The notes beneath the pieces were generated by a model. The model ran no database searches, had not been told where the DNA came from, and worked only from the letters and a program-made list of their open reading frames with translations. From positions 1 through 64,000 of the forward strand of contig JANYGI010000229.1 of NCBI GenBank assembly GCA_025362495.1: DNA of 64,000 nucleotides, read 5' to 3'. Of the stretch, positions 1-64,000 are shown piece after piece. Position numbers and translations under genes: made by a program. This DNA is from Byssovorax sp. GTDB taxonomy: Bacteria; Myxococcota_A; Polyangia; Polyangiales; Polyangiaceae. Within the stretch, counting starts at the first letter, position 1, and every line of letters starts with the position of its first letter.

Positions 1-2
1 TC

Positions 3-1241
3 TCACAGCGATGGCAGCGAGAAGTGGAAGCGAGCGCCCTTGCCCGGCTCGCTCTCGACCCCGATCTCGCCGCCGTGAGCATCGACGATGCTCTTCGCGA
101 TGTAGAGTCCGAGCCCGCTCCCGTCGGACCGCCGCTCGCCCTGCCAGGAGCGATCGAAGACGTGGGGCTGCTGCTCCGCGGAGATCCCTTTGCCGCTGTC
201 GATGACCGTGAACCGCACGTGGCCGGTGCCCTGCTCGGTGACGAGGCGCACCTCACCGCCTTCCGGGGTGAACTTGATCGCGTTGCCCACGAGGTTGGTG
301 AGCACGCGGTGGATGCGGTCCGTGTCGGCCTGGACGAGCTGCTCCGGGTTCGAGATCTCGAGCGTGAGCCGGATCGATTTACGCTCGGCGAGCGGCTCGA
401 GCAGCTCCATCGCGTCGCCGACGACACGCCCGACGGTCTCCGGGCGCGGCTCGACGACGAAGCGGCCTTCCTCCAGCTTGGTCATGTCGACCAGATCCTC
501 GATCAGCACCGCCATGCGCCATGCCCCGCGCTCGATGCGGTTCATCGCCTGCTTGAGCTTCGTGTCCTGCGGGACGAGGGCGCGCTGGATCATCCGCGCC
601 TGCATCTGGATGACGTTGAGCGGGTTGCGCAGATCGTGCGAGACGACGGCCACGAGGTCGTCGCGCGCGCGGACCGCGCTCTGCGCGTTCTGGTAGAGCA
701 CCGCGTTCTCGATGGCGAGCGAGGCGCGGCGCGCGAGCTCCTCGCCGAGGAGAGCGTCGCTCGCCTCGAAGGGAGAGCGGGCAAAGGTGCGCAAGAACAG
801 CAGCGCGCCGATGGACCGCTGCCGCGCCACGAGCGGCACCGCGACGAGCGACCGCACGCCGATCAGGTTCCAGAGAAGATCGAAATGGACGTCGTCGAGC
901 GTGGCGCTCTTGAGCCACCTGACGTCGATGCGCCGGTACACCGCCGGCCTGCCGGTGAGCACCGCGCTGACCGTGCCGCCCGGATTTTCCTCACGCGGGG
1001 TGTAGGCGTAGAGCCGATCGGCGATCTGCTGCCGGGTCGGATCGGCGTGAAGCACTTTCGCGCGGCGGAGCATGCCGGTCTTCTCCGAGACCAGGTCGAT
1101 CACGCACAGGTCGCAGAAGAGCGCCGTCGCGAGGCGCCCGACGCTCACGACCGTCCGCTCGAAATCGATCGAGCTCCCGAGGCGCGCGCTGGCCTCGGCG
1201 AGGAACGCGAGGCGCGCCTGAGCCTCGCGCTCGCGGAGCAC
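3..1241 (-). CDS. GAF-domain sensor histidine kinase (C-terminal part of a probably frameshifted gene)
   Basis: The frame encodes a cytoplasmic histidine kinase of 412 residues: a GAF domain at about 15-190, a HisKA domain with the phospho-acceptor His near 202 in VVSHDLRNP, and an ATPase domain with an N box near 311-329 (NLVGNAIKFTPEGG), a G1 box DSGKGI near 347 and a G2 box GSGLGLYIAK near 373. All catalytic boxes are present and the stop codon lies at 3-5, so the C-terminus is complete. The only in-frame start codon I found upstream is GTG at 1241, which has no clear ribosome binding site. The same strand just upstream encodes a phytochrome-type PAS domain in another frame, so this is more likely the second half of one gene beginning at 1792 than an independent gene. 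No response regulator is adjacent. Confidence 0.8.
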   Translation of the reverse strand: MLREREAQARLAFLAEASARLGSSIDFERTVVSVGRLATALFCDLCVIDLVSEKTGMLRRAKVLHADPTRQQIADRLYAYTPREENPGGTVSAVLTGRPAVYRRIDVRWLKSATLDDVHFDLLWNLIGVRSLVAVPLVARQRSIGALLFLRTFARSPFEASDALLGEELARRASLAIENAVLYQNAQSAVRARDDLVAVVSHDLRNPLNVIQMQARMIQRALVPQDTKLKQAMNRIERGAWRMAVLIEDLVDMTKLEEGRFVVEPRPETVGRVVGDAMELLEPLAERKSIRLTLEISNPEQLVQADTDRIHRVLTNLVGNAIKFTPEGGEVRLVTEQGTGHVRFTVIDSGKGISAEQQPHVFDRSWQGERRSDGSGLGLYIAKSIVDAHGGEIGVESEPGKGARFHFSLPSL

Positions 1242-1792
1242 TTGCCGATGGAAATCGATATCGATCGCGAAGCGACGGAGATCGATCGCCGCGATCTCCG
1301 CGCGAAGCCGGTCAACGCGCGCACGCTCTCGACGAGGATCGCGCGCAGATCGTGGATGCCGCGCGCCGCTCCGAGGCGCGTGACGGCGCCGTGGACGGGG
1401 TGGACCGCGGCGGCGCCCTCGCTCGCGACGGCGGGCTCGAGCTCGAACAGCGTGTTGCCGAGGCGGCGATGGAGGATGCCGTGGAAGCGACGTCCGCCGA
1501 GCTCGATCGGGATCGGGTTTTCACCATCGAGGCGCGCCGCGCGCACCGCCGCGCTCACCCGCGCGTTGTCGACCGGCCCGAGGACGGCGGCGAGCGGGGC
1601 GCCCAGCAGCGAGCTCGGCGGAACCCCGAGGAGTTCCGGCGCGTTCGCGCTCGCGCGGCGGATGGTCAGCTCGGGCTCCCGCAGGACCAGGAGCGCGCCG
1701 TGCGGCTGGATCGCGCCGGGCACGTGGATCGGCTCGCGATCGCAGTTCGTGAGGTCGAGAGGCGGAGCGCTCCCCGCGGTCTCGCGATTCAC
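1145..1792 (-). pseudogene. Bacteriophytochrome N-terminal PAS_2 domain, frameshifted and lacking the bilin GAF/PHY region
   Basis: Reading from GTG 1792, the first ~125 residues match the N-terminal domain of bacteriophytochromes: LTNCDREPIHVPGAIQPHG (including the Cys that binds biliverdin in that family), then SANAPELLG and a strand ending in LFELEP. The frame stays convincing to RALTGF at about 1304-1322, exactly where the bilin-binding GAF domain should begin with DRVMVYRF. That domain and PHY are absent; the frame turns into Arg/Ser-rich nonsense and closes at 1145. In the frame of the downstream kinase, sensible coding (an LRAEIAAIDLRRF-type helix) starts at the same point, so a one-base shift near 1250-1305 probably separates two halves of one gene. 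The GTG overlaps the heme oxygenase TGA as GTGA, the usual bphO-bphP coupling. A sequencing error could explain the shift but not the missing domains. Confidence 0.6.
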
Positions 1793-2394
1793 GCCAGCGC
1801 CTCGCGCTCGCGGAGCCAGGCGTGCAGCGCCGCGAACGTCTCCCGCGCGAACGCGACGATGGTCTGCTCCGCGTCGAGCGCGCGCGCCGACTCGTCCAGA
1901 ACGACCACGAGCTCCGGCCACATCGCGCCGGTGTCGGGGCCGTACCCATGAAATTAGGCGGCTCCCGCGGTCGGCGTGACGCCGAGGCCGGCGAGGTGGC
2001 GGCTGATGATCCGGCCTCCCAGGGTGGCGCCCTCGAGCACGTACAGGCAGCCGAGCGCCTCGCCGACGGCGCGAGGGACGGGCGCGCCGGAAGCGATGGG
2101 GATCTCCGCGAGCGCGCTCTCGTCGAGACCAAGCGCACGGAGATCGCGCTCGATCAGGGCGAGCTTGCGGCGGCGCTCGAGGTCGAGGGCGAGCGAGGCC
2201 ACCCGCGGGATCGCGCGGAGCGGCTCCTCGACGGCGGCGTGATAACCGTGGAGCGCCTCGAGCACGCGCCGGTAGCGCGCGCTCGTCAACGAGCGCTCGA
2301 CGAAGCCGAGGTCCGCCTCGATCCGCGCGTGGTCATGCTCGGTGGCGCGCCGCAACCTGGCAAGGACGAGAGGTACGGATGTCCCGATCTGCAT
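1789..2394 (-). pseudogene. bphO: Heme oxygenase (BphO type) with in-frame TAA stop
   Basis: Bacterial heme oxygenases open haem to biliverdin, the phytochrome chromophore. The N-terminal part has the family helix LRRATEHDHARIE, with the expected proximal haem-ligand His in the TxxxH pattern, and later YVLEGATLGGRIISRHLAGLG. At 1954-1956 a TAA interrupts the frame, but the same frame continues with FHGYGPDTGAMWPEL, the conserved C-terminal heme oxygenase motif, to a TGA at 1789-1791. Read through, the protein would be about 201 residues, the normal family length; as it stands it ends after about 146. The start ATG 2394 is chosen over an ATG 42 bases further out because GAGGTGA sits at 2400-2406, five bases away. 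Its end overlaps the phytochrome PAS start as GTGA. Confidence 0.75.
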
Positions 2395-2399
2395 GAGAA

Positions 2400-2406
2400 T
2401 CACCTC
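2400..2406 (-). promoter_or_regulatory. Ribosome binding site deciding the bphO start
   Basis: On the minus strand GAGGTGA is followed by five bases and ATG at 2392-2394. It favours this internal Met over the longer frame that begins at 2436. Confidence 0.6.
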
Positions 2407-2700
2407 GCCCCGCCGCCACGCCCTCGCAAGATTCATGTAACGCGCAGGGCGCGCCGGGGTAACCGCCCTCGTCGTTCATTCCCGGGAGCCGGCGACCTCT
2501 TCGCGAGCTCGACAGGGCAGGTGCCTCTGGATGCGCGAAGTCGCGACCGGTCAGGCTCTGCGCGAGCCTGTCGCTCAGGCGAGCTCCGGGGCTGTCGTCC
2601 CGAGATCCGGACTTCAGCGCAAAGACGCAGAGACTCCGCCCATGCCTGTTTCCCTGATCCCTCTGCTGGCCAGCTTCGGCGAGCTCCTGGACGAGAAGTG

Positions 2701-2946
2701 GCGATCAATCGCGTTCATCGTGGCCGGGCGGTGCCCGTCGTCGGCGAGAAGCTCCGCGACGTCGCGGACCGGCTCCTGCGCGAGGTCCTGGACGTCGAGG
2801 TCACGGTGCGCCTTCAGCGGCGCTCTCACGCTGGCCGCGCCCGGCACGATGTCCAGACGCTGCGCGTCGTGGGGATTCGAGACGAGGCCGCGGGGTGTCA
2901 CCATTCCTACGTGACAAACGTGCCTGTTGCGAAGCTCGCGCGTGAT
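2701..2946 (+). mobile_element. IS4-family transposase remnant
   Basis: One plus-strand frame reads RGRAVPVVGEKLRDVADRLL, then VLDVEVTVRLQRR, then LRVVGIRDEAAGCHHSYVTN. This resembles the part of IS4-family transposases just before their catalytic Glu segment. No start codon, no flanking catalytic Asp or Glu segment and no terminal inverted repeats were found, so it is a degraded internal piece; a shifted frame at about 2960-3085 may hold more of it. The surrounding stretch 2395-3058 contains no other gene that I can support. Composition is slightly less extreme than in neighbouring genes. Confidence 0.45.
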
Positions 2947-3058
2947 ACCGGGTCTTCTCGCGCTACGAGAAGGCGCGCTCGACCCTCCACCCTGGGGTCC
3001 TCACGCTCGGCCTCGGGCTGGCCACGCTCGAGCGCCGGCGCGTCTCCTGCTCCCTGCT

Positions 3059-3550
3059 TCAGCGCGCGTGCGCGCGCAAGGTGGCCGGATCCAGGACCTT
3101 GGCGGCGCTGGCGTGCGTCGCCTCGAGGATCACCGGGGGAGCGACGCCTGCCCGCTCGGCCTCGCCCCATCGCGCGGCGCACAGGCACCAGCGGTCGCCG
3201 TCCTTCAGGCCCGCGAACGAGCCGCGCGGCGTCTGCAGATCGTTGCCGCGCGATTTCGTGAACTCGAGGAACGCGGTCGTGACCTGACTGCACACCACGT
3301 GGACGCCGTCGTCTTCGGAGCCCGTCGAGCAGCGCCCATCGCGGAAAAAACCGGTGAGCGGCGCGCCGGAGCAAAGGGCGAGCGGGGAGCCCTCCACGTT
3401 GCGGTCGGCGTCGTTCGCGACGACGGGACGTTCGGGCAGGGCGCAGGTGGTCGCGGTCGTGGCGCGCTCCGCGTCCGAGCTTCGCGGAGCGGTCGCCGGA
3501 TTGCACGCGACGACGGCGGTGCAGACGAAGAGAGCTCGGAGGGCGTTCAT
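3059..3550 (-). CDS. DUF2237 family lipoprotein
   Basis: This is a 163-residue protein whose body matches DUF2237: LALCSGAPLTGFFRDGRC, the SRGNDL-like TKSRGNDLQTPRG, then DGDRWCLCAARWGEA and APPVILEATH. Most family members are small cytoplasmic proteins of unknown function; this one adds an N-terminal hydrophobic segment ending in VVAC, a plausible lipobox with Cys near position 16, so it may be exported. ATG 3550 overlaps the photolyase TGA by one base, so the two are co-transcribed. DUF2237 genes are often found beside photolyase-related genes, which suggests a shared but unproved role. A much longer open frame extends upstream inside the photolyase gene and is only a shadow. Confidence 0.85.
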   Translation of the reverse strand: MNALRALFVCTAVVACNPATAPRSSDAERATTATTCALPERPVVANDADRNVEGSPLALCSGAPLTGFFRDGRCSTGSEDDGVHVVCSQVTTAFLEFTKSRGNDLQTPRGSFAGLKDGDRWCLCAARWGEAERAGVAPPVILEATHASAAKVLDPATLRAHAR

Positions 3551-5127
3551 CACGGGTCGAGCTCCTCGCCCCGCGACAGTGCGGCCGCGACTCGCTCGAA
3601 GGTGGCGGCGTCGTTCGCGTGCTGTGCGGCCGTACGCTTCCGTTCGGAGGCCATCGGGAGCTTCATCCGGTCGACGCCCGCGAGCGCCTCGCGGTGCCGC
3701 CCCAGGAACGCCCAGTAGAGGGGTGTCAGCGGGCAGGTCGTCTTCGGATCGAATCGGCAACCCTCGCAATGATCGCTCATCCGGTGGATGTACGCGGCGC
3801 CCGCGACGTAGGGCTTGGTCGTCATGAGATCGCCGGCCGCGAAGGTCCCCATCCCGAGCACGTTCGGCTCCACGACCCAGTCGTACGCGTCGATGTACGC
3901 CGCCCAGAACCAGTCGGTGAGCTCGCGCGGCGAGACGTCGAGCAGCGTGGCGATGTTCGAGAGCACCATCAGGCGCGTGATGTGGTGGCTCGTGCCGTCC
4001 TGCCAGACGCCGGCGACGACGTCGTCGAGGCACGCGAGGCCCGAGCGCTTTCCCCAGTACGCGGGCGGCAGGGGGCGCGCCGCGCCGAGGAAGGAGATGC
4101 GCGAGCCGCCATCGACGGCGTCACCGCACGGCGGAGCCTCGCCGCGCACGACCCTGAAGCCGTCGGTCGCTTCGTGGACGTGGCGCACGAACTCGCGCCA
4201 GCCGAGCACCTGCCGGACGAAGCCCTCCTGGCTCGACAGCGGCAGGTCCATCGCGAGCGCGTCGTGGAGCACCTGGTGCGCGCTCAGGCGCTGGAGGTTC
4301 AAGAGCGGCGCTATCCGCGCGTGGAACAGGTTGCGCGAGCGCGACGACATCGCGTCCTCGAAGGGCCCGAAGTGGGGCAGGCACTTGGCTTTGGCCCAGG
4401 CCCAGGCGGCCTCGACGTCGGCCGCCGTCGCCGGCAAGGCCTCGGGCGTGAGGGTCCCCGGGTGCTCGCCCATCGAGCCCGCGACCAGCGCGCAGACCTC
4501 GCGCGTGATCGCGTCCACCGGGAAGGTCGGCACCGGGGGCGCCGGCGGCTCGCCACGCCAGGGCCTGCGGTTGTCTTCGTCGAACGAGAGCTTGCCGCCG
4601 ACCGGCTTGCCGCCCTCCATCAGGATCCCGAGACGGCGCCGGACATGGCGGTAAAACGCGTCCATGCGCCACGCTCGGCCGCGAGTCGCGGCGAGGAAGT
4701 CCTCCGTCGTGGTCAGCCACCCCTCGTGCGGCAAGCGCTGCAGGGCGCCGGACTCGAACAGCGGCTCGAGCTCGGCGCGGAGCTCGCGCTCCGCCGGGCG
4801 CATGACCCCGAGCGGCCCGAGCTCCCGCACGCGCCCCAGCGCGGCCGCATAGGAGTGGTCGACCACGTGCCGCACGGCCACGCCGCGAGCGGCCTGCTCG
4901 AGCGCGAAGTGGCGGAGGCTCGTGAGCACCAGCGCTAGCTTCTGCTTGTGGTAGGGCCGCCGCGCCGCCTTGGCCGGGCACTCCACGAGCACGATGCCGA
5001 GCTCGCGCGGCGCCGTGCGCGAAAGAGGCCCCACGGCGTCGGTCAGCTGGTCGTAGGGCACGAAGAACCACCGGCGCCCGGACTCGTCCACGCGGTGTGC
5101 ATCGAGGCTTTCGCGGAAGACGCTCAT
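3550..5127 (-). CDS. Iron-sulfur bacterial cryptochrome/photolyase (FeS-BCP, photolyase-related protein)
   Basis: This 525-residue protein belongs to the FeS-BCP/PhrB class, which binds FAD and a [4Fe-4S] cluster and repairs (6-4) photoproducts in characterised members. Family marks are the N-terminal FFVPYDQLTD and VECPAKAARRPYHKQK, the FAD-domain stretches GFVRQVLGWREFVRHVHE and LMVLSNIATLLDVSPREL, and the C-terminal DHCEGC followed by CPLTPLYWAFL. The three C-terminal Cys, plus the Cys in SGLACLDDVV, supply the four expected cluster ligands. I start at ATG 5127 (MSVFRESL) because the extra 48 residues of the longest frame overlap the divergent nei gene and look noncoding. It is followed directly by the DUF2237 gene, and the DNA glycosylase lies divergently 100 bases away. 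Confidence 0.92.
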   Translation of the reverse strand: MSVFRESLDAHRVDESGRRWFFVPYDQLTDAVGPLSRTAPRELGIVLVECPAKAARRPYHKQKLALVLTSLRHFALEQAARGVAVRHVVDHSYAAALGRVRELGPLGVMRPAERELRAELEPLFESGALQRLPHEGWLTTTEDFLAATRGRAWRMDAFYRHVRRRLGILMEGGKPVGGKLSFDEDNRRPWRGEPPAPPVPTFPVDAITREVCALVAGSMGEHPGTLTPEALPATAADVEAAWAWAKAKCLPHFGPFEDAMSSRSRNLFHARIAPLLNLQRLSAHQVLHDALAMDLPLSSQEGFVRQVLGWREFVRHVHEATDGFRVVRGEAPPCGDAVDGGSRISFLGAARPLPPAYWGKRSGLACLDDVVAGVWQDGTSHHITRLMVLSNIATLLDVSPRELTDWFWAAYIDAYDWVVEPNVLGMGTFAAGDLMTTKPYVAGAAYIHRMSDHCEGCRFDPKTTCPLTPLYWAFLGRHREALAGVDRMKLPMASERKRTAAQHANDAATFERVAAALSRGEELDP

Positions 5128-5227
5128 ACGCGCCAGGGCTTGAGGTCCGGCCACCGCGGCAGGCAAGCCCTGCCCGATCGTTTTTCCCCTTGTCGTGGCG
5201 CCGCGGGCGCCCAAGTACATCCGACCC

Positions 5228-6172
5228 ATGCCGGAAGGGCACACCATCCATCGCGCCGCGCGCGACCACAACGCGGCGCTCGCCGGTCACGCGCTCTCGG
5301 TCACATCGCCGCAGGGGCGGGCCGACTTCGCTGCGCTGACGGGCGGGGCCGACCGCGTGACGCTCCGGCGCGTGGAGGCGTACGGCAAGCATCTCTTCTA
5401 CGTCTTCGAACGCGGGCGGACGGTCCACATCCACCTCGGCCTCTTCGGCAAGTTCCGGCGGAGCCCATCGCCGCCGCCGCCCCCTGCCTCCACCGTGCGC
5501 ATGCGCCTCGAGGGGCCCGAGGTGACGTTCGATCTGCGCGGCCCCACCGCATGCGACGTGATCACGAGAGGGGAGAAGGCCGCCCTCCTCGCGCGCCTGG
5601 GGCCCGATCCGCTCCGCGACGACGCCGACCCACAGGCCTTCTTCGACTACCTCGGACGCTCGAAGGTGCCAATCGGCGCGGCGCTGATGGACCAGAGTGT
5701 CATCGCCGGCGTGGGCAACGTGTACCGGGCCGAGGTGCTTCACCTGCTCCGGCTGCACCCCCTCGTCGCGGCGCGCGAGGTGCCGCGAGCGGTCGCGGAG
5801 GAGATGTGGACGCTGCTCGGTCTTCTGCTGCGCAAGGGCGTGGAGGACCGCCGAATCATCACGACGCGCGGTCTCGTCGCGACCCGCGGCAAGCGTGTCA
5901 CGCGCGGCGAGAGCGTCCACGTCTATGGTCGCCAAACGTGCTTCACGTGCGGTGGGCCCGTGGGGCGCTTCCTCCTGCGGGCGCGGACGGTACACCTGTG
6001 CACGGGGTGCCAGCCCTATGCGACGGCTGCGCTCCCGGTGCGCGCGAAGCTGGCCACGACCACCTCGCTGACCGAGATGTCAGTCACGGGCACCTCGGAA
6101 TACCCCACCCTCGACGCCATCCTCGGACCAGGTGACCACGACTCTGCGCTGCCCGCCCCGGCCCGCCGATAG
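5228..6172 (+). CDS. nei: Fpg/Nei family DNA glycosylase (endonuclease VIII-like)
   Basis: The mature N-terminus MPEGHTIHRAA has the catalytic Pro2 and Glu3 of the Fpg/Nei family; the GHTIH form is typical of Nei-type enzymes that excise oxidised pyrimidines and cleave by beta,delta-elimination. The helix-two-turn-helix motif is seen in DQSVIAGVGNVYRAEVL, and the C-terminal zinc finger as CFTCGGP followed by CTGCQP. ATG 5228 is forced by the need for Pro2; the longer frame starting 33 bases upstream is not used. The gene is 314 residues, a little longer than usual because of a C-terminal tail of about 40 residues. It is divergent from the photolyase, forming a small DNA-repair pair. Confidence 0.93.
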   Translation: MPEGHTIHRAARDHNAALAGHALSVTSPQGRADFAALTGGADRVTLRRVEAYGKHLFYVFERGRTVHIHLGLFGKFRRSPSPPPPPASTVRMRLEGPEVTFDLRGPTACDVITRGEKAALLARLGPDPLRDDADPQAFFDYLGRSKVPIGAALMDQSVIAGVGNVYRAEVLHLLRLHPLVAAREVPRAVAEEMWTLLGLLLRKGVEDRRIITTRGLVATRGKRVTRGESVHVYGRQTCFTCGGPVGRFLLRARTVHLCTGCQPYATAALPVRAKLATTTSLTEMSVTGTSEYPTLDAILGPGDHDSALPAPARR

Positions 6173-6328
6173 CTAGTATTGATCCCACCCATGTACTCGG
6201 AGCATGTGTCGGAGGCGCGTCCGCGTGGAATCTCCGGCCCTTTCGAGATGGAGATCGTGAAACCATCGCGCGAGCCAGCGCCCTGCCTGCGCCGTACTCC
6301 TCTGCTCTTCTCGTTCGATTGACTCTTT

Positions 6329-7695
<1,367 letters not shown>

Positions 7696-7699
<4 letters not shown>

Positions 7700-9081
7700 G
7701 CTGCGGCCTCGGTCGCGGCGCGGCGCGCGCGGGGGAACACCAGCTCGAAGCAGGTGAGCTGGTCGCGTCGCTCGTAGCGGAGCGCGCCGTCGTGCGCCGC
7801 GGCGATGGCCTGCGAGAGTGCGAGGCCGAGGCCCGTGCCGTCGGGCTTGGTGGTGAAGAAGGGCTCGAAGAGCTCGTGCAGTCGCGCGGGATCGACGCCC
7901 GCGCCGGCGTCGCGCACCTCGACGCGCGCGGCCTCGTCGACGCGGCTCACCTCGACGGCGACGGTGGCTTCGCGCGGCGAGGCCTCGACCGCGTTGCGCA
8001 CCAGGTTGTCGACGGCGCGCGCCACGGCGTCGACGTCGAGATCGGAGGTGGCCTCGCCGGTGACCTCGATCCGCACGCCGCGCTCGTCGGCCCACGGGCG
8101 GAGCAGGGCGACGCGCCGCTCGACCAGCGCGCCGAGCGAGGTCGCGACCCGCGGCCCGGTGCGGCGGCCGGCGACGACGAGGAGATCGGCGACGAGGCGA
8201 TCGAGCCTGGTGATCTCGTCGGAGACCGAGGCCAGCTCGCGCGCGAGCTCGGGTGTCGTCGACGGGCGACGCCGGCCGAGATCGACGCGCAGCTTGATCG
8301 ACGCGAGCGGGTTGCGGACCTCGTGCGCCACGCCCGCGGCGACGCGGCCGAGCGCGGCGAGGCGCTCGCGCCGCGCGAGCTCGACCGCGAGGCGCTCCTT
8401 GTCGACCTGGGCGCGCGCGAGCGCCTGCGCCAGCGCGGCGATGCCGTCGCGCAGCTCGCCGAGCTCGCGAAACGGCGGGCGCGGTACGGGCGCCGAGAGA
8501 TCGGTGGCGAGCGCCGCGAGGGCCGAGTTGAGCGCCGCGGCGCCGCGCTGCACGGACACCACGGCCTGCAGCGCGGTCGCGACGAGGAGCGAGGTCGCGA
8601 CGGTCAACACGATCACGATGATCTTCCACGCGAGCGCGAACGAGGGCTGCCGCACCGCGTACGCGACCCACGCGAAGCCCCCATCCGCCGCGCGCGAGAC
8701 GCCCACGACGAGGATTTCGTCGGCGATTTCCGCGTCGCGCACGATCGCCTCAGGTGAGGCTCTCGAGCCTTCCAGCGCACGTTTCAGCTCGCCCCGCGAG
8801 GCCGGATCGAGCTCCGCTGCGGGATCGTCGAAGCCGGCGGCCGAGGTCACTCGCCCGCCGCGCATCCCGAGCATCGACGTCGCGAGGGGCAGCCCGGGCG
8901 GCGAGGCGGGCAGCTCGCCGCGCAGCACCGCGAGCTCGTGCCCCACCGCCTCGCGCGCGCGCTCGACCCGCTGCGCGTGCGTGAACGAGAGGACCCGCGC
9001 GAGGGCGATCAGCGCGACCGCGCAGGTGATCACGCTCAGCAACGCGACGGCGAGGAAGCGGCTGCGGAGGGACGATTTCAT
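7696..9081 (-). CDS. NtrB-type membrane sensor histidine kinase
   Basis: A 461-residue kinase with a transmembrane helix near 8-30, a periplasmic sensor region of about 110 residues, a second helix near 140-165 (WKIIVIVLTVATSLLVA), a HAMP-like linker, HisKA with the phospho-acceptor in VAAGVAHEVRNPLAS, and an ATPase domain with DNLVRNAVEASP, DAGAGVD and GTGLGLALSQ. ATG 9081 gives a clean signal-anchor start; the longer frame upstream covers the regulatory gap. It partners the sigma-54 regulator that overlaps it, and probably senses an envelope or drug/metal stress handled by the divergent RND pump. The ligand cannot be read from the sequence. Confidence 0.94.
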
Positions 9082-9183
9082 TGCTGGACGGCGGCCGCTC
9101 AGCAAGGCGCGTGCTCGCATGGACAAGGCCGAAAGGTACTGCGGCGCGGCCCCCGCGCTGTATCGATTTCCGGACAGGTGTTC

Positions 9184-9215
9184 CCCGCACGGGACAGCTC
9201 GCTCGCCCGTGCGGG
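9184..9215. promoter_or_regulatory. Inverted repeat, likely enhancer site for the NtrC-type regulator
   Basis: CCCGCACGGG at 9184-9193 and its exact reverse complement CCCGTGCGGG at 9206-9215 are centred 22 bases apart, two helical turns. It lies in the 328-base gap between the divergent kinase (start 9081) and mdtA (start 9410), upstream of the sigma-54-like promoter. A further partial copy, GTGCGGGCA, is at 9246-9254. The rest of the gap holds no gene. Confidence 0.6.
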
Positions 9216-9249
9216 CAGCGCGGCGCTCGACGCGAGGGACCGTCGGTGC

Positions 9250-9265
9250 GGGCACGCTCCCTGCA
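9250..9265 (+). promoter_or_regulatory. Sigma-54-like promoter for the efflux operon
   Basis: GGGCACGCTCCCTGCA matches the sigma-54 consensus TGGCACRNNNNTTGCW at all but two defined positions, keeping GG at -24 (9251-9252) and GC at -12 (9263-9264) with the required spacing. Transcription would start near 9276, leaving a leader of about 134 bases before mdtA. The adjacent divergent operon encodes a sigma-54 activator, which makes the site credible. Confidence 0.6.
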
Positions 9266-9409
9266 CTCCGTGCCCCACCGACCGCGCTTTGAAGGCTATC
9301 TCTTCGATCCTTGCGGCCAGGCCTCCGGGGCCCGTCGCGAGGTGCGCTCCGGGCGTGCGCCTCCAGCGCCGGCGGCGTCGCGATCGGCTGCGGTGTTCGA
9401 GGTCCTTGC

Positions 9410-10654
9410 ATGCAAAAGAAACAAGCAGTCCGCGCGGTCGTCGCGCTCGTGGTCCTCGTCGGGGGCGGCTTCGCCGTCCGCTCGCGCTTCACGGGCGACG
9501 CCAAGGCGGCCACGACGAAAGACGCCGCGGCCGCCGCGGATCGCCCGGTCCCCGTCGTCGCCGCGCTCGTCGTCCAGGAAGACGTGCCGATCTACCTCGA
9601 CGGCCTCGGCAGCGTGGCCGCGTTCAACACGGTGACGGTGAAGCCGCAGGTCGACGGCAAGCTCGACAAGGTGATCTTCAAGGAAGGCCAGGACGTCAAG
9701 AAGGGCGATCTCCTTGCGGAGATCGATCCGCGCCCGTTCCTGAGCAAGCTCCACCAGGCCCAGGGCACGATGGCGCGCGACGTCGCCAGGGTCCGCGGCG
9801 ACAAGATCAGCCTCGACCGCTTCACGGCGCTCAAGGCCGAGGGCCTGGCGACCCAGCAGCAGGTCGACGATGCGCGGGCCTCGACCGATCAGGACACGGC
9901 CACGCTGAGCTCGGATCAGGCCCTGATCGAGGCCGCGCAGCTCGACGTGAGCTACGCGCGGATCACCTCGCCGATCGACGGCGTGACCGGCGTGCGCATC
10001 GTCGACGCCGGCAACGTGGTCCACGCCGCGGATCCCGCCGGGCTCGTCGTCATCGCCCAGATCGATCCGATCACGGTGCTCTTCACGCTCCCGCAGGACG
10101 AGCTCCCCGACCTCGCGAAGGAGATGACGGCGGGCACGCTCCACGTCGAGGCCCGCACCCGCGACGGAGCCACCAAGCTCGCCGACGGCGACCTCGCCCT
10201 CGTCGACAACCAGATCAACGCCACGACGGCGACGATCCGTTTGAAGGCTGTTTTCCCGAACAAAGATCGCTCGCTCTGGCCGAACCAGCTCGTCAAGGCG
10301 CGCCTGCTCCTGACGACGCGCAAGGGCGCCAGGGTGGTGCCGGCGTCGGTGATCCAGCGCGGCCCGCAGGGCACGTTCGCGTACGTGATCGGCGAGGGCG
10401 ACAAGGTCCTCGTGCGCCCCGTGGTGATCGAGACGACCGAGGGCGACAAGGTGCTCATCGCCTCGGGGCTCGAGGTCGGCGATCGCGTCGTGGTCGAGGG
10501 GCAGACGCAGCTCCGGCCGGGGGCGCGCGTGTCGGTGAAGCCGGCCGGCGGTGGGCCTGCGGGCAGCGCCGCGCCCATGGGAAGCGCCGCGCCGGCGGGC
10601 AGCGCCGCGCCTGGCGACGGCACGGCGGGGCGACGCGGCGGAGGCAACCGTTGA
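9410..10654 (+). CDS. mdtA: RND efflux periplasmic adaptor (membrane fusion protein), MdtA-like
   Basis: A 414-residue adaptor. It has an N-terminal membrane anchor ([14 protein letters not shown]), the lipoyl-like half-motif [18 protein letters not shown] followed by [12 protein letters not shown], an alpha-hairpin around residues 115-175, the partner lipoyl half [20 protein letters not shown] and a beta-barrel segment. The C-terminus is a low-complexity Gly/Ala/Pro tail with GSAAP repeats. ATG 9410 is chosen because the 33 extra residues of the longest frame precede the membrane anchor and look noncoding. It is the first gene of mdtABC; its TGA overlaps the TTG start of the next gene. No outer-membrane TolC-type gene is nearby, so one elsewhere must complete the pump. 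Confidence 0.93.
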
Positions 10655-13600
10655 ACGTCTCGGAGATCTTCATCCGTCGCCCGGTCGCGACGGCGCTGCT
10701 GATGGTCGGCCTCCTCCTCGCGGGGCTGATTGGCTACAAGAACCTGCCCGTCGCGGCTCTCCCGCAGGTCGACTACCCGACGATCCTCGTCTCGACGCAG
10801 CTCCCAGGCGCCAGCGCCGCGACGATGGCGTCGAGCGTGACGACGCCCCTCGAGCGGCAGTTCGGGCAGATGCCGTCGCTCGGGCAGATGACCTCGGTGT
10901 CGAGCTTCGGCAGCTCGCAGATCACGCTCCAGTTCAACCTCGATCGCAGCATCGACGCCGCCGAGCAAGACGTGCAGGCGGCGATCAACGCGGCGTCGAA
11001 CCTGCTGCCGCGCACCCTCCAGGCGCCGCCGACGTACAGCAAGAGCAACCCGGCCGACACGCCGATCCTCACGCTCAGCATCAGCTCCGACACCATCCCG
11101 CTCGATCAGGTCGACGACTACGCCGACTCGATCCTCGCGCAGAAAATCTCGCAAGTCTCGGGCGTCGGCCTGGTCACGCTCAACGGCGGGCAGAAGCCCG
11201 CGGTGCGCGTGCAGGTCGATCCCACGGTGATCGCCGGCCTCGGCCTCAGCCTCGAAGACGTGCGCGCCGCGGTGATCGCGTCGAACGTCAACCAGCCCAA
11301 GGGCAACCTCGACGGCGCGCGCCAGAGCTACATGATCGCCGCCGACGATCAGCTGACGCAAGCGTCAGCTTACCGCCCGCTCGTGATCGCCTACAAAAAT
11401 GGGGCTCCGGTGCGCCTCACCGACGTGGCGACCGTGAGCGACGGCGTGGAGAACGCGGCCCTCGCGGGCTGGGCCAACGGCAAGCGCGCGGTGATCCTCA
11501 ACGTGCAGCGCCAGCCCGGCGCCAACGTGATCGAGGTCGCCGATCGCGTGAAGGCCATCCTCCCGCAGCTCCAGACCGTGCTCCCCAGCAGCGTCGAAGT
11601 GAAGATCTTGACCGACCGCACCGAGACCGTGCGCGCCTCGGTGGAGGACGTCGAGTACACGCTCGGCCTGACGATCCTCCTCGTCGTGGCGGTGATCTTC
11701 GTCTTCCTCCGCGATCTGCGGGCGACGACGATCCCCGCGGTCGCCGTGCCGCTCTCGCTCATTGGCACCTTCGGCGTGATGTACCTGCTCGGGTACAGCC
11801 TCGACAACCTCTCGCTGATGGCCCTGACGATCTCCACCGGCTTCGTCGTCGACGACGCCATCGTGATGATCGAGAACATCGCCCGCTACATCGAGGAGGG
11901 CGAAGAGCCCTTCGAGGCCGCGCTCAAGGGCGCGAAGCAGATCGGCTTCACCATCATCTCGCTCACCGTCTCGCTGGTGGCGGTGCTGATCCCGCTGCTC
12001 TTCATGGGCGGCGTGATCGGGCGCCTCTTCCGCGAGTTCGCGGTCACGCTGGCCACGGCGATCGGCGTCTCCGCCGTGCTCTCGCTGACGCTGACGCCGA
12101 TGATGTGCGCCTACCTGTTGAAGCCCCAGGACAAGGCCAAGCAGGGGCGCCTCTACCAGCTCTCCGAGCGCGGGTTCGAGTGGATGGTCTCGTTCTACGA
12201 GCGCGGTCTGCGCTGGGTCCTCGCGCACCAGAAGATGACGCTGATCGCCACGCTCGCGACCGTGGCCCTCACCGGGCTGCTCGCCGTGGTGGTCCCCAAG
12301 GGCTTCTTCCCGCAGCAGGACACGGGGCAGCTCATCGGCGTCACCGAGGCCGCGCCCGACATCTCGTTCGCGCGGATGATGGATCGCCAGCAGGCCATCG
12401 CCGACGTGGTCCTGAAGGATCCCGACGTGGCCACGGTGGCCTCGTTCATCGGCGCCGACGGGACCAACTCCACGCTCAACAGCGGGCGCCTCTCCATCGC
12501 GCTCAAGCCCCGCGCCGAGCGCCGCGCCAGCGCCTCCGAGATCGTGGCGCGCCTCCAGCCGAAGCTGGCGCAGGTCGACGGGATCACCCTGTATTTGCAG
12601 GCCGTTCAGGATCTCCAGATCGACAGCCGCGCGAGCCGCACCCAGTTCCAGTACACGCTCGAAGACGCCGACGCCGACGAGCTCCGCACCTGGGCGCCGC
12701 GCGTGCTCGACGAGCTGAAGAAGCTCCCCGAGCTCACCGACGCCGCCGGCGATCAGCAGGCCGGCGGCCTGCAGATGAGCCTCACCATCGATCGCGACAC
12801 CGCCGCGCGCCTCGGCGTCGCCCCGCAGGCCATCGACGACACGCTCTACGACGCCTTCGGACAGCGGCAGATCTCCACGATCTTCACCCAGCTCAACCTC
12901 TACCGCGTCATCCTCGAGATCAAGCCCGAGCTTTCGCAGAGCCCCGACGCGCTCCGGCTCATCTACGTGAAATCGCAGACCGGCGTGCAGGTCCCACTCT
13001 CGGCGTTCACCACGTTCTCGCGCGTGCTCTCGCCGCTCTCGATCAGCCACCAGGGCCAGTTCCCCGCGGTCACGCTCTCGTTCAACACCGCGACCGGCGT
13101 CTCGCTCGGTACGGCCGTCGACGCCGTGCACGCGGCCGAGGCCCGCGTCGGCCTACCGCCCGGCGTCCACGCCGCGTTCCAGGGCACGGCGCAGGCCTTC
13201 AGCGACTCGCTCGCGAGCGAGCCGATCCTCATTCTCGCGGCGCTCCTCGTCGTCTACATCGTCCTCGGCGTGCTCTACGAGAGCTACATCCACCCGATCA
13301 CCATCCTCTCCACGCTCCCCTCCGCCGGCGTCGGCGCGCTCCTCGCGCTGATGATCTGCGGCACCGAGTTCAGCATCATTGCCCTGATCGGGATCATCCT
13401 GCTCATCGGCATCGTGAAGAAGAACGCGATCATGATGATCGACTTCGCCCTCGAGGCGGAGCGCGATCAGGGCATGACGCCGCTCGACGCGATCCGCGAG
13501 GCGTGCCTGCTGCGCTTCCGCCCGATCATGATGACGACCCTGGCCGCGCTGCTCGGCGGCCTCCCGCTCGCGCTCGGCAGCGGCACGGGCTCGGAGCTGC

Positions 13601-13803
13601 GGCGCCCGCTCGGCATCGCCATCGTCGGCGGCCTGATCATCTCGCAGATGCTCACGCTCTACACGACACCCGTGATCTACCTCTACATGGTCCGCCTCGG
13701 CGCGCGCTTCGGCAAGAAGAAGGACGCCACGCACGACGGCGCGAAGCACCCGCCCGGCGGCCACGATCTCGCGCTGAAGCCCGCGGCCGGGCACGGCGCA
13801 TGA
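10651..13803 (+). CDS. mdtB: RND efflux inner-membrane transporter, MdtB-like
   Basis: A 1050-residue RND permease of the AcrB/MdtB class that drives drug efflux with the proton gradient. It begins [14 protein letters not shown] (first helix), and has the porter-domain sequence [18 protein letters not shown] and the transmembrane-4 proton-relay region [19 protein letters not shown] with the two essential Asp. It ends in the second transmembrane block with [14 protein letters not shown]. The start is TTG at 10651, which overlaps the adaptor TGA; no ATG/GTG fits as well, because FIRRP must lie within the first ~10 residues. It overlaps mdtC by ATGA. In characterised systems MdtB and MdtC form a heterotrimer. 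Confidence 0.94.
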
Positions 13804-16800
13804 GCTTCTCCGAACCCTTCATTCGCCGGCCGATCGCCACCTCGCTCCTGGCCGCGGCCATCCTGCTCGCGGGCATCGCGGCGTACTTTCGATTGCCGGT
13901 ATCGCCTCTGCCCGCCGTCGATTTTCCCACCATCTCGGTCTCCGCGGGGCTCCCCGGCGCCAGCCCCGAGACGATGGCGTCGGCCGTCGCGACCCCGCTC
14001 GAGCGGCGCTTCGGCCGCATCGCCGGCGTCACCGAGATCACCTCGGTCAGCTCCGTCGGCTCGACCAGCCTCACGCTCCAGTTCGATCTCGATCGCAACG
14101 TCGAGGCCGCCGCGCGCGACGTGCAGGCGGCGATCAACGCGGCCGGCGGCGAGCTTCCGGGCAACCTCCCGTCGCGCCCCAACTACCGCAAGGTCAACCC
14201 GGCCGACTCGCCGATCCTCATCCTCTCGCTCACCTCGGAGACGCTCCAGCTCGCGCAGATCTTCGACACCGCCAACAGCGTGCTCGCCCAGCGCATCGCC
14301 CAGGTCGAGGGCGTCGGGCAGGTCTTCGTCGGCGGCGGGCAGCAACCGGCGGTGCGCGTCGACGTCGATCCCGGCGCGCTCGCGGGCCTCGGCCTCGGCC
14401 TCGAAGACGTCCGCACCGCGCTGAGCGAGACCACCGTCAACCTGCCCAAGGGCAGCATCGGCGGGGCGGCGCAGTCGTCGGTGATCGCCGCCAACGATCA
14501 GCTCTTCGGCGCCGCGTCCTACAAGGATCTGATCATCTCGTACAAGAGCGGCGCGGCCGTGCGCCTCGCCGACGTCGCCCGCGTCACCGACGACGTCGAG
14601 AACAACCGCCTCGCCGCCTGGGCCGACAAGGACCGCGCCGTCCTGATGATCGTCCGCCGCCAGCCCGGCGCGAACATCCTCTCCACCATCCGCCGGATCG
14701 AGGCCATCCTGCCCGAGCTCGGCCGATCGATGTCGCCGTCGATCAAGCTCCAGGTCACCCTCGATCGCGCCCAGACCATCCGCGCCTCGGTGCAAGACGT
14801 CGAGCAGAGCCTGGCGATCAGCGTCGCCCTCGTCGTCCTCGTCGTGTTCCTCTTCCTGCGCAGCGCGCGCGCCACGCTGATCCCCAGCGTCGCCGTCCCG
14901 ATCTCGCTCGTGGCGACGTTCGGCGTGATGTACCTGCTCGGCTACAGCCTCGACAACCTCTCGCTGATGGCCCTGACCATCTCGACCGGCTTCGTCGTCG
15001 ACGACGCCATCGTCGTCACCGAGAACGTCACGCGCTTCATCGAGCTCGGCGATCCGCCGCTCGAAGCGGCGCTGAAGGGGGCCAAGCAGATCGGCTTCAC
15101 CATCGTCTCGATCACGGTCTCGCTGCTCGCGGTGTTCATCCCGCTGCTGCTCATGGGCGGGATCATCGGCCGCCTCTTCCGCGAGTTCGCCGTCACCCTC
15201 AGCGTGGCCATCGCAGTCTCCGCGCTGGTGTCGCTCACGCTCACGCCGATGATGTGCTCGCGCCTGCTCAAGCACGAGCCCGTGGAGAGCCGGGGCCGCT
15301 TCTACCGGGTCTCGGAGCGGGTCTTCCAGGCGATGGTGCGGCTCTACGGGCGCGGCCTCGACTGGGTCCTCGTCCACCGCAAGATCACCCTCGCGGTCCT
15401 CGGCGCCACGCTCGCGCTGACGATCGGCCTCTTCATCTTCATCCCCAAGGGCCTCTTTCCGCAGCAGGACACGGGGTTTCTCACCGGCTTCAGCGAGGCC
15501 TCGCAAGACGTCTCGTTCGCGGGGATGAAGGCTGGCCAGGAGCGGCTCAACGCCATCGTCCGCGCCGATCCCGCCGTCGCTCACATGGTCTCGTTCATCG
15601 GCGCCGGCGGCGGATCCACCGGCAACACCGGCGTGATGTTCGTCGAGCTGAAGCCGATCGAGCAGCGCAAGACCAGCGCCGACGCCGTCATCGCGCGCCT
15701 CCGCCCGCAGCTCGGGCAGATCCCCGGCATCGTGCTCTACCTGCAATCAGCGCAGGACGTCCGCATCGGCGGCCGCGCCTCGCGCACGCAGTACCAGTAC
15801 ACCCTGGAGGACGCGAACCTCGACGAGCTCCGCGCCTGGGCGCCCCGCGTCCTCGACGCGATGAAGAAGCTGCCCGAGCTCAAGGACACCGCCAGCGATC
15901 TCCAGACCGGCGGCCTCCAGCTCAACCTCAGCATCGATCGCGACACGGCCGCTCGCCTCGGCGTGACGCCGCAGGCCATCGACGACGCGCTCTACGACGC
16001 CTTCGGCCAGCGCCAGGTCGCGACCACGTTCACCGAGCTCAACCAGTACCGCGTCATCCTCGAAATCAAGCCCGAGGCCGCGAAGAACCCCGATTCGCTG
16101 GATCAGATCTTCGTCAAATCGCAGTCCGGCGCGCAGGTCGCGCTCTCGACCTTCACGAAGTTCGCGCCGGGCATCGCGCCGCTGGCCATCACCCATCAAG
16201 GCCAGTTCCCCGCGGTGACGCTCTCGTTCAACACCGCGCCCGACATCTCGCTCGGCCAGGCCGTCGACGCCGTCCACGCAGCCGAGCAGCGCATCGGCCT
16301 GCCGGCCAGCGTCCACGCCGAGTTCCAGGGCACGGCGCAGGCCTTCAGCGCCTCGCTTTCCAGCCAGCCGATGCTGATCGGGGCCGCGCTCCTCGCCGTC
16401 TACATCGTCCTCGGGGTCCTCTACGAGAGCCTCATTCACCCGATCACGATCCTCTCGACGCTCCCCTCGGCCGGCGTCGGCGCGCTCCTCGCGCTGCTCG
16501 CCTCGGGCACCGATTTCAGCATCATCGCCCTGATCGGGATCATCCTCCTCATCGGCATCGTGAAGAAGAACGCGATCATGATGGTCGACTTCGCCCTCGA
16601 AGCGGAGCGCGATCGCGGCTTCGGCCCGCTCGAGGCCATCCGCGAGTCGTGCTTGCTGCGCTTCCGCCCGATCATGATGACGACGCTCGCCGCGCTGCTC
16701 GGCGGGCTCCCGCTGGCGCTGGGGCAGGGGACTGGCGCCGAGCTGCGTCGGCCGCTCGGCATCGCGATCGTCGGAGGCCTCCTGATCTCGCAGATGCTCA

Positions 16801-16907
16801 CGCTCTACACGACGCCGGTCATCTACCTCGCGCTCCATCGCTTCTCGAAGAGCAAGGATCACACGGCGCGCGCGACGGCCCCCGCCTCCGAGCTCCACGC
16901 CGCCTGA
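13800..16907 (+). CDS. mdtC: RND efflux inner-membrane transporter, MdtC-like
   Basis: A 1035-residue RND permease similar in layout to the gene before it: FIRRPIATSLLAA at the N-terminus, LPGASPETMASAVATPLE in the porter domain, [19 protein letters not shown] carrying the two relay Asp residues in helix 4, and [14 protein letters not shown] in helix 10. The ATG at 13800 overlaps the mdtB stop codon as ATGA, so the pair is translationally coupled and expected in near-equal amounts, as for the MdtB/MdtC heterotrimer. A 9-bp terminator-like hairpin follows 58 bases after the stop codon. Confidence 0.94.
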   Translation: MSFSEPFIRRPIATSLLAAAILLAGIAAYFRLPVSPLPAVDFPTISVSAGLPGASPETMASAVATPLERRFGRIAGVTEITSVSSVGSTSLTLQFDLDRNVEAAARDVQAAINAAGGELPGNLPSRPNYRKVNPADSPILILSLTSETLQLAQIFDTANSVLAQRIAQVEGVGQVFVGGGQQPAVRVDVDPGALAGLGLGLEDVRTALSETTVNLPKGSIGGAAQSSVIAANDQLFGAASYKDLIISYKSGAAVRLADVARVTDDVENNRLAAWADKDRAVLMIVRRQPGANILSTIRRIEAILPELGRSMSPSIKLQVTLDRAQTIRASVQDVEQSLAISVALVVLVVFLFLRSARATLIPSVAVPISLVATFGVMYLLGYSLDNLSLMALTISTGFVVDDAIVVTENVTRFIELGDPPLEAALKGAKQIGFTIVSITVSLLAVFIPLLLMGGIIGRLFREFAVTLSVAIAVSALVSLTLTPMMCSRLLKHEPVESRGRFYRVSERVFQAMVRLYGRGLDWVLVHRKITLAVLGATLALTIGLFIFIPKGLFPQQDTGFLTGFSEASQDVSFAGMKAGQERLNAIVRADPAVAHMVSFIGAGGGSTGNTGVMFVELKPIEQRKTSADAVIARLRPQLGQIPGIVLYLQSAQDVRIGGRASRTQYQYTLEDANLDELRAWAPRVLDAMKKLPELKDTASDLQTGGLQLNLSIDRDTAARLGVTPQAIDDALYDAFGQRQVATTFTELNQYRVILEIKPEAAKNPDSLDQIFVKSQSGAQVALSTFTKFAPGIAPLAITHQGQFPAVTLSFNTAPDISLGQAVDAVHAAEQRIGLPASVHAEFQGTAQAFSASLSSQPMLIGAALLAVYIVLGVLYESLIHPITILSTLPSAGVGALLALLASGTDFSIIALIGIILLIGIVKKNAIMMVDFALEAERDRGFGPLEAIRESCLLRFRPIMMTTLAALLGGLPLALGQGTGAELRRPLGIAIVGGLLISQMLTLYTTPVIYLALHRFSKSKDHTARATAPASELHAA

Positions 16908-16964
16908 GGCCTGCGCGTCAGCGACTGTTGCGCGCGCGAACAGCGTCGAGCGCGGTCGATCCGG

Positions 16965-16992
16965 CCGGCGTCAGCAAGGCCAGTGACGCCGG
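16965..16992 (+). terminator. Terminator-like hairpin after the mdtABC operon
   Basis: CCGGCGTCA at 16965-16973 pairs perfectly with TGACGCCGG at 16984-16992 across a 10-base loop. No run of T follows, as is common in very GC-rich genomes. The rest of 16908-17101 shows no gene. Confidence 0.5.
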
Positions 16993-17101
16993 AAAGAAGC
17001 GATGGATTGTCGGGGGGAGTGGTGCGATGGAGCCGGCAGAGTGCCAGTCCGGGTTCGAACGCGACGCGCGCTTGGTGGCGCCGACGTCGCGAGAGGCTGC
17101 C

Positions 17102-17515
17102 TCAGTAGGGCGGCATCGTGGTGCCGCCGTCGGGCTTCGGCGCCGGGCAGATCGACTGCGAGGCGACATAGCAAAACCCGCTCGGCGCATCGCAGCAGTT
17201 GATGCCCGTCTGGGCAGCAGGGCAGCTGTTCTGGCAATCCGAATCCGCGTTGCACTTCGGCACGCAGACGCCGCCGCCATCGGGCTGGCCGGAGCCCGTG
17301 GTGTTCGATCCGGTGGTATTCGAGCCCGTGGTATTCGAGCCCGCGCTGACTCCACCGGTGCCACCGGAGCCCGCCGTCGTCGGGTCCGGCGTGCCTGACG
17401 TTGCCGCCGAGCCCCCCGTGTCGAACGGGGTGGTTTCGGTGCCCGACGCACAGGCCGCGATGAGGCCGCCGGTTGCGAGGACGAGGGCGAGTACCTTGAC
17501 GCTGGCGTACTTCAC
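17102..17515 (-). CDS. Cys-rich lipoprotein with GSNTT repeats
   Basis: A 137-residue secreted lipoprotein: signal peptide MKYASVKVLALVLATGGLIA, lipobox ending at Cys22 (AAC), a Gly/Ser/Thr linker with three GSNTT repeats encoded by a 15-bp tandem DNA repeat, and a Cys-rich C-terminal module (CVPKCNADSDCQNSCP then CCDAPSGFCYV). This plan is common among myxobacterial surface lipoproteins; no enzymatic motif is seen and its function is unknown. It is transcribed divergently from the membrane protein gene at 17630. Confidence 0.85.
   Translation of the reverse strand: MKYASVKVLALVLATGGLIAACASGTETTPFDTGGSAATSGTPDPTTAGSGGTGGVSAGSNTTGSNTTGSNTTGSGQPDGGGVCVPKCNADSDCQNSCPAAQTGINCCDAPSGFCYVASQSICPAPKPDGGTTMPPY
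17295..17339. repeat. 15-bp tandem repeat, three copies
   Basis: Units at 17295-17309, 17310-17324 and 17325-17339 share the pattern CCSGTGGTRTTCGAK. They lie within the lipoprotein gene and encode GSNTT on the minus strand; copy number could vary between strains without shifting the frame. Confidence 0.8.
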
Positions 17516-17616
17516 AGGATTGTGATGAGGCTACGCGAGTGCCCGGCTTTCTACAATCCCGATTCGAGGCCTCTCGAAGATGATCGCCAGGGCTCTGCCT
17601 CCGCTACCGTTCGGGC

Positions 17617-17622
17617 GGGAGA
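17617..17622 (+). promoter_or_regulatory. Ribosome binding site supporting a TTG start at 17630
   Basis: GGGAGA is seven bases before an in-frame TTG at 17630. The upstream in-frame ATGs at 17522/17525 would leave only six bases between two divergent genes, and the 36 codons between have ordinary third positions (about 60% G+C by eye) unlike the rest of the gene, so that stretch reads as promoter. Confidence 0.5.
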
Positions 17623-17629
17623 TTCCACT

Positions 17630-19417
17630 TTGATTGCGCACGACGAGGCCGAGCCGGCCGCAAACGCTCCTCCTTCGACGCCTGCTACTGCGTTGACGCG
17701 CCGCCGCAACTGGCTGGCGCTCGGGCTGCTCGTCCTCGCCGGAGCGATCGTTTTCCTGCCCGCGCTGCGCTCGCCGTTCCTCTTCGACGACTACCTCCAT
17801 GCGGCGATGATCAACGGCACGTTCCCCGCGCACCGGGGCCCGTTCGATCTGTACAACTTCGTCAACGACGCGGACCGCGCCGTGCTGATCGAGCGCGGGA
17901 TGCTCCCGTGGTGGTCGCACCCGCACCTGGTGATCCGCTTCTTTCGCCCGCTCTCCAGCGGCCTGATCTGGGCCGAGCACCACGTCTTCGGCGACGCCCC
18001 CGTCCCGCTCCATCTCCACTCGTTCCTCTGGTGGGTAGCGGCCGTCCTCGCGGCGCGGGCGCTCTTCCGGCGCCTCTTCTCGGAGCGCGTCGCCTGGATC
18101 GCCACGGTGATCTTCGCGCTCGCGCCCTGCCACGCGCTCCCGCTGGCGTGGCTCGCCAACCGGGAAGCGCTGGTGTCGCTCACGTTCGGCGCGCTCGGCC
18201 TCGGCGCCTACGTGCGCTGGCGCGAAGAGCGGGCGTTGCTCGACGGCGGCTTCGCGGCGGCGCTGTTCGGGCTCTCGCTCCTCGGCGGCGAGTACGGCAT
18301 CTCGCTCGGCGGCTACATCGTCGCGTTCGAGATGTTCCGGCGCCGCGAGGCGATTGCGTCGCGCCTCGTCGGTCTCCTCGCGTTCGTCGGGCCGACGGCG
18401 GCGTACCTCGTCGCCCGCACTCTGCGCCACTACGGCACCATCGGATCGGGCTTCTACTCCGATCCTTTTCGCGAGCCGGCCACGTTCCTCCGCACCGCGC
18501 CGCGCCGCCTCGTGATGCTGCTCGCCGACGCCTGGTTCTCGCTCGACAACGAGACGCTCACGGCCACCACGCCGAGCTGGGCGCTGGCCGCAGGCGCCGT
18601 CGTCGCGGTGGCGATCCTCTTCGTTCCCGTGCGGCGCCTGCTCGCCGATCTCGCCGAGGGCGAGCGCCACTCCGCGCGCTTCCTGCTCCTCGGATCGGTG
18701 CTGGCGCTCGCGCCGGTGCTGGCCGTCGTCCCCTCGCCGCGGCTCCTCGGCGCGAGCCTCCTCGGCGTGGCCCCGATCGTGGCGTTGATGCTCGATCGAG
18801 CCTGGTTTTACCGGGAGATCCCGCGGCGGAGCGGTCACGCCGAGCTCACGGGGCTCGCCGCGCTGCTGCTCGGGTTCTCGCACCTCGTCCACGCGCCGAT
18901 GACCTCGTGGCTCTCGGTCCGCAACTTCCGCAACGCGGCGATGGCCTTCGCCGATCACGCGGCCGATCTCCGCTCGCGCCTCGCCGATCCCGCCCGCGCC
19001 GAGCTGGTGATCACCCGGGGCATGGACGGCGCGTTCTTCGTCCCGTTCGCGCTCGATCACCTGGGCGCGCTCCCGGCCCGGTGGCGCGTCCTCGGTCAGC
19101 CCGAGCACGCGCTCGCCCTGCGCCGCGGCCCGCGCACGCTCGACATCGTCGTGCCGCCGGATCAGGCCGTCTTCCGGCGCGGCCACGGGAACCTGTTCCG
19201 CAACGAGGACCTGACGATGGCCGTGGGCGACCAGTTCGACGTCCCCGGGATGCACGTCACGGTGCTCGAGATGGGCAGCGAGGGCCCGCGCACGGTGCGC
19301 TTCCAGTTCGATCGCGACCTCGAGGCCGCGCCCCTCGCGTGGATCACCGAGCGCTACGACGGCTTCCCCGACGCGCCGCCCCCGAAGATGGGCTTCGGCG
19401 CGACCTACGATCCGTAG
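17630..19417 (+). CDS. Polytopic membrane protein, GT-C glycosyltransferase-like
   Basis: About 595 residues with roughly ten hydrophobic helices in the first 400 (for example WLALGLLVLAGAIVFLPAL and ALAAGAVVAVAILFVP). SPFLFDDYLHAAM, just after the first helix, resembles the acidic loop-1 motif of GT-C glycosyltransferases, followed by FFRPLSSGLIWAEH. The C-terminal ~150 residues are soluble. Such proteins transfer sugars from lipid carriers, but the donor and acceptor cannot be inferred and the family call is tentative. The start at TTG 17630 is supported by GGGAGA and by a change in codon composition; ATG 17522 or 17525 is the alternative. It converges on an acyltransferase gene with only 16 bases between their stop codons, so the pair could modify the same surface polymer. 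Confidence 0.75.
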   Translation: MIAHDEAEPAANAPPSTPATALTRRRNWLALGLLVLAGAIVFLPALRSPFLFDDYLHAAMINGTFPAHRGPFDLYNFVNDADRAVLIERGMLPWWSHPHLVIRFFRPLSSGLIWAEHHVFGDAPVPLHLHSFLWWVAAVLAARALFRRLFSERVAWIATVIFALAPCHALPLAWLANREALVSLTFGALGLGAYVRWREERALLDGGFAAALFGLSLLGGEYGISLGGYIVAFEMFRRREAIASRLVGLLAFVGPTAAYLVARTLRHYGTIGSGFYSDPFREPATFLRTAPRRLVMLLADAWFSLDNETLTATTPSWALAAGAVVAVAILFVPVRRLLADLAEGERHSARFLLLGSVLALAPVLAVVPSPRLLGASLLGVAPIVALMLDRAWFYREIPRRSGHAELTGLAALLLGFSHLVHAPMTSWLSVRNFRNAAMAFADHAADLRSRLADPARAELVITRGMDGAFFVPFALDHLGALPARWRVLGQPEHALALRRGPRTLDIVVPPDQAVFRRGHGNLFRNEDLTMAVGDQFDVPGMHVTVLEMGSEGPRTVRFQFDRDLEAAPLAWITERYDGFPDAPPPKMGFGATYDP

Positions 19418-19433
19418 CGATCGCGGGGAGAGC

Positions 19434-20624
19434 TCAGGCCGCGAACATCTGCCGCAGCTTCATCGAGGGCTTCTCGATCAGCACGTGCATCACGTAGGCG
19501 ATCACGAACGAGCCGAGCATCAGCGCCACCAGCGACGCGGGCCACACCAGCAGCATCGAGACGTTGCGCTTCTGGAGGGCGCGCGCCGCGGGGACGATCA
19601 GGTGATCGCAGAGCGGGATGTGCACCAGGTACACGCCGTAGCCGAGCGTGGCGATCCGCCGGAACACCGGCGCCGAGAGGCCGCGATGGATCCACCCGTC
19701 GCCGTGCAGGAGCAGCAGGAGCACGCCGAAGTACATCACCGTCGTCACCGTCCCCCAGGCGAACACATGCACGAGCTGCACGTTCTGCACGCCGAACATC
19801 GCCGGGCGGAGCAGCAGCCACACGCAGCCGAGCGCCGGCAGCGCCAGCATCGCGCGGTGCCGCGGGTGCTGGAGCCAGAGCCCGATGGCGTCGCCGTAGC
19901 GGTTCTGCACGAAGGCCAGGAGGATCCCCGCCGCGATGGTGTCGAAGCGCGTGTGGGTGCGGAAATAGAGCGCGCCGTAGAGCGCGAGGTCGGTCCAGGG
20001 CCCCTGGTGGTGCAGGTAGATGAAGAGCCGGACGGCGATGCCCGAGGCCCAGAGCGCGATCAAGAGGCCGATGCGCCGGCGATCGTTCCCGAGCCGGTGG
20101 AGCACGAAGAAGAGGATCGGCACGGTGAGGTAGAACTGCTCTTCGAGGCCGAGCGACCAGCCCCAGAACATGATCACCTCGGGCCGCCCGAGGGGCAGGA
20201 AGTTCGTGACGTAGAGGTACTCGTACGGGAGGTGGTGGCGCTGGGCCATCGTCAACGTCGTCGCCAGGGCGAGGACGGTGAGGACGATGTAGTACGACGG
20301 AAACGTGCGGAAAATCCGGCGCAAATAGAAGCGCTTGATGTTCTGCGTCCCGTCGAGCTGGAGCGATCGGAGCAAGATCGACCCGATCAGGAACCCGCTC
20401 AGCATGAAGAACAGATCCATGCCGAAGAAGATCGTCAGCGAGTGATCGACGAAGTCCTGGTCGAGCCAGATGCCTTGCTCGCCGAAGAAGATCCACGTGA
20501 TGTGGAACTGGACGACGGTGACGATGGCGAGGACGCGCAGGCCGTGGAGCGCGGGGTAGCGGTTGTCGAGGAGATCGAGCGAGAGGAAGCTACGGAGCGT
20601 CGCCGGCGCGGTGGGAGCGGACAT
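19434..20624 (-). CDS. Acyltransferase 3 family membrane protein (OafA/YrhL-like)
   Basis: A 396-residue inner-membrane acyltransferase of the type that O-acetylates or acylates surface sugars. Seen are YPALHGLRVLAIVTVVQFH with the conserved catalytic-type His and RxxA pattern, then FFGMDLFFMLSGFLIG, FYLRRIFRTFPSYY (the RR-x-RI-PxY-like motif), a long series of hydrophobic helices and a Leu-rich C-terminus. Length and hydropathy are normal for the family. It is a single gene, converging on the membrane protein above and back-to-back with no clear partner. The acyl acceptor is unknown. Confidence 0.9.
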   Translation of the reverse strand: MSAPTAPATLRSFLSLDLLDNRYPALHGLRVLAIVTVVQFHITWIFFGEQGIWLDQDFVDHSLTIFFGMDLFFMLSGFLIGSILLRSLQLDGTQNIKRFYLRRIFRTFPSYYIVLTVLALATTLTMAQRHHLPYEYLYVTNFLPLGRPEVIMFWGWSLGLEEQFYLTVPILFFVLHRLGNDRRRIGLLIALWASGIAVRLFIYLHHQGPWTDLALYGALYFRTHTRFDTIAAGILLAFVQNRYGDAIGLWLQHPRHRAMLALPALGCVWLLLRPAMFGVQNVQLVHVFAWGTVTTVMYFGVLLLLLHGDGWIHRGLSAPVFRRIATLGYGVYLVHIPLCDHLIVPAARALQKRNVSMLLVWPASLVALMLGSFVIAYVMHVLIEKPSMKLRQMFAA

Positions 20625-20697
20625 CGAGGCCAGCGAGGATAATCTGCGGTCGCGCGTAACGGAAGGTGGAGCGAGGCGCCGCGCCCCGGATCACGGC

Positions 20698-22683
20698 TCA
20701 TGGCCTCTCGTTGGAGCCGCGCACCGGGGCCGCGAGCACCTCGCGGAGCTTCTGCGCGAGCTGCTCGCGCGTGAACGGCTTGCCCAGGAAATGCAGGTCT
20801 TCGTCGCCGCACGGGAGCGCGTCGGCGCTGTAGCCGGACACGTAGAGCACCCGGATCTCGGGCCGGATCGCCTGGATGGCGCGGGCCGCTTCGGGGCCGC
20901 TGCTCTCGGGCATCATCACGTCGGTCACGAGCAGATCGATCGGACCCGCGTGCTCGCGCGCGATCGTCAGGCTCTCTCCCGGCAGGGCGGCGACGAGGAC
21001 GCGGTAGCCGAGGGCCTCGAGGAGGCGCTTCGTCAGCGTGCGGACCATGCGATCGTCCTCGAGCAAGAGCACGGTCTCGCCGCTGCTCGCGGCCGGCGCG
21101 GGCGCGCGCCTCGTGGGCGGCGGCGCGGCGACGGGCGCGTGCGCGGGGAGCAGGATCCTGAACGTCGTCCCGGCGCCGATCGCGCTCTCGACGGTGATGC
21201 GCCCGCCGAGCTGCTGGACGATGCCGTAGCAGGTCGAGAGCCCGAGCCCGGTGCCCTTGCCGACCTCCTTCGTGGTGAAAAAAGGCTCGAAAATGTGGGT
21301 GCGCGTGGCCTCCGACATGCCGTGACCGGTGTCGCTCACGCAGAGCTCCACCCACGCGTCGCGGCCCTCGGTCACGTTGCGCGTGGAGATCTTCAGCTTC
21401 CCGCCGTCGGGCATCGCGTCGCGCGAGTTGACGGCCAGGTTCATCAGCACCTGGTCCATCTGGCCGGGATCGATGAGCACGCTCGCCACGTCGTCGCCCA
21501 GCGCCGTCACGATCGCCAGGTCCTCACCGAGCACGCGGCCGAGGAGGCGCGCCACGCCGGTCACCAGCTCGTTGAGCGAGACCACGCGCGAGACCACCGG
21601 CATCTGCCGCGCGAACGAGAGGAGCTGGCGGGTCAGCGCAGCGGCGCGCTCGGTGGCCTCGCGGATGCGCGCGACCTCCTCGTCGGCGCCGAGCCGCGCC
21701 TCGAGCTGCTGGGCGCTGCCGAGCACCACGGTGAGCAGGTTGTTGAAGTCGTGCGCGATCCCGCCGGCGAGGCGCCCGATCCCTTCCATCTTCTGCGCCT
21801 GGAGGAGCTGGGCCTCGAGCTGCTTGCGCTCGGTCACGTCGGTCGCGACGCCGAGCACCGTGGCCTTTCCCCCTAATTTGAAGGGGATCTTGCGCATGTC
21901 GAGCACGCTTCGCCGGCCGGTGACGTCGACGCCGTCGCGCTCGGGATCGTGCGTGGCGAGGCCGCTCTCGAGGACGCGCCGATCGTCGTCGAGCGCCGAC
22001 TCGATGGCCGCGGCGGGGAGCGGCAGCGAGCTGAGGGATCGCCCGACGAGGTCGCCGGGGGTGAGGCCGATGCCGTCGGCGTAGGCGCGGTTGGCGAGCA
22101 CGAAGATCCCCTCGGTGTCGCGCGCGAAGATGTAGGCCGGGAGCAGATCGAGGATCTCGCGCAGCCAGATCTCGCGGTCCGCGGCGGCGAGGCTCGCGGC
22201 CTGCTCGTCGCGCGCGCGCCGGCGCTCTGCCTCGGCCTCCTTGCGCTCACGGATGTCGCGCAAGATGACGACGAACGCTTTGACCTCGCCCATCGGGACG
22301 AGCGCCGCGTTGCTCTCGACGTCGAGGACCGTCCCGTCGAGGCGCAGGTACTTCTCGTCGGTCGCAGGCACGCTCGCAGCGCCGCCGAGCAGGGCCGTCG
22401 CGCGGCTCGCGACGAGCGGGATCGAGTCCGGGTGGAGCAGCCGTGTCGAGGCGAGACCGACGACCTGATCGAGCCGGTCCGCGCCGAGGAGCCGCAGGGC
22501 CGCGGGGTTGGCGTGCTCGACGATCCCGCGGACGTAGAAGAGCACCGCGTCGGGCGAGAGATCGAAGAGGACGCGGAAGAGCTCCGGGGATGTTGCCAGA
22601 TCGAGCCTCAGCGAGCTGGGCGGATGATCCGTCGCGGAGCGCTCGTCGGGGGCGCGCGCGAAATCCGGCGGTGCGTCAGGCAT
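20698..22683 (-). CDS. Hybrid histidine kinase with two PAS domains and a C-terminal receiver
   Basis: A cytoplasmic hybrid kinase of about 661 residues: PAS near 35-150 (LFDLSPDAVLFYVRGI), a second PAS near 170-295 (ILDLLPAYIFARDTEGIFV), HisKA with LAGGIAHDFNNLLTVVLG, ATPase with NLAVNSRDAMP, DTGHGM and GTGLGLSTCYGIV, then a receiver (LLLEDDRMVRTL, phospho-Asp in LLVTDVMMPES, FLGKPF). The NNLL form of the H box is typical of hybrid kinases that act in longer phosphorelays. ATG 22683 is used because GGGAG stands six bases ahead; the longer frame overlaps the divergent gene. No output regulator is adjacent. Confidence 0.93.
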   Translation of the reverse strand: MPDAPPDFARAPDERSATDHPPSSLRLDLATSPELFRVLFDLSPDAVLFYVRGIVEHANPAALRLLGADRLDQVVGLASTRLLHPDSIPLVASRATALLGGAASVPATDEKYLRLDGTVLDVESNAALVPMGEVKAFVVILRDIRERKEAEAERRRARDEQAASLAAADREIWLREILDLLPAYIFARDTEGIFVLANRAYADGIGLTPGDLVGRSLSSLPLPAAAIESALDDDRRVLESGLATHDPERDGVDVTGRRSVLDMRKIPFKLGGKATVLGVATDVTERKQLEAQLLQAQKMEGIGRLAGGIAHDFNNLLTVVLGSAQQLEARLGADEEVARIREATERAAALTRQLLSFARQMPVVSRVVSLNELVTGVARLLGRVLGEDLAIVTALGDDVASVLIDPGQMDQVLMNLAVNSRDAMPDGGKLKISTRNVTEGRDAWVELCVSDTGHGMSEATRTHIFEPFFTTKEVGKGTGLGLSTCYGIVQQLGGRITVESAIGAGTTFRILLPAHAPVAAPPPTRRAPAPAASSGETVLLLEDDRMVRTLTKRLLEALGYRVLVAALPGESLTIAREHAGPIDLLVTDVMMPESSGPEAARAIQAIRPEIRVLYVSGYSADALPCGDEDLHFLGKPFTREQLAQKLREVLAAPVRGSNERP

Positions 22684-22876
22684 CGTGCTCCCGAGGGGGT
22701 GGGGTGCGCGGCGCTTCATCGTCGTCGTGACGCGCGGCCAACGGAGGATTGATCGAAAACTTGAGGGCGCGTAGCGAAATTCCTGGTGAGCTGCGGCCCC
22801 TGCGCGGGCTTCTCCTTTCCACCCACGCCCCTTTCGGTTATCCGGATGACGCTCTCTCGGCGAAGAAGGTCCGCGC

Positions 22877-24355
22877 ATGAATGATGTATTTCGCAGCGTC
22901 TCTCATCGATCCTTGGGCGACAACCTGCTGGAGTCGATCAAGGGGTTCCTGATCGGCGTGCTGCTGTTCCTGGCGGCGTTCCCGGTGCTCTGGTGGAACG
23001 AGGGCTGCGTCGACTCGGCCGACATCGCCAAGACGGCGGTGGTGGTGAAGCCCGACGCGAGCGGCAGCGAGGGAGAGGGCAAGCTCGTCGCCGTCACGGA
23101 CAAGCTCGCCGTGACGGAGACGGTCGGCGATCCCGAGATGCTGGCCCCGGGCGCGTACGTCGAGCTCCGCCGCGAGGTCGAGATGTACGCCTGGATCGAG
23201 AAGAAAGAGACCGAGACGAAGAAGCGCCTCGGCGGCGGCTCCGACGTCACGACCACCTACTCGTACCGGCTCGACTGGACGGCTTCGCCCGAGAGCTCGG
23301 ACAGTTTCGCGCACCCCGAAGGCCACGAGAATCCGCGACTCGACGTGCGATCGAGCGTGTTTCACCCGGGCGTGGCCCAGGTCGGGGGCTTCAGCTTCCC
23401 GCCAGGCGACGTGAAGCTGCCGCCGGCGACGTCTATCGATGTCACGGCCGCGATGGTGAAGCTGGTCACGCTCGGGCCCGCCGAGCCGCCGCCCGCGCCC
23501 GTCGTCAGCGCCAAGGCACCTCCGGGCAAGAAGCCTGTCCCCGTCAAGGCACCTCCGCCGAAGAAGCCCGATCCGAAGAAGGTCGCGCCGAAGCCCGCAG
23601 ACGACGACGGCGCCGCCGCCGAGGGCGACACCCCGGCCGCCGCTCCGGAGCTTCCTTTCCGCTTCGTCTCTTCGATGATTTACCGCGGCGCCGGCGCGCC
23701 CGAGCGGCCCCTCCCCGGCGACGTGAAGGTCTCGTTCAAGGCCGTGACGCCGGGCAAGCTCGTGACGCTGTACGGGACGCGCCAGGGGGCGAGCGTGTTG
23801 CCCTTCGATTTCGAGGGCAAAGAGAAGCTCTTTCGCGTCGTCGAGGGCACCCACAAGGAGGCGATCGCCACGCTCCACGGGGAGTACACGACCCGCCTCT
23901 GGTCGGTGCGCGCCGCCGGCTTCTTCATGATCTGGTTCGGCCTGGCGCTGGTGATCGGGCCCTTCAACGCCGTGCTCGACATCGTGCCGTTCATCGGACA
24001 ATCGGGCCGTTTTCTCACCGGCCTGGTGATGTTCCCGGTGGCGTTCGTGCTGGCCTCCGTGACGATCGTGGTCTCGGCGATCGCCCACAGCACCGTCCTC
24101 CTGGTGCTGACCGTCGTGGCCTTCGTCGGCGGGATCGTGGCCTTCGTCGTGCTGCGCAGGAACGCGGCGCGGAAGAAGCTGCCGCCCCCGGGCCCCGGCG
24201 GCGGCTACGCGCCGCAGACTGGCTATCCGCAAGGCGGGTATCCGCAGCAGGGCGGGTATCCGCAGGGCGGCGGCCCACCGATGGGTGGCTATCCGCAGGG
24301 CGGCGGCCCGCCGATGGGTGGCTATCCGCCGGGCGGCAGCGGGCCGGGTCGCTGA
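22877..24355 (+). CDS. TMEM43/LUMA family membrane protein with Pro-rich tail
   Basis: A 492-residue homologue of TMEM43, a membrane protein conserved between animals and some bacteria; its bacterial role is unknown. There is an N-terminal membrane helix (FLIGVLLFLAAFPVLWWNEG, diagnostic of the family), a large extracytoplasmic domain (YSYRLDWTASPESSDSF), a Lys/Pro-rich insertion around 205-250, and three or four C-terminal helices (ITVLLVLTVV-type). The tail after the last helix is a GGYPQGG repeat, including two near-identical copies of GGPPMGGYPQGG-type sequence. ATG 22877 lies in a short divergent promoter region facing the hybrid kinase. The DUF362 gene follows after three bases, so they form an operon. 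Confidence 0.88.
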   Translation: MNDVFRSVSHRSLGDNLLESIKGFLIGVLLFLAAFPVLWWNEGCVDSADIAKTAVVVKPDASGSEGEGKLVAVTDKLAVTETVGDPEMLAPGAYVELRREVEMYAWIEKKETETKKRLGGGSDVTTTYSYRLDWTASPESSDSFAHPEGHENPRLDVRSSVFHPGVAQVGGFSFPPGDVKLPPATSIDVTAAMVKLVTLGPAEPPPAPVVSAKAPPGKKPVPVKAPPPKKPDPKKVAPKPADDDGAAAEGDTPAAAPELPFRFVSSMIYRGAGAPERPLPGDVKVSFKAVTPGKLVTLYGTRQGASVLPFDFEGKEKLFRVVEGTHKEAIATLHGEYTTRLWSVRAAGFFMIWFGLALVIGPFNAVLDIVPFIGQSGRFLTGLVMFPVAFVLASVTIVVSAIAHSTVLLVLTVVAFVGGIVAFVVLRRNAARKKLPPPGPGGGYAPQTGYPQGGYPQQGGYPQGGGPPMGGYPQGGGPPMGGYPPGGSGPGR

Positions 24356-24358
24356 GCC

Positions 24359-26287
24359 ATGGATATCCTCACGAAGGCGATCCGCGCCGAGATCGCCGAG
24401 CGCCGCGCGCGGAACCCCGGGCGCCCCGATCGGGAGCTGCTCGAGCACGTGCTCGTCGCCCTCCAGCGCGAGCGGGTGGTCGCCGTGGGGTTCGACACCC
24501 AGCGCCTCGGCGAGCGCATGGCGCGGACGGCGCTCCCCGTCGGCGCGCGCGAGATCATTGCCCGCGCCGTCGGCCAGATCTGGCTCGACGAGAACATGCA
24601 CGCTCGGTATCTGATTGGCCTCCTCGATAGCCAGGCGAACCTCGGCTTGCAGCTCGGCGCGATGGGGCAGAGCCTGCAAGGCGGGATGGCCGGCTGGGTC
24701 GTCTCGGTGCAGCAGCTCAACCAGTGGTCCGACGCGCCGGGGCAGCGCAGCCTGGCCTCGCTGATCGAGGCCGCGGGCCGCATCGCCGGGAAAATTCCCG
24801 ACGAAGTGAAGCCCAACCTCGCGCACAAGAGCCTCGCCGATTACTTTCGCTTCAACGCCGACGCCGAGTGGAGCGCGGCGATCTCCTTCGGTCGGATGAG
24901 CGAGCTGCTCGTCGAGATCCAGGCGATGACGGCGCGAGGCGAGGCCGTTTGCCTCGATTTACCGCGCGGCTTCGACGTCGAGCTCGAGCGGATGCGCCGC
25001 GACGAGGAGATGCACGGCAACGTGTTCGAGGCCCTCGCGCTGGCGCTCGGCGAGGACGACGCGCTGCTCCCCGGCACGACGGTCGACGACATGGTGGCGT
25101 CGGTCTCGGCCGTCGACGGCTGGCTCGTCCCGCTGGCGTTGCTGGGCTCGCGCGTGGCCGCGGCGGCGGCGCACGGCGTCGGCAGCCCGGTCGGGCGCGG
25201 CGGCGCGGTCACCATCGCCCGCGGCCGCAACGACGTCTCGCCCGGCGAAGAGCAGCAGGAGAAGCTCGAGACGTTCCTGCGCACCCTCGACATCGCCGAC
25301 TTCGCTCAGCACATGGAGCGCCGCGCCGACGCCAGCGGCAAACCGCGCGATCAGGTGATAGTCGCGATCAAGCCCGACCTGATGATGGCCTATCACAAGG
25401 ACGATCGCTCGACGTTCACCGAGCCGTTCCTGGTCGAGCGCCTGATCGACGAGCTCCACGATCTCGGCTTCCGCGACCTCCGACTCTGCGAGTCTCAGAA
25501 CCTCTATGGCAACCACTACGAGAACCGATCGGTGGAGAACGTTGCGCGCTACGTGGGCTATCGACCCGAGCGCTACCGGATCGTCGATCTCTCGCAAGAG
25601 CTCGCGCCCCACGCGTTCACCCGCGGCATGGGCCTCTACGACATCGGCGAGAGCTGGCGCGACGCCGACATCCGCATCTCGTTCGCCAAGCTCAAGACCC
25701 ACGTGAACGCGGTCGCGGCGTTGACGATCCGGAACATCGTCACCGTCGTGCCCCAGTTCGGCGACCACCTCTTCACGGGCCGCCTCAGCGATCTCCAGAC
25801 CGTGACGATGGCGCTGCTCCACGATTTCCCGCCGCACTTTGGCCTCATCGATGGATACGAGAACGCGGCGGACGGGCTGATGGGCTTCATGGCCGATCCG
25901 ACGCCCAAGCACCCGCGCCTGTTCGTCGCCGGCACCGACGTGCTCTGCGTCGACTACGCCGGGCTCTGCCTGATGGGCGAGCGCGATCCGACGCGCGCGC
26001 TCGACATCCGCGCGGCGATGGAGTGGTTTGGCGATCCGCGGGGGCAGGCCTTCGTGCTCGGCGAGATGACGCCGATCCCGGACTGGGACCTCGCCTCGGG
26101 CGGCTTCACGGCGCCCCTCGCGGCGATCTCGCTCCCGATCTACACAGCGCTGAGCGGGCAGGGCTCGTACTTCGCCGCCGAGATGGATCCCGAGGCCTTC
26201 CCGGCCATCGACGGCTCGAAGACGCTGGCGGCGGTGCGCGGCGTGCTGCGCTCGCTGCTCGGACACCGCCTGAAGAAGAAGAGCTGA
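24359..26287 (+). CDS. DUF362 protein with an N-terminal helical domain
   Basis: A 642-residue protein. The C-terminal half has DUF362 features: DQVIVAIKPDLMMAYHKDD, DLRLCESQNLYGNHYENRS, then FAKLKTHVNAVAALTIRNI, LIDGYENAADGLMGF and FVAGTDVLCVDYAGL. The first ~300 residues are largely helical, with the Glu/His-rich segment RMRRDEEMHGNVFEALA that hints at a ferritin-like or metal-binding fold, but I am not sure of that. Many DUF362 proteins are linked to redox or iron-sulfur chemistry; no Cys cluster is visible here. It follows the TMEM43 gene with a three-base gap. A 13-bp hairpin lies shortly after the stop codon. Confidence 0.75.
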   Translation: MDILTKAIRAEIAERRARNPGRPDRELLEHVLVALQRERVVAVGFDTQRLGERMARTALPVGAREIIARAVGQIWLDENMHARYLIGLLDSQANLGLQLGAMGQSLQGGMAGWVVSVQQLNQWSDAPGQRSLASLIEAAGRIAGKIPDEVKPNLAHKSLADYFRFNADAEWSAAISFGRMSELLVEIQAMTARGEAVCLDLPRGFDVELERMRRDEEMHGNVFEALALALGEDDALLPGTTVDDMVASVSAVDGWLVPLALLGSRVAAAAAHGVGSPVGRGGAVTIARGRNDVSPGEEQQEKLETFLRTLDIADFAQHMERRADASGKPRDQVIVAIKPDLMMAYHKDDRSTFTEPFLVERLIDELHDLGFRDLRLCESQNLYGNHYENRSVENVARYVGYRPERYRIVDLSQELAPHAFTRGMGLYDIGESWRDADIRISFAKLKTHVNAVAALTIRNIVTVVPQFGDHLFTGRLSDLQTVTMALLHDFPPHFGLIDGYENAADGLMGFMADPTPKHPRLFVAGTDVLCVDYAGLCLMGERDPTRALDIRAAMEWFGDPRGQAFVLGEMTPIPDWDLASGGFTAPLAAISLPIYTALSGQGSYFAAEMDPEAFPAIDGSKTLAAVRGVLRSLLGHRLKKKS

Positions 26288-26306
26288 GGTCGGCCAGCGG
26301 ATTGAC

Positions 26307-26339
26307 CACCTCGAAGCGCGACAGGGGCGCTTCGAGGTG
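26307..26339. terminator. Bidirectional terminator hairpin
   Basis: CACCTCGAAGCGC at 26307-26319 pairs perfectly with GCGCTTCGAGGTG at 26327-26339 over a seven-base loop. It sits between the convergent DUF362 and MYXO-CTERM genes and can serve both. Confidence 0.75.
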
Positions 26340-26356
26340 ATCCGATGGCCGCGAGA

Positions 26357-28618
26357 TCAGGCGCGGCGACGGCGGCGCGAGACCACGACTCCAATCATCG
26401 CCAGGGCCGCCGCGGCGGCGCCGGTGCTCTCGCTCTCGTCGCTGCCAGGCACGCTGCAACCGCAGCTCCCCTTGTCGCCCTGGAGCACGCTGCCGCCGCC
26501 GCCGCCGCCCGCGTCGCCGCTGCCGGTGCTGGTGCTCATCGCGCCGCCGGCGCCCGTGGTCGTAGCGTCGGGGCCACAGGTGCCGATGGTGTTGTCCGTC
26601 GAGCTGCAAGTGAGGCCGTCGGCGCAGCCGTTACCGTTCATCCCGCGGCAGCCGGAAACGCAGATCTGGGGCACCGAGTCGCAGACCATTCCGCTGCTGG
26701 GGCCGCCGCAGTCCTTGTCGGTGGTGCAGCCGCAGTGGACGGTGTCGTTCATCCCGGCGACGCAGACAGGGCCGTTGGGATCCGTCTTGCACTTGGTCGC
26801 GTCGCCCGAGGTGCCGAGGGTGCACAGGACGCAGATGCCGTCCGCCGTGTCGCACGCGGGCGTGTCGTTGACACAGAGGGTGTCATTGGTCTTCGAGCAC
26901 TGGCCGCAGGAGCCGTCCGGCTGGCAAGCCGGGCTCGCGGGATCCTTGCAGTCGGCGTCGCTGGCGCAGCCACCGCAGGTGTGCGTCACCGGATCGCAGT
27001 GGGGTTTGGCGCCCTTGCACTCGGCGTCGGAGTCACACTCGTAGATCGTCGTCACCGTCGGCTGATCGCCCACGGCGACGGGATCGCTGTCGCTGAGCCA
27101 CGTCTTCTTGATGGCGCCGGCCTGGCCCGAGGCCGAGAGCAAGGCCTGGTTGGCGACGGAGCCCGTGGCGACCGAGACAGTCACCTTGAAGCGGACCTGG
27201 ACCACGCCGCCGACCGGGACGACGCCGCCGGTGGTGGCCGTGGCGCCGGTGCCGACGCGCACCGTCACCGTCTTGCTGGCAGCGTTGTAGTCGCCCTGAT
27301 CGTCGCCCGCAGCGTCGGTCTCGAGGCCGGCGTTGCCGCCCTGGAGGATCTCGATCGAGCCCGGCACGAACGTGAGGCCGCTCTCGAGCACGTCAATCAG
27401 AATCGAATTTTTCGAGGCGTCGTTGCCGCCGTTGGTCGCGGTCATCGTGTACTGGAGCACGTCGCCCTGGACGACGGCGCCGCCGTTGAGATCGACGACG
27501 TCTTTGCCCATGCCCTTGAAGTCGGGGGCGAGGTTGGCGACCGAGGTGATGAACCCGCCGAGGAAGAAGATGTCTTTGGCCGAGTCGGCGCCGACCTCGC
27601 ACGAGGTGGCCCCGGGCGCGAGGTGGCTTGTGACATCGACGGTGTCGAGATCGTACCCGGCCATCGAGCCGGCGGCGCCGCTGAGCTTGGGCACGTCGAG
27701 CGCGCCCGAGACCGGGACTCCCAGGTTGCTGCGCGAGGAGTTGAAGAAGTTGTCGGCGGGGTTCTGCGCGTCGCTGAGCTGACCGCCGTTGAGCGTGAAG
27801 TGATCGCCGTTGTAGATGTCGTCGCCCTCGTAGGCGAAGGCCGTCATCCGGGCGCTGAAGCCCTGGGGGATCAGGAAGCCGTCGAGCGTGACCTTGGCCG
27901 TCGCCGTGGCGGGGACGGCGGGATCGATGGGCGTGAAGCTGTCGAAGAGGGCCAGATTGCGGAGCTCGCCGCCGGGGAGATCGTAGAAGACGACCAGCGT
28001 CCAGGCCGAGAAGGCGCGATCGACGTCGAACGCGTACGAGGGCAGGGGGAGGGCCTCGACGTCGGTGACGCGGAAATCGCCGGCGCCCCAGGCCGCCACG
28101 TACGGGGTCGCGTCGCCCGAGGACTGATAGTAATTCCAGGTCGGGTGCGCCGCGCCATAAGGCACGACCCAGGTCTTGTCGGCGGTGATGGTCTTGACGG
28201 GGCCACCCAGGTAGTCGAGCACGGCCGTGGTGTCCGCCGCGGCGCCGTCCTTCAGAGCACCCCAGTAGAGGCGAGCGTAGGTGATCGTGGCGCCGGCCGG
28301 GACGACGAGAGTCGCCGAGGTGCGGGCCTGAACCGCCGTTATCGTCGCGTTGGCGGCGTTGTCGCGCCAGAAGAGGTCCGGCGCGGTGTCGGTGGTGTTG
28401 GTCTGGCCGACGCAGGCCGCGCTGGCGCCCGAGGGCACCGCGACGCCCGCGCCGCAGTCGTACCCGAGGGTGCTCCCGAAGGCGACCACGTCGCCGTGCA
28501 AGTCTTCCTGGTGGCGCAGGACCGGATCGTCGGCGTTCGCCGGGGAGGATGAACCGATAAGCGCGCCGGTGGCCGCGAGGAGTCCGAGGAGCGAGCGACG
28601 GCGAAAACAGGCCTTCAT
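26357..28618 (-). CDS. MYXO-CTERM surface protein with DUF11-like repeat
   Basis: A 753-residue exported protein: signal peptide MKACFRRRSLLGLLAATGAL, a large N-terminal beta-rich region (about 50-350), a DUF11-like domain near 370-500 (NGGAVVQGDVLQYTMTATN), a Cys-rich stretch near 540-670 (CDSDAECKGAKPHCDP and related blocks), a Ser/Gly/Thr linker, then GSCGCSVPG, a short hydrophobic helix and RRRRR at the end. The last part fits the MYXO-CTERM sorting signal, which directs proteins to the myxobacterial outer surface. ATG 28618 gives the signal peptide; 34 further codons upstream are ignored. Function is unknown, perhaps an adhesin or surface-layer component. Confidence 0.9.
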   Translation of the reverse strand: MKACFRRRSLLGLLAATGALIGSSSPANADDPVLRHQEDLHGDVVAFGSTLGYDCGAGVAVPSGASAACVGQTNTTDTAPDLFWRDNAANATITAVQARTSATLVVPAGATITYARLYWGALKDGAAADTTAVLDYLGGPVKTITADKTWVVPYGAAHPTWNYYQSSGDATPYVAAWGAGDFRVTDVEALPLPSYAFDVDRAFSAWTLVVFYDLPGGELRNLALFDSFTPIDPAVPATATAKVTLDGFLIPQGFSARMTAFAYEGDDIYNGDHFTLNGGQLSDAQNPADNFFNSSRSNLGVPVSGALDVPKLSGAAGSMAGYDLDTVDVTSHLAPGATSCEVGADSAKDIFFLGGFITSVANLAPDFKGMGKDVVDLNGGAVVQGDVLQYTMTATNGGNDASKNSILIDVLESGLTFVPGSIEILQGGNAGLETDAAGDDQGDYNAASKTVTVRVGTGATATTGGVVPVGGVVQVRFKVTVSVATGSVANQALLSASGQAGAIKKTWLSDSDPVAVGDQPTVTTIYECDSDAECKGAKPHCDPVTHTCGGCASDADCKDPASPACQPDGSCGQCSKTNDTLCVNDTPACDTADGICVLCTLGTSGDATKCKTDPNGPVCVAGMNDTVHCGCTTDKDCGGPSSGMVCDSVPQICVSGCRGMNGNGCADGLTCSSTDNTIGTCGPDATTTGAGGAMSTSTGSGDAGGGGGGSVLQGDKGSCGCSVPGSDESESTGAAAAALAMIGVVVSRRRRRA

Positions 28619-28716
28619 GGTTACGCAGCCTACCGCAGATGCTCGTTTTTGAGGAGACGGTGAATTTGGCCCGGAGCGCATTTTTCTGCTGGCGGCCGCC
28701 TGGATCGTCACCGGAG

Positions 28717-29100
28717 TCACGTTTTCGCGCGCCGACTTCGCGCGAGGTGCACCGCGCAGCCGACGACGACGGGCAGGAACAGCAGCACGACGAGGCTTTG
28801 CACGTCGGTGCGGCCCTCGGCGTGGGCGCGGAGGAGATCTGTGCCGTGGCCGTAGAGCTGCTGCGCGGCGAGCGCCAGGACAGGTAAGAGGGTGAAGCGC
28901 CAGCGCGAGAAGAACGCTGCTGCGAAGGAGGCGTTGATGAGGATGAAGACCGCGTGGCGGCCCGGGGAGGCGGCGTTGCCGATCGTCGGCGCGAGGATCG
29001 CGGCCAGGTGAAACAGCGCGCCTGCAGCGAAGAGGGCGGCGAGGACGAGAGGGAGTCGGTCGAGGAGTCGCGTCGTGAGGCGAGGGCTGGAGTCAGACAC
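28717..29100 (-). CDS. Small four-helix membrane protein, unknown function
   Basis: A 127-residue hydrophobic protein with four predicted helices (LPLVLAALFAAGALFHLAAI, AVFILINASFAAAFF, FTLLPVLALAAQQLYG, LVVLLFLPVVVGCAV). I do not recognise a family. Its GTG start (29100) overlaps the preceding gene's TGA (29093-29095) by eight bases, so the two small genes are co-translated. A charged stop-transfer tail ends in RSRRAKT. Confidence 0.7.
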   Translation of the reverse strand: MSDSSPRLTTRLLDRLPLVLAALFAAGALFHLAAILAPTIGNAASPGRHAVFILINASFAAAFFSRWRFTLLPVLALAAQQLYGHGTDLLRAHAEGRTDVQSLVVLLFLPVVVGCAVHLARSRRAKT

Positions 29101-29311
29101 CCATTCGCTCCGCGAGCAGCTTCCAGCGGCGTCGTACTTGCGCTACCTCGTCGTCGTCGTCCGTCGCGCCGGCAAGAGCCCGCGCAACCTCCATGAGCAT
29201 GCCGGTGTCGGCGAACTTCTGCGCGGCGGACGTTCGCGCCAGCTCGTCCTGCTCGACCGCGGCGACGAGCTCCCAGCGCTTTTTGTAGGCACGAATGTCG
29301 GCGGGGTTCAC
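29093..29311 (-). CDS. Small hypothetical protein
   Basis: A 72-residue, charged, helix-rich protein (AYKKRWELVAAVEQDELA, then DDDDEVAQVRRRWKLLAER). Not recognised. The frame is supported by its GC-rich third positions and by the tight eight-base overlap with the membrane protein gene that follows. It may be a cytoplasmic partner of that protein. Confidence 0.6.
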   Translation of the reverse strand: MNPADIRAYKKRWELVAAVEQDELARTSAAQKFADTGMLMEVARALAGATDDDDEVAQVRRRWKLLAERMGV

Positions 29312-29435
29312 GCGCCGACCGTACCACGCGTGGCGATGTGGTTCACGCCTCGTATCCTGAGTGCCGCCGCTTTTCGAGCTGCGTACGGCGCCGGCTCGAC
29401 GCCCTCGAGGGTGCCAATCGAGCCGGCGGAAGCGC

Positions 29436-30332
29436 TCAGGCGCCGTCGCCGCTGGGCAGCTCGGCCTGGAGGGCGGCCAGCTCCCTGGCGGCGTCGTCGA
29501 CCTTCTTCTGCGCGAGGGCGAGAGCCTCTTGCTTCTTCGCGACCGCGGCGTCTTGCTTCGTCTTCTGGGCGCTCGCCTGCTTCTGATTCAGCTCGGTCAA
29601 GATGCCTTGATGACGGCTGAGCTTCTTCTGGAGGCGAGCCACCGTGCGCTCGACATCGCCGGTCGAGGCGGCGCGACCGCTGGTGTCGTGGAGGAAGAAC
29701 CGCTCGGCGAACCCCGCCGGCATCGTGCCCGCCGGCTGGCTGTGGGCGAGCTCGGCGAGCTTGCCATAGGTGAGCTTGCGAGATGCGTTGACCTTGTCGA
29801 CGTAGGCGGCGCGCGGGCCGCTCAGGAAGGTGTCGAGCTTCGTTTGCGCGCTCGCGAGGGCGGCGTTGGTCGCGTCGCCCTGGGCGACGAACTTGGCAGT
29901 CCGGAGGCCGAGGGCGTGGAGGGCGGGGCTTGACGTGCTCGCGAGGATCGCCGGCCAGGCGCGCATCTGGCCCAACTGGTCGCCAAGAACGGGTTTTTTG
30001 AGCTGGGTTGGACTCTTGTCGATGAAGAGCTGCTTGTAGAGCGGAGCCTGGTAGTCGCCCTTGACGTCGGCGAGCACCGCGACCTTCACCTCGTCGACCA
30101 GCGTGTTGCCGTCGTCGTCGACGAAGAGGGCGTTGGCCTCCTGCGCCTGGACAGCGTCGGTGTGCTGGGCCTGGAGGGCGCGTACGGCGGGGAGATCGGC
30201 GCGCAGCGCGGCGATCGGAGGCGCGAGCGCCGTGGTCAGCGGGCACGCGAGGGCGAAGAGGCAGGTATGAGCGAGCTCGGTGTCGATGTCGTCGAGCGGC
30301 TCGTCAGCGTCGATGGTGCGGGGAGATGCCAT
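29436..30332 (-). CDS. Hypothetical coiled-coil protein
   Basis: A 298-residue soluble protein of unknown family. The N-terminal ~70 residues are acidic then Ala/Leu rich, the middle holds LVDEVKVAVLADVKGDYQ and FLSGPRAAYVDKVNASRKL, and residues ~220-290 form a strong coiled coil (VARLQKKLSRHQGILTELNQ, KKQEALALAQKKVDDAAREL). No signal peptide is evident. ATG 30332 (MASPRTID) is taken as the start; 48 bases further upstream is another Met, but the composition there looks like an intergenic region. Confidence 0.65.
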   Translation of the reverse strand: MASPRTIDADEPLDDIDTELAHTCLFALACPLTTALAPPIAALRADLPAVRALQAQHTDAVQAQEANALFVDDDGNTLVDEVKVAVLADVKGDYQAPLYKQLFIDKSPTQLKKPVLGDQLGQMRAWPAILASTSSPALHALGLRTAKFVAQGDATNAALASAQTKLDTFLSGPRAAYVDKVNASRKLTYGKLAELAHSQPAGTMPAGFAERFFLHDTSGRAASTGDVERTVARLQKKLSRHQGILTELNQKQASAQKTKQDAAVAKKQEALALAQKKVDDAARELAALQAELPSGDGA

Positions 30333-30728
30333 GATCACCGACGCTATCGGAAGGCAAAGCGGTGGGGAAGGGTACATCTGGAAAAACCGGCGAAGCGTGG
30401 GGCGGGGAGCGGGCGAGGCCCGATGGAATTGGCAGGGGTGGGGAAGGAAGAGGGGGATCGCCGCGGGAGATCCGGCGCGGATTCTGGCGAGAGAGGGCGG
30501 AGCGCGCCGGATCCGGCGCGGATTTTGGCGGGAGGGAGGGGAGGACGGCGCGTTCACGAGGTGAATCGTCGCGGGCGAGAGCGATCTCCCCTGGGTCCGG
30601 GGCTGGATCCGGCGGGGGGAGGACGGTTCGCAGGGCGTGCCTCTCCTGGCGCGCGCGAAGGAGCGTCGAGTCATTGGCGTCTCTGCAATCGACGCGACGT
30701 GCCCGGGCCTGCGCTATATGCTCCCGGA
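30333..30728. repeat. Purine-rich intergenic stretch with a 20-bp direct repeat
   Basis: No gene is visible in these 396 bases between divergent genes. The strand is unusually G/A rich, and ATCCGGCGCGGATTYTGGCG occurs at 30470-30489 and again at 30511-30530 (41-base period, one mismatch). Each copy contains the palindrome ATCCGGCGCGGAT-like core, so it could bind a dimeric regulator; that is inference. Confidence 0.5.
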
Positions 30729-31325
30729 ATGAGCGCCGCCGCGAAGAAGCTCCCCGACAACCCCGCCACGCTGGAAGATCTCCTGGCGATCCCCGAGGCC
30801 GAGCGCCACCACGAGATCATCGACGGCGAGCTGGTCGAGAAGGGCGCCGCCACCGGCGAGCACGGCGGCACCCAGGCGGACCTCGTGGGCACGCTCCGCA
30901 ACCGGTTCAGCCGTCGCCCCGGCGGACGCTGGCCGGGCGGCTGGTGGTTCGTCACCGAGGTCGAGATCGTCTTCGCTCGCGGGCAGATCTTCCGCCCCGA
31001 CGTCTCCGGCTGGCGCCGCGAACGGGCCCCCCAGCGGCCCACCGGCACGCCCATCACATTGTTACCGGACTGGATCTGCGAGATCCTCTCGACGAATCGC
31101 AGCAACGATCTCGTCAAGAAGAAGCGCGTCTACCATCAGTGCAAGATCCCCCATTACTGGATCATCGATCCTGTCGAACAGACGCTCTCCGTGCACCGCT
31201 GGGGACCGGATGGCTACATCGAGGTTCTCGCCGCGCAGCGCGATGAGGTCGTCCGGGCCGAGCCGTTCGACGCTGTCGAGCTGAGCGTCGGTGTGCTGTT
31301 CGGAGACGACGAGCCGGACGAGTAG
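30729..31325 (+). CDS. Uma2 family endonuclease (DUF820)
   Basis: A 198-residue protein of the Uma2/DUF820 family, which has a PD-(D/E)XK nuclease-like fold. Marks are LLAIPEAERHHEIIDGELVE at the start, VTEVEIVFARGQIFRPDVSG carrying the metal-site acidic residues, ICEILSTNRSNDLVKKKRVY, and YWIIDPVEQTLSVHRW. ATG 30729 is preceded by GGA, six bases away from CCCGGA; the longer frame starting at 30162 runs through an intergenic region. The cellular role of the family is unclear. A perfect hairpin follows the stop codon. Confidence 0.9.
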   Translation: MSAAAKKLPDNPATLEDLLAIPEAERHHEIIDGELVEKGAATGEHGGTQADLVGTLRNRFSRRPGGRWPGGWWFVTEVEIVFARGQIFRPDVSGWRRERAPQRPTGTPITLLPDWICEILSTNRSNDLVKKKRVYHQCKIPHYWIIDPVEQTLSVHRWGPDGYIEVLAAQRDEVVRAEPFDAVELSVGVLFGDDEPDE

Positions 31326-31350
31326 CGAGGCGGCAATCGGGCCGCCTCGC
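31325..31350. terminator. Perfect 10-bp terminator hairpin
   Basis: GCGAGGCGGC at 31325-31334 pairs with GCCGCCTCGC at 31341-31350 with a six-base loop. It begins at the Uma2 stop codon and lies between converging reading frames, so it could act in both directions. Confidence 0.7.
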
Positions 31351-31357
31351 CCGGCGA

Positions 31358-31423
31358 TCATCCGTCGCCGTTCGGATCGATCCCCAGCTCGCGCAGACGC
31401 GCCGCCAGCCGCTCCGCGTGGCG
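31358..31423 (-). pseudogene. Fragment resembling a Uma2-type C-terminus
   Basis: Just beyond the hairpin, a minus-strand frame reads RHAERLAARLRELGIDPNGDG and a stop at 31358-31360. This resembles the charged tail that ends many Uma2/DUF820 proteins. It is preceded by no matching coding sequence, only the end of the lipoprotein gene in another frame, so it would be an orphan tail left after a deletion. The length is too short for certainty. Confidence 0.35.
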
Positions 31424-31431
31424 CCCCGTCG

Positions 31432-31995
31432 CTACGGGGAGCAGGTGTTGAGCAGCACGCTCACGTCGTTGTCCGGGGCGCTCGGGAGCTCGTTGGTCGT
31501 GACGCTGCAGGCCGCGCCGTTCTTCGCCGGAGGACGCCCGGGCTGGCCGGCTTTGCAGGTCTCGACCGAGCAGGGATCCCCGTCGTCGGCGGGCAGAGCG
31601 GCGTCGTCGGCGATCGCCGTGACGGCGCCGCTGCCATCGCACGCCGCCGTCTTGCAATCACCCGCCGTCTGGGCCGCCACCGGGGTGTTCGCCGCCGTGA
31701 ACGCGACGCCGCAAAGCCCGCTCACGCAGGTTCGCGTCTGGCACTCATCGTCGGTGCCCTCGCAGTCGGAGGGTGCTTTGCAGCCGACGCAATTGCCATC
31801 CTCGACAGGCACGCAGGCCGCACCTCCGATCCCGCTGCTGCTGCTCGTCGAGGTCGAGGTCGCGCTCCCGCCGGCGCCGCTCGCGGGCGCGCTGTCCGTG
31901 GTCCCGGGCGCGACGTCGACGCTGCCACAGCCGACGACGCCCGCGACGAGCACCGTCATCCATGTTGCCCACGCGGCCTCGACGGATTTCCTCAT
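31432..31995 (-). CDS. Cys-rich lipoprotein
   Basis: A 187-residue secreted lipoprotein: hydrophobic leader WMTVLVAGVVGC with the lipobox Cys near 23, a Ser/Thr/Gly linker (SATSTSTSSSSG), and a C-terminal domain with about ten Cys (CVGCKAPSDCEGTDDECQT, TCVSGLCG, CKTAACDGSG, CSVETCKAG). This pattern recurs in myxobacterial lipoproteins of unknown function; no catalytic motif is visible. It stands downstream of the Ser/Thr kinase gene on the same strand, 37 bases away. Confidence 0.82.
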   Translation of the reverse strand: MRKSVEAAWATWMTVLVAGVVGCGSVDVAPGTTDSAPASGAGGSATSTSTSSSSGIGGAACVPVEDGNCVGCKAPSDCEGTDDECQTRTCVSGLCGVAFTAANTPVAAQTAGDCKTAACDGSGAVTAIADDAALPADDGDPCSVETCKAGQPGRPPAKNGAACSVTTNELPSAPDNDVSVLLNTCSP

Positions 31996-32032
31996 GCTAT
32001 CCGCTTCCCCCGGGCCTGCGGCGCGGCGAGGA

Positions 32033-33664
32033 TCACCGCTGCGGCGGCTGCTGGATCTTCTTCGCGGTCGTCTTCAGCTCGAGCTTCGCGGGGACCGCGC
32101 CTTGCTGCGTCACCGCGACGTCGTCCGTGAACTGATCCGCGCCCTTCGAGAGGTGGACGCGGTGCACCGTCCCGAGGCCGCCGACGATCTCGACCATGCC
32201 GTCTTTCGCCGTGGCTTTCACGCCGTCGACCTCGACCGCGGCGTCGAGCGGGAGGATGGCGACGCGCACCGTCTTGCCCGCCGGGGCGATCACCGGCGCG
32301 GCCATCGCGGTCGCTGTCATCACCGCCGTGATGATCGGCAGCGCAGGCGTGACCGGCGCGCTGGTGATCACCGGCGCCGCCTCCTTTTGGCCCATCAACG
32401 TGTAGGCGCCGAAGGCGGCGCCGCCCCCCACGAGCAGCGTGAGCACGCCGAGCATCGCCCCGCGGCCCGCCGACGCCGCCGAGCTCACCGCGAGCTCGCC
32501 GGGGCGCGACGTGGCGACACCCTCGTTCGTCCTGGCCGCGGCCGGCGCGATCGAGAGCTCCGCGCGCGGCGGCGTCGAGGGCATGTCGCCGCGCGGCTGC
32601 GGCGCGTCGAAATCGGGCGCGGCCGTCGTGCTCGCGAGCGCGGGATCGATCGCGCCGGCGACGTGCGGCCGCGCGCTCGATCCCGATCCGAACGAGGCTC
32701 GCGTCGCGGGCGCGGCTTCCATCAGCGCGGCCTTGTGCTCGCGCATCTCGGCCGTCAGCGGCGTCAGCATCCCGGCCGTCAGGCTCGATCCATCGGGCAA
32801 GAGGGCCATCAGCGCGGCGAGCATCTCGTCGGCCGTCTGGAAGCGCTCGGCGGGCTCGAAGCGCAGCGCGCGGTGCACGATGGTGGCGATCTCGGGCGAG
32901 ACCCACGGCGCGAGCTCCTGCACCGGGCGCGGCAGCTCCGAGCAGATGGCGATGATGAGCTCACCCAGGGCCTCGATGTCCTGGTTCGGCGTGCGCCCCG
33001 TGAGGGCCTGGTAGAGCACCACGCCCATCGACCAGACGTCGGCGCGGTGATCGATGCTCTTGCTCCCGCGCGCCTGCTCCGGCGACATGTAGAGCGGCGA
33101 TCCCACCATGCTCCCCGTGCGCGTGAGGCTCTTCGAGTCGGTGATGTTCGCCTGATCCATCTTGATCTTGGCGATGCCGAAATCGAGCACCTTGACGATG
33201 AGGCCGCCGCCCGTCTCCTCCGGCCGCTCGGCGAGGAAGAGGTTCGCGGGCTTGATGTCGCGGTGGACGACGCGCGCCGCGTGCGCCTTCTCGAGGCCGA
33301 AGCACGCCTGGGCGACGATCCGCAGCGCGGCGTCGGGCGGGAGCGGCCCGACGCGCTTGAAGCACTGCGCGAGGTCCTCGCCGACGAGGTACTCCATGAC
33401 CATGAACGGCTGCCCCGAGGCCGCGTCGTTGCCGGTGTCGAAGACGCGGACGATGTGGTCCGTGTCGATCGACATCGTGGCCTTGGCCTCGCGGTGGAAG
33501 CGGCCCACGAGGGCGCGATCGCGCGACTCGTCGCCGGTGCTGATCACCTTCACGGCGACGCGGCGGCTGCTCGGGACCTCTTCGGCCTCGTAGACGGCGC
33601 CCATGCCGCCGGCCCCCATCTGGCGGATCAAGCGGTACTTGCCGTTCAGGATTTCTTCGATCAC
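32033..33664 (-). CDS. Membrane Ser/Thr protein kinase (PknB-like)
   Basis: A 543-residue eukaryotic-type kinase. The catalytic domain (about 10-285) has the Gly loop MGAGGMGAVYEA, Lys in VAVKVIS, HRDIKPANLFL, the Mg-binding DFG in VLDFGIAKIK and the APE-like MSPEQARG. A Pro/Ala-rich linker follows, then a transmembrane helix near 405-425 (AMLGVLTLLVGGGAAFGAY) and an extracytoplasmic domain of about 115 residues ending in a PEGA-like strand. It starts back-to-back with the T6SS island 98 bases away; kinases regulate T6SS in several bacteria (PpkA is the model), so a link is possible but unproved. Confidence 0.93.
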   Translation of the reverse strand: MIEEILNGKYRLIRQMGAGGMGAVYEAEEVPSSRRVAVKVISTGDESRDRALVGRFHREAKATMSIDTDHIVRVFDTGNDAASGQPFMVMEYLVGEDLAQCFKRVGPLPPDAALRIVAQACFGLEKAHAARVVHRDIKPANLFLAERPEETGGGLIVKVLDFGIAKIKMDQANITDSKSLTRTGSMVGSPLYMSPEQARGSKSIDHRADVWSMGVVLYQALTGRTPNQDIEALGELIIAICSELPRPVQELAPWVSPEIATIVHRALRFEPAERFQTADEMLAALMALLPDGSSLTAGMLTPLTAEMREHKAALMEAAPATRASFGSGSSARPHVAGAIDPALASTTAAPDFDAPQPRGDMPSTPPRAELSIAPAAARTNEGVATSRPGELAVSSAASAGRGAMLGVLTLLVGGGAAFGAYTLMGQKEAAPVITSAPVTPALPIITAVMTATAMAAPVIAPAGKTVRVAILPLDAAVEVDGVKATAKDGMVEIVGGLGTVHRVHLSKGADQFTDDVAVTQQGAVPAKLELKTTAKKIQQPPQR

Positions 33665-33762
33665 GCGGGGCGCTCACTGTAGGTGAAAGGGGCCCCTCGT
33701 CGCAACCGCGGCGCACCCCGGCCGCAGACGATCGCCCCTCGGCTGTGATAGGGCAGGGGAAC

Positions 33763-36435
33763 ATGGCAACCGGCGCCTCCCGGAAGGTCGACATCACGGC
33801 TCTCGGCCCCGCCGCCGTCGAGACGGTCCTGTGGCAAATGCAGGGTCGGCTCCACGTCACGGTCGTCGTCAAGGCCAGCTTCGCCTTCAACCTCGACGCG
33901 GCGATGAGCCGGATCGACCCGGAAGACATCCTCCGCGCCGAGGTCCACCACAACAAGAACCCGATGCGCAGCGTGCGCGCCACGGGCGATCTCGCGCCGT
34001 TTCAGCCTCTCGCCGACGTCGTGCTCACCGGCCACGCGTGCGCCCCTACCGGCACCACGGTCGAGGCGCTGTCGGTGCGCCTCGTGGTGTTCCGCGAGCG
34101 CCCGCTGATCGACAAGACGCTCTACGTCCGCGGCGACACCGCGGGCGAGGCCACGACGCCGTTCGATCGCATCCCGCTGATGTACGAGCGCGCGTTCGGC
34201 GGCATCGGCTGGGAAGAGAACCCGCTCGGCGTCGGCGCGGGCGCGGCGACCTCGGCGAAGTCTCCGAACGTGATCGATCCCGCGGAGCCGAAGCGCGTCG
34301 CGGGCTTCGGGCCGATCTCGCGCGGCTGGCCGCTGCGCAAGCGCCTGCTCGGGACGGCCGATCGCAAGGCCCTCGATCGTCCGATCGCCGAGGTGCCCGC
34401 GGGCTTCGACTGGGCCTACTTCCAGTCGGCGCCGCCCGATCAGCGCACCGAATTCCTCGTCGGGACCGAGTGGATCGTGCTCGACGGGATGAACCCCGAC
34501 TTCGCGCACATCCAGTCGTACTTGCCCTCGGCGCGCGGCGTCGCGCGGGTGTACGGCGTGGCCGACGGCGGCGCCGGGCACCTGCTCGCGCTCTCGGCCG
34601 ACACGCTGCGGATCGACGCCGACGCGCTCGTCTGCTCCGTCACCTGGCGCGGGAGCTTTCCGGTGCAAGGCGAAGACGCCCTCGCCGGCGTGCGGATCCT
34701 GGCCGGTGTCGAGAGCGTCGGTCACCCGCTCGAGTGGCCCGCGCCCGAAGCGAAGCCGCCCGAAGCGAAGCCGAGCGCGTCGATCGATCGACCGACGGCG
34801 GTGCTCGCGGCGGCCCCGCTGCTCCCCGACGGCGCCTCGACCGTGATGCTCGTCGAGGAGCCGTCGCCCGTGCGATCGCCGGCGCGATCGCCCGCGCAGA
34901 ATCGCCCCGCGCCGCCGGTGGCCATCGTCGAGGTCGAGGACGTGAGCGAGGTCAGCGAGATCAGCGGCATCCTCGAGGACGTCTCCGATCTGGCGAGCTC
35001 GGTCCACAGCGAAGAGAGCATCGATGTCCCGCCCCCGGCGCCGCGCTGGGAGGGCACGCTGGCGATCGAGCCCGAGGCCGAGCGCGCCGCGACGCGCGCG
35101 CCGGCGGTGCCGTTCCGCAAAGGCCCCTCGGCGCTCCCACCCGCGGAGACGCAGCGGATCCCGTCGCCGATCGCGGTCGACGCGGCGACGCGCCTCGGGA
35201 GCACGGTGTTCATCGACGACGAGGCCCCGCACGTCGCGCCGCGCACGCTCCCGTTCATCAAGTCGATCCCGCAGCCGGCGCCGGCGGCGGCGCGCGTCGT
35301 CGTGCCCGCGCCGCCGAAGTGGGAAGAGCCCTCCACCGCGGCCGAGCCCACGCTGGAGATCAAGCCGGTGCGCGCCGCGCGCGCGCGCCCGAGGGCCGGC
35401 TCGATCGAGCTCGTCAACGACACGGCGCTGGCGCTCGGCGCGATCCCCTGGGGCCTCACCCCGTCACGCGATTGCTTCACGATCATCGCCAAGGCCACGT
35501 GCGACCTCGTGCCCGGCGGCCCGGCCGTCCTCCGCCCCGCGGCCGATCCCCTCGAAGGCGAGCGCTTCGCCGCCATCGACGCCGGGGCCGACGGGAAATC
35601 GAGCTGCGTTTACCCGACGGATTTCGCCCTTTACAAGGTGCGCGCCGACGTGGTCCTCACCGGCCACGCCTGCGCGCCGAAGGGCGCCGTGCCGACGCTC
35701 GCGACGCGCTTCGCCTTCGGCGCCGACGGCAACTCGTTCGATCGCGGCGTGCTCGTCTCCGGTGATCGCCGCTGGGAGCCCGGTCCGGCCGCGGCGCGCG
35801 CCTCTGCGCCCGAGCCCTTCGTCCGCGTGCCGATGGTCCACGCGCGCGCGTTCGGCGGCCCGAAATGCGACGAGAACCCCGTCGGGGTAGGCTTCCCCGA
35901 TCCGATGCGCCGCGGCCCCGCGCGCCTGCCCAACCTCGAGGATCCCGGGAGCCGGCTGCGCACGCCGAAGCAGGTCGTCAAGCCGGCGTGCTTCGCGCCG
36001 ATCCCCCGCTCCTGGAAGGACCTGTGGGCCAGCCGCGGCACCCGGCGCGCCGTGTTCCCGCTCTTCCCGGAGGACCTCGACTGGACGCTGTTTCAAGCCG
36101 CGCCGCCGCCCCAGCAGCTCGCCTTCCTGCGCGGCGACGAGCCCTTCGAAATCGCCGGCCTCCGCCAGGATCACCCGGTGGTCACTGGCGCGCTCCCGGG
36201 GATCCGCGCCCGCGCGCTGGTCCTGCGTCGCGGCGAGCCCGAGGAGATCGCCTTGCGGCTCGACACCGTCGTCTTCGATCTCGACGCGATGACGATCCAG
36301 CTCGTGTGGCGCGGCGTGGCCACGGTCGCCGACGAGCGCGCGCCGGACCTCGACGCCATTCACCTGATCAGCGAGAGCGCCTCCGCCGAGCTCGCGCCGA
36401 TCGCGCGTCCCCGCGACGAGGCCTTGCGTCGGTGA
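33763..36435 (+). CDS. Double-DUF2169 T6SS protein with acidic Pro-rich linker
   Basis: An 890-residue protein with two DUF2169 domains: one near 10-325 (LIDKTLYVRGDTAG, IPLMYERAFGGIGWEENPLG, FDWAYFQSAPPDQRTEFL) and one near 550-890 (VPMVHARAFGGPKCDENPVG, LPNLEDPGSRL, DLDWTLFQAAPPPQQLAFL). About 220 disordered residues rich in Pro, Ala and acidic groups lie between. DUF2169 proteins act as adaptors or chaperones for DUF4150 PAAR-like effectors in Agrobacterium. ATG 33763 is preceded by AGGGG five bases away; an ATG 18 bases upstream is less likely. It is the first gene of the island. Confidence 0.88.
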   Translation: MATGASRKVDITALGPAAVETVLWQMQGRLHVTVVVKASFAFNLDAAMSRIDPEDILRAEVHHNKNPMRSVRATGDLAPFQPLADVVLTGHACAPTGTTVEALSVRLVVFRERPLIDKTLYVRGDTAGEATTPFDRIPLMYERAFGGIGWEENPLGVGAGAATSAKSPNVIDPAEPKRVAGFGPISRGWPLRKRLLGTADRKALDRPIAEVPAGFDWAYFQSAPPDQRTEFLVGTEWIVLDGMNPDFAHIQSYLPSARGVARVYGVADGGAGHLLALSADTLRIDADALVCSVTWRGSFPVQGEDALAGVRILAGVESVGHPLEWPAPEAKPPEAKPSASIDRPTAVLAAAPLLPDGASTVMLVEEPSPVRSPARSPAQNRPAPPVAIVEVEDVSEVSEISGILEDVSDLASSVHSEESIDVPPPAPRWEGTLAIEPEAERAATRAPAVPFRKGPSALPPAETQRIPSPIAVDAATRLGSTVFIDDEAPHVAPRTLPFIKSIPQPAPAAARVVVPAPPKWEEPSTAAEPTLEIKPVRAARARPRAGSIELVNDTALALGAIPWGLTPSRDCFTIIAKATCDLVPGGPAVLRPAADPLEGERFAAIDAGADGKSSCVYPTDFALYKVRADVVLTGHACAPKGAVPTLATRFAFGADGNSFDRGVLVSGDRRWEPGPAAARASAPEPFVRVPMVHARAFGGPKCDENPVGVGFPDPMRRGPARLPNLEDPGSRLRTPKQVVKPACFAPIPRSWKDLWASRGTRRAVFPLFPEDLDWTLFQAAPPPQQLAFLRGDEPFEIAGLRQDHPVVTGALPGIRARALVLRRGEPEEIALRLDTVVFDLDAMTIQLVWRGVATVADERAPDLDAIHLISESASAELAPIARPRDEALRR

Positions 36436-36517
36436 TCGACAAGCGGTCTGATGGCGCCTCGGGGGGCCGCGGCGGCGTCCCCTCCGGCGCGCGTCCCCGC
36501 GCAGAGGAGCCCGAGCC

Positions 36518-38707
36518 ATGCCCCTGTCCGATCGATTCCTGTTCGAGGTAGACGGCCTCTCCCAGACCCTCCGCGTGGTCCGTTTCGCCGGCAGCGAAGG
36601 CCTCTCCGAGCTCTTCCGCTTCGAGGTGATCGTCGCCTCCGAGGAGGGCGGGATCGCCTTCGACGACGTCATCGGCAAGCCCGCGCTCCTGACCATGCGC
36701 GCCGACGAGGGCGAGCCTCGCTACGTGCATGGCATCGTCGCGCGGCTGCGTCAGGGCGACTTCGGGAAGAAGCTGACCACCTATCACCTGACGATCGTCC
36801 CGCGCCCGTGGCGCCTCCTGCACCGCCACGACTGCCGCATCTTCCAGGAGCAGACGGCGCCGGACATCATCAAGAAGGTGCTCGAGGGCGCGGGCCTCGT
36901 CGCCGGCACCGACTTTCGCCTCGCGGTCCAGAGCACCTACGCCGTGCGCGAGTACTGCGTGCAGTACCGCGAGAGCGACTGGGCCTTCGTATCGCGGCTG
37001 ATGGAAGAGGAAGGCATCGCCTACTTCTTCGAGCACGAGGCCGACAAGCACGTGCTGGCCCTCGTCGACAAGGCCGCGTCGTACGTGGCCATCGCCGGCG
37101 AGAGCACCGTCAAGTTCCGCCCCACGCTCGGCGCCCTCAGCAAAGGGGAGCACATTCAGCGCTTCCACTACGCCGAGGAGATCCGCAGCGGCAAGATCAC
37201 CATCCGCGACTACGACTTCAAGAAGCCGAGCCTCAAGCTCGAGAGCACGAGCAAGAACGAGGGCTCGCTCTTCGCCGATCTCGAGATCTACGATCACCCC
37301 GGCGACTACGTGATCCCCGCCGTGGGCGACGCGCTCTCGGCGCTGCGCCTCGAAGAGCGCAGCTCGCTCCGCAAGCAGGGCGAGGGCGAGAGCGCCTGCG
37401 AGCGGCTGATCCCCGGCTTCACCTTCACACTGAGCGAGCACGCCCGCGAGGCCCTCAATCGCGAGTACCTGATCACGCGGATCGAGCACCAGGGCGCCGA
37501 GCCGACGATGGCCGAGGCCGGTGTCGAGACGCCGCGCTACGAGAACCGCTTCGAGGTCATCCCGTCCGACGTGCCCTTCCGCCCCGCGCTCACAACGCCT
37601 CGACCGACGGTGAAGGGCGTGCAGAGCGCCGTCGTCGTCGGCCCGAGCGGCGAGGAGATCTACACCGACGAGCACGGCCGGGTGAAGGTCCAGTTCTTCT
37701 GGGATCGCCTCGGAAAGAAGGACGACAAGAGCTCGTGCTGGATCCGCGTGAGCCAGGTGTGGGCCGGCGAAGGCTGGGGCGCGATGCACATCCCGCGCAT
37801 CAATCAAGAGGTCTTGGTCGACTTCTTCGAGGGCGATCCCGACCGGCCGATCATCGTCGGTCGCGTCTACCACGGCACCAACGTGCCTCCGTACGCGCTC
37901 CCCGCGAACAAGACGCGGAGCACCATCAAGTCGAATTCGACGCCCGGCGGCAATGGCTCGAACGAGCTGCGCTTCGAGGACAAAGCCGGGAGCGAAGAGA
38001 TCTATCTCCACGGCCAGAAAGACTGGACGATCGCGATCGAGAACGACAAGAACCAGACCGTCGGCCACGACGAGACGCTGAGCGTCGGCAACGATCGCAC
38101 GGCGGACGTCGGCCACGATCAGAAGGAGACCATCGGCAACGACGAGATCTTCGCCGTCACCCACGATCGCAAGAAATCGGTCGGCCACGACGAGGCGGAG
38201 TCGATTGGCCACGATCGCTCGATCGAGGTCGGCAACGATCACACCGAGTCGATCGGCAACAACCTCTCGCTCTCGGTCGCCAAGGCCAAGACGGAGGACG
38301 TCGGCGACGACAGCTCCGAGAGCGTCGGCAAGACTCGCTCGCTCAGCGCCGGGAAAGACTACGCGATCGACGTCACCGCCAACATGACGACCGCCGTCGG
38401 CTCCAACCAGACCAGCGACATCAAGCTCAACAAGACGCTCACCGTGGGCGAGAAGCTGACGATCACCGTCGGAGACGCCACCGTCACCATCGAGAAGAGC
38501 GGCGCCGTCACCATCTCTGGCAAGGACATCTCGGTCAAGGCGACAGGCGACGTGAAGGTCGAGGCCACGGGCAAGGTCTCGGTCAAGTCGTCCGGCGACG
38601 TGAACGTGGAGGCCTCGGGCAAGGTCCTTGTCAAGGGCTCCGGGCCGATGGAGCTCAACGCCTCGGGCGCCGTCAAGGTCAAGGGCGCCAGCGTCGGCAT
38701 CAACTGA
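36518..38707 (+). CDS. vgrG: T6SS spike protein VgrG with long C-terminal repeat needle
   Basis: A 729-residue VgrG/TssI protein, the trimeric tip of the T6SS tube. The N-terminal gp27-like part contains FRFEVIVASEEGG, YCVQYRESDWAFVSRLMEEE and GIAYFFEHE; the gp5-like OB domain has DEHGRVKVQFFWDR, SCWIRVSQVWAGEGWGAMHI and GDPDRPIIVGRVY. After residue ~500 the chain becomes an octapeptide beta-helix, first with VGHDxxxS/VGNDxxxx units (about nine, residues 510-580), then a second register, VEATGKVSVKSSGDVN-like, to the end. There is no fused toxin domain. It lies between the two DUF2169 genes. Confidence 0.96.
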   Translation: MPLSDRFLFEVDGLSQTLRVVRFAGSEGLSELFRFEVIVASEEGGIAFDDVIGKPALLTMRADEGEPRYVHGIVARLRQGDFGKKLTTYHLTIVPRPWRLLHRHDCRIFQEQTAPDIIKKVLEGAGLVAGTDFRLAVQSTYAVREYCVQYRESDWAFVSRLMEEEGIAYFFEHEADKHVLALVDKAASYVAIAGESTVKFRPTLGALSKGEHIQRFHYAEEIRSGKITIRDYDFKKPSLKLESTSKNEGSLFADLEIYDHPGDYVIPAVGDALSALRLEERSSLRKQGEGESACERLIPGFTFTLSEHAREALNREYLITRIEHQGAEPTMAEAGVETPRYENRFEVIPSDVPFRPALTTPRPTVKGVQSAVVVGPSGEEIYTDEHGRVKVQFFWDRLGKKDDKSSCWIRVSQVWAGEGWGAMHIPRINQEVLVDFFEGDPDRPIIVGRVYHGTNVPPYALPANKTRSTIKSNSTPGGNGSNELRFEDKAGSEEIYLHGQKDWTIAIENDKNQTVGHDETLSVGNDRTADVGHDQKETIGNDEIFAVTHDRKKSVGHDEAESIGHDRSIEVGNDHTESIGNNLSLSVAKAKTEDVGDDSSESVGKTRSLSAGKDYAIDVTANMTTAVGSNQTSDIKLNKTLTVGEKLTITVGDATVTIEKSGAVTISGKDISVKATGDVKVEATGKVSVKSSGDVNVEASGKVLVKGSGPMELNASGAVKVKGASVGIN

Positions 38708-38715
38708 CGTCACCG

Positions 38716-39732
38716 ATGCTGGAGATCAAGAATCGTACGCCCTTCGCGGCGGCCCTGGTGCCGGGGCTCGATCGCGAGGGCCGGGACACGGTCACGGTGA
38801 TCGTCAAAGGCACCTTCGATCTCGGCGCGCGCACCGCGCTCGCGCCCTCGGAGAAGCAAGCGCCGATCGTCCACGCCGAGACGTTCCACGGCGAGCCCGG
38901 CGCCTCCAGCATCAAGTACGAGGCCGACGCTTGCCCCGCGAAGAAGGGCACCGACGTGGTCCTGGTCGGTCACGCCTGCGCGCTCCGGCCCACGGCCTCG
39001 CTCGACGTCAGCCTCTCGGTGGGCCCGGTCCGCAAGATCGTCCGCGTCTCGGGAGATCGGGTGTGGTTCCGCTCGCTCGGCGGGCTCGCCATCTCCGATC
39101 CCATCCCGTTCACGAGGATGCCTCTCGTCTACGAGCGCGCTTTCGGCGGCGGCGATCTCGCGATCCTGGACGAGGCCGCGCGGCCCCGCGATCCGCGGAA
39201 CCCCCTCGGCGTGGGCTTCACCAGCGCGGTCGAGCCCGAGCAGATCGAGGGCGTCCGCCTGCCCAACCTCGAAGATCCCGGGAGCCGGATCGCCGCGCCG
39301 ACCGACCGCCCACCCGTCGCGGGGTTCGGCGTCATCGGCCGCGACTGGCTACCTCGTCGGGCCTTTGCCGGCACCTACGACGACGCCTGGCAGGCCGACC
39401 GATTTCCGTTCTTGCCAGCCGACTTCGACGATCGCTTCTTCAACGGCGCTCACCCGGCGCTGGTCTCGGCGCGCCCCTTCAAGGGCGGTGAGGCCGTCCA
39501 CGTCACCAATGTCACCGAGGCGGGCGAGCTCGGGTTTCGTTTGCCGTCGGCGCCTCCCGGCGTCGCGCTCTCGATCCGGCGCGTCGTCACCGATCCCGTC
39601 CCGGCGCTGGACACCGTGCTGATCGAGCCGGATCTCCGGCGTGTCGTCCTCACCTGGCGAGTGACGGTGCCTTGCCCGCGGCTCTTCCTCTACATCGACC
39701 ACGTGCGGATCAGCGAAAAGAGGGCGGCGTGA
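38716..39732 (+). CDS. DUF2169 T6SS adaptor protein
   Basis: A 338-residue single-domain DUF2169 protein (TVTVIVKGTFDL, VVLVGHACALRP, MPLVYERAFGGGD, RLPNLEDPGSRI, FNGAHPALVSARPFKGGE). It starts eight bases after the VgrG stop codon and its TGA overlaps the next gene's ATG by one base. By analogy with studied DUF2169 proteins it should help load a PAAR-like tip or its effector onto VgrG. It differs clearly from both domains of the first DUF2169 gene, so the island has three copies of this fold. Confidence 0.9.
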   Translation: MLEIKNRTPFAAALVPGLDREGRDTVTVIVKGTFDLGARTALAPSEKQAPIVHAETFHGEPGASSIKYEADACPAKKGTDVVLVGHACALRPTASLDVSLSVGPVRKIVRVSGDRVWFRSLGGLAISDPIPFTRMPLVYERAFGGGDLAILDEAARPRDPRNPLGVGFTSAVEPEQIEGVRLPNLEDPGSRIAAPTDRPPVAGFGVIGRDWLPRRAFAGTYDDAWQADRFPFLPADFDDRFFNGAHPALVSARPFKGGEAVHVTNVTEAGELGFRLPSAPPGVALSIRRVVTDPVPALDTVLIEPDLRRVVLTWRVTVPCPRLFLYIDHVRISEKRAA

Positions 39733-40796
39733 TGGCGCCTTTTCGACCTCTGGCCATCACCGCGGCGGCGGCGCGCACCGCGGTCGGAGGAGGCCTGTCG
39801 CAGACGGCGGCCTCGATCCGCGCCGGACTCGCGCGCTTCGGCGCACACCCCACCTACGAGGCGCGGTGTCGTGATCCCGAGTGGGAAGAGCGGGAGCCGT
39901 TGATCGTCGCCGCTGCCCCCGGCGTCGATCCTGCTCTCCACGGCGCCGAGCGGCTCCACGCCCTCTTGATCCCCGTGGTCACGGATCTCGTCGCGGCGGC
40001 CGGTCTCCAGCGGCGTGATTTCGCGCAGTGCGCGCTCCTGCTCGCGCTCCCGGCCCCGGACGAAGCGGTGGTGTCGTGGCGCCTCGCCGAGACGTTCGCC
40101 GCCGAGCTCTCGCGCCGCACCGGCCTCGGGTTCAAGGCCACGCGACAGAGCCTCTCCGGCCACGCGGCCGGCGTCGAGCTGCTGGCCGAAGCCAGCGCGC
40201 TCCTGGCCTCGGGAGAGGTGCAGTCGTGCGTCGTCGCCGGCGTCGACTCCTATCTGAGCGCCGATCGAATGGCGGCCCTCGACGAGGGCTATCGGCTCAA
40301 GAGCCCGCGCAACGTCGACGGCTTCTGCCCGGGCGAGGCGGCCGCCGCGGTGCTCGTGGAAGGCCCGCGATCCCGGCGCGGAGCCCGAGCGACCATCCCC
40401 GCGATCGGCCTCGGCGTCGAGCCCGAGCCGATGCGATCCGACAAGGTGAGCACCGGCAGAGGCCTGGTCGAGGCGCTCCGCGGCGCGCTCCCGCCCGACA
40501 GAGCCCCTGATTTCCTGCTCTGCGATCTCGACGGCGAGAGCTATCGTGCCTTCGAGTGGGGCGTCGCGCAGGCGCGGCTCGGCGCCCGCCTCGAAGGGCT
40601 GGGGCGCGCGGTGATGCCGGCGCGGAGCATCGGTGACGTCGGCGCGGCGACAGGCCCTCTCCTGCTCGCCACCGCCGTCGAGGCCTTCGCGCGCGGCTGG
40701 GCGCCGGGCGAAGAGGCCCTGATCTTCACGGCGTCCGAGGGGCCTTTGCGCGGCGCCGCCCGCGTCGTCGCCCCCGCGAGGAGCGAGCGCGCATGA
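39732..40796 (+). CDS. Ketosynthase/thiolase-fold T6SS-associated protein, apparent catalytic Cys missing
   Basis: A 354-residue protein with the ketosynthase fold. LSGHAAGVELLAEASALLAS followed by SCVVAGVDSYLS corresponds to the KS nucleophile region, in which TACASG would carry the active-site Cys; here the aligned position is His (GHAAG). FCPGEAAAAVLVE and a C-terminal SIGDVGAATGPLLLATAVEA, like the KS segment holding the second catalytic His, follow. Ketosynthase-like genes occur in some T6SS islands without known function. ATG 39732 overlaps the DUF2169 stop. It is probably not a condensing enzyme; a structural or effector-binding role is inferred. Confidence 0.7.
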   Translation: MAPFRPLAITAAAARTAVGGGLSQTAASIRAGLARFGAHPTYEARCRDPEWEEREPLIVAAAPGVDPALHGAERLHALLIPVVTDLVAAAGLQRRDFAQCALLLALPAPDEAVVSWRLAETFAAELSRRTGLGFKATRQSLSGHAAGVELLAEASALLASGEVQSCVVAGVDSYLSADRMAALDEGYRLKSPRNVDGFCPGEAAAAVLVEGPRSRRGARATIPAIGLGVEPEPMRSDKVSTGRGLVEALRGALPPDRAPDFLLCDLDGESYRAFEWGVAQARLGARLEGLGRAVMPARSIGDVGAATGPLLLATAVEAFARGWAPGEEALIFTASEGPLRGAARVVAPARSERA

Positions 40797-40815
40797 ACAC
40801 CCCGAGGAGGACTCC

Positions 40816-41325
40816 ATGGCTGCGACGGTGAACGTCAACTTCCGCACGGTCGTCCACGCCGCGAGCAACGGTGTGGCGACGGCGTTTCCCGACGTGTGCA
40901 AGACCCCGGCGCCGCCGGCCCCGCCCGTCCCGATCCCCTATCCCAACGTGGCGATGTCGGCCGACACCGCGCAGGGCAGCTCGGACGTGAAGTGCGACGG
41001 TAACCCGATCATGCTTCAAGGCTCGAGCTTCAAGATGAGCACCGGCGACGAGGCCGGCGTCGCGGGCGGCGTCGTCAGCGGGCAAATCAAGGCCAAGGCC
41101 GAGTTCGTCAATTTCTCGTTCGACGTGATGGTCGAGGGCAAGCCCGTCCCCCGCCTCGGCGACATGATGGTGCAGAACAAGGGTGGAGCGCCCAACACTC
41201 CTCCGATGCCCGAGGTCCAGCCGCCCGCCGTCGTGGTGGTCTTGCCGGGAATGCCCGGCTCCGACGAGCCCGCCGCGCAGGACGAGGATATCAAGCTCGA
41301 GAGCCTCGCCGAGGCGGAGCGCTAG
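40816..41325 (+). CDS. DUF4150 PAAR-like spike-tip protein
   Basis: A 169-residue protein of the DUF4150 PAAR-like family: FRTVVHAASNGVATAFPDVC, then PVPIPYPNVAMSADTAQGSS, KCDGNPIMLQGSSFKMSTGD, and VEGKPVPRLGDMMVQN. Such proteins cap VgrG and carry effectors, either fused or bound. There is no fused toxin domain; the tail is Pro-rich and acidic. The gene follows the KS-like gene by 19 bases and precedes the metallopeptidase by ten, so the metallopeptidase is its likely cargo. Confidence 0.93.
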   Translation: MAATVNVNFRTVVHAASNGVATAFPDVCKTPAPPAPPVPIPYPNVAMSADTAQGSSDVKCDGNPIMLQGSSFKMSTGDEAGVAGGVVSGQIKAKAEFVNFSFDVMVEGKPVPRLGDMMVQNKGGAPNTPPMPEVQPPAVVVVLPGMPGSDEPAAQDEDIKLESLAEAER

Positions 41326-41335
41326 GAGAGGGGCC

Positions 41336-42649
41336 ATGGCGGACATCAAGCAATACGTCAACCTCGATCCGACGAAGTCCGGGCAGCTCGACGGGCTCGA
41401 CGAGGCGCGCGCCGGCAAGACGGTGCTCCTCGCCGCTACGGTGAGCCCGAAGAAGCCGGGTATCCCCATCGCCTTCGAGATCACCCATGGAGCGCAGAAC
41501 CTCGCTCGCCCCGGCCACACCGAGCGTCGCATCGCCACGACGATGGACGACGGCAAGGCCGCGCTCTCCTACGAGCTGAGCGAGCACGGAGGCGACGAGT
41601 TCACCGTCAAGGCCACGCTCGCGCTGGGGCCGAAGAACGGACCGGCCCTCAGCTCCGACAAGTACATCGTCTGGAGGCGCCTTTATTACCAGATGAGCCG
41701 CTTCAAGGCCGGGACGCCGGGGAAGGGCCAGCCCGACGGCTCGGTCCCCGAGGTCGCCGCGTACGACATCTCCCCGGTCGAGGCCGAGCTCGCCGCGCGC
41801 CAGCACAACATCGAGCTGGTCGACAAGACCTCGACGGCGCTCATCACCCGTTATGCCAACGTGATGACCCACGACGACAGCTCGAAGGCCTACAAGAAGA
41901 GCGGCAAGGACAGCTACGACAAGGCCCTGGAGCCCGTGGCGGTCCGCGTGGTCGTCGTCAATCAGCTCGCCACCGCCGCCACCGACAAGATCACCAAGCT
42001 CAACATTCCCAACAACGCCTCGGTGCCGCTGACGTTCCCGGTCAAGCTCTGGGACGATCCGAGTCAAGACAAGGACACCGACTGGCTCGTCGCGGGGGAA
42101 TGGCGCTTTTTCGTGGGCGACGCCAGCTGGAAGCCCATCCCCACAACCTGGATCACCAGGACCGGGCCGACCACGGCCTCGATCGATCTCGACGGGGCCG
42201 AGCTCGGCGCCGGCGGGATGTGGTGGTGGCGCAAGGAGGTCGATCGCACGAAATCGATCGACGTGCGCGTCACCTACCGCCATGCCTCGGGCTCCACCAA
42301 CGGATCGAGCTGGTACAACGCCATCTGGCTGGCCTCGGCCGTCATGCACGAGGGCGCGCGCACTGCCGACGCCATGAAGCAGACAGCCATCCACGAGATT
42401 GGCCACTTCATCAGCATGGTCCCCACCACCCAGACGACGCATTACAGCGAGCACGGGCACAAGGGAGGGCACTGCACCCAGGGCCTCTCCGACCCTGACA
42501 AGGCCCGGGCCAGCTACTCCGGCCTCGCCGGCACGTGCATCATGTTCGGCGAGAGCGCTCCGTCGCGCCTCCCCGAGTTCTGCGCGATCTGCGACCCTTC
42601 GGTCCGCAAGAGCTCGGTCCAGCGCGCCGGCATGCCGAAGGACTGGTGA
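41336..42649 (+). CDS. HEXXH zinc metallopeptidase, candidate T6SS effector
   Basis: A 437-residue protein of no family I know by name. The C-terminal third has a zincin signature TAIHEIGHFISMV, followed by THYSEHGHKGGHC, GTCIMFG and EFCAICDPS; the two His of HEIGH plus a later His could bind zinc, and the conserved Cys resemble those of other T6SS-linked metallopeptidases. The first ~130 residues contain an Ig-like segment (SPKKPGIPIAFEI). No signal peptide is present, as expected for a T6SS cargo. It sits directly after the PAAR-like gene and before two small genes, the usual position of an effector. Target unknown. Confidence 0.8.
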   Translation: MADIKQYVNLDPTKSGQLDGLDEARAGKTVLLAATVSPKKPGIPIAFEITHGAQNLARPGHTERRIATTMDDGKAALSYELSEHGGDEFTVKATLALGPKNGPALSSDKYIVWRRLYYQMSRFKAGTPGKGQPDGSVPEVAAYDISPVEAELAARQHNIELVDKTSTALITRYANVMTHDDSSKAYKKSGKDSYDKALEPVAVRVVVVNQLATAATDKITKLNIPNNASVPLTFPVKLWDDPSQDKDTDWLVAGEWRFFVGDASWKPIPTTWITRTGPTTASIDLDGAELGAGGMWWWRKEVDRTKSIDVRVTYRHASGSTNGSSWYNAIWLASAVMHEGARTADAMKQTAIHEIGHFISMVPTTQTTHYSEHGHKGGHCTQGLSDPDKARASYSGLAGTCIMFGESAPSRLPEFCAICDPSVRKSSVQRAGMPKDW

Positions 42650-42682
42650 AGTGATGCGCTCGCCCACGACAAGGAGCCACTC

Positions 42683-43150
42683 ATGGCGATGACGCCGTCG
42701 CGCTTCGAACGCGTCCGCTGGAACACTTTCGAGGAGAACGCCTGTTCGCCGCCCATGGCCGAGTCCGCGCGCGGCCTCGCCCTCGCCGCGCCGACGCGGG
42801 TGACCGCGGGGCCCGACGCCATGCTCCCGATCGCCGGCGTTTACCAGGTGGGCGCGCGGTTCCTCAACCGCTTCCACTCCCTGCGCAACGAGATCACCGT
42901 GGTCGCGGTCGATGCGGCGACCCACGCGCCCTGCTCGACCAACCTGCTGGAAGAGGGCTTCGACGCCGCGCCCTCGGGCTTCGATCCAGCCGATCCCGAT
43001 CTCGACAACATCCTCGTCACCGGCTACTTCAACCTCGATCTCTACCACTGGATGGATGGTTTGCCGCGCGCGCCCGCGCGCTATCACGTCTTCGCCACGG
43101 TGGGTGACATCGTCTCCAACGTGGTCACGATCGAGGTCAGCGCGTCATGA
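42683..43150 (+). CDS. Small T6SS-island protein, candidate immunity or accessory protein (paralogue 1)
   Basis: A 155-residue protein without signal peptide or recognised family. The second half holds GYFNLDLYHWMDGLPRAPAR, then YHVFATVGDIVSNVVTIEV, a beta-rich sequence. The next gene ends with GYFNADLLPYFK and VLVSLGPLVSNVASFTAT, so the two are distant paralogues by eye. It starts 34 bases after the metallopeptidase stop codon and overlaps the next ATG by four bases. Immunity to the metallopeptidase is the simplest idea, though a cytoplasmic location would require a cytoplasmic target; a structural cofactor is the alternative. Confidence 0.65.
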   Translation: MAMTPSRFERVRWNTFEENACSPPMAESARGLALAAPTRVTAGPDAMLPIAGVYQVGARFLNRFHSLRNEITVVAVDAATHAPCSTNLLEEGFDAAPSGFDPADPDLDNILVTGYFNLDLYHWMDGLPRAPARYHVFATVGDIVSNVVTIEVSAS

Positions 43151-43563
43151 GCGGCCCCCTCGTCGACTTCGTCGCCGGGCCTGGCACCCCCGCCGTCGAC
43201 CTCAATTTCCTGGGGATCGCCCTCCAGATCGAGGCTCGCTCGTCGCACGGCGATCTCACCGCTCTCCGCCTCCATGGCGTCTATCGCGTGTCGATCGACG
43301 ACGCCCGCGCCATCGGCTCGATCCCGCTGCAAAGAGCCCTGGTGGTCACGGTGACGTCCGGCCTCTTCCACCGCGCGTGGCGCCTCGTCGGACAGACCAT
43401 CACGTTCGCGGACGACGAAGAGGGGGGCGGCGGCGTGGTGCGCGGCTACTTCAACGCCGATCTGCTGCCGTACTTCAAGGTGGCCGCGTACGGGACGGGC
43501 CATGTGCTGGTCTCGCTCGGGCCGCTGGTCTCGAACGTGGCCTCGTTCACCGCGACGACGTGA
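43147..43563 (+). CDS. Small T6SS-island protein, candidate immunity or accessory protein (paralogue 2)
   Basis: A 138-residue protein, overlapping the previous gene as ATGA. It has LNFLGIALQIEARSSHGDL at the start and shares the block GYFNADL with a terminal SNVASF with the preceding gene (SNVVTI there). It has no signal peptide or membrane helix. Its 3' end overlaps the convergent TIGR02270-type gene by 17 bases. Functional inference rests only on gene order and the paralogy. Confidence 0.65.
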   Translation: MSGPLVDFVAGPGTPAVDLNFLGIALQIEARSSHGDLTALRLHGVYRVSIDDARAIGSIPLQRALVVTVTSGLFHRAWRLVGQTITFADDEEGGGGVVRGYFNADLLPYFKVAAYGTGHVLVSLGPLVSNVASFTATT

Positions 43564-44782
43564 CCCGCGCTCGCACCTCGGTCAGCGGGCGTCCGGGCTG
43601 CCGCAGCGAGAGCTCGATAGCGGCCCCGGCGCGGCGCCGCTGGTGAGCGCGGGCGACGTCGTCATCCAGCGTTGACGGCGTCAACGGCGCGCCGCCCAGG
43701 TAGCGCGATCCGCGGCGAAAGCCGCCCTCGCGCGCGCTCCACCAAGCGCGCAGCGCGGCAGGCGCGGGCCAGGGGATCGCTCCGTCAGGATCCATGGCCA
43801 CACTGGTATCCGCGGGATCCTCGCTCGGGCCGGCGCGGAACCCCTCGGGCGCGCGCCCGGCCAGGGCGCCTTCGATCGTCGCGCCGGTGATCGTCGCAAA
43901 GGCCTCTCCGGCGACGCGCGCGAGAGCGGGAGTGTCCATCGCCGCGAGCAGCCAGGGCACCAGCCCGGGATCGCCGAGCGCCGCCGCCCCGGCGATGGCC
44001 GCGCGCGCGTGATCGGCCGCGGCGCCGAGCCCCTCGAGGCGCGCCCGGGCCTCGCGGACGTCGAGCTTTCGCATCACCAGCGCACAGGCCTGCTCCGCAA
44101 ACGGCCCTCCGGCGTCGGCGATCGACCACAGCACCGGCACTGCCGCCTCGACGCCGAGCAGCGCCGCCGACCACGCCGCCCGGAAGCGTCGCTCGTCGCC
44201 CTCGACGATCGCGAGCTCGGCGCGCACCGCGTCCGCGAGATCGAGGCAACCGAGCTCGCCCACGGCGCGGAGCGCGCGCGACTTCAGCGCCGCGTCCTCG
44301 TCGAAGAGCGCGTACGTCAGCGCCTCGCCCGGGTGCTCGCGGTGGGCCGCGCAGGCGGCGATCCCGATCCGTCGATGCCGACCGGGGGCGCTCTGCGCGA
44401 GGAGCGGCGCGACGATCGATCGCACCTGCGCGAACGGCACCCACGCGAGGCCGGCGACGAGCCCGCGCGCCGCGCCGCGCGACGCTTCGGCGAGCGCGAG
44501 GACGGGCGCGAACGCCGCCGCGTCGCCGCGCTCGGCGGCGAGCACCGCCAGCGTGAAGGCGGTGCCGGGCTCGTCCTCGTCGAGGGCCGCCGCGGCGATC
44601 GCCAGCCCTTCGTCCGCGGCGACGCGCACGCCGTCGAGGTGCGCCTCGATGCGCTCGTCGAGGTCGCGCAGCCGCGCGCCGTCGTAGTGCGGCGCCGTCG
44701 CCGCGGCGTCGCGGATGCTGAACAAGAAGGCCGCCTCGGCGGCGTGCTCCTCGACGATCTCGGCGATGATCGTGGTCCCCAC
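43547..44782 (-). CDS. TIGR02270-type HEAT-repeat protein associated with T6SS
   Basis: A 411-residue Ala-rich helical protein. It begins IIAEIVEEHAAEAAFLFSIR, then LDERIEAHLDGVRVAADEGL, and continues with HEAT-like repeats (ALKSRALRAVGELGCLDLAD, VPWLLAAMDTPALARVAGEA), the pattern of the TIGR02270 family, which is found in T6SS loci of proteobacteria and myxobacteria. Near the end is WWSAREGGFRRGSRYLGG. It is convergent with the payload genes, overlapping the last by 17 bases, so it closes the island. The molecular function is unknown; HEAT proteins usually make protein contacts. Confidence 0.8.
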   Translation of the reverse strand: MGTTIIAEIVEEHAAEAAFLFSIRDAAATAPHYDGARLRDLDERIEAHLDGVRVAADEGLAIAAAALDEDEPGTAFTLAVLAAERGDAAAFAPVLALAEASRGAARGLVAGLAWVPFAQVRSIVAPLLAQSAPGRHRRIGIAACAAHREHPGEALTYALFDEDAALKSRALRAVGELGCLDLADAVRAELAIVEGDERRFRAAWSAALLGVEAAVPVLWSIADAGGPFAEQACALVMRKLDVREARARLEGLGAAADHARAAIAGAAALGDPGLVPWLLAAMDTPALARVAGEAFATITGATIEGALAGRAPEGFRAGPSEDPADTSVAMDPDGAIPWPAPAALRAWWSAREGGFRRGSRYLGGAPLTPSTLDDDVARAHQRRRAGAAIELSLRQPGRPLTEVRARVTSSR

Positions 44783-44825
44783 CGCGAGAATGTAGGCCGA
44801 GCCAAGGTCGTGCTACAAGCGCCGC

Positions 44826-45464
44826 ATGGTCATCGAGACCTTTCCTGCGGGGCCGCTCGGCTGCAACTGCTCGATCCTCGTCGATCCGGCGAGCAAGTCG
44901 GCGATCGTGATCGATCCGGGCGGCGACTTCGATCTGATCCGCCGCAAGCTCGAGGCCGCCGAGGCCCGGGTCACCGCGATCATCCACACGCACACGCACA
45001 TCGATCACGTCGGCGCCACGGCCGAGGTCCAGAGCTGGTCCGGCGCCCCCGCGCGGATCCACGAGGACGATCGCTTCCTCTACGAGATGCTCCCCGTGCA
45101 GGCCGCGCTGCTCGGCATCCCGCTGCCCGCGATCTGCGATCTCGACGGCGATCTCGCCGACGGCGCGGCGATCACCGCGGGCGCGATCGATCTCGGCGTG
45201 CTCCACACCCCCGGCCACACGCCGGGCAGCGTGTGCTTCCTCGTGAAGTCGGCCGCCGGCTCCGTGCTCTTCAGCGGCGACACGCTCTTCCGCCGCGGCA
45301 TCGGCCGCACCGATCTCTGGGGCGGCGATCCGCGGGCGATCAAGCGCTCGCTCAAGGGGAAGCTCCTCGCCCTCGACGACGCGACGCGGGTCGTCGCGGG
45401 CCACGGCCCCGGCACGACGATCGGCGAAGAGCGCCGCGCCAACCCGTTCCTCCGCAACGGCTGA
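44826..45464 (+). CDS. Metallo-beta-lactamase-fold hydrolase (glyoxalase II-like)
   Basis: A 212-residue enzyme of the MBL fold. The metal motif HTHTHIDHVG (HxHxDH) is followed by HTPGHTPGSVCFLV, SGDTLFRRGIGRTDL with the bridging Asp, and GHGPGTTIGEE with the last His. The pattern and length agree with YcbL/GloB-like thioester hydrolases. It starts 43 bases from the divergent HEAT-repeat gene and is not an evident part of the T6SS island. Substrate unknown. Confidence 0.92.
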   Translation: MVIETFPAGPLGCNCSILVDPASKSAIVIDPGGDFDLIRRKLEAAEARVTAIIHTHTHIDHVGATAEVQSWSGAPARIHEDDRFLYEMLPVQAALLGIPLPAICDLDGDLADGAAITAGAIDLGVLHTPGHTPGSVCFLVKSAAGSVLFSGDTLFRRGIGRTDLWGGDPRAIKRSLKGKLLALDDATRVVAGHGPGTTIGEERRANPFLRNG

Positions 45465-45647
45465 TCGCCCCTCGATCTTTTTCCGAAACCGGACTGGACG
45501 GTCCGCGTAAGGCCGGCGAGCCGAGCGCGCGGTGGTCGTGCGTCTGGCGGCGGGCACGTCGTGCTCTCCGATCCCTCGATCCCTCGTGGACTGGCCATCG
45601 CCGGTTCGAGGGTGGGATCCGCCCTTTTTTCCGGGACAGGTATATCC

Positions 45648-46316
45648 ATGAAGGCAATGAGCTGGTTTGGTTGCGCGGCTATCTTGAGCATGATCCCCGC
45701 GGGCCTCGTCGGGTGCGGCAGCGACACGACCACGAGCAGCACGTCGACGGGCGCGGGCGGCAGCGCCAGCACGTCGACGGGCGCGGGCGGCGCCGCGAGC
45801 ACCGGCGCCACCACGAGCGGCAGCTCGACGAGCACCGGCGGCGCGATGCTCACGAGCGACGCGCAGACGCCCCCGCAGGGCGGCGTCGACGTGATGAAGA
45901 CCTGGCTCGCCACCGGCGACTACAAGAAGTGGCACTGCCAGGCGGCCGAGCACGCCTCCAAGGACCCTTCGCCCCACGGCGTGAACCGCATCTGCTCCAA
46001 CGACAAGCTCGCCGGCGCCGGCGCGACTGGCGCCTTCCCGGTCGGCGCGGCGGGCGTGAAAGAGCTCTGGGACACGATGGGCGGGAAGGTCATCGGCTAC
46101 GCGGTCTACGTGAAGACCGAGGCCGACAGCGCCGGCGGCGCGAACTGGTACTGGTACGAAGACAACCCGACGATCCCGGCGCCCACCGGCCCGATCGTCG
46201 CCGACGGCTTCGGCACCTCGGGCCAGGCCTTGAGCATCTGCGTGAACTGCCACATCAAGGCGGGCACCACGTTCGCGGCGACGGCGCGCGATTTCGTGTT
46301 CACTCAGGTCCCGTGA
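45648..46316 (+). CDS. Cytochrome P460-like haem lipoprotein
   Basis: A 222-residue secreted lipoprotein with leader WFGCAAILSMIPAGLVGC, a Ser/Thr/Gly linker encoded by repeated DNA, and a C-terminal domain that has the single c-type haem motif CVNCH near the end followed by GTTFAATARDFVFTQ. The domain order (HCQAAEHASKDPSPHG, ... NWYWYEDNPT, ... CVNCH) resembles cytochrome P460/c' proteins. ATG 45648 is used because it gives the lipoprotein signal; the longer frame is rejected. It ends in a palindrome shared with the convergent gene. Confidence 0.85.
   Translation: MKAMSWFGCAAILSMIPAGLVGCGSDTTTSSTSTGAGGSASTSTGAGGAASTGATTSGSSTSTGGAMLTSDAQTPPQGGVDVMKTWLATGDYKKWHCQAAEHASKDPSPHGVNRICSNDKLAGAGATGAFPVGAAGVKELWDTMGGKVIGYAVYVKTEADSAGGANWYWYEDNPTIPAPTGPIVADGFGTSGQALSICVNCHIKAGTTFAATARDFVFTQVP
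45738..45791. repeat. 24-bp direct repeat encoding STSTGAGG
   Basis: AGCACGTCGACGGGCGCGGG starts identical 24-base units at 45738-45761 and 45768-45791 (30-base spacing), inside the linker of the P460-like lipoprotein gene. Repeats of this kind allow in-frame length variation. Confidence 0.75.
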
Positions 46317-46328
46317 TCAGCTGATCAC
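46313..46328. other. 16-bp palindrome containing both convergent stop codons
   Basis: GTGATCAGCTGATCAC is a perfect palindrome. The TGA of the plus-strand lipoprotein gene (46314-46316) and the TGA of the minus-strand gene (46325-46327) both lie inside it. A short hairpin could form on either transcript. Confidence 0.7.
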
Positions 46329-47464
46329 TTGAAGGCGAGCCCGTCCGCGCGGGCCGCCTCGGCGCTCTCGAGCTGCACTGTCCGCTCGCGCTCCAGGAAC
46401 TCGCGCACCGCCCGGTCGAGGCCGGGGTGCGCGAGGTGATGGGCGCTGTGGGTTATCGTCGGCTCGAAGCCGCGCACCATCTTGTGGCGACCGCCGGCGC
46501 CGGGCTCGAAGCGCTCGAGCCCGCGCGCGATGCAGTCGTCGATCGAGTGATAGAAGCACACGTTGAAGTGGAGGAAGGGCCGGTCCTCGAAGGCGCCCCA
46601 GTAGCGCCCGTAAAGGGTCTTCGTGCCCCCGATGTTGAAGGCCCCGCCGAGGAGCTTGTCGCCCTCGCGCGCGAGCACGACCTCGATCTTGCCCGGCAGC
46701 CGCGCGGCGATCTCCTCGAAGAAGGCGCGGTTGAGGTAGTGGCGGCCCCACGAGAACTTGTCGACGGTCGCGGCGTAGAAGTCGTAGACGTTGTCGACGA
46801 GGGCAGGGGACAGGCGATCTCGAACGGTGGTGATCGTGATGCCCTGTTTATCCATCTCCTTGCGCTCGCGGCGGATCTGGTTGCGCCGCTTGGACGAGAA
46901 GCGAGAGAGGTAGTCCTCGAAGGTGGCATATCCCTCGTTCTTCCACTGGAACTGGATACCGTAGCGCTGGCAGAAGCCCGCGTCGGCGAGGAGGTTCGAC
47001 TCCACCTCGGTCGGGAAGAGCACGTGCGCGCTGGAGAGCCGCTCGCCGGCGACGATGCGGCGCAGCGCCTCGGCCAGGATGGGCATCAGGCGCGGCCGAT
47101 CGGCCGGGTTCTTCACCAGCAAGCGCGACGCGCTCGCGGGCGTGAAGGGCACGGCGACGACGAGCTTCGGGTAGTACTCGATGCCCGCGCGCGCGGCGGC
47201 GCCGGCCCAGCCGTGATCGAAGACGAACTCGCCGTCGCTGTTGCCCTTGAGGTACGCGGGCGCCGCGCCGATGAGCTGGTCGTCTTCCCAGATGGTGAGG
47301 TGGTGCGGCAACCACCCCGCGTCTTCGCCCACGCAGCCCGTCTTTTCGAGCGTATCGAGGAAGGCCCACGAGAGGAACGGCGCGTCGGCGACGCCGTCGA
47401 GAGCGTCCCATGTCGCCTCCGGGATCAGATCAATCGACGGGTGGAGGCGGATCTCGATCGTCAT
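46325..47464 (-). CDS. DUF482/FemAB-like GNAT acyltransferase
   Basis: A 379-residue protein of the PF04339 group, annotated as peptidoglycan-biosynthesis-like or GNAT acyltransferases. Marks are FLSWAFLDTLEKTGCVGEDAG at the start, FDHGWAGAAARAGIEYYPKL, FSSKRRNQIRRERKEMDKQG, and GRYWGAFEDRPFLHFNVCFY near the end. No signal or membrane segment. Related proteins are thought to use aminoacyl or acyl donors; the actual reaction is unknown. It starts 57-66 bases from the divergent lipoprotein gene and converges on the P460-like gene. Confidence 0.88.
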   Translation of the reverse strand: MTIEIRLHPSIDLIPEATWDALDGVADAPFLSWAFLDTLEKTGCVGEDAGWLPHHLTIWEDDQLIGAAPAYLKGNSDGEFVFDHGWAGAAARAGIEYYPKLVVAVPFTPASASRLLVKNPADRPRLMPILAEALRRIVAGERLSSAHVLFPTEVESNLLADAGFCQRYGIQFQWKNEGYATFEDYLSRFSSKRRNQIRRERKEMDKQGITITTVRDRLSPALVDNVYDFYAATVDKFSWGRHYLNRAFFEEIAARLPGKIEVVLAREGDKLLGGAFNIGGTKTLYGRYWGAFEDRPFLHFNVCFYHSIDDCIARGLERFEPGAGGRHKMVRGFEPTITHSAHHLAHPGLDRAVREFLERERTVQLESAEAARADGLAFK

Positions 47465-47529
47465 CGTGGGCCGAGGGATAGCTCAGGTCGGGCCGCGCTG
47501 CCCGCGGGTGTTCTGCTAGCGTGGCGACG

Positions 47530-48600
47530 ATGGCCTCTCTTGCGGGCACCGGCCGGCGGGTTCCGGCGGCCTCGCTCTTCGTGTTGCTGGCGTCGGTCTC
47601 GGGCTGTCAGCTCGTCTTCGGCCTCGACGACTACGGCCCGCGGCCCGCGGGGCAAGGCGGCGCCGGCGGCGGCACGAGCGCCTCGAGCGGCGGCGCGGGC
47701 CCGGGCGGCGCCACGGCGAGCGTCAGCGTCAGCGCCGGCCAGAGCTCGGCGAGCGGCGCGGGCGGCTCGGGAGGCGCCGCTCCCTGCGCGCCGCTCGCGC
47801 CCGAGAAGATCACGGCCGGCGCCCCCGGCTTCTGCGGCGTTCGCCGGCTCGCGGCCTTCAGCGATCCCGTCGGCCGCGAGCTCGCGCCGGGCGCGTATTG
47901 CCAGGGTCAAGCGTGCTTCGTCTACTTCGAGCGCCGCCAGACCGGCGTGCCCGACGCGCTGATGTGCGGCTACTGCGCCGACCTCGGCCAGCAGAGCCGC
48001 GCCCTTCACCGACATCACGATCGTCCCGCAGCTCTCAGCGCGCCCTTCGAGCTCGCCGACGGTCGCCTGCTCTTCGTCTCGGATCGCAGCGGCGTGAGCA
48101 AGATCTGGATCGCCGACGCCGTCGCCGGGACGGTGACGCGCGCCACGGCAGAGCCCGCCGCGGTCGTCGAGGGGACGCCCTTCGTCGACGCCCAGAACGT
48201 GCTCTGGTTCGCGTGGGGCGGAGGCGACGCCGCGGGGGTGATCGCCACGGCCCCGCCGAGCGGCGCGACCTGGGGCAAGGCGGTCGAGGTCGCGGGCCGC
48301 GGGCATGTCGTGGGCGCGCGCGACGAGGCCCCGCGGCTCCTGCCGGACGGCCTGACGCTGGTCTTCGCCTCGACGCGATCGGGAGGCTTTTTCCCGGGTG
48401 TATCGACGATCTGGGCGGCGACGCGACCGAGCGCGAGCAGCGCCTCGTGGGCAGCGTTTCCGTTCCCGGAGCTCGGCGGCGTCAGCGGCGTGAGCGGGCC
48501 CTCGATCGCCGCCGACGGGTGCTCGATCGCCGCGGCCGCGACGAGCCGCGGCTCCTCGTTCCGGCGCGATATCGTCGGATCGAATCGCATTTTGCCTTGA
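47530..48600 (+). CDS. Lipoprotein with WD40-like/PD40 beta-propeller segments
   Basis: About 356 residues. The leader LFVLLASVSGC ends in a lipobox and is followed by QLVFGLDDY, a start seen on many myxobacterial lipoproteins, then a long Gly/Ser/Ala linker. The folded part has beta-propeller-like strands (DGRLLFVSDRSGVSKIWIAD, then LPDGLTLVFASTRSGGFF). It resembles TolB/PD40-type repeats. ATG 47530 is used; GTG 47521 is an in-frame alternative. No ligand or partner is apparent. Confidence 0.8.
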   Translation: MASLAGTGRRVPAASLFVLLASVSGCQLVFGLDDYGPRPAGQGGAGGGTSASSGGAGPGGATASVSVSAGQSSASGAGGSGGAAPCAPLAPEKITAGAPGFCGVRRLAAFSDPVGRELAPGAYCQGQACFVYFERRQTGVPDALMCGYCADLGQQSRALHRHHDRPAALSAPFELADGRLLFVSDRSGVSKIWIADAVAGTVTRATAEPAAVVEGTPFVDAQNVLWFAWGGGDAAGVIATAPPSGATWGKAVEVAGRGHVVGARDEAPRLLPDGLTLVFASTRSGGFFPGVSTIWAATRPSASSASWAAFPFPELGGVSGVSGPSIAADGCSIAAAATSRGSSFRRDIVGSNRILP

Positions 48601-48616
48601 AATCGCGGCGATAAAT

Positions 48617-48634
48617 CCGAACACCTGGGTTCGG
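48617..48634 (+). terminator. Short terminator-like hairpin
   Basis: CCGAAC at 48617-48622 pairs with GTTCGG at 48629-48634 over a six-base loop, 16 bases after the lipoprotein stop codon. The stem is short, so this is a weak call. Confidence 0.3.
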
Positions 48635-48728
48635 AGGGCGGCGTGACCGGGCCGGGTGCGCCCCCGCGCGGCACCATTTTCCGTGAGCGTACCGTGGTGG
48701 CCGGGACTATGAATTTCCGACTAGGATC

Positions 48729-50339
48729 ATGAGCGAACGAGCGGAGCCGAGCGGAGCGGTCGCGCGAGATCGCCACGAGGCGCTCTCTCGGCGGTACGAG
48801 CTTCTCCATCAATACGCCCGCGATATCGTGCTCTTCCTCGATCGCGACGGCGTCGTGCTCGACGCCAACCACGCGGCCATCGGCGCCTACGGCTACGCGT
48901 ACATGGAGCTCGTCGGGATGAACATCCGGCAGCTCCGCGGCCAGGAGACCCGGACGCTCGTCGATCATCAGCTCGAGGACGCGTTCAACGCCCACGTGCT
49001 CTTCGAGACGATCCACCGCCGCAAGGACGGCACGACGTTCCCGGTCGAGGTCGGCGCGCGCAGCGCCGACATCGGCGGCGAGCGGGTGATCCTCAGCATG
49101 ATCCGCGATCTGTCGGAGCGATCCGAGCTCCAGGCCAACCTGCTCCAGGCCGACCGCATGGCCGCCGTCGGGACGCTCGCGGCCGGCGTCGCCCACGAGA
49201 TCAACAACCCGCTCGCCTACGCCATCGCCAACCTCGACGTGCTCGCGCGCCGCCTGCCCGGCACGATCGAGCGCGTGCGCGCGTCGGCGCTCGACGTCGG
49301 CCCGATCGAGTCGCCGGCCCTCGAGAAGATCGCCGGCGAGCTCGTCGAGGCCGCCGAGATGCTCGCCGTGGCCCGGGAGGGCGTCGATCGCGTTCGCTCG
49401 ATCGTCCGCGATTTGAAGACGTTTTCGCGCGCCGACGACGTCGCGCTCGGCCCCGTCGATCTCCACGAGGTGCTCGACTCGTCGATCGGCATCGCCCTCA
49501 ACGAGATCCGCCACCGCGCCGTCCTCACGCGCGACTACGGCGTCGTGCCGCTCGTGGAGACCAACGAGTCGCGCCTCGGTCAGGTATTCCTCAACCTGCT
49601 GGTGAACGCGGCGCAGGCCATCCCCGAGGGGCGCGCCGAGGCTCACACCATCCGCGTGCGCACCTCGACGGACGAGCGCGGCCGCGCGGTGATCGAGGTC
49701 GCCGACGACGGCGTGGGCATCCCCAAGCACCTGCTCGGCAAGGTCTTCGATCCGTTCATGACCACCAAGCCGGTGGGCGAGGGCACGGGCCTCGGCCTCT
49801 TCGTTTCCAGGTCGATCGTCAAGGCCGCGGGCGGCGAGATCACCGTCGAGAGCGAGCTCGGCAAGGGCACGCGCGTGCGCCTCGTCCTGCCCGCCGCGCC
49901 GGCGCGCGCGAAGCTCGACAGCGCCCCTCCGTCGAGCGGCTTCACGGCGGCGCCGCGCGCCCGGATCCTCGTCGTCGACGACGAGCCCGCGCTCGGCCCG
50001 GCGGTGCGCGGCCTCTTCGCGGGCGAGCACGACGTCGTCGTCGCCGTCAGCGGCCGCGAGGCCCTCGCGCGCCTCGTCGACGATCCCGATTTCGACGTGA
50101 TCCTCTGCGATCTGATGATGCCCGACCTCACCGGGATGGATCTCTTCGAGGAGCTCCGGGCCATCCGCCCCGAGCTCGCCGAGCACTTCGTCTTCATGAC
50201 CGGAGGAGCCTTGACGGGCCGCGTGGAGGAGTTCTTCCGCAAGTACCCCAACCGCTGCATCCAGAAGCCCTTCGACCTCGCCGAGCTGCGCAGCCTGGTG
50301 CGCCCGAGGGGCCGACGCACCTCGCGATCGACCGAATAA
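48729..50339 (+). CDS. PAS histidine kinase with C-terminal receiver
   Basis: A 536-residue soluble kinase: PAS near 20-135 (DIVLFLDRDGVVLDANHAAI), HisKA with LAAGVAHEINNPLAYAIANL, ATPase with NLLVNAAQAIPEGRA, DDGVGIP and GTGLGLFVSRSIVKAAGG, then a receiver near 415-530 (LVVDDEPALGPAVRG, phospho-Asp in ILCDLMMPDLTG, QKPFDL). The H box and the order of domains are typical of ancestral hybrid kinases in myxobacteria. It stands alone, with no membrane segment, so it may sense a cytoplasmic signal or a soluble partner. Confidence 0.93.
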   Translation: MSERAEPSGAVARDRHEALSRRYELLHQYARDIVLFLDRDGVVLDANHAAIGAYGYAYMELVGMNIRQLRGQETRTLVDHQLEDAFNAHVLFETIHRRKDGTTFPVEVGARSADIGGERVILSMIRDLSERSELQANLLQADRMAAVGTLAAGVAHEINNPLAYAIANLDVLARRLPGTIERVRASALDVGPIESPALEKIAGELVEAAEMLAVAREGVDRVRSIVRDLKTFSRADDVALGPVDLHEVLDSSIGIALNEIRHRAVLTRDYGVVPLVETNESRLGQVFLNLLVNAAQAIPEGRAEAHTIRVRTSTDERGRAVIEVADDGVGIPKHLLGKVFDPFMTTKPVGEGTGLGLFVSRSIVKAAGGEITVESELGKGTRVRLVLPAAPARAKLDSAPPSSGFTAAPRARILVVDDEPALGPAVRGLFAGEHDVVVAVSGREALARLVDDPDFDVILCDLMMPDLTGMDLFEELRAIRPELAEHFVFMTGGALTGRVEEFFRKYPNRCIQKPFDLAELRSLVRPRGRRTSRSTE

Positions 50340-50401
50340 CCTGCACCTCCGTCGAGCGATCGCGATCGCGATCCGGTGCCCTCGGGCTACACTGCGCGCC
50401 C

Positions 50402-51763
50402 ATGCCCGACCCCTCTTCGCCCTCCACGGATCTCGGCGATCGCTTCCCGAAGAGCGCCGACGAGATGAGCCGCCTCCGCGCCGCCGGCGTCGCGGCCGCG
50501 CGCGATCTCGGCGCCTTCATCGACGCCTCGCCCACGCCCTTCCACGCCGTCCGCGAGGCCGCTCGCCGCCTCGAGCTCGCCGGCTTCCGCGAGCTCTTCG
50601 AGACCGATCCGTGGCAGATCGCGCCGCGCGACAGGCGCTATGTCATCCGCGGCGGCTCGACGCTCCTCGCGTTCATCGTCGGCGACGAGTCGCCCGCGAC
50701 GGGCGGCTTCCGCATGATCGGCGCGCACACCGACTCGCCCAACCTCCGCGTGAAGCCCAACGCCGACGTCTCGGTGCGCGGCTACCAGCAGCTCGGCGTC
50801 GAGGTCTACGGCGGGGTGCTCTTCTCCACGTGGCTCGATCGCGATCTCTCGCTCGCCGGCCGCGTTCTCCTCGAAAAGCCGGGCGGCGGCGTCGAGTCGC
50901 GCCTCGTCGATCTCGAGCGCGCCGTGGCCCGCGTGCCCAGCCTGGCCATCCACCTCAACCGCAGCGTCAACACCGAGGGCCTGGTCCTCAACGCGCAGAA
51001 GCACCTCGTCCCGATCGTCGGCCTCGGCAAGGAAGCGGCCCTCTCCGGCGCGCTCGCTCGCGCGCTCGACGTGCGCCCCGAGGCCGTCCTCAGCTACGAT
51101 CTCGCCCTCTACAACGTGGAAAAATCCGCGATTTCCGGCCTGAATGACGAGTTTTTGCACGCCGCCCGCCTCGACAACCTCGGGAGCTCGCACGGCGCGC
51201 TCTCGGCCCTCACGGCGGCGGCGTCGTCGAGCGCGACCACGCGCTTGATCGTTCTCTACGACCACGAAGAGTGCGGCAGCAAGAGCGCGGTCGGCGCCGC
51301 GGGGACGTTCCTCCGCGACGCGATCGGGCGCATCCTCGACGCCCACCCCGATCGCCAGCCGCAAGCGATGGGACGTGCCATGGCGCGCTCGCTGATGGTG
51401 TCGGCCGACATGGCCCACGCCGTCCACCCCAACTACGGTGATCAACACGAGCAGATGCACCAGCCGATGCTCAATCGAGGCCTGGTGATCAAGTCGAACT
51501 CCAATCAATCCTACGCGACCGACGGGGCCACCGCCGCAGCCTTCACCCGCCTCTGCGCCGACGCGGGGTATCAGGCGCAGCGCTTCGTCACGCGCAGCGA
51601 TCTGCCCTGCGGCAGCACGATCGGGCCGATCACCGCGGCCGAGCTCGGCGTCGCCACCGTCGATGTCGGCGCCCCGATGCTGAGCATGCACTCGTGCCGT
51701 GAGCTCTGCGGGACGCTCGATGTTCACCTGGCCATCGAGACCTTCAAGCGCGCTCTCGGGTGA
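50402..51763 (+). CDS. apeB: M18 family aspartyl aminopeptidase
   Basis: A 453-residue dinuclear-zinc aminopeptidase of family M18, which removes N-terminal acidic residues in characterised members. Metal-ligand blocks seen are MIGAHTDSPNLRVKPN, NEGLVLNAQKHL-like QKHLVPI, DHEECGSKSAVGAAG, MSADMAHAVHP-like VSADMAHAVHPNYG and the closing MHSCRELCGTLD. All expected ligands appear present. The preceding gene ends 62 bases upstream; the aldo/keto reductase converges from the right. It is a housekeeping enzyme. Confidence 0.93.
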   Translation: MPDPSSPSTDLGDRFPKSADEMSRLRAAGVAAARDLGAFIDASPTPFHAVREAARRLELAGFRELFETDPWQIAPRDRRYVIRGGSTLLAFIVGDESPATGGFRMIGAHTDSPNLRVKPNADVSVRGYQQLGVEVYGGVLFSTWLDRDLSLAGRVLLEKPGGGVESRLVDLERAVARVPSLAIHLNRSVNTEGLVLNAQKHLVPIVGLGKEAALSGALARALDVRPEAVLSYDLALYNVEKSAISGLNDEFLHAARLDNLGSSHGALSALTAAASSSATTRLIVLYDHEECGSKSAVGAAGTFLRDAIGRILDAHPDRQPQAMGRAMARSLMVSADMAHAVHPNYGDQHEQMHQPMLNRGLVIKSNSNQSYATDGATAAAFTRLCADAGYQAQRFVTRSDLPCGSTIGPITAAELGVATVDVGAPMLSMHSCRELCGTLDVHLAIETFKRALG

Positions 51764-51787
51764 CGCCGCGACTGGCGCCCTCGCCGC

Positions 51788-52786
51788 TCAGATCTTCGGC
51801 AGCAAGCTCTCCGCCCAGTCGAGCCGGTCCTTGAAATCGGCCTGGGTGCGATCGGGCGGGAAGCCGTGCGCCGCGCGGGCCTCGGCGTCGTCGTATTTCA
51901 GCGACGTCTTGTAGAGCTCGAAGCGCCCGTCGGCGGCGAGGGGCGCGCACCTCTCGCGCAGCGCGCGCATCTCCGCGGCCGCCATCGGCTTGAATCCTCG
52001 CGCGATCCGCAGGTTCTGCCGGAGCACCTCGACGTTCGGCATCCCGCAGATCGTCGTCGTCACCGGCAGGCTCATCGCGTAGCGAATGGCCTCCTCCGCG
52101 GTGACGATCCCGCGATGAACGGCCTCGCCCTGGCCGCCGAGGCTCTTCATCCCGAGCGCGCCGATCCCGCGCCGCCCGAGCTCGGGGAGCACCGCTTGCT
52201 CGAAGCTGCGGAACGTCGCGTCGAAGACCCCGAGCGGCATCTGGCACGCGTCGAAGGCATACCCGCGCTCGATCATCGCCAGGTGAATCGAAGGGTCCTT
52301 GTGGCCGGTGAACCCCACGAAGCGCGTCTTGCCCTGCTGAAGGGCCGTGTCGAGCGCGGTGACGGCGCCGTCGTCGGCGAAATAGCGCGCGGGCTCGTCG
52401 TCGTAGACACACTCGTGGATCTGCCAGAGATCGACGTGGTCCGTCTGCAGCCGGGTCAGGGGCTGCTCGAGCTGCTCCAGCGCCGTCTTCCGGCCGCGCC
52501 CGTGGGTGCACACCTTGGTCATCACGAAGGCCTGCTCGCGCCGTCCGCGGAGCGCGCGGCCCACCCACTCTTCGCTCCGCCCGTCGTGGTATTCCCAGCA
52601 GTTGTCGAGGAAATCGAGGCCCTCATCGAGCGCCGCGTGGACGATGCGCGCGCAGGCGTCGGCGCTCCCCGCCGCGCCGAGGTGGAACCCCCCGAGCGCC
52701 AGGCACGAGACCTCGATACCGGTGTTGCCGAACGGCCTGCGGGGGATCCCTGCGCCTCCGCGCGCCTGCGGCTTCGCGCTGGACAT
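51788..52786 (-). CDS. Aldo/keto reductase
   Basis: A 332-residue NADPH-dependent reductase of the AKR fold: an N-terminal strand CLALGGFHLG, FLDNCWEYHDGRSEEWVGRA that includes the catalytic Asp and Tyr, FVMTKVCTH with the catalytic Lys, and HVDLWQIHE with the His, so the tetrad Asp-Tyr-Lys-His is complete. The C-terminus follows the normal barrel (TTTICGMPNVEVL). ATG 52786 is used; there is no signal peptide. It is divergent from an MscS-type channel gene. Confidence 0.92.
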   Translation of the reverse strand: MSSAKPQARGGAGIPRRPFGNTGIEVSCLALGGFHLGAAGSADACARIVHAALDEGLDFLDNCWEYHDGRSEEWVGRALRGRREQAFVMTKVCTHGRGRKTALEQLEQPLTRLQTDHVDLWQIHECVYDDEPARYFADDGAVTALDTALQQGKTRFVGFTGHKDPSIHLAMIERGYAFDACQMPLGVFDATFRSFEQAVLPELGRRGIGALGMKSLGGQGEAVHRGIVTAEEAIRYAMSLPVTTTICGMPNVEVLRQNLRIARGFKPMAAAEMRALRERCAPLAADGRFELYKTSLKYDDAEARAAHGFPPDRTQADFKDRLDWAESLLPKI

Positions 52787-52934
52787 GAGTCGACGCCTCC
52801 CTCGGCTTCACTGGCGTGGCGGCCCACGTCTCACCAGGCGGTGAGCAGGAGTGATGGGTCGGGGATCGCCTCGTGTGACGCTCCGGTGTGGCCACGCGCC
52901 CGACCACGGCGAAACTCTGGTAGGTCACGTCAGC

Positions 52935-54455
52935 ATGGACGCGATCCTCCACGGCCCGCTCCGCAAAGACCTCCTCGTCCTCGACGGCCTCGGCGTGTTC
53001 CTGGCAGTAGCGCTGATCCTCGCGCTGCGCGCCACGCTCGCGCCCGCAGCGCAGGCGCGCACGCGCACCCCGAGCCTGCTGCTCGTGCTGCACCTGATCA
53101 CGTTCGGCCTGGCGCAGGCGCTCCCCGAGGGCCTCGCGCCGAGCCGCCTCTTCGCGCCGCTGGCGCTGCTCTTCCTGCTCGGATCGCTGGGGCGCAGCGC
53201 CGTCGTCCTCGGCATCGACGTCTTCCTCGGTCGGCGCATGGGGCGGCCGCTGCCGCGGATCATCCGCGACATCCTCCAGGGGCTCGTGGTCGTCGGCATC
53301 GGCCTCGCGGTGCTCAACAACGCCGGCGTCGAGCCGGGCTCCCTCCTGACCACCTCGGCGCTGCTCACCGCCGTCGTCGGCCTCTCGCTCCAGGACACGC
53401 TCGGCAACGTCTTCGCGGGCCTGGCGATCCAGATCCAGCAGCCCTTCGACGTCGGCGACTGGATCCAGTACGACGGCGATCCCAAGAACACCGGCCGCGT
53501 CATCGAGATCAACTGGCGCGCGACCAAGGTCGTCACCCTCGACGAGGTCGAGATAATCGTCCCCAATGGCAGCATCGCCAAGGCGCCGATCCGCAACTTC
53601 ACCAAGCCGACGACCACCTCGCGCCGCTCGGTCTTCTTCCAGGCGCCGCACGACGCCCCGCCCGACGAGATCCACCGCGCGGTCCTCGCGGTCATCACCG
53701 GCGCTCCCGGCGTGCTCGCCGAGCCGCTGCCGACGATCTTGACCAATCAGTTCACCGACAACGGCATCGAGTACTGGGTCCGCTTCTACACCGATCAATT
53801 CCAGCGCCGCGATCTCGTCGACGGCGGCGTCCGCGATCGGATCTGGCACGCTCTCCGTCGCCTCGGCGTCGAGATGCCTTTCCCCCAGCGCAACGTCCAC
53901 CTCCACGCCGTCACCGACGAGCGAGAGGCGCGCGCGAAGGAGGGGCAGATCGCCAAGCGCAAGCGCGTCCTCGACGGCACCGAGTTTTTCAAGATCCTCT
54001 CGGTCGCCGAGCGCTCCCAGCTCGCCGCGGCGACGTTCTCGCGGCGGTACGCGGCCGGCGAGGTGATCATGGGGCAGGGCGACGACAGCCGCGAGCTCTA
54101 CGTGATCGAGCGCGGCGAGGTGGTGATCCTCCTGGCGCGCCCGGGCGACGAGAGCGCGATCGCCGTGGCGCGCCTCGGCCCGGGATCGCTGATCGGCGAG
54201 ATGGCGCTGGTCACCGGCGACAAGCGTCAAGCCACGGTGCGCGCCGCCACCGCGTGCGAGCTCGTTGAGGTCGGCCCCGACGCCATGCACGAGGCCCTCG
54301 AGCGCTCACCCGATCTCGCCGAGCGCCTCAGCGCCGTGCTCGTCGAGCGCCAGGCGACGCTCGATCTCCACGCGCTCGAGCCCCTCGCCCCGAAGGAAGT
54401 AGAGGAGCGCAAGAGCGAGTTCCTCGGCAAGATCAAGCGGCTCTTTTCCCTCTGA
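52935..54455 (+). CDS. MscS-type mechanosensitive channel fused to a cyclic-nucleotide-binding domain
   Basis: A 506-residue inner-membrane protein. Four to five helices occupy the first ~170 residues, ending in the MscS pore/beta region LQDTLGNVFAGL and PFDVGDWIQYDGDP, then EINWRATKVVTLDEVEI and IVPNGSIAKAPIRN. After a Lys-rich linker the last ~140 residues form a cNMP-binding domain: EVIMGQGDDSRELYVIERGE and LIGEMALVTGDKRQATVRA, with the cassette Glu and Arg visible. MscS-CNBD fusions are known and gate poorly to tension, some by cyclic nucleotides. ATG 52935 gives the proper N-terminus; 28 upstream codons are ignored. Confidence 0.92.
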   Translation: MDAILHGPLRKDLLVLDGLGVFLAVALILALRATLAPAAQARTRTPSLLLVLHLITFGLAQALPEGLAPSRLFAPLALLFLLGSLGRSAVVLGIDVFLGRRMGRPLPRIIRDILQGLVVVGIGLAVLNNAGVEPGSLLTTSALLTAVVGLSLQDTLGNVFAGLAIQIQQPFDVGDWIQYDGDPKNTGRVIEINWRATKVVTLDEVEIIVPNGSIAKAPIRNFTKPTTTSRRSVFFQAPHDAPPDEIHRAVLAVITGAPGVLAEPLPTILTNQFTDNGIEYWVRFYTDQFQRRDLVDGGVRDRIWHALRRLGVEMPFPQRNVHLHAVTDEREARAKEGQIAKRKRVLDGTEFFKILSVAERSQLAAATFSRRYAAGEVIMGQGDDSRELYVIERGEVVILLARPGDESAIAVARLGPGSLIGEMALVTGDKRQATVRAATACELVEVGPDAMHEALERSPDLAERLSAVLVERQATLDLHALEPLAPKEVEERKSEFLGKIKRLFSL

Positions 54456-54466
54456 TCGCCTCGCCT

Positions 54467-55201
54467 TCAGCGACGCTTCGCGAAGATCAGGAGGTGCTGC
54501 CAGGGCAGGAACTCTTGCCGCTCCGCCAGCGCGAACCCCGCTGCCTCCAGCTCGCGGATGGCCTGCTCTGCCGTCATCTTGTGCTCCGGCTTGATTGGCA
54601 CGCTCGGATCCTCGCCGCGGAACTCCACGAGCACCAGCCGTCCATCGGGCTTCAAGGCCTCCTTCAGCGCCGCGAGGAAGCGCTCGGGCTGCGCGAGCTC
54701 GTGATAGACGTCCACCATCAACGCCACGTCGATCGCCGCCGCGGGCAGCCCGGTCGCGGTGTCGCCCGAGAGCACGGGGACGACGTTGACGACGCCGCGC
54801 TTCGCGCTCTCCTCGCGCAGCATCGTCAGCATCTCGGGCTGCACGTCGGTCGCGTACACGCGGCCCGACGGGCCGACGAGCGTCGCTATCCTGAGCGCGT
54901 GGTAGCCGACGCCCGCGCCGATGTCGGCGACGCTCATCCCCGGCGTCAGGTGGAGCGCCGCGAGCATCCGGTCGGGCTGCTCCTCGGCGATGCGCTCCGG
55001 CCGGGTCAGCCAGTCGGCGCCGCGGTAGCTCATCGTCTCGGCCGGCGTTCGCCCGCGCTCGCGGGGAGCCGGCGTCGAGGCGGCGATCGTCGGCGTCGCG
55101 CTCGCCGTCGACGCCGAGGGCGGCGGGGGACGGGAGCACGCGCCGGCGGCGAGCACGAGCGCGAGAAGGGCGGGGCGGACGCTGCGGTGACGGACGATCA
55201 T
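54467..55201 (-). CDS. Class I SAM methyltransferase with lipoprotein signal
   Basis: A 244-residue protein. An N-terminal segment ALLALVLAAGAC carries an apparent lipobox, followed by a Pro/Ser/Thr linker of about 30 residues. The rest is a class I methyltransferase: motif I VADIGAGVGYHALRIA, acidic loop YATDVQPEMLTML, motif IV-like DVALMVDVYHEL and LKPDGRLVLVEFRG. An exported SAM-dependent enzyme is odd, because SAM is cytoplasmic; the signal is reasonably clear, so either it is misread or the enzyme works by another chemistry. It converges on the MscS gene and is divergent from a TetR gene. Confidence 0.85.
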   Translation of the reverse strand: MIVRHRSVRPALLALVLAAGACSRPPPPSASTASATPTIAASTPAPRERGRTPAETMSYRGADWLTRPERIAEEQPDRMLAALHLTPGMSVADIGAGVGYHALRIATLVGPSGRVYATDVQPEMLTMLREESAKRGVVNVVPVLSGDTATGLPAAAIDVALMVDVYHELAQPERFLAALKEALKPDGRLVLVEFRGEDPSVPIKPEHKMTAEQAIRELEAAGFALAERQEFLPWQHLLIFAKRR

Positions 55202-55253
55202 CGGGGTCGCGCGAGGATAGCCGGCCCGGCGGCGATGGCCATCGCCGTGGCTT

Positions 55254-55277
55254 CTATCTTGACTGATCGGTCCAGAT
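55254..55277. promoter_or_regulatory. Operator/promoter upstream of tetR (copy 1)
   Basis: CTATCTTGACTGATCGGTCC followed by AGAT occurs just before the TetR gene. The core GACTGATCGGTC (55261-55272) is a near-palindrome, matching its reverse complement at 10 of 12 bases, and TTGACT can act as a -35 box. The same 24-base sequence recurs after the reductase gene. Confidence 0.6.
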
Positions 55278-55284
55278 ATCTACA

Positions 55285-55872
55285 GTGCCTCGCGTGGCGC
55301 GCACCCGGGAGTTCGATCGTGACGAGGCCCTCGACCGGGCCATGCACGTCTTCTGGGACCAGGGTTACGAGGCCACGACGCTCCCGGATCTGCTCGCGGC
55401 GATGGGCATCGCGCGGCAGAGCCTCTACGACACCTTCGGCGACAAGCACGCGCTCTTCCTCCACGCGCTCGCCCGCTACGACGCGGCCCGCGGCGCCGAG
55501 CTCCGCGCCTGCCTCGAGGGCGCGACCTCGGTGCGGCGCGCCTTCCGCGAGCTGTTCCTCTCCATCGTCGACGCCACGATCCCGGCGAAGCGCCGCGGCT
55601 GCATGGGCATCACCGCCGCGGTCGAGCTCGGCGCCCACGATCCTGCGGTCGCGAAGGCGAGCGCGCGGCGGCAGCGCGTGGTGGAGGCCGTGTTCTTTCG
55701 CGCGCTGGAGGCCGCGCGCGAGTCCGGCGAGATCCCGCGCGCGAAGGACACCCGCGCCCTCGCGCGCTTCCTCGTCGCGGCGCTCGCCGGCCTGCGCGTC
55801 TCGGCGGCGACGGCGCCCGATCCAGCCGCCCTGCATGACATCGTCGACATCACGCTCCAGGCGTTCGACTGA
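55285..55872 (+). CDS. TetR-family transcriptional regulator
   Basis: A 195-residue repressor. The N-terminal helix-turn-helix is FDRDEALDRAMHVFWDQGYE, TTLPDLLAAMGIARQSLYDT, FGDKHALFLHAL, the usual TetR pattern. The C-terminal ligand domain has MGITAAVELGAHDPAVAKAS and is unclassified. Start codons GTG 55285 and GTG 55294 are both possible; homologues commonly begin near ARTREF. It is upstream of an old-yellow-enzyme gene on the same strand, 58 bases away, the usual NemR/NemA-like arrangement in which the repressor senses electrophiles. Confidence 0.9.
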   Translation: MPRVARTREFDRDEALDRAMHVFWDQGYEATTLPDLLAAMGIARQSLYDTFGDKHALFLHALARYDAARGAELRACLEGATSVRRAFRELFLSIVDATIPAKRRGCMGITAAVELGAHDPAVAKASARRQRVVEAVFFRALEAARESGEIPRAKDTRALARFLVAALAGLRVSAATAPDPAALHDIVDITLQAFD

Positions 55873-55930
55873 CGCCCGCGCGCCCCCGTGCGCGCGATCC
55901 CCACCCGCGAAACCCCGAGGAGAGACCGCC

Positions 55931-57010
55931 ATGCCTTCGCTGTTCGACCCGCTCCGAATCGGCGCCATCACCGCGCCCAACCGCATCTTCATGGCGCCGC
56001 TCACCCGCGCTCGCGCCACCCCCGATCACGTGCCGACCGCGCTCATGGTCGAGTATTACTCCCAGCGCGCGAGCGCCGGCCTCATCCTGAGCGAGGCCAC
56101 CGGGATAAGCCCCCAGGGCCTCGGCTGGCCGTTCGCCCCGGGCCTGTGGAGCCCCGAGCAAGTCGCGGGCTGGAAGCCCGTCACCGCCGCCGTTCACGCC
56201 GCCGGCGGGCGGATCTTCGCGCAGCTCTGGCACATGGGTCGCCTCGTCCACCCGAGCTTCCCCGGTCGCGGTCAGCCCGTCTCCGCTTCGGCGACGACGG
56301 CCCCATTCAAGGCCCACACCTACGCGGGCAAACAGCCGTACACGGAGGCGCGCGCGCTCCGCCTAGACGAGCTGCCGGGCGTGATCGACGACTATCGAAC
56401 GGCGGCGCGCCACGCGATCGAGGCGGGCTTCGACGGCGTGCAAGTCCACGCCGCGAACGGCTACCTGATCGATCAGTTCTTGCGCGACAAGACCAACCTG
56501 CGGACCGACGCTTACGGCGGCTCGATCGAGAACCGCACGCGCCTCCTCCGCGAGGTGACGCGGGCCGTGGCCGACACCGTCGGCGCCGATCGCACGGCGG
56601 TTCGTCTCTCGCCGAACGGCGAGAGCCAGGGCGTGAACGACAGCGATCCCGAGGCCCTCTTCCGCGCCGCTGCAGCGGCCCTTTCGGAGATCGGGATCGC
56701 CTTCCTCGAGCTGCGCGAGCCGGCCTTCGACGGCACCTTCGGCAAGGCCGAGCGCGCTCCGCTCGCGCCGTTGATCCGCGAGGCCTTCGCCGGCCCGCTG
56801 GTCCTCAACTCCGACTACGACGCCGCGCGCGCCGAGGCCGCCCTCGCCGCGGGTCTCGCCGACGCGGTGAGCTTCGGGCGCCCCTTCCTGGCGAACCCGG
56901 ACCTGCCTCGCCGCCTCGCCGAGCACCTGCCGCTCACGAAAGACGACATGCGAACGTGGTACTCGCAGGGCCCCGAGGGCTACGTCGACTATCCGTTCGC
57001 GAGCCGCTGA
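55931..57010 (+). CDS. nemA: Old yellow enzyme family alkene reductase
   Basis: A 359-residue FMN-dependent reductase of the NemA/OYE family, which reduces electrophilic alkenes, nitro compounds and similar toxicants. Marks are FDPLRIGAITAPNRIFMAPL, RIFAQLWHMGRLVHPSF, DGVQVHAANGYLIDQFLRD (with the catalytic His-Asn pair), TDAYGGSIENRTRLLREV, and SFGRPFLANPDLPRRL. It is co-directional with the tetR gene and followed by a perfect hairpin. Together they look like a detoxification operon controlled by the flanking operator-like repeats. Confidence 0.94.
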   Translation: MPSLFDPLRIGAITAPNRIFMAPLTRARATPDHVPTALMVEYYSQRASAGLILSEATGISPQGLGWPFAPGLWSPEQVAGWKPVTAAVHAAGGRIFAQLWHMGRLVHPSFPGRGQPVSASATTAPFKAHTYAGKQPYTEARALRLDELPGVIDDYRTAARHAIEAGFDGVQVHAANGYLIDQFLRDKTNLRTDAYGGSIENRTRLLREVTRAVADTVGADRTAVRLSPNGESQGVNDSDPEALFRAAAAALSEIGIAFLELREPAFDGTFGKAERAPLAPLIREAFAGPLVLNSDYDAARAEAALAAGLADAVSFGRPFLANPDLPRRLAEHLPLTKDDMRTWYSQGPEGYVDYPFASR

Positions 57011-57020
57011 GACGCCGACG

Positions 57021-57044
57021 CTATCTTGACTGCTCGGTCCGGAT
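57021..57044. promoter_or_regulatory. Operator-like repeat after nemA (copy 2)
   Basis: CTATCTTGACTGCTCGGTCC followed by GGAT repeats the sequence at 55254-55277 with two mismatches, ten bases after the nemA stop codon and before the terminator. The palindromic core is GACTGCTCGGTC at 57028-57039. Confidence 0.55.
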
Positions 57045-57052
57045 CGAGCAGC

Positions 57053-57081
57053 GCTCCCCGCGCGCCGTCGTCGCGGGGAGC
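57053..57081 (+). terminator. Terminator hairpin after nemA
   Basis: GCTCCCCGCG at 57053-57062 pairs perfectly with CGCGGGGAGC at 57072-57081 over a nine-base loop. The stretch 57082-57306 that follows shows no gene. Confidence 0.65.
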
Positions 57082-57306
57082 GTGGGTGATCGCGCGCCCG
57101 CCACGAGGAGCGAAATCTGCCGCGTGATTGGATATTTCCAGCCGCGCTGTGCCAATTGCACGACACTGCCCTACGTTCAGTTGGCCAGGCTGGCCGTCGA
57201 CCGGAAATGTCTTGTGGACCGCTCTCGGCATGGCGTAGCGTCGATTTGCCGGTGGCTCGCCCACCGTGCCTGCACATCGCCCCCGCGCCTCAGGGAGGTC
57301 CTCGCC

Positions 57307-57975
57307 ATGTCCGAACGAGAACGCAGCTCGCGTCCGCCTGTTTCGCCACACGCGCGCGCGGCTCCAGGTCGTGCAACCGTCGAGATTGCCATCGACGACA
57401 CTCTCGATCTCCAGGGCGACTGGGACGTGCCCTGGCCGCCCGCGCCACCCCGCGCTCCGACCCGAGCGCGGGTTAGCCCCACGCGCTCCGGGACGCTGCG
57501 CTGGGGCGACTTCGCCCGCGTCGCGGCGGAGCGGCCGTCGGCCGAAAGCCCCGTTCGCGGCGGAACGCTGAAGTGGGGTGAGCTGAGCGCCGCCGCCGCC
57601 CGCGCCGAACGGATGGCCAGCACCCGCAAGAGCCCGGTCCGCGGAGGCACGCTCAAGTGGGAAGATCTGATGGCGCAGCTCCCACCGGTGCTCGCGCCGT
57701 CGGGCCCGATCGCGCCCGCGCGACCGCCGTCGGTCTGCCCCGAGCCCGCCCCGTCCGCACGCGACTCGTTCGATGGCCTGAACCTCGACGAGACGCTCGC
57801 GCCGCTCCTCAGCGCAGGGCTCGTGCGCCGCGGCGGGCGCAACCTCGCGCGCAGGCGCGGCGTCGACGATCGCCGCGATCCCACCGAGCCTCCGCCGAGG
57901 ATCGAAGTGTCCATCGTGCCACGCGATCTCGCGAGCGCGATCCAGGAGGCCCTGGCGGACGACGAAGAGGGTTGA
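57307..57975 (+). CDS. Unknown protein with SPVRGGTLKW repeats
   Basis: A 222-residue, Pro/Arg-rich, probably disordered protein. Three copies of a short module stand out: SPTRSGTLRWGDFARVA, SPVRGGTLKWGELSAAA and SPVRGGTLKWEDLMAQL, spaced by about 30-35 residues between roughly residues 57 and 130. An acidic tail ends AIQEALADDEEG. No signal peptide, membrane helix or known domain is visible. ATG 57307 has GGAGG ten bases ahead. It might be a scaffold whose repeats bind one partner three times; this is inference. Confidence 0.7.
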   Translation: MSERERSSRPPVSPHARAAPGRATVEIAIDDTLDLQGDWDVPWPPAPPRAPTRARVSPTRSGTLRWGDFARVAAERPSAESPVRGGTLKWGELSAAAARAERMASTRKSPVRGGTLKWEDLMAQLPPVLAPSGPIAPARPPSVCPEPAPSARDSFDGLNLDETLAPLLSAGLVRRGGRNLARRRGVDDRRDPTEPPPRIEVSIVPRDLASAIQEALADDEEG

Positions 57976-57990
57976 GCCCGCGCCAACCCT
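57968..57990. terminator. Possible bidirectional terminator
   Basis: AGGGTTG at 57968-57974 pairs with CAACCCT at 57984-57990 over nine bases, between converging genes that end at 57975 and 58000. The stem is seven base pairs and overlaps a stop codon. Confidence 0.4.
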
Positions 57991-57999
57991 CCCTTGCCA

Positions 58000-59100
58000 T
58001 CAGGCCTTCTCCGTGGCCGGCGCAGCCTGTGAAAGCAGGGTGAAGCCGATCATCTTGTAGAGCAGGCGCGCTCCCACGTTGCCATTCCACTCCTCGCCGT
58101 CGGGGCCGGGCGCCACCTCGCACAGATCGAAGCCGACGATCGTCCGCCCGCTCTCCTGCACGTAGGCCACGAGCGCGGCGGCCTGCTGGAAGCCGAGGCC
58201 GCCGGGGACCGGCGTGCCGGTGTGCGGGCAGAGCGCCGGATCGAGCCCGTCGATGTCGAACGACAGGTACACGTGCTGCGGCAGGTGCTCGATCGCCGCG
58301 CGGGCGATCGTGCCGAAGGGCTCGCCCTCGAAGCTCCGGCGCGCGATCTCGTGATCGAAGAGCGTGACGACGCGCCCGCCCGAGCCGGTGATCACCGCGT
58401 GCTCGGCCTCGGAGAAATCGCGGATGCCGACCTGCACCACGCGGGCGACGCCCGGTAGCCGCTCGATCACGTTGAACATGATCGACGCGTGCGAGTCGGT
58501 GAAGCCTTCGTAGGCGTCGCGGAGATCGGCGTGGGCGTCGAGGTGGAGCACGCCGAGCCCCGGGAAGCGCTCCGCGTGCGCGGCGATCGCGCCGAACGGC
58601 GTCGAGTGATCGCCGCCGATCACGCCGACGATCTTCCCCTGCGCGAGCCACCCCGCGGCGATGGCGAAGACGCGCTCGTTGAGCTTCTGCGAGAGCTCGT
58701 TCACGCGCGCGAGGCGGGCCTCGAGATCGGCGTCGCCGACGACCTCGCCGCCCGCCGCGATCACCGGCTCCGACGCGGCGCAGGCCTCGGCGTTCCAGGC
58801 CACGATCTCGGGATCGACGGGCAGCATGGCGATGCCGGCGGCGTAAGGGCGCCCGGTCTGCGCATCGAAGAGATCGACCTGGCGGCTCCCGTGGAGGATC
58901 GACGCGGGCCCGCGCGCCGTGCCGCGACCGTACGACGTCGTCGGCTCCCACGGGACGGGGATGAGCACGATCCGGGCTTCGTCGGGGCCGTGCGGCAGCC
59001 CGAAGATCCCGTCGCCCTGCGCGGGCGCGCCGGGATCGAACCCGCGAGGCAGGAGATCGACGGAGGCTTGGCCGAGGCTTTCGAAGGGTCGAGTGGTCAC
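58000..59100 (-). CDS. Agmatinase/arginase family ureohydrolase
   Basis: A 366-residue ureohydrolase. The three manganese-binding blocks are all present: IGGDHSTPFG, VLHLDAHADLRDAYEGFTDS with the HxDAHxD set, and YLSFDIDGLDPALCPHTGTP with SxDxDxxDP. Family members split guanidino compounds such as agmatine or arginine into urea and an amine. The start is GTG 59100 (VTTRPFES); an upstream GTG at 59163, which has AAGG near it, is the alternative. It converges on the repeat protein gene and is divergent from the desaturase gene. Confidence 0.93.
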   Translation of the reverse strand: MTTRPFESLGQASVDLLPRGFDPGAPAQGDGIFGLPHGPDEARIVLIPVPWEPTTSYGRGTARGPASILHGSRQVDLFDAQTGRPYAAGIAMLPVDPEIVAWNAEACAASEPVIAAGGEVVGDADLEARLARVNELSQKLNERVFAIAAGWLAQGKIVGVIGGDHSTPFGAIAAHAERFPGLGVLHLDAHADLRDAYEGFTDSHASIMFNVIERLPGVARVVQVGIRDFSEAEHAVITGSGGRVVTLFDHEIARRSFEGEPFGTIARAAIEHLPQHVYLSFDIDGLDPALCPHTGTPVPGGLGFQQAAALVAYVQESGRTIVGFDLCEVAPGPDGEEWNGNVGARLLYKMIGFTLLSQAAPATEKA

Positions 59101-59376
59101 GCGGCGAGACTTGGCGGGACGGGGCGCTCCGTCAACGGTCTGTTTGCGCGAGGCGCGCCCCACAGCAAACCTTGCGCCACCGCATGCAGCCCGCGCTCGG
59201 CGTCAGCTCCGTAATCGCGCAAACCCTGCGGATCAAGGCGCGAACGAGGTTTCGCGTGAGGATTCTCCGGCACGGCCCCCGGGAAATGCGCTACGAACCG
59301 CCGTCGAGATTTGGACACCGCCGGGCCCCGGAGAGCGAGCTCTCCCGCCCGTCGCCTCGCGCCGAGGTCACTTGCC

Positions 59377-60315
59377 ATGCTCCGCTACCGCGCCGACGTG
59401 AAGACTCTGATCTTCGTCACCATCTACTTCGCCCTCGTGGCGGTGCAGTGGGTCTATGCGCCGCACCACCTCGCCCTCGCGATCCCGCTGCTCGTGCTCA
59501 CCTGCTGGTTCTCGTTCTTCGGGGCCGTGGCCACGCACAACACGGTGCACAGCCCCGTCTTCAAGGCCCGCTGGATGAACCGGGCCTTTCAGGTGGTCTT
59601 GACGCTGACCTACGGTCACCCCGTCAGCGCCTATGTGCCCGGCCACAACCTCAGCCACCACAAGCACACGCAGTCGTACCGCGACGTGATGCGGACGAGC
59701 AAGGCCCGCTATAGCTGGCACTTCTTGAATGGCCTGCTCTTCATGTCCAAGGTCGGCAAAGACATCTTCTTCGCCGACATGCGCTACTTCAAGGCCATGT
59801 ATGGCCGTAACCGCCCCTGGTTCCGCCAGATGATCCTCGAGGCGGTGGTCTTCGTGGCGTCGATGGGCGTGCTCCTCGCGCTCGACTGGAAGAAATTCCT
59901 GCTCTACGTGCTGATCCCGCACCAGTACGCGGCCTGGGGCATCATCACGATGAACCTGCTCCAGCACGACGGCACCGACGAGAAGAGCGAGTGGAACGGC
60001 TCGCGCAACTTCGTCGGCAAGATGGTCAACTGGTGGACCTACAACAACGGTTACCACACCATCCATCACATCGAGCCTGGCCTGCACTGGAGCCTTCTCC
60101 CGGATGAGCACGCCAAGCGCGTCGCGCCGCACATCCACCCGAACCTCGATCAGCAGAACTTCCCGGCGTACCTCTTTCGCACCTTCTTCTGGCCGGGCAA
60201 GCGCACGATGTACACCGGCGAGCCGCTGGTGCTCCCGCCCGCGGGCCCGGACGAAGAGTGGATCCCCGCGCCGAGCGAGACCCCGTCGGACGTGTCTCTC
60301 GGCGCCATCGCCTGA
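59377..60315 (+). CDS. Membrane fatty acid desaturase
   Basis: A 312-residue membrane di-iron desaturase. The His boxes are HNTVHS, HNLSHHKHTQ and NGYHTIHHIEPGLHW, which supply the usual eight or more ligands. Hydrophobic helices flank them (ALVAVQWVYAPHHLALAIPL, LEAVVFVASMGVLLAL). It probably inserts a double bond into a membrane lipid acyl chain; the position cannot be read. ATG 59377 (MLRYRADVK) is favoured over a frame 22 codons longer. Confidence 0.93.
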   Translation: MLRYRADVKTLIFVTIYFALVAVQWVYAPHHLALAIPLLVLTCWFSFFGAVATHNTVHSPVFKARWMNRAFQVVLTLTYGHPVSAYVPGHNLSHHKHTQSYRDVMRTSKARYSWHFLNGLLFMSKVGKDIFFADMRYFKAMYGRNRPWFRQMILEAVVFVASMGVLLALDWKKFLLYVLIPHQYAAWGIITMNLLQHDGTDEKSEWNGSRNFVGKMVNWWTYNNGYHTIHHIEPGLHWSLLPDEHAKRVAPHIHPNLDQQNFPAYLFRTFFWPGKRTMYTGEPLVLPPAGPDEEWIPAPSETPSDVSLGAIA

Positions 60316-60325
60316 CCGGATACCG

Positions 60326-61039
60326 ATGCTCTGGATCGGCACGAGCGGGTACAGCTACCCGGAGTGGAAGGGCTCGTTTTACCCGGCCACTCTCGCGCAG
60401 AACAAGATGTTCGCGTACTACGCCGAGCGTCACCCCACGGTGGAGATCAACCACACCTTCCGCTCGATGCCGGAAGCTCAGGTGATCTCCGCCTGGGCCA
60501 GCGCGGCGCCGGCGGGGTTCCGCTACACGCTCAAGGCACCTCAGCAGATAACCCACCACAAGCGCCTCGTCGGGGCCGAGGCGCACCTCGCCGAGCTGCT
60601 GGCGGGGGCGCGGCTGCTCGGTCCCACGCTGGGCACCATCCTCTTCCAGCTCCCGCACAACATGAAGATCGACACGGGCAAGCTCCGCGATTTCCTGGCG
60701 CTGCTCCCGGCCGAGATCCGCGTGGCGTTCGAGTTTCGCCACGCCTCGTGGCACGACGACGCCGTGTTCGATCTGCTGCGCGGCAAGAACGCGGCGCTGT
60801 GCATCTCCGACAGCGAAGCGCTGACGACACCGCCCGTCTTCACCGCGGATTTCGGCTACTTTCGCCTCCGCGACGAGGGCTACAAGCGCGCCGATCTCCA
60901 GCGTTGGGGCGCGCTCATCCTCGCCGGCGGCGGGGCGTGGAAGGACACGTTCGTGTACTTCAAACACGAAGATGAAGGCAAGGGGCCGGCCTTCGCGGCG
61001 AAGCTCAAGAAGATCTGCGCCGCTCCGAAGAAGGCCTGA
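60326..61039 (+). CDS. DUF72 family protein
   Basis: A 237-residue protein with the DUF72 TIM-barrel-like fold: WIGTSGYSYPEWKGSFYP at the N-terminus, TVEINHTFRSMPEAQVISAW, GFRYTLKAPQQITH, IRVAFEFRHASWHDDAVFD and YFRLRDEGYKRADLQRW. It starts ten bases after the desaturase stop codon, so it may be co-transcribed. The function of DUF72 is not established. Confidence 0.9.
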   Translation: MLWIGTSGYSYPEWKGSFYPATLAQNKMFAYYAERHPTVEINHTFRSMPEAQVISAWASAAPAGFRYTLKAPQQITHHKRLVGAEAHLAELLAGARLLGPTLGTILFQLPHNMKIDTGKLRDFLALLPAEIRVAFEFRHASWHDDAVFDLLRGKNAALCISDSEALTTPPVFTADFGYFRLRDEGYKRADLQRWGALILAGGGAWKDTFVYFKHEDEGKGPAFAAKLKKICAAPKKA

Positions 61040-61077
61040 CTTTCCCGCGGCCGCGGCCGTTGCTAGCATCGGCCACC

Positions 61078-61824
61078 ATGAGCGAGAGCAACGACATCTG
61101 CGCGCACTGCGGGGCGCCTCGCGCGCCGGGCTACGGGGCCTGCAAGTTCTGTGGGACGGTGTTCGCGCGGGAGCAGCAGACCTCGACGCAGGACAACGTG
61201 ATCCCCTGTCCGAAGTGCCGGACGGTGAACGAGTGGGGCGCGCAGAAGTGCGTGCAGTGCGAGGCCTGGGTCGTGGTGCAGTGCCTGTTCTGCAGCAGCC
61301 TCTCGCCGCACCACGTGCCCGCCTGCCTGCGCTGCCGTGAGGCCTTCGCGGGCGCGCCCGAGCGCTTTGCGCAGCGCCAGGCGGCGCAGCAAGGCCAGCA
61401 GCGGATGCAGGTGATTGGCACCGTCGGCAACGTCGCCGCGTCGTTCCTCGGCGCCGCGGCGGGCATGGCCGTCGGCGGCGCCTGGTCGGGCCAGGGCTAC
61501 CGCCACGAGGGGCACCACGGCCATCCCCATCACTCGTCGTACGATGGCGGTGGCGGCTACGACAACAGCGTCAACAGCGGCAACGACGGCGGGTTCTTCG
61601 GCGCGATCACCGGCGGGAGCAGCGACGACTCTGGCCAGGGCAACGTCGACCCGAGCACGCCCGGCGGGGCCGGCGGCGGCCTGATGGATTCGCTCTTCGG
61701 CGGCCGCAGCAGCGACGGCGGGAGCAGCAGCAGCGACGGCAGCGGCGAGCCGGGGGGCGCCGGAGGAGGCCTGATGGACGACCTCTTCGGCGGCAGCAGC
61801 GGCGGCGGCAGCGACGACTCATGA
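61078..61824 (+). CDS. Zinc-ribbon protein with Gly/Ser-rich tail
   Basis: A 248-residue protein. The N-terminal ~95 residues contain four CxxC pairs (CAHCGAP, CKFCGTV, CPKCRTV, CVQCEAW and CLFCSSL, CLRC), i.e. multiple zinc ribbons. A short hydrophobic stretch near 120-140 (GTVGNVAASFLGAAAGMAVG) may be a membrane or amphipathic helix. The tail is His-rich, then Gly/Ser-rich with two GGAGGGLMD(S/D)LFGG repeats. ATG 61078 (MSESND) is used. Related zinc-ribbon proteins are often membrane-proximal regulators; role unknown. Confidence 0.78.
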   Translation: MSESNDICAHCGAPRAPGYGACKFCGTVFAREQQTSTQDNVIPCPKCRTVNEWGAQKCVQCEAWVVVQCLFCSSLSPHHVPACLRCREAFAGAPERFAQRQAAQQGQQRMQVIGTVGNVAASFLGAAAGMAVGGAWSGQGYRHEGHHGHPHHSSYDGGGGYDNSVNSGNDGGFFGAITGGSSDDSGQGNVDPSTPGGAGGGLMDSLFGGRSSDGGSSSSDGSGEPGGAGGGLMDDLFGGSSGGGSDDS

Positions 61825-62567
61825 GCTCGCTCTCGGTGCGCGTGGTCGGCGTCGGCGACGCGTTCACGGCGCTCCACTACAACGCCTGTTTGCTGATCGA
61901 GTCGGCGAGCACCCGGCTTCTCATCGACGCGCCGCCGGCGCTGGCGCGCGCTCTCCGCGAGAGCGCCGTGGAGCCGAGCGAGCGCGTCGGGCTCGACGAC
62001 ATCGATCATGTGCTGATCACGCACTTGCACGGGGATCACGTGGGTGGGCTCGAGCAGCTCCTGTTCTACCGGCGCTTCGTCACGGGGCGAAAGGCGGCGC
62101 TGTACGCCATCCCCGAGGTGCTCGCGGGCCTCTGGGAAACGCGGCTCCGCGGCGGGATGGACACGCTGCTCGACGCGCCCGGAGGCGTGGCGCGCACGCT
62201 CTCGCTCGAGGACTACGCCGAGGTGCGGCCGCTCGGCGACGGGGCGACGGCGATAGGCGATCTCGCGATCGAGTGGCGGCCGACGATCCATCACATCCCG
62301 ACCTCGGCGGTGCGCGTGCGGAGCGGCGCGCTGACCCTCGGGTACAGCGCCGACACCGCGTTCGATCCGACGCTCGTCGCCTGGCTTTCGCGGGCGGATC
62401 TCTTCTTTCACGAGACGAACCTCGGCATCCACACCCCGCTCGCGTCGCTCGTGGGACTCGATGAATCCACGCGCGCGCGGATGCGGCTCATCCACTATCC
62501 CGACTTCCACGACGTCGCGACCTCGCCGATCGTCTGTGCTCGCGAGGGCGAAGTCTACCGGCTGTAG
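61821..62567 (+). CDS. Metallo-beta-lactamase-fold hydrolase
   Basis: A 248-residue MBL-fold enzyme of the ribonuclease Z/YhfI-like type: LITHLHGDHVGG (HxHxDH), FHETN with a metal-site residue, YSADTAF with the bridging Asp and HYPDFHDVA near the end. ATG 61821 overlaps the preceding TGA as ATGA, so it is translated with the zinc-ribbon gene. Candidate substrates are nucleic acids or phosphodiesters; neither is proved. Confidence 0.87.
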   Translation: MSSLSVRVVGVGDAFTALHYNACLLIESASTRLLIDAPPALARALRESAVEPSERVGLDDIDHVLITHLHGDHVGGLEQLLFYRRFVTGRKAALYAIPEVLAGLWETRLRGGMDTLLDAPGGVARTLSLEDYAEVRPLGDGATAIGDLAIEWRPTIHHIPTSAVRVRSGALTLGYSADTAFDPTLVAWLSRADLFFHETNLGIHTPLASLVGLDESTRARMRLIHYPDFHDVATSPIVCAREGEVYRL

Positions 62568-62603
62568 CGGCCGCAGCGCCGCTCGGGTACGGGCAAGGCC
62601 GCC

Positions 62604-63881
<1,278 letters not shown>

Positions 63882-64000
63882 GGATTCCGCGCTGGGAGGG
63901 CGCGGCCGCAAAGCCGGGAGATCCGCGATCGAGGCTTCCTCGGGTCGTGTTTTCCGCGCGTGGACTCGGCATCATCGCCGATAGATTCCCTCCATTCCGT

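Follow-up and report, generated by a model that had tools for sequence, protein, structure and literature searches.

Operons of the type bphO-bphP-RR have been described in Stigmatella aurantiaca and Chondromyces apiculatus (PMC6126659). The locus considered here resembles these myxobacterial operons in that a heme oxygenase gene lies beside a phytochrome gene; however, both genes are interrupted here, and any response regulator would lie past the end of the contig. It can also be compared with the bacteriophytochromes L141, L142 and L145 of the same taxonomic family (genomes G101, G102 and G053), with which it shares a PAS_2 domain with the biliverdin Cys, the C-terminal segment of the PHY domain and membership of one HisKA/HATPase clade. 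By contrast, each of these three is encoded by one open frame (760-906 codons), in which the bilin GAF and PHY domains are present and PHY sits directly on HisKA. Going by the title of a 2007 report by Vuillet et al., a bacteriophytochrome is said to have lost light sensing and turned into a redox sensor. Compared with that protein, as known from the title, our locus would likewise be a phytochrome gene that is no longer a photoreceptor, whereas here it is the core that appears to have been deleted. A limited search, covering parts of the literature, brought up neither this locus nor any phytochrome pseudogene of the same form.

The DNA analysed, hereafter the window, is a stretch of 64,000 nucleotides from Byssovorax sp. 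whose first base is also that of contig C173, in an assembly of 10.84 Mb and 240 contigs. On its minus strand, a heme oxygenase gene (2436-1789), a phytochrome head (from GTG at 1792) and a GAF-HisKA-HATPase frame follow one another; the stop codon of the last, TGA at 5-3, is the very end of the contig, and the sequence past the kinase is not covered. The single reading frame from photosensory core to kinase that is expected of a bacteriophytochrome (BphP) is absent. When the locus was read in three frames and compared with a profile of 18 phytochromes, the head was found in frame 0 and the kinase in frame 2. A 658-codon open frame also runs antisense across the locus (3-1979, plus strand); such antisense frames are usual in high-GC coding DNA.

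The head lies in an open reading frame at 1145-1792 on the minus strand, which carries the biliverdin Cys expected near the N-terminus of a BphP (1744-1742, within LTNCDREPIHVPGAIQPHG), a PAS_2 domain (1744-1430; Pfam E-value 2.1e-24, about 87-88.4 bits) and the start of the bilin GAF domain as far as the motif LTGF, which ends at 1304. The 18 phytochromes of the profile belong to the same taxonomic family as the window, and one of them, on contig C89, comes from the same genome. With a score of 165 bits, the profile follows frame 0 to LTGF-A-R, where the F codon is 1306-1304, and the frame-0 match stops there. The three-frame reading, Pfam and this profile therefore all confirm what the sequence-only reading had described, that is, a PAS_2 domain with the biliverdin Cys that reaches LTGF and then loses the frame. 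Of the bilin-binding GAF domain, which in a BphP contains the PASDIP motif, the start up to LTGF alone is left. The remainder of the head frame, to its TGA at 1147-1145, is an out-of-frame reading. The nearest relatives of the head are the phytochromes of G101 and G102 (49 and 52%, respectively).

The GC content at third codon positions (GC3) agrees with a change of frame near the end of LTGF. Across the blocks 1720-1361, the PAS_2 frame has a GC3 of 0.88-0.95; from 1240 downwards, the kinase frame has one of 0.90-0.97. In the block 1360-1241, which holds the junction and part of the PHY remnant described below, GC3 favours the old frame (0.82 vs. 0.56), and this counts against the decayed-operon reading proposed below.

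The kinase open reading frame, as listed from its GTG, covers 3-1241 on the minus strand and encodes 412 amino acids, and the frame stays open up to 1520. Right after the break, at 1292-1227, it contains a feature that the sequence-only reading did not mention, a 22-residue remnant of the C-terminus of a PHY domain, AAIDLRRFAIDIDFHRQVLRER (27.0 bits, E-value 1.5e-7). Comparable PHY ends precede the kinase in relatives, such as AAEDLRRYAVEIDLERQVERAQ in L142 and AVELLRRALIELDLTRQVVRER in L156. The profile used has 29 columns and was built from five relatives selected for their likeness. In the six-frame translation of the window, the remnant is its sole significant site, the next site having an E-value of 0.8, and none of 138 other loci, which had been obtained by kinase searches, gave a significant match (best E-value 0.35). 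This narrower profile was used because a broader one, made from the 18 varied phytochromes, scores the remnant at -3.4 bits and so leaves it undetected; the evidence for the remnant therefore rests on the closer relatives. The rest of the PHY domain, including the PRxSF motif of a BphP, is missing.

The junction can be placed at 1304-1292 on the minus strand: homology on the left extends to the F codon (1306-1304), or at most to an R codon (1300-1298), and homology on the right begins at an A codon (1292-1290). In the five relatives, the span that is absent here, from the end of LTGF or its equivalent to the end segment of PHY, amounts to 321-330 residues. A perfect 9-bp inverted repeat with a 7-base loop (1276-1284 and 1292-1300) lies at the junction, and an 8-bp direct repeat, CGCGAAGC, occurs at 1266 and 1301. 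These repeats could be a trace of the deletion mechanism or could be there by chance; short repeats are common in the DNA of the window.

The GAF, HisKA and HATPase_c domains are all found by Pfam in the kinase frame, between 1313 and 6. HisKA (668-465; PF00512, E-value 2e-16; H-box SHDLRNP) and HATPase_c (326-12; PF02518, E-value 4e-30) are complete. Two trees of the kinase domain alone provide evidence that does not depend on the PHY remnant. In the first, the window groups with the phytochromes L141, L142 and L145 (4 rows, 98/90). In the second, with more phytochromes and 32 non-phytochrome rows, it falls in a 9-row clade with eight phytochromes (99/96), as expected of a kinase part that shares common descent with phytochrome kinases; this clade sits in a 34-row set that also holds 25 non-phytochrome kinases. 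One of the eight, L246, was first labelled 'other' owing to a pattern failure, and reading shows a direct PHY-HisKA joint. The relatives of the head, the PHY end and the kinase trees are concordant, and thus point to a single former phytochrome. The sequence-only reading had offered, as one option, a phytochrome head spliced onto another kinase; this does not hold, since a PHY end opens the kinase frame and the kinase domain groups with phytochrome kinases. The locus is what is left of a standard phytochrome whose ancestor was mildly unusual, and no new fused photoreceptor.

What made the ancestor unusual is an extra GAF domain, which here lies after the PHY remnant and ahead of HisKA (1127-711; PF01590, E-value 7.1e-6; GAF_3, 9.4e-7). 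No DIP motif is seen in it, and the earlier statement that the downstream kinase has its own, non-bilin GAF domain is borne out. None of the eight sister phytochromes has a GAF domain at this joint (seven by distance, L246 by reading). In a wider search, 37 distinct phytochromes, two of them from the window's own genome, were examined for the number of residues that separate a PHY marker from the H-box. Among the 29 that could be measured, the distance is 56-69 residues in 28, which leaves no room for a GAF domain, and 301 residues in L151, which carries PAS_4. Eight gave no distance; one of these, L246, was read and lacks the GAF domain. Accordingly, no intact PAS_2-GAF-PHY-GAF-HisKA gene was found among the 29 measured phytochromes and L246. 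The order in the ancestor was probably PAS_2-GAF-PHY-GAF-HisKA-HATPase.

The second lesion is in the heme oxygenase gene. From the first listed ATG, which may not be the true start, this bphO-like gene covers 2436-1789 on the minus strand, and the match spans positions 5-204 of the 204 of PF01126. A lone in-frame TAA, at 1956-1954, lies inside the match, so that the heme oxygenase is indeed broken, as had been noted before; the part ahead of the TAA still matches PF01126 with an E-value of 2.4e-5. The column of the TAA is Y or F in all seven aligned heme oxygenases, including the one on contig C138 of the same genome, which is consistent with a simple nonsense change. The stop codon of the heme oxygenase overlaps the start of bphP as GTGA (1792-1789). 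In 20 phytochrome regions searched, the direct upstream neighbour is a heme oxygenase in six (L144, L146, L151, L153, L158 and L159), which speaks for the operon reading proposed below. It was not found there in the other 14; that these include the nearest relatives L141, L142 and L145, and the C89 locus of the same genome (L140), counts against that reading.

Compared with intact relatives, the locus thus carries two kinds of inactivating lesion, the TAA in the heme oxygenase and the internal loss with the frame break in bphP. Decay best accounts for two lesions within the same operon, and the lesions support the suggestion of the sequence-only reading that a photoreceptor system is decaying here. 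We consider it probable (about 0.83) that the locus is a decayed bphO-bphP operon whose bphP was formerly one reading frame. On this proposal, bphP would have encoded PAS_2-bilin GAF-PHY-GAF-HisKA-HATPase in a single frame. An internal deletion would have taken about 321-330 codons, that is, nearly the whole bilin GAF domain and all of PHY save the last 22 or so recognisable residues, and would have left head and kinase in different frames; the heme oxygenase supplying biliverdin would have been struck by a nonsense codon. The deletion appears to be a real one in the organism. It would also be recent, because neither the PAS_2 head nor the kinase is eroded. As far as can be judged from sequence, bphO and bphP would both be non-functional. 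As it stands, the locus cannot yield a biliverdin-binding photoreceptor, because the head retains the Cys but has no pocket for the chromophore, and it is not connected to the kinase. The lack of erosion, with a PAS_2 score of 88.4 bits that is within the range of other loci, counts against a full loss of function, and some function may remain in the head and the kinase.

The sequence-only reading had proposed a search for another intact bphP in the genome, and one exists on C89: its open frame, 892 codons long, encodes PAS_2, GAF, PHY, HisKA and HATPase_c and has the Cys. On C133, a contig of 3.5 kb, a phytochrome with its own kinase is cut within the head by the contig edge. The PHY family (PF00360) matches C89 and C133 only. 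When an intact phytochrome was used as the query against the whole genome, the window locus was matched in two pieces (query 68-331 and 645-903), and whole photosensory cores elsewhere were found only on C89 and C133, where each core has a kinase of its own. This query and the PHY family search revealed no copy of the missing GAF-PHY part in the rest of the assembly, and there is no sign within it that the piece has moved. Against this stands a weak kinase match on C159 (31%, query 520-904) that reaches into the PHY span; C159 is absent from the PHY family matches. C133 was considered as the missing piece of a gene split over two contigs and rejected, because its phytochrome already has a kinase and the end of its PAS_2 differs. 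A second heme oxygenase, with no internal stop, lies on C138. The genome retains the means for phytochrome signalling elsewhere.

An assembly or base error near the contig end, by which the living gene would be whole, the contig short by about 1 kb and one base wrong in the heme oxygenase, seems improbable to us. The locus does lie at the very end of C173, contig ends can be poor, and the 108 genomes of the family include no other member of the genus. However, the loss of 1 kb at one sharp junction is unlike the usual base error, and the missing part was not found on other contigs. Internal stops are also rare in this assembly, with one in 136 HATPase_c matches (frameshifts lie outside this count), so that a random wrong base in the heme oxygenase is unlikely, though possible.

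Alternatively, the locus might give rise to two functional products, a head protein with at most 215 amino acids and, through re-initiation, a GAF-HisKA kinase that is blind to light. The kinase frame has a GTG (1148-1146) that shares bases with the TGA of the head (1147-1145), like the stop of bphO and the start of bphP, and this would permit coupling; HisKA and HATPase_c are complete, and the GC3 of the kinase frame is high (0.90-0.97). However, a GTGA overlap arises easily by chance at about 70% GC, a start at 1148 would drop the residues ahead of it and with them the front of the GAF region, what follows LTGF in the head frame is an out-of-frame reading, and the heme oxygenase is interrupted too. 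We would give this arrangement little credence. A related idea is that the locus, having lost its photosensory core, still makes a light-independent GAF histidine kinase for another signal, translated from the GTGA at 1148-1145 by re-initiation or from another start, and prepared for by an earlier insertion, absent from all eight sister phytochromes, of the GAF domain between PHY and HisKA; this would be a speculative outcome, with perhaps a slim chance of being correct.

A true chimera, in which recombination joined a phytochrome head to an unrelated GAF kinase, is very improbable, although the best full-length matches of the GAF-kinase part are non-phytochrome kinases (41-44%) and no sister phytochrome has a GAF domain there, since the PHY remnant precedes the GAF domain and the kinase groups with phytochrome kinases. 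It follows from the remnant and the kinase trees that, at most, the GAF domain itself was acquired, before the deletion.

The decayed bphO-bphP operon adds one case of photoreceptor loss to a class in which PAS_2 matches occur in 50 of 317 genomes, at 60 loci in all. A PHY domain follows 607-808 bp downstream in 54 of these loci; the six without a PHY partner are the window locus and those in G153 (C66), G122 (C618), G118, G243 and G231. It had been asked whether relatives carry a PAS_2-GAF-HisKA protein of this arrangement without the frameshift. None of the remaining 59 PAS_2 loci in the 317 genomes is an in-frame fusion of this kind lacking PHY, so that the outcome named beforehand as refuting the earlier reading did not appear. 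The loci in G153 and G122 each form one long frame in which DIP motifs can be read and whose PHY was not listed by the family search; that in G118 is cut by a contig edge; that in G243 has a weak PAS match (E-value 8.4e-4) and a kinase without phytochrome features, by reading; and that in G231 combines PAS_2 with a receiver domain.

A few other phytochrome loci of the class, in G007, G120 and G231, look broken or reduced. The locus in G231 (L253, contig C342, 3097-4245, minus strand) is a 383-codon frame with PAS_2 and a response-regulator receiver, without a GAF or PHY match; the biliverdin Cys is absent by reading, making it an in-frame reduced phytochrome, and a neighbouring open reading frame resembles, by eye, a KaiC-type ATPase. 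In G007, a single-contig genome, the phytochrome frame of L159 stops at a TGA within the PHY match, with a heme oxygenase directly upstream, and a search of the same strand of the 8-kb region for the H-box pattern gave no match; this is possibly another lost phytochrome. In G120 (L258, contig C1431), the phytochrome runs across different frames with a TAG within the PHY match, which reflects either decay or poor sequence.

About 1.1 kb from the phytochrome operon, the window contains two divergent genes whose listed open reading frames overlap at their starts, one for a photolyase-related protein (3553-5271, minus strand; DPRP, E-value 2.7e-43) and the other for a DNA glycosylase of the Fpg/Nei type (5195-6172, plus strand). 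They are followed by a gene for a sigma-54 activator with a receiver domain and a Fis-type helix-turn-helix (6332-7714, minus strand).
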